Shown here one piece after another: positions 1-31,352 of a stretch of 31,352 nt of DNA. Position 1 is the stretch's first letter; each line of letters begins with the position of its first letter. The notes under the pieces are model-generated. The model had not been told where the DNA came from, did not search any database, and worked only from the letters and a program-made list of their open reading frames with translations. The position numbers and the translations under genes were made by a program. Source of the stretch: a virus; the IMG/VR virus record IMGVR_UViG_3300045125_000090, positions 1 to 31,352 of that record. One strand, given 5' to 3'.

Positions 1-55
1 AAGTCGGCGCTTCGTTCAGTCAATTTGGTGTTTAACCGTTTTCGCATTTATCGTG

Positions 56-71
56 AAACGCTTTCGCGTTT
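56..71. other. Short GC-rich hairpin with GAAA loop on minus strand
   Basis: AAACGC (56-61) pairs with GCGTTT (66-71) around a four-base loop; read on the minus strand the loop is GAAA, a GNRA tetraloop. It lies just after the stop of the small minus-strand ORF ending at 85. No T-run follows on the minus strand, so a terminator role is weak. On the plus strand a run of T follows, so it could instead end a plus-strand transcript entering from the left. The remaining bases of 1-84 hold nothing else I can support. Confidence 0.3.
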
Positions 72-84
72 TTCGTGCGCCGCT

Positions 85-207
85 TCACCTGCACAACGGT
101 AGCCTCCGCAGTTTACGGTTTGGCCCTCGGCCTAAAATTAATTTTCCGTTGTATTTTTTAAGATGTTCACGCACATGTCTAACAAACTGGCGATGTTTGT
201 GGTGCAT
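85..207 (-). CDS. Small basic protein of unknown function, possibly frameshifted
   Basis: A 40-residue, His/Arg/Lys-rich protein starting MHHKHRQFVRHVREHLKKY. I do not recognise it. The start is supported by GGAGGA about 9 nt upstream on the minus strand and by a CATAAATA late-promoter-like box (238-231). In another frame the sequence continues past the stop with a plausible NCGGYRCAGEAAHEKRE stretch, so an indel near 120 may have shortened it, as in most genes here. Codon use is richer in G and C than in the structural genes. Gene status rests on promoter plus ribosome site, not on homology. Confidence 0.45.
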   Translation of the reverse strand: MHHKHRQFVRHVREHLKKYNGKLILGRGPNRKLRRLPLCR

Positions 208-230
208 GACGCAGAATCCTCCAGTGTAGT

Positions 231-238
231 TATTTATG
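231..238 (-). promoter_or_regulatory. Late-promoter-like box CATAAATA
   Basis: CATAAATA on the minus strand, one base from the T4 late consensus TATAAATA, 23 nt before the ATG at 207 and followed by a GGAGGA ribosome site. Known from T4: such boxes are recognised by RNA polymerase with gp55. Assignment here is by motif and position. Confidence 0.45.
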
Positions 239-283
239 AGAAAAAGGGTCTTTAAAAACTACAAAAAATATTGTTTTTATGGC

Positions 284-311
284 TTGACAAACAAAATTTT
301 TATGATACAAT
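284..311 (+). promoter_or_regulatory. Sigma70-type promoter for the HTH gene
   Basis: TTGACA (284-289), 16-nt spacer, TACAAT (306-311) preceded by TG (303-304), an extended -10. Transcription would start near 318, giving a short leader with AAAGG (321-325) before the ATG at 337. It resembles a strong host-polymerase (early) promoter. Confidence 0.7.
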
Positions 312-336
312 ATACAACTGAAAGGTTTAAATTTTT

Positions 337-687
337 ATGAACGTTACTACTATTAATCGTCCTACTAAGATTCAGCGTGTTTTTGATTACATGTCTGAGG
401 GTCGCACTCTAACTCCCGGTATGGCACGGTCTCGTTTCCGTGTTCGGAACATCCGGGCAACGATGAGTGATCTACGCGGTGCATTTGATCGTTTTGGATA
501 TGGCTATGATGTCATTCGTGAGATGCGAAATGGCAAGAGCCACTACCGTCTGCGTAGTACTGTCGTCGCTAAACTTTACAGTTTAGCTTTTTCGGAACCC
601 ACCTCAAATTTTGAGGTGGGTTTTTTAATTGGTCCTAAATATAGGACGAGAGTATATTATGTCAAGAAATTTGTGTTGTTGCAATAA
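337..687 (+). CDS. Small winged-helix (HTH_39-like) DNA-binding protein
   Basis: Likely a DNA-binding regulator acting in the host cytoplasm. Residues about 11-74 follow the pattern of the phage HTH_39 family: a first helix (TKIQRVFDYMSEG), the signature LTPGMARSRF, a recognition-helix-like NIRATMSDLRGAF, and a closing strand ending in SHYRLRS. The literal frame stays open to 687, but its last 40 codons run through two hairpins and into the next gene, so the native protein probably ends near 572 (a TAA in another frame there), implying a one-base error; about 78 residues is usual for such proteins. The start has AAAGG 11 nt upstream and a strong promoter. Codon use is GC-richer than in the structural genes. 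Target unknown. Confidence 0.7.
   Translation: MNVTTINRPTKIQRVFDYMSEGRTLTPGMARSRFRVRNIRATMSDLRGAFDRFGYGYDVIREMRNGKSHYRLRSTVVAKLYSLAFSEPTSNFEVGFLIGPKYRTRVYYVKKFVLLQ
568..592 (+). terminator. Hairpin with T-run after HTH gene
   Basis: GCTAAAC (568-574), loop TTTACA, GTTTAGC (581-587), then five T. It is a modest Rho-independent-terminator-like structure directly at the presumed end of the HTH gene, and the first of two in tandem. Confidence 0.5.
596..626 (+). terminator. Strong Rho-independent terminator
   Basis: AACCCACCTCA (596-606) pairs perfectly with TGAGGTGGGTT (612-622) and is followed by T through 626. It separates the early-type HTH transcript from the late box and giant gene that follow. 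Confidence 0.85.
635..642 (+). promoter_or_regulatory. Late promoter box CTAAATAT for the giant gene
   Basis: CTAAATAT, the same motif seen before several structural genes here, 16 nt before the ATG at 659 and immediately after the terminator. The intervening AGGACGAGAG can serve as ribosome site. Confidence 0.6.
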
Positions 688-1219
688 AAGACCTACACCA
701 GAAGCATTCTGTTGCAACGATAAATTTTTTACAGATTTTATAACACTTTACGGCGATAACATGGCACAACATGCTGAAGTAAGTCCAAAGGATTGGATTG
801 CTTTGTATGTTGAACGGCCGGGAACTGCTCCCGCTGGTTGGTTATTAAGCCCATTAGTATCAACTTCTGAAACTGGATTTCGTTGTGATTGTGCTTTAAG
901 AGAATGTGGCGACACAACAAATCCATGTAGTTGTATAATTGATGATAATGAAGGATTTTTTGTAGTAGATGATGATCTTAGTCAAGAAGATGCAGCACAA
1001 GCAGCTATAAGGGCAAGACAAGTTTGTTGTACTACGTTTAATATGCTGACATCAAGCGATGGAGCCAAACCAGTTTATTTTGCATACAAATATTCTGGGT
1101 GTCACTTAATATGGTATCCGCGAGAATTTTCTTTTAATTATGATCCGCATGTAGCACAATGTAATGGATTTTTAACTAAAAAATCCGGGAATGGGAACTG
1201 TTGCAAATTCTTGTTTTAA
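659..1219 (+). CDS. Giant protein, fragment 1: cysteine-rich N terminus
   Basis: Begins MSRNLCCCNKRPTPEAFCCN. About 16 cysteines in about 185 residues, arranged as CC, CCC and CxC (for example CDCALREC, NPCSC, VCCTT), with an acidic stretch EGFFVVDDDLSQED. The pattern suggests metal sites or disulfide stabilisation. No signal peptide or membrane segment is visible. The first in-frame ATG after the late box is 659; an earlier alternative start (629) lies inside the terminator and is unlikely. An indel near 1185-1200 moves the frame to the next fragment. Confidence 0.6.
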   Translation: MSRNLCCCNKRPTPEAFCCNDKFFTDFITLYGDNMAQHAEVSPKDWIALYVERPGTAPAGWLLSPLVSTSETGFRCDCALRECGDTTNPCSCIIDDNEGFFVVDDDLSQEDAAQAAIRARQVCCTTFNMLTSSDGAKPVYFAYKYSGCHLIWYPREFSFNYDPHVAQCNGFLTKKSGNGNCCKFLF

Positions 1220-1436
1220 TTGGTCTGAACAAAGACAAGATGCAGGATCTCCTCCAAATTCTAGTCCTTCAGAATGTTATCAATCAAATACTGTTGGATA
1301 TAATTCTGCATTGCCTTGTGCGTGTGCTCCCCATCCACATATTCATGGTGGAGTATGGAATTCGGTTTATAACACAATAAATGTAAAATTGACTCCGTAT
1401 GCTTTAGGTTATATTTCTTATATGTTGCCATTTTAG
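1191..1436 (+). CDS. Giant protein, fragment 2: Cys/Pro/His-rich piece
   Basis: About 80 residues continuing fragment 1 in another frame, with CACAPHPHIHGGVW and further isolated cysteines. It has no start of its own (no ribosome site before 1191) and ends in a frame-shift stop at 1436; the next frame reads straight through this point (FSKPMKQNEAG). I do not recognise a domain. Confidence 0.45.
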   Translation: MGTVANSCFNWSEQRQDAGSPPNSSPSECYQSNTVGYNSALPCACAPHPHIHGGVWNSVYNTINVKLTPYALGYISYMLPF

Positions 1437-1443
1437 CAAACCA

Positions 1444-1899
1444 ATGAAACAAAATGAAGCTGGTTGCTGTTGGTGTGCAAATTCTTTTGGTAGCGATTTT
1501 AGAGCTTTTATCAATGCTAGAAATCAATGTTTTGCAAATTTATATCCATTTTCAGACAGTTCTGGTACAAATATATCATTGAATAAATCTTGTGGACCGG
1601 GATATGATTGTGCAAATATGCAAAATGGAATTATAAGTGCAAATCCGAGATATACAAGTTCTTGTTTTTCTCGCGGTATATCTCCATATTTATTGCGTCT
1701 TGCAAAAGATGATCATCGAATGGCATATGAAATATGGGGACATGGAAGACTTCCTACAACAATTAATGATTACGGTGTTGTATATCGACCAACAGATCTT
1801 GAAATAAAAAGAAATCAAAAAGATATTTCAATTAAATTTAAAAATATAATGGTCAAAAACAAAATTAAGGGAACAATATATTGGCACAGTTCATCTTGA
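1444..1899 (+). CDS. Giant protein, fragment 3: Cys-rich, end of N-terminal third
   Basis: About 150 residues beginning KPMKQNEAGCCWCANSF, with cysteines at GCCWC, NQC, KSCGPGYDC and SSC. The last residues before the stop are probably out of frame: from about 1870 another frame reads IGTVHLEHHFEMYAYRSEDG, a natural continuation. No domain recognised. Confidence 0.45.
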   Translation: MKQNEAGCCWCANSFGSDFRAFINARNQCFANLYPFSDSSGTNISLNKSCGPGYDCANMQNGIISANPRYTSSCFSRGISPYLLRLAKDDHRMAYEIWGHGRLPTTINDYGVVYRPTDLEIKRNQKDISIKFKNIMVKNKIKGTIYWHSSS

Positions 1900-2377
1900 G
1901 CATCATTTTGAAATGTATGCTTATCGTTCAGAAGATGGAAGTGCTGCTGTAGAAATACAATCGTTGCAAAATAATTGCAATTCATTAATAGCACCGTTTG
2001 AGTCATATGGTGGTATTGTAACTGAAGAGGTGCATCTACTGGCTATGATCGCTGGACACCGTGGAAATATGATTCATTTATGTGGCAAGTAAGAAGAGGT
2101 GTGCCACGTAGAGTAATGTATAAAGGTTCTGGCATTCCTTTATTCCATTTTGATTTGGTCAATATGGAAACATTTAGTTTAAAAAATGAAATTTTGTATG
2201 CTGGTGATTATTTTGATGGAACAAAATTTTTTAGAACACTATTATAGATATTTCTTTAGCTATGGTATATTACCGTCCCGGTATATGTGAATATCCCGGT
2301 GATATTCCAAATGCTCCTGAATGGAACTTTAGTCATCTTTAGATTCTTACAATTATGTAATTTCTTGGTTAGAGGAA
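1870..2377 (+). CDS. Giant protein, fragment 4: three short frame pieces
   Basis: No single long frame, but coding continues through three shifts: a piece from about 1870 with HLEHHFEMYAYRSEDG, then from about 2030 STGYDRWTPWKYDSFMWQV, then from about 2245 VYYRPGICEYPGDIPNAP. Amino-acid use (aromatic, Gly, Asp) matches the flanks, so the stretch is coding rather than intergenic. Confidence 0.45.
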
Positions 2378-3397
2378 ATGATCAAAGCTGGAATAATTCA
2401 GATAAAAGATCATGCAATAGAAATATCAAAAGAAGTAAATACTTTAATAAGAGCTGGTGGTTATGATGATCAAGGTGATATTATAATTGCAGACGAGATA
2501 GATCTTGAAGTCGGAGGAACTGAAGGATATAGATCGTTAATTGATTTGTTTGGTGTTTCTGCTGGAACAGAGAACGCCACAAGTCCAAAAATAATTAAAC
2601 AAGTTTTACTGAATACTGAGGGATTGGAATCATGGAGAGGACCTTCCAGTGATACTGAAACTTTTAGAGCATTCTTACCACGAAGAGCAATATTACCAGT
2701 AGGACAATCTAAAGCTGGTGTTACTGCATGGGGGTTTACCGGAAGCTTTGCGAGTCTTGAAGGAACTAATTATGGAATCACTGGATCTCCCAATAGAGTT
2801 TCCGAAGCAATTTCAGATTTGCCATTAATTTATAATATAAATGATGAAACTAGTATTTACAATGAAGTTTTGAATCCTCAAAAAGTAATTTGTGGTCTAT
2901 ACGGAACATTTATTATCGATGGATCTGGAAAATTATCTTTATTTGGTAACGATATAGAAGATAGATATGGAAATTATACTTGTCCAGATCCGTATGAAAA
3001 TTGGCAATTGAGAGTAGGTTGTGTTCCTTATTATCTTAGAGTTGATTCTCTTTTTGAACTTGATGCAAATAATCAAGTAAAAGAAAGAGAATTAGAAAAT
3101 GTGCCAGATGGAAATGTTATAGATGTTGCGTACAGAAGAGACTTTGCTGTAGCTTTATTGGATCTTCAACAGGGAGCAATTGCAACCGATTGTTTGCAGG
3201 GCGAAGATATGCCAACAAACATTTTATTTACTCCCGCATTTGAAAATTCAAGTACATATCAATTTGATACCGATGGAGTGAATGGAAATGTAAATGGAAA
3301 TAATGAATTTATTACTCAAGGTGGAGCAAAAAGATGTGCTATAGAAGAACCATTTAATCAAGGTTTTTTGCAACCTCCTGTACCGGGAGGGACCTAG
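2378..3397 (+). CDS. Giant protein, fragment 5: first RCC1-like repeats
   Basis: A 339-residue uninterrupted piece. Early part is helical (EISKEVNTLIRAGGYDDQ). From about residue 110 come propeller-type repeats: QSKAGVTAWGFTGSFASL, then VICGLYGTFIIDGSGKLSLF (nt 2887-2946), then VIDVAYRRDFAVALLD (about 3117-3164). The scheme 'V..G..hs..l...G.l..(W/F/Y)G' is that of RCC1 (regulator of chromosome condensation) blades. The apparent internal start at 2378 is not real; coding enters from upstream in frame (LEEMIKAG). Blades usually mediate protein contacts; the partner is unknown. Confidence 0.55.
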   Translation: MIKAGIIQIKDHAIEISKEVNTLIRAGGYDDQGDIIIADEIDLEVGGTEGYRSLIDLFGVSAGTENATSPKIIKQVLLNTEGLESWRGPSSDTETFRAFLPRRAILPVGQSKAGVTAWGFTGSFASLEGTNYGITGSPNRVSEAISDLPLIYNINDETSIYNEVLNPQKVICGLYGTFIIDGSGKLSLFGNDIEDRYGNYTCPDPYENWQLRVGCVPYYLRVDSLFELDANNQVKERELENVPDGNVIDVAYRRDFAVALLDLQQGAIATDCLQGEDMPTNILFTPAFENSSTYQFDTDGVNGNVNGNNEFITQGGAKRCAIEEPFNQGFLQPPVPGGT

Positions 3398-3621
3398 AGT
3401 TAATATAGATACGCTGAAAACCAAATGCATATAGACTAAAATCTTGGGGCTCGATGTCTAAAATATGGAACATTCGGTGGGTCCAATATTCAAGGTTCTT
3501 CTAATAATAATTGTGGGGATCAAGTAGAGCCGATAAATTATTTAAGATCAAATACAGAAATAAATCCAGTTTTAGACGGAGGATTTTCTAGAAGATATCC
3601 GGGAACAAATAATTCTTTTAT
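3398..3621 (+). CDS. Giant protein, bridging piece between RCC1 halves
   Basis: Coding continues in a different frame with CLKYGTFGGSNIQGSSNNN followed by GDQVEPINYLRS and GGFSRRYPGTNNSFIW, joining to the next fragment at the shared WT/WN sequence near 3625. At least two indels lie between 3398 and 3470. Gly/Asn-rich; no domain recognised. Confidence 0.4.
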
Positions 3622-4920
3622 TTGGACAGCAGTTTCATCTGGAATAAAACATTTGCAGCAATTGATGATTTTGGTGGTTTGTTTATAACACCACAGAGTG
3701 ATAATACTTATAAACAATCAGAAAAAGGACTGGGTGTAACATATGCATCTGTTTATAAACAAGCATCAGATATTGGTGACTCATTAAATGAATGCATAGG
3801 ACATAATGGTGTTGGCAATAAATTTAATTATTTCCCGCATATTCCACGACCGGGTTATATAAAAGAAAATGAATGGAATCAAGCTTTTTATAATAATATT
3901 ACTTTACATCCAAGTAATTATGCTCCTTACGGAACATATAAACAATTATTATGTGATTGCCCTTATGGTCTAACTTGTCCTCCTCCACCACAATTTGGAG
4001 TTGTTTGTGAAGGACCAATACATCCTTTAGATGGTCCTGTAGGATGTTGTACTTCTGTAATGGATAAAGATTTAACATGTATTTTATTTGGTAGTTTGGT
4101 AGATCATGGAGCCCTTGATAATTTTGGAAATGAAATATTAATTCCTGAAACTGATACTCAACCAAAATATACAAAAGTTGCATGTGGATTATATAATACT
4201 TTATGTTTAACTAATGAAAATAGATTAGAAATATACGGTTCGTATATTAGAGTTAAAACTGATGGAGAACCATTAGTTGACGATCAGCATCCGGGCATGA
4301 CAGCATTTATCCCACAGACATTATTATTGAAGGCCGGAACATGGGGTGTTACATATGCTTGCAATCAAATTTATTGCCGAGGAGCCACACATAGTCCTAT
4401 ATTGGGATATAGATATGATCCTCCAAGCCCATCAAATATTATTACGGATATAAAAAGTTCTGGTGATTACAGTATGTGTGTAACTGCAGACAATAAGGTG
4501 CATATCTGGGGAGAAGCTAGCATGGTTCCGGGTGCATTTGATCCTAACACATACAGACCCGGCAATAAAGATTACAAAGTATTATCGTTTGATAATGTAA
4601 CTGAAATAGTTTCAGTAGCTGCTGGTGTAAATTCAATTTATATTCATTACAAGAAAAATTTAATAACAAATACAGATACAGGCTTCCCTTATAAAGCTTC
4701 AGTTACATATGAATATACACGATATAATATAAACGGAATAGAAACAGAAGTACCAGATGATGTTGAAAACTCAAGAATTGTTGATATGGATGCAGGATTT
4801 TTACATGCAGTTGCAATTTATAGTAAAAAGTTTTCAGCAAAAACTTGGAAGGCTCAAGATTTTGCCACGGATACTTTAAAATATCAATTTAAAAACTTAG
4901 TAGTCTTCCATTTTATTTAA
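3622..4920 (+). CDS. Giant protein, fragment 6: main RCC1-like propeller section
   Basis: A 432-residue uninterrupted piece, the clearest RCC1 part. Repeats in order: TKVACGLYNTLCLTNENRLE (about nt 4166-4235), LLKAGTWGVTYACNQIYC (about 4325-4380), IKSSGDYSMCVTADNKVHIW (about 4450-4510), IVSVAAGVNSIYIHYKK (about 4606-4655), IVDMDAGFLHAVAIYSKK (about 4780-4833). With the three in fragment 5 this makes about seven to eight blades, the size of one RCC1 propeller. A Pro/Cys loop (CPYGLTCPPPPQ) precedes them. The last residues before 4920 are probably out of frame. RCC1 repeats are common in eukaryotic proteins and scattered bacterial and viral ones; the assignment here is by eye. Confidence 0.6.
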   Translation: MDSSFIWNKTFAAIDDFGGLFITPQSDNTYKQSEKGLGVTYASVYKQASDIGDSLNECIGHNGVGNKFNYFPHIPRPGYIKENEWNQAFYNNITLHPSNYAPYGTYKQLLCDCPYGLTCPPPPQFGVVCEGPIHPLDGPVGCCTSVMDKDLTCILFGSLVDHGALDNFGNEILIPETDTQPKYTKVACGLYNTLCLTNENRLEIYGSYIRVKTDGEPLVDDQHPGMTAFIPQTLLLKAGTWGVTYACNQIYCRGATHSPILGYRYDPPSPSNIITDIKSSGDYSMCVTADNKVHIWGEASMVPGAFDPNTYRPGNKDYKVLSFDNVTEIVSVAAGVNSIYIHYKKNLITNTDTGFPYKASVTYEYTRYNINGIETEVPDDVENSRIVDMDAGFLHAVAIYSKKFSAKTWKAQDFATDTLKYQFKNLVVFHFI

Positions 4921-5292
4921 GAAGACAAGCTTTTTTCCATGCTCTTCCCGGTGGCTGGGATTATTCAAAATGGTTATTTGGTGGAGTATGTTGCTCACAA
5001 TTAGATGGAGTAAATAATCCAGTTGCACAACCAGATCCTTGCTCTGCATTAGAGATTTAGCTACTTTTAAATAATAATTCTGATGATATACAATTATCCT
5101 ATAGTTGGAAATCCATATTTGTATTGGATGCGAGTTGATTGGCGAAGAAAATACAAATCAATCATTTAGATAATTTAAAAGGAGTTGGAAAATTTTCAGA
5201 TTTAGAAGATTCCTGTAGACCAGATCTAGGATTAGATCTAGAATCTGGAGGATCTAATTTTCTCTTTATGAAGTAGTGCTATTGGAACATGT
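4921..5292 (+). CDS. Giant protein, fragment 7: short frame pieces after the propeller
   Basis: Frame pieces HALPGGWDYSKWLFGGVCC (from about 4940) with NNPVAQPDPC after it, then IVGNPYLYWMRVDWRRKYKS (about 5100-5160) show that coding continues through several indels. No RNA gene, promoter or terminator was seen. Poor local sequence quality hides the true reading. Confidence 0.35.
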
Positions 5293-5580
5293 TTGAATAG
5301 AGTATGGAGTCCGGCTTGGGCAGCGGGAAGACCGACTATATCTAAGGTCAGAAATGATAGAAAGTGGCCTATTGTGGGGCCTAATGGTTCTAATTGTTGG
5401 CAGAAGTACACATGTACCACAGATGCTTCATATGCAAACCCCAGAGTAAATCCACCAATTGCTTTGACAGCAATAGGTGTTGATACCCCACCAAGAATTG
5501 GATATAGAGCAACAAAAGATCTTTTCCAAAAAATGACAATTTTTATGCCGAAATCGTGGAAAGTCTGTGGGAACAAATAA
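5293..5580 (+). CDS. Giant protein, fragment 8
   Basis: About 95 residues, NRVWSPAWAAGRPTISKV followed by NGSNCWQKYTCTTDASYANP, in frame with an upstream Cys (CFNRVW). Trp, Gly and Cys are frequent as in the first third. It ends at a shift; the next frame reads NTLQTCGVASGAAWSYFKYS. A minus-strand frame over the same bases (5238-5606) is a shadow. No domain recognised. Confidence 0.4.
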   Translation: MNRVWSPAWAAGRPTISKVRNDRKWPIVGPNGSNCWQKYTCTTDASYANPRVNPPIALTAIGVDTPPRIGYRATKDLFQKMTIFMPKSWKVCGNK

Positions 5581-6041
5581 TACCTTGCAGACTTGTGGTG
5601 TAGCATCTGGTGCGGCTTGGAGTTATTTCAAATACTCAGAAAGACACTATTATTTGGGATATGATGAAAAATAAAAGATACTTGGGAAATTTATGAAAAT
5701 CCCAGATTTTTTGCGTGAAACATCGGAAGCTTATTTCAAAGGATTGAGACCCGGGGAAGAAAGACAATTTTATGGAGGTTGCACATTATTCGGGTTTGGG
5801 GGCAGGAACTGGTCCCAATGGAGGCAATTGTGCAGGCTGCAGTGGGTATTATGGATTATTTGATTATCCTTTAACTGGACCAAATTATGGCATAGAAAAT
5901 GTCATGGAAACTCCAGGTGTAATAACTGCAATTGATGCTCGGGTCACAATTAATAATGCTTTAATCGAAAGAACTTTCAACCCGAATGGACCATTCTGCG
6001 ATGGTTGTTTTGCAGAATTTAACAAGAGATCAAGGTATTAA
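5581..6041 (+). CDS. Giant protein, fragment 9: Gly/Cys-rich piece
   Basis: Short pieces (CGVASGAAWSYFKYSERHYY; IPDFLRETSEAYFKGLRPGE) lead to an open frame from about 5772 holding GTGPNGGNCAGCSGYYGLFD and ending FCDGCFAEFN. Two CxxC pairs (NCAGC, FCDGC) could bind a metal such as zinc or form disulfides. The final NKRSRY is probably past an indel, since the next frame carries on from here. Confidence 0.4.
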
Positions 6042-6366
6042 ACAACTCGGTCCCGGTGGATTTCAATTGGCAGGTCCGCAAGTTGATCTTCAGCCCATTT
6101 TGGAAATGACTTATAAACATTATTACAATAGAACTATTCGAAGAACACAAAAGCCCAAACAATTATTATTGAAAGCACATCTACAAATCTATCAGCAGCG
6201 ACAACACCCCCGAAATAGTCCGGGAACCGATTATCCAGAAAAAATCTTTTACAGAAGTTCTAGCAGATCCTACTTATACAGAAAATATGCTCCTTGGAGA
6301 TATTCTAGTTCTACAAAATGGATTCCAATTTGTTGGAGAACACCTTTGTTCTTCCAGAGACGGTAA
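5986..6366 (+). CDS. Giant protein, fragment 10
   Basis: The first half, GPGGFQLAGPQVDLQPILEM, reads naturally. From about 6130 the Arg/Gln/Ser-rich stretch (RRTQKPKQ and beyond) is probably out of frame: another frame gives TSTNLSAATTPPEIVREP and SFTEVLADPTYTENMLLGDI, a much more ordinary sequence. No domain recognised. Confidence 0.35.
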   Translation: MDHSAMVVLQNLTRDQGIKQLGPGGFQLAGPQVDLQPILEMTYKHYYNRTIRRTQKPKQLLLKAHLQIYQQRQHPRNSPGTDYPEKIFYRSSSRSYLYRKYAPWRYSSSTKWIPICWRTPLFFQRR

Positions 6367-6503
6367 ACGCAAATAATTTATCATCGAAACAACTTTATTT
6401 TAATTATAGCGTCCCGCAGGGAAGTACCAGATATCAACTATCTGAAAACAAATCCGGCGCACTAAAACAGAACAACTTTATCATTTATATGATATGCCTA
6501 TAG
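6318..6503 (+). CDS. Giant protein, fragment 11: start of C-terminal module
   Basis: Reads LLENTFVLPETVNANNLSSK, then QLYFNYSVPQGSTRYQLSEN. It resembles the opening of repeated beta-rich modules in large phage virion proteins, where such a stretch precedes a 'pxGxWeF' region like that in the next fragment. This family link is from memory of general patterns and is weak. Confidence 0.35.
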   Translation: MDSNLLENTFVLPETVNANNLSSKQLYFNYSVPQGSTRYQLSENKSGALKQNNFIIYMICL

Positions 6504-6778
6504 TTTTTGAAGGCACAGATCCACAGGATACAATAAGATTTGTTGATGAATTTATAACCAATTTAAATTATCCAAACTTGGTTGAATTGCAAAAAGGTGT
6601 ATTTGAGTTCTTTATTTGGTGCAAAACAAAATATAGTGATGAAACAGTTTATATGCTATTTGAGATATACAAAGTTGATGAAAATTTTAATCAAACATTA
6701 ATTGCACGTACATTAGCAGATACTCCAGTAGGAGCAGCCGTTAATAATAATACGGTTGAAGGTGAGGTGATGTTATAG
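6494..6778 (+). CDS. Giant protein, fragment 12: beta-rich C-terminal module
   Basis: About 94 residues: IRFVDEFITNLNYPNLVELQ, KGVFEFFIWCKTKYSDETVY, MLFEIYKVDENFNQTLIART. The alternation of a 'GvFeFfiw' strand with 'Y.lfeiYKVDe' is typical of jelly-roll-like phage structural modules. The ATG at 6494 has no ribosome site, and the upstream frame (LYHLYDMPIVFEG) suggests read-through, but a separate gene starting here cannot be excluded. Confidence 0.4.
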   Translation: MPIVFEGTDPQDTIRFVDEFITNLNYPNLVELQKGVFEFFIWCKTKYSDETVYMLFEIYKVDENFNQTLIARTLADTPVGAAVNNNTVEGEVML

Positions 6779-7199
6779 GCCCAGACGAAATCAAAGCAAC
6801 TATTAACTCATGCTTATTTGGATCAAAGCGTTTCTATGAATCTTTCCGACAGACTTTTGGTTAAAATGTACATTAAGAGGTGGAAATGACAGCACAAATC
6901 AAGATATTGGTGATGCGTTAACAATTTTATATGAAGATGACAGTAATGCTACTGTAGGATCGCCACCTATACAAACTAATGTTTCAAAGTATACGAGAAT
7001 GCAATATACTCATGTTACTGAAGATATAAATCAAATTTGCTTTGTTGGATTTAATCCCGAAGATAATGCTATTATTCCAGCAACACAGGTGGATCCAAAC
7101 ATTGTAAAAATAATGCCAACAACTCCGCTTACTATTGCTGGTCACTCCAGTTCGTTGCATAGATACTGCTTGCTGCGACTGATAAATAAAGGTGAATAA
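6779..7199 (+). CDS. Giant protein, fragment 13: C terminus
   Basis: Pieces LTHAYLDQSVSMNLSDRLLV and MYIKRW, then GGNDSTNQDIGDALTILYED, then the open frame from 6999 (MQYTHVTEDINQICFVGFNP) end at TAA 7197-7199. 'SDRLLVKmYIKR' is the kind of strand that closes the C-terminal module begun in the previous fragment. The next gene starts three bases later with a ribosome site inside this end (AAAGGTG). Confidence 0.4.
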
Positions 7200-7201
7200 C
7201 T

Positions 7202-7747
7202 ATGGCAACTTTATATAATCATTCTCATTTACTTTCAATACGACGGGCATGGTTGGTTCTGCGGAAAACCAATGCAATTGTTTTTAGACAATGATGGAAA
7301 AATTATAAACAAATAAAATAGAATATGGAGTTTATAATAAAATTATTGATCTTGAATTTAAAAAAGTTTTATTCATAAAAAAACATAATATTGGTCTTGG
7401 TGATATAATTGATTGGATAACTAGAATTACTAGAATTAAAGATTTAATAATTTATCTAACTAAAGAAATTGTGGTTGTGAAGCCAGAAGAATAAAATTTA
7501 ATAAATGGTTTAAATTTTATTGGTTTTCTATAAAGTTTAGAGAAATTTATGCTGATGATTATAATATTATTCCTAAGCATAAAAAATTAATTCAAAATAT
7601 AGTTCCAGTTCAAGAGCCACCAAGAAAGACAGACAACAAGAGCACAGAAAAGTAAATGTAGTAGAAAAACCTGTCACAGAAGCACAGGTTAAAAAATCAT
7701 GTAATTGTGGCCGCAAGACGTTGACAAATTTAAAAAAAGGAGTATAA
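7202..7747 (+). CDS. Small phage protein with CGC motif, frame-broken
   Basis: Starts MATLYNHSH at ATG 7202, with AAAGGTG about 10 nt upstream overlapping the giant gene's end. Three or more indels break it. Joined pieces give GLGDIIDWITRITRIKDLII and NCGCEARRIKFNKWFKFYWF, then a tail with PPRKTDNKSTEK, KPVTEAQVKKSCNCGRKT and the stop TAA at 7745-7747. The 'GLGD.i..iT..t.IK.li..l....CGC..RR.k.N' signature occurs in small uncharacterised proteins of T4-like and other large phages. The paired CxC motifs suggest metal binding. Length about 180 residues; function unknown. Confidence 0.5.
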
Positions 7748-7748
7748 T
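7721..7748 (+). promoter_or_regulatory. Sigma70-type promoter abutting the Sm-like gene
   Basis: TTGACA (7721-7726), 16-nt spacer, TATAAT (7743-7748): a near-consensus promoter within the last codons of the preceding gene. Only six bases separate the -10 box from the ATG at 7755, so the predicted start of transcription falls at or next to the start codon. AAGGAG (7737-7742) lies just before the -10 box and would be outside the transcript. Confidence 0.7.
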
Positions 7749-7754
7749 ATAAAC

Positions 7755-8030
7755 ATGAAAGACGCATTAGTTAAATTTAGATATGGCGAAGAAGTTATCT
7801 GTCAGTTAGAGGATCTGGGAATCAGAGTATCATATAAAAATTGTGCTACTTTGCTTCCTATGGAGAATCAAAGTTGGCATCTGGTAACTTGGATGCCATA
7901 CAGTAATGCTAGATATGGAGTTTCAATAAACAAAAACGATGTCTTATTTGTTGTTGGACTTGAAAAAGATATGCAGCAGTATTATGATAAATGGAAAACA
8001 GCCTTGAATGGACAAAAGATGAATACATAA
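7755..8030 (+). CDS. Small Sm/Lsm-like protein
   Basis: A 91-residue intact protein starting MKDALVKFRYGEEVICQLED. The N-terminal 'vkF.yGEEVicql' followed by 'YKNCATLLP', 'LVTWMPYS' and 'INKNDVLFVV' matches the two-part Sm fold (Sm1/Sm2) of a small protein family frequent in marine T4-like phages; the tail DMQQYYDKWK is typical of those phage members. Sm proteins form rings on RNA; whether this one does is inference. The gene has its own strong promoter with no leader room. AAGGAG lies 12 nt from the ATG, a poor spacing if a longer transcript is used. It is unbroken, unlike most neighbours. Confidence 0.6.
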   Translation: MKDALVKFRYGEEVICQLEDLGIRVSYKNCATLLPMENQSWHLVTWMPYSNARYGVSINKNDVLFVVGLEKDMQQYYDKWKTALNGQKMNT

Positions 8031-8031
8031 T

Positions 8032-8039
8032 CTAAATAA
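8032..8039 (+). promoter_or_regulatory. Late promoter box CTAAATAA
   Basis: CTAAATAA two bases after the Sm-like gene's stop and five bases before the ATG at 8045. No Shine-Dalgarno lies between, so the transcript would be essentially leaderless. Confidence 0.55.
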
Positions 8040-8044
8040 ATTTG

Positions 8045-8326
8045 ATGTATAAGGGAGAATACTCAAAACTTAACCCCACCGGACTGAAAATACTATATCA
8101 GTCCGGTGATGTTGTTTTATTTGAAGGTAATTTATATAAGGCTCAAAAAATTACTCAATTATCGCCATTTCAAGATTCTTTGGCTTGGTCTTTTATTGGT
8201 GAAAGCAGATTATTCTCTGGTATTGAGCCACCAATTGATCCAGTGGAAGGCCAGCAATGGGAAAAAGACGGAGTAGTCTATACCTATTATTTTGATGGCG
8301 ACAATTACTCTTGGGTTGAGTTTTGA
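8045..8326 (+). CDS. Small virion-type protein with carbohydrate-binding-like motif
   Basis: A 93-residue intact protein beginning MYKGEYSKLNPTGLKILYQS. SGDVVLFEGNLYKAQKITQL and LAWSFIGES resemble the 'Y..Gd.V.y.g..Y.a......p....W' pattern of small chitin-binding-like (CBM5/12-type) modules. The second half, GIEPPIDPVEGQQWEKDG ending DNYSWVEF, resembles phage tail-fibre ends of the 'PP..P..G..W....g..y.y....WvE' kind. Likely a late virion decoration or fibre component that contacts the cell surface (inference). An upstream TTG (8042) is in frame but the ATG fits better. It abuts the convergent minus-strand gene with no gap. Confidence 0.55.
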   Translation: MYKGEYSKLNPTGLKILYQSGDVVLFEGNLYKAQKITQLSPFQDSLAWSFIGESRLFSGIEPPIDPVEGQQWEKDGVVYTYYFDGDNYSWVEF

Positions 8327-9660
8327 TTAAACTGTAATTAACAGTTTCAATACATTATTTTTTTCAAACTTTAAATAAAATGCTGATGGAGCATTCTGAT
8401 TTCGTAAAAATATAAAAGAGCAACCGTCGAAACCGGGAACACCGTTTAAATAATAATAATCATTTAGTGGAATAGAACAATCTTCATCATAGAATGGTAG
8501 AATTCTCCATCCTACCAAAGATGAATCCGAAAGATCTATTTTGATATTTGGCATTGTCGCTGTAACATTAGTATCGTAAATTTTAGTGTTAGTTACAATA
8601 TTGTCAATATAAAGCGATAATAACCTGAGTTGTCTGCGGAACAATAGCAGCATTTATATCTTCTATTGTCAATTCATTTCTGTAACCTATTTTTGCATAT
8701 GAATAATAATCTACGGATACTGATAATTTATCATAAGCATATGGATTTAAAACTGCTTTAAAATTATCTGTTTCACGAGTAGCATACCAATCGTAATAAT
8801 TGGTAGAATCTGTTTTAGCCCTTGAATATCTTTGGTGTAGATTTTGATCTACAAATATATCCACAGTTTCTTGATTGGTATTGATCTTTTTAACTACCCC
8901 ATTTTGGAATTTGCTTTGGGATAATGTGTTCAAATCTGGAACACCTCTCATTAAAAGATTTATTGTCTTTTTCTGAAAGTACATATTTTCATTTACAATA
9001 CTATATGCTGGATCCAGAACGACTATTTCTTGACCATTATTTAATTTGACAAAACTGTTAATTAAATAACGGTCTGTATTAGCCTTTGTATCTAAAACTT
9101 CAATGTATTCTTCAGAATTAAAATCTTCTCCATATATGCCAAAAAATTCTAAATTATAGGGTGTATCATTATTAAATTTTGAAACAAAGTATTGAGCGGT
9201 TACTCCCTTAGAAGTAGAAAAATTTAAAACTGTTTTAAAGTTATAATTTTTATATGAACCATCTGTCAGACTTGCAGAATAAGATACACCAGTAAAATTT
9301 AAAAAATTATTATAAGCACCAGTATATCCAGAAAGTTTGTACACGCCTTCAAAATTATATTTTGATTGTGTCAATTCGTCATAATAATTTCCACCAGAAA
9401 CTGCAAATGTATTTCCAGTTCCAAGTTTTGCAAAGAACCGTTTTAAAAGTTTTAAATCAGAAGCATTCGAAGTATTAGAGTAATCTAAAAAAAGTAACTC
9501 CATTTTTATATAAATTTGGAGCACTTTCCATTAATCCTTTTGTCATTGTAGGATCTGAAGTATTTCCCTACAAATTCTGTAACAAAAAGTTCTGTTGTTT
9601 TTACAACAGTTAATGCATCTTCACTTGACTTTAGCATATTTTGAAATTGTCATTGGTCAT
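8327..9660 (-). CDS. Virion structural protein, frame-broken
   Basis: One gene of about 443 codons on the minus strand. It starts at ATG 9660 in a TAATG overlap with the preceding gene's stop (MTNDNFK, then an indel, MLKSSEDALTVVKTTELFVT). A second shift leads to TMTKGLMESAPNLYKNG, joining the long piece 9524-8604 (LLFLDYSNTSNASDLKLLKR). A third shift near 8620 enters the piece 8653-8327 (LYIDNIVTNTKIYDTNVTAT), ending LLITV at 8327. It is rich in Tyr, Asn, Ser and short beta-type stretches, with no Cys cluster or membrane segment. Co-transcribed with the gene upstream from a late box, so a virion protein is likely. I do not recognise a family. Confidence 0.5.
8329..8347. other. AT-rich perfect hairpin at convergent gene ends
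   Basis: AAACTGT (8329-8335), loop AATTA, ACAGTTT (8341-8347): a perfect 7-bp stem at the meeting point of two convergent genes. There is no clear T-run, so it is at best a weak bidirectional terminator or an mRNA 3'-end structure. Confidence 0.3.
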
Positions 9661-10574
9661 TATGAAGCATAATAGGTTAGAACTTGTGATCCCTTGGCAG
9701 AAGCAAATACAGAATTTAAATTTCCAACATTTAAGAATAATTGCTCTCCGGGATCCAATTCATAACCCACCAATGAACCAGTTGTGCTGGTTCCAATGTA
9801 AATTATTTGAGTATTAATCGAAGAAGATTTTAGATTAACTCCAGCTGTGCAAGTAAACCCTGAAACAAGGGCCGCAGCAGACGCTGTAAGCGTCTTGGTT
9901 CCAGCAGTGCCGGAAGTAGGTCTTACCAGACCAAAGGCCGCTAAAGCCGAATAAACGTCGTTTACCTTGCCGTAAATAGCAGTCATGCCATTCAAAATTG
10001 CAGTATCATTAATAGCAGCTGTTCCGGAAACAGTTACTGCAACTGGAAGACCACCAGAACTTCCTTCAATTCTGATTGAAGTTGTTGCGCCTGCATTTTG
10101 AACCCCAACATTTGTTCCAACATTAACGGTAAGTGCAGCATCTTGCAGATAAACTTTTAATGCATCGCCAGATACTCCAATTGCTGTATTTCCAGTTGTG
10201 ACCAAGAGCGGAACGAATAAATGTAGAACCACCAGCACCATAAACAGTAATACTATCTCTTGTGTAGTTTCTTGCTATACCACCAGTTATAGAAACAGTT
10301 CCGCTTACACCAGATACTGCAACGGTTCCTTGAACAAATACCGGATCCCCAGCACTATTACCAACTACAATTACTGGATTTGTAAAATTTACAATATTTG
10401 CTGTAACGCCAGCAGATAAGATTACGGGAAGTGGCGCGGTTGAAGTTACCAAACTTGCACTGGATGTATTTCCAAATGCTAATTTAAAATTTGATAATGA
10501 CTTCCACTAATTTCATTAGTCTTAATGGAAGCAGTTGCGCCGGATGAAACATTAATTACAAGATTGTCTGCCAT
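9660..10574 (-). CDS. Virion structural protein, Gly/Ser/Thr/Val-rich, frame-broken
   Basis: About 304 codons, starting MADNLVINVSSGATASIKTN at ATG 10574 with GGAG 5 nt upstream and a late box. A shift near 10490 leads into NTSSASLVTSTAPLPVILSA, and another near 10200 into VTTGNTAIGVSGDALKVYLQ, ending LTYYAS at 9660. The low-complexity beta-type composition and the 'TPLPV'-like phrase are common in phage structural proteins (fibre, tip or capsid decoration). The C-terminal third (FTCTAGVNLKSSSINTQIIY) resembles a small beta-sandwich. Exact role unknown. Confidence 0.5.
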
Positions 10575-10592
10575 TTATGCTCCGAATCAAAG

Positions 10593-10600
10593 ATATTTAG
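10593..10600 (-). promoter_or_regulatory. Late promoter box CTAAATAT
   Basis: CTAAATAT on the minus strand 18 nt before ATG 10574, leaving room for a short leader with the GGAG ribosome site (10583-10580). It drives the two minus-strand structural genes and lies back to back with the gp33 promoter. Confidence 0.6.
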
Positions 10601-10613
10601 ATGTATCCAACTA

Positions 10614-10641
10614 TTGATAAATTTTATAAATGTGGTATAAT
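10614..10641 (+). promoter_or_regulatory. Sigma70-type promoter for gp33
   Basis: TTGATA (10614-10619), 16-nt spacer, TATAAT (10636-10641) with TG two bases upstream (extended -10). The -10 box overlaps an in-frame ATG at 10630, ruling that start out; the next ATG (10648) is six bases after the -10 box. Confidence 0.65.
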
Positions 10642-10647
10642 ATTACT

Positions 10648-10884
10648 ATGTATCTAGATGACAAAGCAAAATTATCGTTTTCCTCAAAAGTTCTAGAAAG
10701 AGTCCAAAAAACAAAATTATCATATATGGATTGTATACTTGAACTTTCCGAAGAAATGGGCATAGAACCATCGGCTGCTGGCAAACTTTTAACCAAGCCA
10801 ATTATTGAAAAAATTCAAGAAGAAGCAAAAGAAAAGCATCTTTTGAAAAAAACCAAAGGTAAAAAACTTCCTTTAGAGGATTGA
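10648..10884 (+). CDS. 33: Probable late-transcription coactivator gp33
   Basis: A 78-residue intact protein, MYLDDKAKLSFSSKVLERVQ. In T4, gp33 binds the beta flap of host RNA polymerase and links it to the sliding clamp gp45, activating gp55-dependent late promoters. The phrases LSYMDCILELSEEMGIEPSA and GKLLTKPIIEKIQEEAKE, and the basic end LLKKTKGKKLPLED, agree with the small gp33 proteins of marine T4-like phages. Its position directly before gp32 fits. T4 gp33 is 112 residues, so this is a short form. Start 10648 is chosen because 10630 lies inside the promoter; there is no Shine-Dalgarno, and a leaderless message is likely. The alternative is a hypothetical helical protein. Confidence 0.6.
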   Translation: MYLDDKAKLSFSSKVLERVQKTKLSYMDCILELSEEMGIEPSAAGKLLTKPIIEKIQEEAKEKHLLKKTKGKKLPLED

Positions 10885-10909
10885 CAGAGCACCATAAATA
10901 TAGTAGAAT
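10881..10909 (+). promoter_or_regulatory. gp32 promoter: sigma70-type with overlapping late box
   Basis: TTGACA (10881-10886), 17-nt spacer, TAGAAT (10904-10909), predicting a start near 10916. Inside the spacer lies CATAAATA (10893-10900), a late-type box. The two together could keep gp32 expressed early and late, as several promoters do in T4. TTGACA overlaps the gp33 stop codon. Confidence 0.65.
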
Positions 10910-10915
10910 AGACAG

Positions 10916-10960
10916 CTCAGGAATAGTCCTGAGTATTAAACAGGTCCGGGTAGTTCCCGG
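10916..10960 (+). promoter_or_regulatory. Structured gp32 mRNA leader: two hairpins
   Basis: Hairpin 1: CTCAGGA (10916-10922), loop ATAG, TCCTGAG (10927-10933), starting at the predicted 5' end. Hairpin 2: CCGGG (10946-10950), loop TAGTT, CCCGG (10956-10960), ending 14 nt before the ATG at 10975; the ribosome site AAAGG lies between. CCTG (10928-10931) could instead pair with CAGG (10941-10944), giving an alternative fold. T4 gp32 represses its own translation by binding a structured leader; this is a candidate for the same role. Confidence 0.5.
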
Positions 10961-10974
10961 AGAAGAAAGGTTAT

Positions 10975-11839
10975 ATGAGTTCATTTTCAGATTTTAAGAA
11001 GCGTAGTAAGAATTCCGTAGAAGATCTCAGCAAGAAGCTTGAGAGTCTAAACACCAAGGACAATTACAAGGATGATCGTTTCTGGAAGCCCGGTCTGGAT
11101 GCTTCCAAGAATGGTTATGCGGTAATTCGATTCCTTCCCCCGGTTGAGGGCGAGGACATCCCGTTCGTTAAGCTTTATAGCCACGCCTTTCAGGGCAAGG
11201 GTGGTTGGTTCATTGAGAATTGCCGCACTACTCTTGGTGAGAAGTGCCCAATTTGCGAAGCCAACACTGAGCTTTGGAACAGCGGACTGGAAGAGGATAA
11301 GGACATCGCAAGAAAGCGCAAGCGTAAGCTGAATTACATCAGCAATATTTTTGTTGTCAGCGATCCTTCCAATTCGGAGAATGAGGGAAAGGTTTTCCTC
11401 TTCAAGTACGGCACCAAGATTTTTGAGAAGGTTCAGGCTCTCATGAGGTCCTGAGTTCAAGGATGAAGTTCCGGTTGACCCATTCAACTTCTGGAATGGA
11501 GCCGACTTCAAGCTCAAGATCCGAAATGTCGGAGGCTATGTCAATTACGATCGCAGTGAGTTTGCTGCACCAGCACCTTTGATGGGCGGTGACGACAAGA
11601 AGCTTGAGCTTCTTTGGAAGAAGCAGTATGCGCTCAAGGAGTTTATTAATCCTTCTAGCTTCAAGTCTTACGAGGAGCTAAAGGAGCGGTTTAAGAAGAC
11701 TGTTGGCGATGATATTCGCGAGCAGTTTGACGAAGCCACTGTGAGAACCGTTGAAGATGATTCAACGGTTGAGCAAGTTCCTTCAGAGGATATGGATACT
11801 CTGGATTACTTCAAGTCGCTTAAAAATAAGCAGGACTGA
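10975..11839 (+). CDS. 32: Single-stranded DNA-binding protein gp32, one frameshift
   Basis: Coats single-stranded DNA in phage replication, recombination and repair. The N-terminal basic stretch (SSFSDFKKRSKNSVEDLSKK) is the cooperative-binding B region. The OB-fold core carries VIRFLPPVEG and the zinc site H70-X12-C83-X7-C91-X2-C94 (HAFQGKGGWFIENC; CPIC), matching T4 H64/C77/C87/C90. FVVSDPSNSENEGKVFLFKY is close to T4. The open frame stops falsely at 11454 after EKVQALM; coding resumes as PEFKDEVPVDPFNFWNGADF and ends with an acidic tail (EDMDTLDYFKSLKNKQD), the C-terminal protein-interaction arm. About 288 residues against 301 in T4. G and C are more frequent than in flanking genes. It has its own promoter, structured leader and terminator. 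Confidence 0.93.
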
Positions 11840-11841
11840 GG

Positions 11842-11864
11842 AAAGCCCCCGAAAGGGGCTTTTT
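11842..11864. terminator. Strong bidirectional terminator after gp32
   Basis: AAAGCCCC (11842-11849), loop CGAAA, GGGGCTTT (11855-11862) followed by T to 11864; on the minus strand a short A/T flank also follows. It separates gp32 from the convergent baseplate cluster, whose last gene ends at 11866. Confidence 0.85.
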
Positions 11865-11865
11865 A

Positions 11866-12541
11866 TTATCCTCTCCAATACGGCATTCCGCCAATTTGGT
11901 TTGCCGTCATGTCAAACAAAGATTGAGATTCGGAAACAGTATAATGTTGATCATTAAAATCTCTTTGTTTTGTATTATCTCTTTGATAATCTAAAACATT
12001 TTGAATACTTTCAAAGGCAGGCTTTAAGGCCATATAGCTTTGTTCAGCCATATTTTTTTGATGTATTTCTTGTGTTTTTTCCACAACTCTATTTTCAATT
12101 GCTTTTAATTTTTGCTCATTAGCAGATAGCTGGTTTACAGTCTCTGACATTGATGAAGCTACTTTTTACTTTTTGTCCTACAACATTATCATCAACTTCT
12201 GATTCTTTGAATGCTTGTTGCATAAAATTCATAGATTGAGCATTGACTGAAGGCTGGGTCTTCGTTTGTTCCACTTCTGGTTTGGCGAGAAGGGGAGGAG
12301 GAGTCAAAGTATTCTCTTCATCTGGTTTAGCCAATAGCGGGGGTGGCGAAGATACGGCCGTTACCGAGGATTGTGATATAGTTTGTGGATTGCTTTCTTC
12401 GGGAGTTTGAATTATAGGCTCTTCTGAAGTTTCTGTAGATTGCGTTTCATTTGGCATGGAAAGATAAAATGGAACCCCATTTATATTTGATTTTTCTGGT
12501 GAATTATCTAATCCAAATATTGAATTTATGTTTTCTTCCAT
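11866..12541 (-). CDS. Pro-rich repeat and coiled-coil protein of the baseplate cluster
   Basis: About 224 codons, broken once near 12150. First part: MEENINSIFGLDNSPEKSNI, a Ser/Thr/Glu/Pro-rich linker holding the tandem phrase SPPPLLAKPDEEN and TPPPLLAKPEVEQ. After the shift: SETVNQLSANEQKLKAIENR and VVEKTQEIHQKN, a heptad-like helical stretch, ending IGGMPYWRG. It starts one base after the gp51 stop (TAA-A-ATG). Position suggests a role in hub or tail assembly, perhaps as a flexible scaffold. I do not recognise the family. Confidence 0.5.
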
Positions 12542-12542
12542 T

Positions 12543-12731
12543 TTATCCCATAGACTTTCTGCTTAGTTCTTCTTGTTTTTTCTGAGCTTCTTCTTCCAAA
12601 TAATCTTTTAACATGTTTAAATAAATTTCATATTCCCAAGGATACATGTTTTCCACTTCAAACAAAGATAATTTTTTAGTATTTGTTAGAATGAATAAAG
12701 TTTTATAAAAATCAACTAAATCAAAATACAT
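12543..12731 (-). CDS. 51: Probable baseplate hub assembly protein gp51
   Basis: A 62-residue protein, MYFDLVDFYKTLFILTNTKK. The core LFEVENMYPWEYEIYLNMLK followed by an acidic/basic helical end (EEEAQKKQEELSRKSMG) agrees with the small gp51-type proteins ('YPfE.EIY..ML...l..E') that follow gp26 in T4-like phages; T4 gp51 acts catalytically in hub assembly and is not retained. A GTG three bases upstream is also in frame. It begins 5 nt after the gp26 stop and is likely translated from the same message. Confidence 0.55.
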   Translation of the reverse strand: MYFDLVDFYKTLFILTNTKKLSLFEVENMYPWEYEIYLNMLKDYLEEEAQKKQEELSRKSMG

Positions 12732-12736
12732 CACAC

Positions 12737-13408
12737 TTAGGTAAAAAAACGGAGAAAGCCCTCCAATTTAATTTGATCCGAACCTGTATTTAAGATATAA
12801 AATAATCTAGGAGAATTTTTTATAAATTCAATAATTTTTTTATTGTCTTTAACAGTTATTTCTTCTAATATTTTATTTAATTCTTGAGTTTTTAACAATG
12901 TCAAATCATATCTAAATTTATTGATTGTAATTGATTTAATGCATGTTTTAATTAATGATTCCTCATTAATTGTTTCTAGTAAAAAATAATCTTTTACTTT
13001 TGGTTGTGACAATTCCAATATGATTCCAGAATCTGTCGAAACTGTATCTTTTAATTTACCTTGATTTATCTGTATTTCGTTTATATTCATCGTGCCAAAA
13101 ACAGGAGGCGTACTATCAACTTTTAATTTAATTTGTTCCTCCACACTTTTAGCACGAATTTGCAAAAATAAGAATTCAAAATCTGCAAGATATAAATCTT
13201 CTGCATTTCCTATATTAGAACAACTTTCTAATAATTTACAAAGGTTTTTTAATATCATCCCAGTATGTTTTTCCTGAGAAATTAAAGTTATAATTTTTTG
13301 GTCTTTAACTTTAAATGGATGATACTCTATTTCTTTGTTTGAAATCGGAAGAGTAGTTTTATAGTGCGGTTGAGAATCACGTAATTGTTTTAATAAATCG
13401 TCTAACAT
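12737..13408 (-). CDS. 26: Baseplate hub subunit gp26 (T4_baseplate family)
   Basis: An intact 223-residue protein, MLDDLLKQLRDSQPHYKTTL, close to the 208 residues of T4 gp26. The phrase LPISNKEIEYHPFKVKDQKI is the hallmark start of the T4 base-plate protein family (PF12322), followed by LCKLLESCSNIGNAEDLYLA and FEFLFLQIRAKSVEEQIKLK. The C-terminal half (LETINEESLIKTCIKSI) is helical as in relatives. It is needed to build the central baseplate hub. The start ATG lies inside the preceding gene's last codons (ATGTTAG overlap), and gp51 follows at once. Confidence 0.75.
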   Translation of the reverse strand: MLDDLLKQLRDSQPHYKTTLPISNKEIEYHPFKVKDQKIITLISQEKHTGMILKNLCKLLESCSNIGNAEDLYLADFEFLFLQIRAKSVEEQIKLKVDSTPPVFGTMNINEIQINQGKLKDTVSTDSGIILELSQPKVKDYFLLETINEESLIKTCIKSITINKFRYDLTLLKTQELNKILEEITVKDNKKIIEFIKNSPRLFYILNTGSDQIKLEGFLRFFT

Positions 13409-14003
13409 AATATTTTTAAGTTGTTGGTGGGCTGAATGTATACTCTAAATGCAAATCTAATAATAGCTGTCATATAACTATTAACCTTTGTTGTACTCAG
13501 TTGAATTGGTGCAATTTCAACAGGAAATGCTTCTTCAAATGTATAAACTCCCTTTACATTTCCATTTAAATCTAATAGATCAACTTTTAAATAGCTATTA
13601 GCATTTCTGACAGAATCGCTATAAAAATTAGTGTACCAAAAATTGTTTTCTCTATATATAAAGCTTTTTTCATCCAATCATTCATTCCCTGTAAAAACTT
13701 TAAATCTCCAAAAATCGGAAATGTGATCTGGACTCCTCCTCTATAGCTTAGGCCCCTAGGAACAGTTCTACCACTACCGGGACCAGCCAGACCATCTGCT
13801 TGTGTTATTAATGATACATTTGGCAGCAGAACATTTTCTGCATAATAACTTTGTTTGCCACCGTTAGACGAATCTGTTGCATTTGCCCCAGTATCGTCAA
13901 ATATATCCGAATATATTGTAACCAAATACCTATTATCTCTCTGCATTCCTCCAGCGAAGGTAATTTTATTTTTTAATGCAGCGATTGACATGTTAGTTGC
14001 CAT
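13402..14003 (-). CDS. Tail-tube-fold baseplate protein (gp54/gp19-like), frame-broken
   Basis: About 200 codons in two pieces: 14003 to about 13670 (MATNMSIAALKNKITFAGGM; VLLPNVSLITQADGLAGPGS; GGVQITFPIFGDLKFLQGMN) and about 13677-13402 (WYTNFYSDSVRNANSYLKVD; GVYTFEEAFPVEIAPIQLST). The N-terminal 'f.gg..R.N.Y.Vt', the mid 'lp..s' strand and the C-terminal 'Y.f..afPv.I..i' are features of the T4 tail-tube fold shared by gp19 and gp54. Lying between gp4 and gp26, a baseplate-to-tube adaptor role like gp54 is likely; T4 gp54 is longer (320). It overlaps gp4's end by about 11 nt. Confidence 0.6.
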
Positions 14004-14412
14004 GAAATATTTCCTCTTCCGTTAAAATTTTAAATTCTATGTTATGCTTTTGGCAAAATCTTTGAGCAGCTTCCCATTTAGCTTTATTGATTGCAAACAT
14101 TAATCTTTCTTTACCGGAAGCAGATTCTCTAAGCTTTACTTGTTTTTTTGGTTTGACTTCAATTAACATGCTCTTTTTTTGATGGGCCTGTTCCACCTGA
14201 ACTAAAAAATCTGGAATGTATCTGTGTACCTTTTTGTCCAAAGGGCTCACATATGGTATTTCAACTTCCTCAAAAGACCACTTTATTACTTTTGAATTTT
14301 CATCCAAAAATTTGCAGACTCTTCTCTCCCACAAAGAACGGCATGTTAATTCTTTCTTTGTGCCTATGTACTTATTTGGATTTTTTGGTGTAAATCTAGT
14401 TTTATAGGCCAT
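13993..14412 (-). CDS. 4: Head completion protein gp4 (TnsA-like nuclease fold)
   Basis: An intact 139-residue protein, MAYKTRFTPKNPNKYIGTKK; T4 gp4 is 150. It carries the TnsA/restriction-like core: E29 (RSLWERRV), D68 (RYIPDFLV), E85 and K87 (LIEVKPKK), spaced as in gp4 and suggesting a nuclease that trims or caps the packaged DNA end before tail joining. 'NP.KYiG....CRS.WE' is the family signature. ATG 14412 has no Shine-Dalgarno but lies 9 nt after a late box; an in-frame TTG (14418) is less likely. Confidence 0.85.
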   Translation of the reverse strand: MAYKTRFTPKNPNKYIGTKKELTCRSLWERRVCKFLDENSKVIKWSFEEVEIPYVSPLDKKVHRYIPDFLVQVEQAHQKKSMLIEVKPKKQVKLRESASGKERLMFAINKAKWEAAQRFCQKHNIEFKILTEEEIFHGN

Positions 14413-14421
14413 TTTCAAAAA

Positions 14422-14429
14422 TTATTTAG
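14422..14429 (-). promoter_or_regulatory. Late promoter box CTAAATAA for gp4
   Basis: CTAAATAA on the minus strand, 9 nt before the gp4 ATG and 12 bp from the oppositely directed box at 14442, making a compact divergent late promoter pair. Confidence 0.65.
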
Positions 14430-14441
14430 ACGCCAACTTAC

Positions 14442-14449
14442 CTAAATAA
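14442..14449 (+). promoter_or_regulatory. Late promoter box CTAAATAA for gp48
   Basis: CTAAATAA followed by 8 nt and the ATG at 14458, with no Shine-Dalgarno. The same box and 8-nt gap recur before gp25 and gp13. Confidence 0.65.
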
Positions 14450-14457
14450 TTTCATAA

Positions 14458-15252
14458 ATGGCAATTGAACTAAGATACCCTCTAACTGATATTTATGCCG
14501 CTGAAATACCCTTTTGGTGCATATTCAGCTGTTCTCCCTATTCGGTGATCAATGAATACCGAACAAGAGATGCAATAGGCATAAACGCTAATGTAAAGAT
14601 AGCATTGCCATTTACTAGTGAACCAAAAATGTCACTTAAGCATGAATTTTCCGAAGGAACCAATCCTGTTGGACCCGTTTTAAGTATTGCTGGCCTCAAG
14701 AACAGCAGTGGCGGTGAGTTGGCATTACTAGATAGACTTGCGGCACCAGCTGCTGCTTTCTATGAAGCAGCCTTTACAACAGATACCTACAGAAGATTCA
14801 GTAACGTGACTGAAGCTACAATGACCAGTGAAGCTAGAAGAAACTTTGTTTTTAGATATCTTTTTGTACCAAAAGATGATGGGGAATCAGTAGTGGTCGA
14901 TCAAATTGTGAATACTTTTAGAAATTATTCATATCCTAAAGTCGTTCCCAATCTTCCAGAAAGATCATTCCCGCAAAATCTTTGGACAATAAAGGCCATA
15001 AGTAATGCTGCTAACTCTGATTATCTTACCTCTAGTTGGCTAGGAGAGCCATTGCCTTGCGTTCTTACCAGCATGGAGGTCGATAAGGGTGATCCTAGCG
15101 ATCCCGTTTTAAAGGTATTGCCAAATACCAGAGCTGTCGCTACCTTACTTACAGTAACTTTTGCAGAGTTTGAAACTGGTACATTTGCCCCAAATTACCA
15201 GAATGGTAAATTGCTATCTAAATCAGAGGTGTCGTTTCTTGAGATGCAGTAG
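14458..15252 (+). CDS. 48: Baseplate tail-tube-cap protein gp48
   Basis: An intact 264-residue protein, MAIELRYPLTDIYAAEIPFW; T4 gp48 is 364. The C-terminal RAVATLLTVTFAEFETGTFA, after TSMEVDKGDPSDPVLKVLPN, is the beta-strand end typical of gp48/gp54-type tube-initiation proteins, and the middle YLFVPKDDGESVVVDQIVNT followed by FRNYSYPKVVPN fits. gp48 caps the hub and, with gp54, starts tube assembly. It is divergent from gp4 and followed by gp53, an order known in marine T4-like phages. One caveat: gp48 and gp54 share a fold, so the two labels in this window could be exchanged. Confidence 0.65.
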   Translation: MAIELRYPLTDIYAAEIPFWCIFSCSPYSVINEYRTRDAIGINANVKIALPFTSEPKMSLKHEFSEGTNPVGPVLSIAGLKNSSGGELALLDRLAAPAAAFYEAAFTTDTYRRFSNVTEATMTSEARRNFVFRYLFVPKDDGESVVVDQIVNTFRNYSYPKVVPNLPERSFPQNLWTIKAISNAANSDYLTSSWLGEPLPCVLTSMEVDKGDPSDPVLKVLPNTRAVATLLTVTFAEFETGTFAPNYQNGKLLSKSEVSFLEMQ

Positions 15253-15253
15253 G

Positions 15254-16162
15254 ATGAAATATTTTTCAAATTTTCCTAAAGTTAAAGATACTATAAATGG
15301 TTTTCAATATGAATTGCTGGACATTAGTTATAGCCCATCCACTGATTACGAAGATTATGAAACAACAAATACTGCTTTGCCTCCAGTAAATGAGGTAGGA
15401 TTACTTTCATTAAATCTTTATGAAGATGCAAATAATTTTTGGGCTATCTTATTTGCCAATGATGAAATAAATCCTTGGAAATTTTTACAAGAAACCCCAT
15501 CTGCGTATAATCAAAGAAATAAAAATTTTTACGGATTTTTTGCAAAGTATGCCTCAAGCAATAAACTAAACCCAAATGCTCACGTTGTTTTCCACCCAGA
15601 AGATATAATTGTTCGTGGAGATTATGGAAATACTGGTTTTACAGCCGCATCGTCTATTTTTACCGATTATGACACTTTAAATGATAATGACTATAATTTA
15701 GATACATGGTTTGTGCAAACAGCATATAGTGATACCAAAAAGGCAAAAGTCACCAAAAATTTAAATGCTGGCAATACGGGGACTCCTATAATTGGTGAAG
15801 GAGAAAATATTTTAATATTGCGTAAAGGTGATACTGGATATTACATTTTAAATAATCCATTTAGTGCAACAAGTAAAAATGTAACAACACTTACCAATTA
15901 CAAATATGCTCAATCACCAGTATATTTCAATAAAATTGGTAAATCTGATGTAATTTTATCTCCTTCGGATTATATTTCTGGTACTGACACTCTAATTACC
16001 GTGATGGCAAATAATGCACCGGATGCTCCCGGTATTGCTGCATATGGTGATTACACTCCTATTGTAACGAAAACTTTTTACGAATACGAATACTTTACAA
16101 ATAATAATTTTAATTATTTGAATCCTGCATCTTTTAGTAAAATTTTAGGTAAATTGAGTTAA
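15254..16162 (+). CDS. 53: Baseplate wedge protein gp53
   Basis: An intact 302-residue protein starting MKYFSNFPKVKDTINGFQYE, one base after the gp48 stop; the AGTAGG stretch before the ATG is a possible ribosome site. The phrase EDANNFWAILFANDEINPWK matches the T4 gp53 signature (pxLYWVLLMCNDNxDPY) of its LysM-like region. gp53 fastens neighbouring baseplate wedges together. T4 gp53 has 196 residues; the extra C-terminal part (ENILILRKGDTGYYILNNPF; TKTFYEYEYFTNNNFNYL) is of unknown role, as in other marine relatives. Confidence 0.8.
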   Translation: MKYFSNFPKVKDTINGFQYELLDISYSPSTDYEDYETTNTALPPVNEVGLLSLNLYEDANNFWAILFANDEINPWKFLQETPSAYNQRNKNFYGFFAKYASSNKLNPNAHVVFHPEDIIVRGDYGNTGFTAASSIFTDYDTLNDNDYNLDTWFVQTAYSDTKKAKVTKNLNAGNTGTPIIGEGENILILRKGDTGYYILNNPFSATSKNVTTLTNYKYAQSPVYFNKIGKSDVILSPSDYISGTDTLITVMANNAPDAPGIAAYGDYTPIVTKTFYEYEYFTNNNFNYLNPASFSKILGKLS

Positions 16163-16163
16163 T

Positions 16164-18010
16164 ATGGCTTCTAATCCAATTGATACGGTAATATCATCTA
16201 TTATTTTAAAATCAAATGATAATGTCGAGTTTGATCTTGATGTTTTTAAAAATAATGATTTTTGTCAATTTGAGCGGCTGGAAATGGAAGAGAGTGTATT
16301 GAATGTATTTCCTAAAGGCGCTTTAATTCTTAGAGATAAAAGCGATATAATGACTTATATCGCTATTAAACAAATAAAAAGTCTTCAAGTTGAATTTCAA
16401 AATGGTGAAAAGTTTTTATGGTATATTACTCTTTAAATTATACAAATAACGCAGCATCTGAAATTGATCAAAGTTTTGTTGTTGTTTACTTTACAAATAG
16501 CATATATCATCAATCACAAACAGTATCTTTTTATGATGAAAAGGTTTTTGAGATTAATCCTGAAACTGAACAAGAAGAAGAAGTTAGCTCAACCTCTCTT
16601 TGGCCGTTTTCATATCCATTCGTAACAACTCCTGATCATATTTTAAAAACATATGGAACTAGAGCAGTTTTCAGATAAACCTTTGTTTGCGATAAGAGAT
16701 TCGAAGGAGAAGAAGTAAACTTAAAAGGATGTGGTGTAAATCTATTTGTTAAAAATACACAAGAGCCAATTCAAATTATGTTTTATTTAGACCAAGAATT
16801 AGCAGATCCAGAACGAGTTGAGCAATATCAAACAAATATTATTACATATTTAAATTATATCTTTTACATATGCAGTCAATGAAGATAATAAAGCCTTATT
16901 ATCTTGTTCTGGACAGATTTTTCAAATTGCTTGAACTATAAGTTTTTTGATTTAAGAAAAGATCTTGAAAGTGGTAAATACGGCTTCGATAAAAGATAAT
17001 ACTGATACTGGAAAAATTGAAGCTTATGCTGTTTATAATTCAGATGATATTGGAAGAGTCTTTCAAAATAGAAGATCAAGATGTAATTTGTAAAAAAGTT
17101 TATGTGATGATAACAAATCCATCACATAGTATAGTTGATAAAAATTATTACTATATTCGAAGCTACTCCAATTTATTTGGAACAATCAACCCACGAATTA
17201 TCTGGCATCAGTAAGTGATGTTGAAAGATTAATGTCGCCATATTTGAGTGAAGCATGCAAACACAACTCATTGACTACAATAACAACATATACAACTAAT
17301 GATTCTCCGGGTGTAACATATGCATTTAGAATCGCAAAGTAAAAAAGATTCACAATTTAATCAACCTTACCAGACCAAGGATTCTGGGGATACTGCCAAG
17401 GATTTTAATATTCACAACGTAACAAACAGTAAACATTACCGACGCTGTTGGTTCTTATGAAAATACATTAAATTACATAGAAGCAACCCCATCTGGGTCA
17501 TCAGAGATGCTTATTTCACAGAAGCAGGGGAACAACCTTTATATCCGTTTAATGACAATCGATATATCTGGCAATTCCAATATGATCATACGAGAACACA
17601 TCCTAATATTATAAGAGGAGTCAGCTGGAGGCAAATACCACAGTTTCAGAAAAAGATTTTTATAATGATATCACGAGAGGTTTTAAATGCGCCAAGCGCA
17701 GGATCCGAAGAATCTGATATTAGTTCCGATCTAGCTAAGAAACGAATTGAAAGCGAGTAACCCTCAATAAGGTCATGGAAGCAAAGTATACTGCATATGC
17801 AGGAGCAAGAATTTCTATGATAACCATAGAAGAGTATTGCTAGAAAAAGTTGAAAAAGAAAAACTTTGTATGCAAACGTCCTATGCTGCATTGGAAGGGA
17901 AATAGTCAGATAAAGAAGATTGGTTCTTTGCAAAAGTAACTGGATTTGCAAAAGATAGAAGACAGATATTAGAACCAAATCTGGAACCAGCAGATAGCAT
18001 CTTTAAATAA
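16164..18010 (+). CDS. Large baseplate protein, hub (gp27-like) candidate, heavily frame-broken
   Basis: About 615 codons. Start ATG 16164, one base after the gp53 stop (TAATATGG). Pieces in order: MASNPIDTVISSIILKSNDN and FERLEMEESVLNVFPKGALI (16164-16430), DQSFVVVYFTNSIYHQSQTV (16418-16678), KGCGVNLFVKNTQEPIQIMF (from about 16690), KIEAYAVYNSDDIGRVFQNR (about 17015), YENTLNYIEATPSGSSEMLI (about 17455), QYDHTRTHPNIIRGVSWRQI (about 17580), end LEPADSIFK, TAA 18008-18010 overlapping the next ATG. 'sil.d.SdiM.yI' and 'v.YTN..yh' recall hub proteins that begin with a gp27-type beta domain. The gp27 label is inference from position and size. Confidence 0.5.
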
Positions 18011-19348
18011 TGCTTGGATTTACTCGTGGAAACGACTTGGAGCCCGGTCCAATTATTGGTGGCCTTACAGGATCAACCGGGAGCAAGGTGGAAATAGAAG
18101 CTTCTATGCATAGTATGTTCCACGGCTGGACTTTTGAGCCTAAATGTTATGGCTCCACTGGTATGCCAACAGATGCAGATGTAACTAACATGATTGCTGG
18201 TAAAGGATTTACAGGAATAAGCACTTGGGCGGTAAATCTGAACGAAAGACTGAATTGCGTAACCAATAATAATAGTCTTATTTCTTATCTCGGTCCCGGT
18301 ATAAACGCTGATAACTTGGCTGAAATAGTAACTTTAAACTTAAACCAATTGGATATACTGGCGCACTTCATACAGGTCAGAATAAAGGTAGCTGGGGAAC
18401 AAATTGTTAAAATGTTTAAGATACCAGTAAATGAACTTCGTCAAATGGGAGCATTGTTGCCTGTTGTCGGCGTTTGAAGGCGAATATGTTTATTACTTTG
18501 ACAAAGAAATGCGATAGATGGAGCCTGCTAATGTCTAAAAAAATAACAGTTCTCGGTACAAATGTTTTAAAAGTTCAAACTGGAAATGCAATTTCCAATA
18601 GAAATGAATATATTTGCGCCAATAGTGATATAACTAAAGGCAAGCAAACTGCTCCAACTGATTTGCAGGAATGTTATGATCGTTATCCAGAATTAAAAAA
18701 ATAGCAATGGCTCTTCGGAGTAGGTACTAACTTATAGTTTACCTGCTTCTTTTGGTCTCAGCGGCTATACTGGTGGTATAATCCCATGCGGCATAAGTGG
18801 AGCAAGCGGCTTTGGTATTGCTGGAGCAACTAGTGGCGGCTTTACTTTAATCTTTAATGATCCTGATAGAGAATGTACAAAAATTGCTCAACTGTTGGGA
18901 ACAGCTTGGATGGGTTGTTATTGGCCAGATCCTTTGGCTAATTTTAGTTGTAATTGTCCCCTGTATGGGGATATGTATGAAAATTATCTAAAATATAGAT
19001 TAAGTTCAGCTACTTTCTGGGCTACTCCTCTTGCAAACACCAGTTTACAGACAACAATTTGTAGAATCTGTAAAAGATCTAGTTGAAATTACAGTTACCG
19101 GAGATTTTTCTCAAAGACCCGGAGATATAGTTTATCTAAAGGCAGATAATTTAACAGGATTGGTAACTGAATCTGATTCTTTGCCAATTGAAAGTATTAA
19201 GAGCGGGGTATTATTATATTTTAAGAACCAAAAATGTCATCAAAAATGATGGCAACACACACAACTATTATCTCTTTGAGTAAATTTTTGGCTAGTAGAT
19301 TCTATCCATCATATCAATCTTACTGCTCCTTATGAAAGTGTATCTTGA
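18010..19348 (+). CDS. Baseplate hub-type protein, Gly/Cys-rich, frame-broken
   Basis: About 446 codons; starts MLGFTRGNDLEPGPIIGGLT at ATG 18010 in a TAATG junction. Pieces: 18010-18477 (ending MGALLPVVGV), EGEYVYYFDKEMR (18474 on), KKITVLGTNVLKVQTGNAIS (to 18704), LPASFGLSGYTGGIIPCGIS and GTAWMGCYWPDPLANFSCNC (18735-19086), then QQFVESVKDLVEITVTGDFS, RPGDIVYLKADNLTG (19031-19249), end near 19348. The C-terminal 'v.itvtGDfsqrpGDiVylk' and 'SGyy.Il..knvI' phrases resemble hub (gp27/VgrG-type) domains that close on the spike. No lysozyme domain like that in T4 gp5 is visible. Confidence 0.45.
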
Positions 19349-19362
19349 TTTGATAGAATCGT

Positions 19363-19370
19363 CTAAATAT
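19363..19370 (+). promoter_or_regulatory. Late promoter box CTAAATAT for gp25
   Basis: CTAAATAT followed by 8 nt (TGTTGTAA) and ATG 19379, with no Shine-Dalgarno; same geometry as before gp48 and gp13. Confidence 0.65.
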
Positions 19371-19378
19371 TGTTGTAA

Positions 19379-19770
19379 ATGCAAAAAGTAGATTTTGATA
19401 TACTTTTAACACCATCAGCATCAACTAGTACTCTTAAAGACATATCTTTAATTGAAGGACTAGCTTCTGTAGCACAACAAATTAAAAATGTTGTTTCTAT
19501 GAGTGCTAAAGAACTTCCCTTTTCTGATTTGGTTGGAGCCAATGTTCGGGATTACATTTCTAAAAATAGATTATATGATATTTTTTGAACGAGAGCATAA
19601 ATTCTTCTGTAGCATATGCTGTTAAAAATATTTTTAATATATCGTCAACAATATCTTCTTCTGGATCTAATCCCGGAATTATAACTATAACAATAAAATT
19701 TGATTATAAAACAAGAACAACACAGTCCACAAATAATATAGTAACAGTGGAGGTTGCGACAACTCTATGA
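19379..19770 (+). CDS. 25: Baseplate wedge protein gp25, one frameshift
   Basis: About 130 codons against 132 in T4. Piece 1: MQKVDFDILLTPSASTSTLK and IKNVVSMSAKELPFSDLVGA, the conserved GPW/gp25 core (vki.lt.....pf...fG...r). Piece 2: NESINSSVAYAVKNIFNISS followed by GIITITIKFDYKTRTT. The break is at a run of six T (about 19578-19583), a classic indel site for long reads. gp25 joins gp6 and gp53 in the wedge and starts sheath assembly. Its stop (TGA 19768-19770) overlaps the gp6 ATG. Confidence 0.88.
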
Positions 19771-20890
19771 GCTACGATTACACAAAATCTGAATATCGGA
19801 AAATTAGACTATGAAGGAATTAAAACTAATTTAGTCAATTTTTTAAAATCCCAACCAAAATTTGAAAACTTTGACTTTGATAATGAATCTTCGTCATTAA
19901 ACATTTTTTTAGATATTTTGGCAACAAATACAGCGTACAATGGTTATTATCTTCATTCTGTTTTAACAAACGCATTTTCGACAACAGCTAAAACTAAAAG
20001 AGCTTTGCTTTTGAATGCTGCGTTATCTGGAGCATTTGATTCCGGATAATTCCTCTGCAAGATGTACTGCTACCGTTACTAATTCTTCCAGCACGAGATT
20101 AGAATCATTTTCTACATTCAACGCAATACGAACTAACGGAAGTCCCTGTTTTTTCTATAATTTGGAACCTATTTCACAAACTACTGAACCAAATACTGCT
20201 TCTGTTACACTTATTGCCGGAAAAAGAGTAACACAATTTTCTAATTTTGATTATACCAATAAAGTAATCGAAATACCTTTAATTTATGATCCTGAATCTT
20301 TAGTTCTCCAAGTCCAAGAAGAAGTTGATGGAAATTTTGAATTTGTTACGTGGACTAAGATTTCAAGATATTCAAACACATCTGTTGAAAATTCTGGTGG
20401 AAAAGTTTATACTATAAAAAATGGTCCAAATTCTTATTATGTCACCACTAATATTCCGGGTGCTGTAGTACCATTCTGGTGCAGTTAGAGTTATAGGAGT
20501 TGAGTCATTGGGGTCATTAGGTAATGGTGCTACAATAACTGGTTGTAGGGATTCAGCTGCAATTACAGTTGTAAGTACAAGTTCAGTTGCTAGGAGGAGA
20601 CCGATTCAGTTGAGTAAAGATTATATAAGATCTTATTCTGCTTATATTTCAAATAGCAAAAGATAGAATAGTAACACAAAATGATTATATTGAAGGCATT
20701 TATCAATTTTTATTAGGTAAAAATATTTCTGTATCTAAAACAGATATATCTGTTACTAGTCCATCTGTTGGAACAGTAAAGGTCTTTTGTTCCCAATCTA
20801 TCTGCTGCACTTCAAACTGAATTAATTACTAATTTTTTGGCAGTTAGAAAAATTGCAGGAATTGTTGTTGAATACGGACAAAGCAAATGA
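19767..20890 (+). CDS. 6: Baseplate wedge protein gp6, frame-broken
   Basis: Starts MSYDYT at ATG 19767 (ATGA overlap with gp25). After an early indel: NLNIGKLDYEGIKTNLVNFL, FDNESSSLNIFLDILATNTA and YNGYYLHSVLTNAFSTTAKT, which parallel T4 gp6 (DYDAIVENLKTYLQ; LSVLLDVLAYNTHYN). Later pieces: TATVTNSSSTRLESFSTFNA (20015-20488), IAKDRIVTQNDYIEGIYQFL (about 20655), LITNFLAVRKIAGIVVEYGQ. It ends near TGA 20888-20890. gp6 dimers clamp the inner baseplate. About 375 codons is much shorter than T4's 660, so the protein is either compact or continued by the next reading frame. Confidence 0.8.
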
Positions 20891-21497
20891 TACTATTATT
20901 CAATAATAGTCCCGGGAGCAGGAGTCTCAGGATTCAATTCAAACAGGTATAGAGAGAATTGTTACATGCCGCATTACAATTCTATGCGGCAGCAAGATCT
21001 TTCCACCAAAGAATGGGATGGAGATGAAATCGATCCAAAAAGACAATTACCAGGCATGGATTCAATCAATTTATGACAATGCTGATCCTACAAGTGCTCC
21101 GGTTGTTAGACTTTTTTATAGAATATTATCGTTGGCTTATTTGATAAAGATGGTTATGGTATTAGGGTTTTATCTAGAAGATATTAAGAGATCCTTTTTA
21201 TGTTCCTTCATTTTTATATCAAGCATATGCGGATTTCATATTTTACGAACAACTAGACTTTGAAGAATATCCTGAACTTATTAACATAATTTTCAAACAT
21301 TTTTTGTAAATTATTATGAAAAATATGTTCCAATCAAAGGAACGCCAGACGGCTTGGCATATATCTTAAAATCTTTGTTTGGAGCCACGGTGCAGTATCA
21401 ATTACTTCTACTGGTGGAAATATAACATATTGTTTCTGATTTAAATGAAAATTATAAAGAATTATTTAAAAAACTTAGCGTGTCCATTTTCATTTAA
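20887..21497 (+). CDS. Unrecognised baseplate-region protein, frame-broken
   Basis: Starts at an ATGA overlap with gp6 (MILLFNNS). Frame pieces join to LLHAALQFYAAARSFHQRMG, then QAWIQSIYDNADPTSAPVVR, FDKDGYGIRVLSRRYIRDPF, YVPSFLYQAYADFIFYEQLD, YYEKYVPIKGTPDGLAYILK and SDLNENYKELFKKL. About 200 codons. 'kGTPDGLAYILKSLFGA' recalls phage wedge proteins of the P2 gpI type, but the match is loose. Position after gp6 suggests an outer wedge component, or the missing C-terminal part of gp6 if an indel hides continuity. Confidence 0.4.
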
Positions 21498-21903
21498 GCG
21501 TAATCATTTAAGTGATCAAAATGAATTTTTTGACTCAATGTATATCGTTTGCTATGTCTAGTAGTTTCTCGCGGAATTATTGGCAAAAAGGCGGAACCTT
21601 CTGTTAAACAACTTAGAGTTTTATCTTGTTTTGGTAATGAAGCAATATTTCGGCATGTCCTTACTTAGTAAAAAGTGAGAAATATGATAGCCATTATTGT
21701 GGCAGCCTGCGGGTGTGGCGATAAACCACATACACAATTATTAATTAACGGAAAGGCGTATTCAAAATTAGATTATCCATATTTGGCGTGCCCATTGACA
21801 ATGCCGGGATTTTCCAATTATGATCCAGCATAGTCCAAGAGAAGTTGCCGAACAAAATAGAAAATCAACAATTGAAGTTTATGATATATTAAAACGTGTC
21901 TAG
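21445..21903 (+). CDS. Zinc-cluster phage protein of unknown role, frame-broken
   Basis: About 150 codons: MKIIKNYLKNLACPFSFKRN, HLSDQNEFFDSMYIVCYV, KKAEPSVKQLRVLSCFGNEA, CPYLVKSEKYDSHYCGSCGC, GDKPHTQLLINGKAYSKLDY, PYLACPLTMPGFSNYDPASP, ending EVYDILKRV at TAG 21901-21903. The 'CPyL..S.k....yCG.CGCGDk..TqL...gk.YsKLdyP...CPl.MPGFsNY' pattern is a conserved uncharacterised protein of marine T4-like phages; six or more cysteines suggest two metal sites. Start ATG 21445 overlaps the preceding gene by about 50 nt. The end is uncertain: a frame with KKLSKITTKYN runs on to about 21993. Confidence 0.5.
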
Positions 21904-21990
21904 AAATGAACGTTTCTTCGCCAGATCCTAGCAGATGATGAATACTAAATTGTTTAAAAAATTGTCAAAAATCACTACAAAATACAATAC

Positions 21991-21998
21991 CTAAATAA
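21991..21998 (+). promoter_or_regulatory. Late promoter box CTAAATAA for gp13
   Basis: CTAAATAA followed by 8 nt (TTTTTGAC) and the ATG at 22007, no Shine-Dalgarno. It starts the neck-terminase series. Confidence 0.65.
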
Positions 21999-22006
21999 TT
22001 TTTGAC

Positions 22007-22808
22007 ATGGAGCCATCAAACAAAGAAGAATTCGTCAGCTTACTGCCGTAGAGCCCTTGGTGAGCCTGTAGTTACATGTAAATGTAGGAGCTACACAAGC
22101 CGATGACCGCCTAACAGACTGTTTAAATTATCTAATGGAAAAGCACTTTGACTTCGTTCATCGTGCTCTATTTTCTTATCAATTAAAACAAGTAGATATT
22201 GATAGACTGTACATTGATACCTCAGATTTAGGAAATGCTTTAGGTGCAACTGGTGGATGGCCAAGTGGGAAAATATATTAACAATTAGTAAAGTTTATCC
22301 AATAACTTCTACGGTTGGAGATTATATCTTTGATTTGAGATATCAGCTCTCAATGCAAGATTTTTGGAATATTTTTTAATCAAGGAATTGCTCCATATGG
22401 TGCATTGGCCAGCTATGAAATGGCCAGAAGTTATATTCAAACAATTGAACATACTTTCGCATACCCTGTTTCGTTTACTTTTTCTAAAGGTTACTGGAAA
22501 GACTATTTTTAGAAATTGGAAAACAAAAGCTAAAGGCCGGAAATTATATTTTACTAGAAACCTATGTTTCTATTGATATTGATAAATATCCAAAAATTTG
22601 GAGAGATCGTATATTTAAACGTTATTATACTGCTATGTTGAAAAAACAATGGGCTCAAAATTTAATGAAATTTAGTGGTGTTCCATTGCCCGGTGGTGCT
22701 CAATTAAATGCTCCAGCTCTAATGCAGGATGCTTTAAGGGAAATACAGGAAATTGAAGACAAGATAACAAAGATGTACGAGCCCCCGCCAGACATTCAGA
22801 TAGGTTAA
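22007..22808 (+). CDS. 13: Neck protein gp13, frame-broken
   Basis: Starts MEPSNKEEF, then RRALGEPVV followed by NVNVGATQADDRLTDCLNYL and MEKHFDFVH, the gp13 N-terminal signature (eel..ycLr.LG.PVi.iNVd..Q..DRi.dAL.fy.eyH.D). Later pieces: YQLKQVDIDRLYIDTSDLGN, YPITSTVGDYIFDLRYQLSM, ASYEMARSYIQTIEHTFAYP, RDRIFKRYYTAMLKKQWAQN, LMKFSGVPLPGGAQLNAPAL and EIEDKITKMYEPPPDIQIG, the conserved end. About 267 codons against 309 in T4. gp13 and gp14 close the filled head and dock the tail. The gene has at least five indels. Confidence 0.85.
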
Positions 22809-22809
22809 T

Positions 22810-23716
22810 ATGCCAACAAATCCATATCTTCAAGAATATTCAGGAGAGCAAAATCTCGTTGAAGATATCACCATTGAAATAATTAAAGGTATGGGTCGTG
22901 ATGTAATTTATATTCCAAGACAATATGTCGATTTAGATAGAATTTTTGGTGAAGATATATCATCAAAATTTACTAATTCTTATCCCATCGAAGCTTATGT
23001 TGATTCGTGGAAAGGGTTTAATGGAACGGATATTGTAAATCAGTTTGGTATTGAAGTAAAAGATAAATTATCTTTAACAATAGCCAAAAGACGATTTGAA
23101 GAAATTATATACTGCTTCTGAGCCATCAATAACAAGACCAAGAGAAGGTGATTTAATTTATTTTCCCCTTTCAAGAAGTTTATTTGAAATTAACTTTGTT
23201 GAACACGAAAGTCCATTCTATCCACTGGGAAAAAGATACAGTTATTTTTTGACATGTGAAATGTTCTCTTACAGCATGGAAAAAATTGCAACTGGCGAAT
23301 ACTGCAATCAATGAAATCTATGATACTTCTTATAGAACCTTCTTTGATCTTACTGGTTGGAAGCTTTACTGGTGGAATGGCTTTCTATGAAGGGCAAAGA
23401 ATCAGAAAGATTACTAGGGCTACTGGTTATGGTGAAATCATAAACTGGAATAAGGGTGCTTCGATGCTTACAATTAATATTTTAAGCGGAACATTTAGTT
23501 CTGGGAGCACAGTGTACGCACTCGGAGATACTGCTGGAAATTATCCAGAGGTCACGGCATACATTACTGGCATCACTGCTAATCCTTATCAGATATATGT
23601 CTTACGGACCAAGCAAGACCCTCAAAGGCAATAACGAAGATTTTGAAGCTGAACGATTTAATGAAAATATTGTTCCATTTGATACCAAAAATCCATTCTC
23701 GGAAGGTAGCTGCTAA
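22810..23716 (+). CDS. 14: Neck protein gp14, frame-broken
   Basis: Starts MPTNPYLQEYSGEQNLVEDI at ATG 22810 (TAATATG junction), then KGMGRDVIYIPRQYVDLDRI, FGEDISSKFTNSYPIEAYVD, FNGTDIVNQFGIEVKDKLSL and TIAKRRFEE, all standard gp14 phrases. Further pieces: REGDLIYFPLSRSLFEINFV (23096-23314), IAINEIYDTSYRTFFD (about 23300), TRATGYGEIINWNKGASMLT (23311-23634), EDFEAERFNENIVPFDTKNP, end TAA 23714-23716, overlapping the gp15 ATG. About 302 codons against 256 in T4; the extra part is a small inserted beta region (SGTFSSGSTVYALGD). Confidence 0.9.
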
Positions 23717-24415
23717 TGTTTGGTCCATATTACGGTGAATACTTCAGAAAGTTAGTAATTGGGGTTGGTACTCTTTTAATAACATTTATGTTACGCACCC
23801 AGAAGATGGGGTTGATAAAAACATAAGAGTTCCGTTGTACTTATGCACCAAAGGAAAAATTTGTAAGAAGACTTTTAGAAGAATCTTCAATTAATAATGA
23901 TACCAAAATTGGAATACGTTTACCGCAACTTAGTTTTGCAATAAATCAAATTGCTATCGATAATAACAGAAGAAGAAACAAAGCTTATAAAGAATATTAT
24001 CAAACTGAACCCGGTAAAGCAAATGTTAGTTCTAGTTGAAGTTCCTATTAAATGTTAACTTTAATCTATTCATCTACACAAGACACATCAACGATACTTT
24101 ACAAATTGCCGAACAAATCATACCCCATTTTAATCCTCAATATAATTTAAAAATTAATTACAACTTGGCTAGAAAGGAAGTTCTAGTTCCATCTGGTGAT
24201 GTTAAATGCTTTGCAATTAAATGAAAGATATGATGGAGATTTTGGCAATCGAAGATTAAACATGTCTAGTTTAGCATTTGTTGCCAAAGGATCATGTCTT
24301 AGGCCCTCCACCGGGAGTTACCGGAACTCCAACTGTTAATACTGTAACAGAGTTTGACTCTAGAATACTGATGTCGACGGACGTACCAGATGGATGGTTA
24401 ATTTATGGATGTTAA
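23716..24415 (+). CDS. 15: Tail completion / sheath stabiliser gp15, frame-broken
   Basis: Starts MFGPYYGEYFRKLVIGVGTL, paralleling T4 gp15 (MFGYFYNSSFRRYATLMGDL). Then IYVTHPEDGVDKNIRVPL, YAPKEKFVRRLLEESSINND, RLPQLSFAINQIAIDNNRRR, EVPINVNFNLFIYTRHINDT, LQIAEQIIPHFNPQYNLKIN (T4: MFQIVEQILPYFQPHFN), YDGDFGNRRLNMSSLAFVAK, end about TAA 24413-24415. About 233 codons against 272. gp15 forms the ring that stabilises the top of the contracted or extended sheath and binds the neck. The start is fixed by a TAATG overlap with gp14. Confidence 0.9.
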
Positions 24416-24813
24416 TAACAATTTAGAAAACTTTTTTGAAATTGAACCAGTAAAAAAACAAGAAATTACACAAGAAATAAAGCAAGGCGTAACAGGATGT
24501 GCCATTCAAGATTATGAGTTTGCCCGAAAAAACCTACGAGGATCTGATTGACAGTGGTGCCGAAGGTTTGAAGGGAATTATGAAGGTTGCTATGGAATCT
24601 GATAGCCCTAGAGCATATGAAGTACTAGGAAATATTATTAAAACGCTTGCAGATATAAATGTAAACCTCATGGATGTATTCTGCTAAATTTGCAGAAACA
24701 AATAAAGTTACTGTAAAAAATAGTACCAATAATTCTATTTTTGTTGGAACGACAAAAGATTTACAAAATTTATTAAAAAAGCAAAATGAAGTTGTGGAGG
24801 TAGATGCAAATGA
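24405..24813 (+). CDS. 16: Small terminase subunit gp16, frame-broken
   Basis: Starts MDVNNNLENFFEIEPVKKQE, then DYEFARKNL, shifts to KTYEDLIDSGAEGLKGIMKV and MESDSPRAYEVLGNIIKTLA (conserved 'ESDSPRAYEV..qliK..aDvN..L'), then NKVTVKNSTNNSIFVGTTKD and LQNLLKKQNEVVEVDAN. About 136 codons against 164 in T4. gp16 rings stimulate the gp17 ATPase and hold DNA at packaging start. The end is taken as TGA 24811-24813, overlapping the gp17 ATG, as at other junctions; the literal frame runs on, so the end is inferred. Confidence 0.85.
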
Positions 24814-26489
24814 ACAACCAGAGAAGCGGCTACAGATCGAATCACGAATCTTAAAGCCCCGGGTTAATTTAAATTATACTCAGGATCAGCTTGAAGATTA
24901 CATGCGATTGTGCGAGAGATCCAGTGCATTTCATCATCTAGACACGTAAAAATTGTTAACTCTAAACAAAGGTCTTATCTCCTTTTGAGCCATATGATTA
25001 CCAAAAAAGATTCATAAGTGCTATTCACAACAATCGATTTGTTATTTCTAAAGTTTCCGCGTCAAAGTGGTAAATCAAGTTGTGTTCTTGGATATATTAA
25101 TCATTATATTAATTCTTCAAGCAGATGTAAAGGTGGCCATTCTAGCCAATAAACAGAAAACTGCTACTGATTTGTTTTCTAGATTACAGACTGCTTACGA
25201 AAATTTACCGCAGTACTTACAACAAGGCGTTCTGGAATGGAACAAGACATCACTTAAAATTAGAAAATGGTTCTTCCGTTGTTTGTGCGGCAACTTCAGC
25301 CTCTGCCATCCGTGGTGGTTCATATAATTTTCTTCTACTTGATGAGTTTGCGTATCTTCCACAAAATATAGCTGAAGAGTTTTACGCATCAACATATCCA
25401 ACAATTTCTTCTGGTACATCATCAAAAATTGTTATTGTTTCTACACCACATGGTCTAAATCACTATTATAATCTCTGGGTCAATGCTTCTAGACCCGCTG
25501 AACACCCTTTAAAAATAAATTTGTTCCAGTTGAAATTAGCTGGAGAGATGTTCCTTTGTATCCGGGTTGGTCCAAACCGAGATGAAAACTGGAAACAAGA
25601 AACCATAGCAAACACCAGTGAAGAGCAGTTTAATCAAGAGTTTGAATGCTCGTTTATTGGTTCTTCAAATACTTTAATATCTTCTTCAAAGTTGAATATA
25701 CTGGCTCCAAACGATCCAATGGAGAAAACAACAGAGGGATTAAAAATTTTTGAACAGCCAAACCCAGAAAAGACATATTTTTTGCTGGCAGACGTTTCCA
25801 GAGGTACTGGAAACGACTATTCTGCGTTTGTAGTGGTTGAAGGCGGTACGTCGCCCTATAACGTAGTTGCAAGCTTTCAGAATAACACAATAAGCCCATT
25901 TGCTTTTCCTACTATTATAAAAAATGTGGGAGAAAAGTATAACAATGCCTATGCCCTTGTTGAAGTAAATGATGTTGGTAGTCAGGTATCTACAATTTTA
26001 TACAACGATTTGGGGTATGAGAATGTATTAATGACCCAAACAAAAGGTGTAAAGGGACAAGTTTTGTCGCAGGGATTTTCAAATGGAAGATCTGAATTTG
26101 GTCTCAGAACAACAGCTCAAACAAAGAAAATTGGCTGTGCTGTTCTTAAAAGATTGGTCGAAGAAGACAAAATTTTGTTAAATGATGACAGAATAATACG
26201 AGAATTGATGTCATTTGTGTCAAAAGGCAATAGTTTTAGGGCAGATGACAATCAGTCTGACGATTTGGTCATGTGTTTGGTATTTTTCTCGTGGTTAACA
26301 CGACAGGAATACTTTGCAGATCTCATAGAATCTTCAAAAAATAAATATTCACAAAATGAAACAGATGCCGAAGAAGATAATGTTTTATTCATGATGGGGG
26401 ATAAAGATAAAAACAACGATATGATCTCAAAAGAGGGATGGTCGGACGGGGAGGTAATCTGGTATCCGATCATGAAAAATAACTTATAA
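24810..26489 (+). CDS. 17: Large terminase subunit gp17 (packaging ATPase and nuclease), frame-broken
   Basis: About 560 codons against 610 in T4. Start ATG 24810 has a strong GGAGG (24796-24800). N-terminal pieces: NLNYTQDQLEDYM, then YDYQKRFISAIHNNRFVI. ATPase: Walker A RQSGKSS (25060-25080), Walker B LLLDE with D-E at 25341-25346, then IVIVSTPHGLNHYYNLWVNA (coupling motif). From 25521 the frame is intact: SWRDVPLYPGW overlaps the shift, followed by EEQFNQEFECSFIGSSNTLI. The RNase H-like nuclease has catalytic acids in YFLLADVSRGTGNDYS, YALVEVNDVG and QSDDLVMCLVFF. It pumps DNA into the prohead and cuts headful lengths. Six or more indels lie in the first 230 codons. Confidence 0.95.
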
Positions 26490-26492
26490 ATA
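26485..26492 (+). promoter_or_regulatory. Canonical late promoter TATAAATA before the sheath gene
   Basis: An exact T4 late consensus, overlapping the gp17 stop codon. ATG 26507 follows 14 nt later with CGAGGA as ribosome site, so this transcript has a leader, unlike gp48, gp25 and gp13. Confidence 0.75.
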
Positions 26493-26506
26493 ATAACGAG
26501 GAAAAT

Positions 26507-28438
26507 ATGGCAAATCCATTTAATGCTTTTATAGAAAATTTAAATATAGCTGCTCCAAACCCATCTTTGGAGAATAGATTACTTGCGGTTTTCAATTTAG
26601 TTTTTCTGAAAATAAACGAATCTAATCCGGGAGCAACAGCTAGTGGATTACATGCAATATTAAATGGTTTATGGTTGACCAAATGTTATAGTAATGCATA
26701 TACAAATGGAAAGGGTCAAGTGGGAGATCCTTTATATGCATCATTACTAAAGCCAGTATTTACTGGAAATTTTTATCCAGTAACTGTTAATAACAAATTA
26801 GTATGGGTGATAAGAGGACTTTCACCACTTATTAATAATTTAAATCTTTTGGATTCTAGTATTGCTGGATGGATGTCATTAATCGATACCAATAATAATC
26901 CTCATATTGCAGATGGTTTAGCAACGAAACCCTATCACAATCTATTGTGGATGAATGGCAATCTTGGTTTAATAGATTTAATACCGTAAATTTTGTTGAG
27001 TCATATAATGGATATAATGAAGCTAGAACGAACATTGCTGGAAATGGTATTGCAAAACTTTTGTTCTAAGTGATCAAGGTTTTGATAAATGGCAGGTAAA
27101 TCGTGCTGGCGCAGAACTAAAAATTTTAGTTGATTACCTAGCATACGGTGGAATATTGCAGTTGTTGCTCCTGATTGGCTTACTTTAAACAATTATGATG
27201 ACATCTTTGGCATTACACCCAAGAATTGCTGATCAAATTAGAGCTAGTGAATTTCCAGACACTCCCGAAGCACAAATGTTTACTGGTTTATTTACGGGTC
27301 CTCTTGATGCAATAGTATCCCTTGATAACGGTGGATTGATTGATACGAGAGTATCAAGAGCTGGTTATGGTATTACAGGAACAAATAGAGTTGCTTATGC
27401 GTGTCAACCATATAGCTATGTAAACAGCGGAGTAAGTGCTGCTTTAGCATATGGCTTAACTGGTTCTGAATTAATAAATGATTATTCTTCGCCAACTGGT
27501 CGTAGAAACTTTGTAACAATTTTTATGGAAGGATATGGAGCAAATAAGTATCCAGAAATTCCAATCATTCACTGTGGTTTGTCTGGAACAGATTTAACAA
27601 TTGCACAAGATAGCTCAGACTTTACATATACCGATATCTTTAGATATCCCGGATTGGATGGCCTTACTGGTGAAAGACTAGCCACTGCATCAAAAACATC
27701 AGGTCTTACTAGCTACAGATTTACTGAGGCAAATTATTCCGGGCTCAATAGACTTTTTGCTACACTTGGGAAAAATAAAAGAACAATAGGATCAAAAGCT
27801 ATACCAGATTTTGGAAATGTCTTATCCTCAGAAGTATTAGTTTCAACACCAGCTGTTTCAGATGTAGCAGGAATGATGGCATTGAATAAAGGTTTAAATG
27901 GTTTAGGCACATACTGGCCTCCCATAGGAACCGTGAATGGTGTTATATTAAATGGTGAAATTACACCTATAATTAAATTTCAATCCGAGGATGCAAGTCT
28001 TTTATCGACACGAAGAGTAAATTTCTTTGATTTTGATCAATTTGCAGGCGATCAAGGAAAATACTTCCTTGCAACAGAACTTACTGGAGCAACAAGTTTT
28101 GTTGTAGATGTTTCCGACAGATTAACTGTTCTGTGGATGGTTAGAAGCCTAAGAGAACAAATAACATCTTATGGTCGAAGTGTAATTAATGATAGAGAAA
28201 GCAATCCAACTCTGTGGCAAGAAGTCAGAGATCATATTAGAGATTCAATAATTGAACCAAAATACAGTAATTATTTGCAAAGTTATATTATTACTTGCGA
28301 TAATACCAATAACGTTGTTAATAGTGCTGTCCTTACAGTTGATGTGGAAGTTACCCTAAGCCTATAACTTACAATTATACGGGAGGCAGCGGACCAAGTT
28401 TCCTTACTTCATTCCGCCTTAACATAACAATAAGCTAA
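26507..28438 (+). CDS. Probable tail sheath protein (gp18 position), divergent, frame-broken
   Basis: About 644 codons; T4 gp18 is 659. Pieces: MANPFNAFIENLNIAAPNPS (26507-26989); SYNGYNEARTNIAGNGIAKL, GFDKWQVNRAGAELKILVDY and LAYGGNIAVVAPDWLTLNNY (about 26955-27200); then 27195-28367. The last has VNFFDFDQFAGDQGKYFLAT and LWQEVRDHIRDSIIEPKYSN followed by YLQSYIITCDNTNNVVNSAV, resembling sheath C-terminal domains ('y.v.cD..nN'). After the literal stop at 28367 another frame continues YNYTGGSGPSFLTSFRLNIT to TAA 28436-28438, a natural end. The usual sheath N terminus (SPGV-type) is absent. Position between gp17 and the tubes, size, late promoter and C terminus argue for sheath; another structural protein is possible. 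Confidence 0.6.
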
Positions 28439-28439
28439 T

Positions 28440-29057
28440 ATGTCTCAATCAATTTCAGATTTTAAATCGGGATTTAATGGCGGAACTCGCGCTAATAGAT
28501 TTAAAGGTAAAAATAAATTGGCCTAGTACTATATCGGGTGCTGGGAGTTTAAGTCTTGATTATCATATTATTGCCGCAAAATTACCAAGTGCGGAATTGG
28601 GCACTATAAAAGTTCCATATCGCGGACGTATAGCTTATTATGCTGGAGATCGTGATATATAAACCTTGGACTGTAACTGTATTAGATGATACCGGAACAG
28701 CTACCAATTCGTGGAAATATTTTCATTTATGGGCTAGATGCATTAGGATCACACGATACTAATACAGTAGATGATCAAACTTTTATATACTGCAACAGGA
28801 GCAGAGGTTTTGAAAAGATCTTACTTACTCAACTTTATGATCCTATTGCTAATGGTATTGGTTTTGATGATCATAAAAAAATAACTTTACATCATGCTTG
28901 GCCATCAGAAATTGGAGAAATTTCGTTAGATATGGGTGAAGGTGGAGGGCTTGTATCTTATTCTGTAACTTTTATGTATGATTATTATAGTATAGAAAAT
29001 GATGGATCTCCTGAAGCCAAAGCAGCTAGCACGAGTAAAAACAATATCCTAATATAA
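28440..29057 (+). CDS. 19: Tail tube protein gp19, copy 1, frame-broken
   Basis: About 205 codons against 163 in T4. Starts MSQSISDFKSGFNGGTRANR, then KVKINWPSTISGAGSLSLDY, AKLPSAELGTIKVPYRGRIA and PWTVTVLDDTGTATNSWK (28477 on), and after another shift FIYGLDALGSHDTNTVDDQT, ITLHHAWPSEIGEISLDMGE, GGGLVSYSVTFMYDYYSIEN. These are gp19 features: 'F.gG.R.NrF.v', 'p.r...y.gdr....WtvtvldD' and a C-terminal 'Pseig.i..d......v.y.VtF.YdYy'. Hexamers stack to form the DNA channel inside the sheath. TAATATG junction with the sheath gene. Confidence 0.8.
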
Positions 29058-29090
29058 AACCAGATATATTTAAAGCAAAGAAATAACACC

Positions 29091-29655
29091 ATGGATATAA
29101 GCGCATTTAAAACAGCATTTAGCGGCGGCACAAGAGGAAATAGATTTAGAGTAACGGGTTCTATTGGTCTTGAAGGCCAATCAATTACACATTCTTTTCA
29201 TATTCGTTCTACGTTTATTCCTGCCGTACCACAAATGGTATTGGAAATGAATGCTTTTGGAAGAAAAACTGCACATTCCGGGCGACAGAGAATATGGCCC
29301 ATGGTCAATAACAGTTTATGATGATGTTGAGGTTAGTACAAGCGCCGAAGGTTCAGCCCCTAAAAATTTATGGTCTTTATTTTCTGATTGGCAAAATAGT
29401 ATTAATTCCCATACTCAAAATATTACGGACGTTGCAAGTCCATATCTTGACTATAAAAAAGATTGGACTATTGAACATTTAGACTTAAATGGGTCAGATA
29501 CTCCTTTGAAAAAATTTGTATTAAAGGGATGTTGGCCAAGTAGAGTGGGCGATATAGATTTTAATATGACCCGACGAAATTTTATAAACACATTTTCTGT
29601 TGTATTAATTTATGATGAAATTCGCATAAAAGATGTTCATGATGACGTTCAATAA
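29091..29655 (+). CDS. 19: Tail tube protein gp19, copy 2, one frameshift
   Basis: About 188 codons. Starts MDISAFKTAFSGGTRGNRFR, aligned with copy 1 (SxFKxxFxGGTRxNRF). Then SITHSFHIRSTFIPAVPQMV, shift near 29265, PGDREYGPWSITVYDDVEVS (tube 'gdreyg.Wsitv.dD'), LKGCWPSRVGDIDFNMTRRN and FINTFSVVLIYDEIRI. A second tube-type protein beside the first could form a distinct ring (terminator or initiator) or a mixed tube; which is the major tube cannot be told. The 33-nt gap before it (29058-29090) has an AAAG near the start but no promoter I can support. Confidence 0.75.
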
Positions 29656-29670
29656 ACTCTTATAATTTAT

Positions 29671-29678
29671 CTAAATAT
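29671..29678 (+). promoter_or_regulatory. Late promoter box CTAAATAT for the portal gene
   Basis: CTAAATAT, 14 nt before the ATG at 29693; AAAG (29683-29686) is a weak ribosome site in between. Confidence 0.6.
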
Positions 29679-29692
29679 TGTGAAAGATTAAT

Positions 29693-31352
29693 ATGGCTAT
29701 AGAATTTTTGGATTTGAATTTGGAGAAGAAAGACCAAAAGAAAACAGTGGTTATCTTTCGGTTTCTAGCAACAATGGCCCAAAAAAATTAATTGCAACAG
29801 AGCAATTCGACGGTACTGTTGCAGTCGAAGCAGGTGGAGTATTTGGCACATATATCGATTATTCCACCACAATTAAAGATGAAAATGCTAACATCATTCA
29901 ATACAGAAATATGTCTCTGTATCCAGAAGTTGATGCAGCAATTGATGAAATCGTAAATGCTTCTATCGTCTGGGGAACAGACAGAAAACCAATAAAAATT
30001 GATCTTTCTGAAGTTCCTCTTTCCGATCAATTAAAGAAAAAATTATCAGTAGTTACGAAAGAATTTTAAAGCTATTGGATTTTAATTCAAAGGCTTATGA
30101 GATTTATAGAAGATGGTATGTGGATGGAAAATTATTTTATTACATAGCCATCGATGAAAAAAATCCAAAAGATGGAATTCAAGAATTAATTCCACTTGAC
30201 CCACTTAAAACTAAAAAAGTTAAAAATATAGAAAAACAACCAGCCAGTCTTGAAACTGGAATGGTTTCATTGATTAAAAATATTGAAGAATTTTATCTAT
30301 ATTCCAATAGCGACAGAGATTCATACTTGATGACTCCTCAGCAAGGAATAAAGATTTCTAAAGATGCTATTGCTTATGTTCATTCCGGAATAATTGATTT
30401 AAACACAAAAAGAGTTATTGGTTATCTTCATAAAGCAATTCGTCCGGTAAACATGCTTGAGACAACTTGAAGATGCTCTCATGGTCTATCGTGTAGCCAG
30501 AGCACCGGAAAGAAGAGCATTTTATGTTGACGTTGGCCAATTGCCAAAACAAAAAGCAGAACAATATCTCAGAGACATGATGTCTCGTTTTAGAAATAAG
30601 ATTGTTTACAATCAATCAACTGGAGAAATTAAAGATGATAAAAATCATTTATCGAGTTCTTGAAGATTATTGGATTCCCCGTAGAGAAGGCTCCAGAGGC
30701 ACAGAAATCAGTGTGCTGCCGGGGGGCCAAGCAATGTCGCAGATCGAAGACGTACGAGTACTTCCAAAAGAAGTTGTACTCGGCGCTAAATGTACCGATC
30801 AGCAGACTAGATTCAAATAGCGGTTTCAACATGGGCCGCACTACAGAAATTAGCAGAGAAGAACTTAAATTTTATAAATTTATTGAAAGATTACGCCATC
30901 AGTTCAGTCAAATGTTCTTACATCTTCTAAGAGTTGAATTACTTCTTAGTGGAACAATGACTGAGGATGATTGGAACTCAATAAAATATTATTTCCAATT
31001 TAAATTCAATACTGATAACTACTTCTGGGATCTCAAAGAAGCAGAAATTTTAGCTGAACGATTGAAGATGGCTGGTGGCTGAAAGTTATGTCGGTAAATA
31101 TTTCTCTGCCAAATACGTACAGCAAAGAATAATGAATTTTTCAGACGAAGAACTTAATAAAATTCAGAGTGAAATTAAAGAAGAACAGATGAAAGCGCAG
31201 GCGGAACAAGCATTATTAGCTCAACAGCAGGCTTCTATGGGAATGCCTCCCCCGCCGAAGAGGAGCGCCGCCACAATGATGAGCCCACAAAGAGTTCATA
31301 AATTAATTGAAAATTTGATGGAGGGTGAAGAGGATATATTTTTAAATGGTCT
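29693..31352 (+). CDS. 20: Portal vertex protein gp20, frame-broken, cut by window end
   Basis: About 553 codons in the window against 524 in T4, so only a short C-terminal end is missing. Pieces: MAIEF, then FGFEFGEERPKENSGYLSVS, VAVEAGGVFGTYIDYSTTIK, IQYRNMSLYPEVDAAIDEIV, LLDFNSKAYEIYRRWYVDGK (30075 on), FYYIAIDEKNPKDGIQELIP, RQLEDALMVYRVARAPERRA and FYVDVGQLPKQKAEQYLRDM (the conserved portal core), KKLYSALNVPISRLDSNSGF, NMGRTTEISREELKFYKFIE, SYVGKYFSAKYVQQRIMNFS, and a Gln/Ala-rich tail. The dodecamer forms the DNA gate and prohead initiator. At least six indels. Confidence 0.95.

Follow-up and report, generated by a model that had tools for sequence, protein, structure and literature searches.

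Leaderless messages and late promoters of known phages

The phage lambda promoter PRM is a sigma70 promoter that fires on the AUG of the phage regulator gene cI. The cI message is named as a leaderless mRNA (PMC9031893), most of the middle and late mRNAs of Thermus phage phiYS40 are leaderless (reviewed in PMC3594737), and phage transcripts have been remarked to be often leaderless (PMC5312081); in cells, leaderless AUG or GUG messages are common in mycobacteria and other bacteria (PMC4633059, PMC3898074). We found no report of leaderless mRNAs in T4-like phages in the literature (open-licence papers), and a survey of pelagimyophages reported that late-promoter prediction was unsuccessful (PMC7029224).

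The viral DNA analysed here, a stretch of 31,352 nt that we call the window, and its relatives share the -10 motif of the T4 and cyanophage late promoters (TATAAATA and NATAAATA, respectively), and the relatives also encode gp55 and gp33. Like phiYS40 this would be a large phage with leaderless middle and late mRNAs, but phage and host are unrelated to that system, and the promoters responsible would be of the T4 late (gp55/gp33) and host sigma70 types, both recognized from sequence only. Lambda cI is one gene, whereas many gene families and two promoter classes are involved here; and the mycobacterial and other bacterial leaderless genes are cellular, whereas these are phage genes, with no WhiB gene in the relatives searched.

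Two sigma70-type promoters that end six nucleotides from a start codon

An earlier note on this DNA had proposed two sigma70-type promoters, in front of a small "Sm-like" ORF and of gp33, each with a 16-nt spacer and a TATAAT 6 nt before the ATG, and both exist exactly so (Table 1). Each has near-consensus -35 and -10 hexamers with a spacer in the range 16–18 nt; in the first 20 kb the Sm-like promoter is the best sigma70 match (12/12) and that of gp33 the joint second best (11/12), and in the whole window TATAAT-N6-ATG with a -35 matching in at least 5 of 6 positions occurs at just these two sites. The 6 nt between -10 box and ATG contain no Shine-Dalgarno sequence in either gene, as had been claimed for gp33.

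Table 1. Features of the window, and permuted tmRNAs of relatives; "gap" is the number of nucleotides between a promoter motif and the start codon
Feature	Position	Strand	Remarks
-35 TTGACA, Sm-like gene	7721–7726	+	16-nt spacer to -10; kept in L168, L172, L181
AAGGAG	7737–7742	+	5' of Sm-like -10; 12 nt from ATG 7755
-10 TATAAT, Sm-like gene	7743–7748	+	then ataaac (6 nt), then ATG 7755
Sm-like small ORF (phrog_527)	7755–8030	+	predicted leaderless
Late motif CTAAATA	8032–8038	+	gap 6 to ATG 8045; predicted leader 1 nt
Shine-Dalgarno GGAG, gene divergent from gp33	10580–10583	-	5 nt from ATG 10574
Late motif CTAAATA, gene divergent from gp33	10594–10600	-	gap 19 to ATG 10574; leadered contrast
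-35 TTGATA, gp33	10614–10619	+	16-nt spacer to -10
Extended -10 TGG-TATAAT, gp33	10633–10641	+	hexamer 10636–10641; then attact (6 nt), then ATG 10648; TGn-TATAAT kept in many relatives
gp33 late-transcription coactivator ORF	10648–10884	+	predicted leaderless
Late motif CTAAATA, gp4 head closure	14423–14429	-	gap 10 to ATG 14412; predicted leader 5 nt; TTG at gap 4
Late motif CTAAATA, tail tube cap	14442–14448	+	gap 9 to ATG 14458; predicted leader 4 nt
Late motif CTAAATA	19363–19369	+	gap 9 to ATG 19379; predicted leader 4 nt
Permuted tmRNA	L207:5354–5611	-	RF04321
Permuted tmRNA	L216:11942–12195	-	RF04321
Permuted tmRNA	L232:16831–17111	-	RF04321

The gp33 protein belongs to the T4-like gp33 family (phrog_254 and PF16805, E 5e-18). 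A direct tblastn search of our phages collection gave zero matches to it, and a gp33 consensus gave weak ones (31–40% identity). Its start is well placed: protein conservation begins at M1-Y2, an M-Y that is invariant in relatives. The in-frame ATG at 10630, which overlaps the promoter, was considered as the start and rejected, as it is not kept in relatives. The late motif of the divergent gene (AATATTTA/GATATTTA) is found again 5' of gp33 in relatives. The other ORF matches phrog_527, a family of unknown function, and weakly phrog_471; a Pfam search matched it to no family, and direct tblastn against the phages collection gave zero matches. The label "Sm-like" given in the earlier note is thus unsupported here and is used below only as a name.

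The coding fraction of the window (1–31,352) is 0.67, whereas in relatives it is 0.90–0.98. Many of the window's frames are broken (gp17, gp18 and gp20 are in pieces), probably by indels that are sequencing or assembly errors; the promoters are nevertheless confirmed in independent contigs.

Conservation of the gap in gp33, the Sm-like gene, gp55 and dUTPase

The earlier note had suggested asking whether relatives keep the 6-nt gap. Among relatives, which are uncultured viral contigs (counts below are of distinct upstream regions), it is kept before gp33, the Sm-like gene, dUTPase and the late sigma factor gp55 (phrog_234) despite diverged surroundings; gp55, dUTPase and the helicase mentioned below were located in the relatives, not in the window. 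For gp33 a -10 box matching in at least 5 of 6 positions lies at gap 4–7 in 46 of the 62 upstreams, and at exactly 6 in 31; in 16 our script did not detect a good -10 where one was expected. The gap is 6 in 30 of 33 dUTPase upstreams and in 35 of 59 for gp55 (27 of those 35 at a GTG start); in about 20 of the 59 the script likewise detected no good -10 where one was expected. Relatives whose gp55 begins with GTG 6 nt from TATAAT include L322, L325 and L376. Gap-6 promoters are also present at the gp41-type (DnaB-type) helicase in some genomes. Nearly all of the gap-6 dUTPase, gp55 and gp33 upstreams are missing a Shine-Dalgarno sequence in the usual position. For the Sm-like gene, TATAAT is retained at gap 6 in the close relatives L168, L169 and L172, and a -10 at the same gap is retained as TATATT in L176–L178 and as CATAAT in L181.

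Four gp33 relatives (L029, L035, L072 and L080) have a Shine-Dalgarno sequence 5–7 nt from the start and no -10 at gap 4–7; their promoter-like box lies further upstream, at a gap of about 14–16 in three and at an uncertain place in L035. Distant Sm-like relatives (L174, L182, L183 and L186–L189) have TATAAT at gap 16–17 and, after it, AGGA or AGGAG; AGGAG is also present in L190 and L194, whose -10 is weaker. When the promoter has moved upstream a Shine-Dalgarno sequence usually appears, so loss of the leader and loss of the Shine-Dalgarno sequence go together.

These comparisons bear on the idea that the promoters are real but that translation comes mostly from longer messages started upstream, through AAGGAG 7737–7742 or another site, leaderless RNA being minor. 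Such sites do occur: besides AAGGAG at the Sm-like gene, GGAG is found 10–13 nt 5' of the start in about 11 of the 62 gp33 upstreams, just upstream of weaker -10 boxes. Their spacing, however, exceeds the usual Shine-Dalgarno optimum, the window's own gp33 and nearly all gp55 and dUTPase upstreams are without such a site, and a genome-wide peak at a single exact gap (below) would be unexpected if longer messages were the rule. The earlier note held that use of AAGGAG 7737–7742 would speak against a leaderless Sm-like message; an RNA starting at 7755 would not contain that motif, and its use is unlikely, as L172/L173 and L169 no longer have it but do keep the 6-nt gap. We therefore regard translation mainly from longer messages as improbable, although AAGGAG at the Sm-like gene and the GGAG at spacing 10–13 in some gp33 relatives could serve read-through messages.

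Distances of promoter motifs from starts across related genomes

Genes were called (ATG start, at least 60 amino acids) in 11 related contigs of 22–136 kb, and motifs were counted at each distance from the starts of the resulting 1045 genes. TATAAT precedes 21 genes at gap 6, against a mean of 1.48 per other gap (Poisson P 2e-17), and the T4-type late motif TAAATA precedes 62 genes at gap 5, against a background of 3.6 (P 2e-53); these P values count related genomes as independent, and the numbers of gene families, themselves a partial correction, are the safer figures (11 families for TATAAT at gap 6 against at most 4 at any other gap, and 42 for TAAATA at gap 5 against at most 12 at other gaps). 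Of the 21 gap-6 sites, 20 have a -35 matching in at least 4 of 6 positions, with a spacer of 16 in 13 and of 17 in 6. An annotation-free count agrees, with ATG at offset 6 after TATAAT plus -35 found 34 times against 5.8 per other offset (P 9e-16). Elsewhere in these phages, genes are enriched in Shine-Dalgarno motifs 5–10 nt from the start.

A sigma70 -10 box occupies positions -12 to -7 and the T4 late TATAAATA occupies -13 to -6, so a message whose first nucleotide is that of the start codon requires a gap of 6 for the former and of 5 for the latter. The observed peaks, at 6 and 5 and thus one base apart, match what the two promoter types require: at these gaps the predicted +1 falls on the start codon, with no Shine-Dalgarno sequence between the two. 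Such sharp single-base peaks support the earlier suggestion that transcription would begin on or next to the A of the ATG.

That AT-rich upstream regions yield TATAAT near starts by chance or composition is barely conceivable. The window is 34% GC and its promoter-like sites overall are mildly above shuffles (106 vs 87), but composition does not account for a peak one base wide, for the -35 partners or for conservation across many lineages; the excess at gap 6 over the neighbouring gaps already refutes it, and the peaks are absent from the equally AT-rich T4 (35% GC). The two promoters are real, and neither is a chance match.

Among the negative controls T4, Syn9, S-CRM01, S-PM2 and phiM12, neither a gap-6 nor a gap-5 peak was seen (phiM12 has few motifs at all). 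The late motif lies about 17–28 nt from the start in T4, Syn9, S-CRM01 and S-PM2, whereas here it is mostly at 5–10. In P-SSM2 the signal is a trace at most: the late motif occurs twice at gap 5, and TATAAT once at gap 6. The pelagiphage HTVC008M is more alike in having the late peak: 11 of its called genes have the late motif at gap 5, mostly at RefSeq-annotated starts. It differs in being without a sigma70 peak at gap 6 and in having bS21 and curli genes, which are missing from the relatives here.

Late promoters of the window and its closest clade

The T4-type late motif is enriched in the relatives, which encode gp33 and gp55, and recognition of the TATAAATA-like -10 by these proteins is presumed. 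A strict gap of 5 was sought for the window's own late genes and rejected, the gaps being 6, 9, 9 and 10. The late motifs of the window, and of G001 and G002 as its closest relatives, lie at gap 6–10, mostly at 9–10, which predicts a leader of about 4–5 nt rather than none; the families of gp4 and of the tail tube cap are among the late genes with gaps of 5–10. In the window a back-to-back pair of late motifs fits within the 45 bp that separate the divergent ATGs of these two genes (14412–14458), with scant room for leaders.

The earlier note had counted the late genes among the leaderless ones and had supposed leaderless messages to be a general habit of this phage. The habit is supported, from sequence, by the peaks across the 11 relatives; for late genes of the window's own clade the claim has to be softened, because most would have a leader of 4–5 nt and some, such as the gene divergent from gp33, have a leader with a Shine-Dalgarno sequence. 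RNA might also start a few bases upstream in general, giving leaders of about 1–5 nt, too short for a Shine-Dalgarno sequence and still requiring a leaderless-like route to the ribosome. The late gaps of the close clade, most often 9–10, favour this, and sigma70 start sites can shift by 1–2 nt; the peaks of the wider clade, however, stand exactly at the zero-leader values of 6 and 5, and we judge it very unlikely.

Predicted leaderless messages and the host ribosome

The explanation that we prefer, and hold to be very probable, is that these are real sigma70-type promoters whose transcripts begin with the A (or G) of the start codon, making leaderless gp33 and Sm-like messages that are one case of a clade-wide habit. 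Start positions predicted from promoter geometry are strongly supported, and we infer that RNA actually begins at them. Early and middle genes (gp33, gp55, dUTPase and, in some genomes, the gp41-type helicase) would use TTGACA-16-TATAAT-6-start; many late genes would use a T4-type late motif at gap 5 and have no leader, and in the window's close clade many would have gap 9–10 and a leader of 4–5 nt. Both of the T4-type starters of late transcription, gp33 and (from relatives) gp55, would then be leaderless.

Engagement by 70S ribosomes or with the help of IF2 is known for leaderless mRNA, and ribosomes may engage the 5'-terminal start codon directly here in one of these ways. Since Shine-Dalgarno motifs are enriched before other genes of the same phages, the host ribosome can probably use both routes. 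In E. coli, GUG performs poorly as a leaderless start codon (PMC9031893), a point against this explanation; the predicted leaderless GTG of gp55 in many relatives is a hint on the host ribosomes.

Other clues to the host are few. A gp33 genome scan found nothing and a gp17 scan a single match, 23% identical, in an archaeal MAG contig; psbA, a mark of marine-type cyanophages, is absent from all 17 related records, which are fragments of at most 136 kb, and CsgG is in HTVC008M only. A bS21 gene is present in HTVC008M (W04; 91237–91392) and in 0 of 27 related uncultured records, so phage bS21 aiding leaderless translation was rejected as a general explanation. As a side observation, 7 of the 12 relative records searched encode a permuted (two-piece) tmRNA that passes the Rfam threshold (RF04321), namely G019, G020, G025, G026 and the three in Table 1; in those three it lies near a phage tRNA-Tyr gene.

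Implications

Placement of promoters on start codons is unusual among T4 relatives. Leaderless phage messages have so far been known from scattered cases and one Thermus phage; here their use would be clade-wide in T4-like phages and involve two promoter classes. Software that presupposes a leader, whether for calling genes or for finding promoters, will overlook such promoters and misplace starts, which may, we suggest, be why late-promoter prediction was unsuccessful in pelagimyophages (PMC7029224). How a phage copes without ribosome sites, why T4 and the cyanophages differ, and whether leaderless gp33 and gp55 set late timing can now be put to the test. It seems fairly likely that in a whole clade of uncultured T4-like phages most promoter-proximal genes, early and late, are leaderless, gp33 and gp55 among them (for gp55 often from a GUG start), and that the timing of infection may hinge on how the infected ribosomes handle leaderless mRNA.
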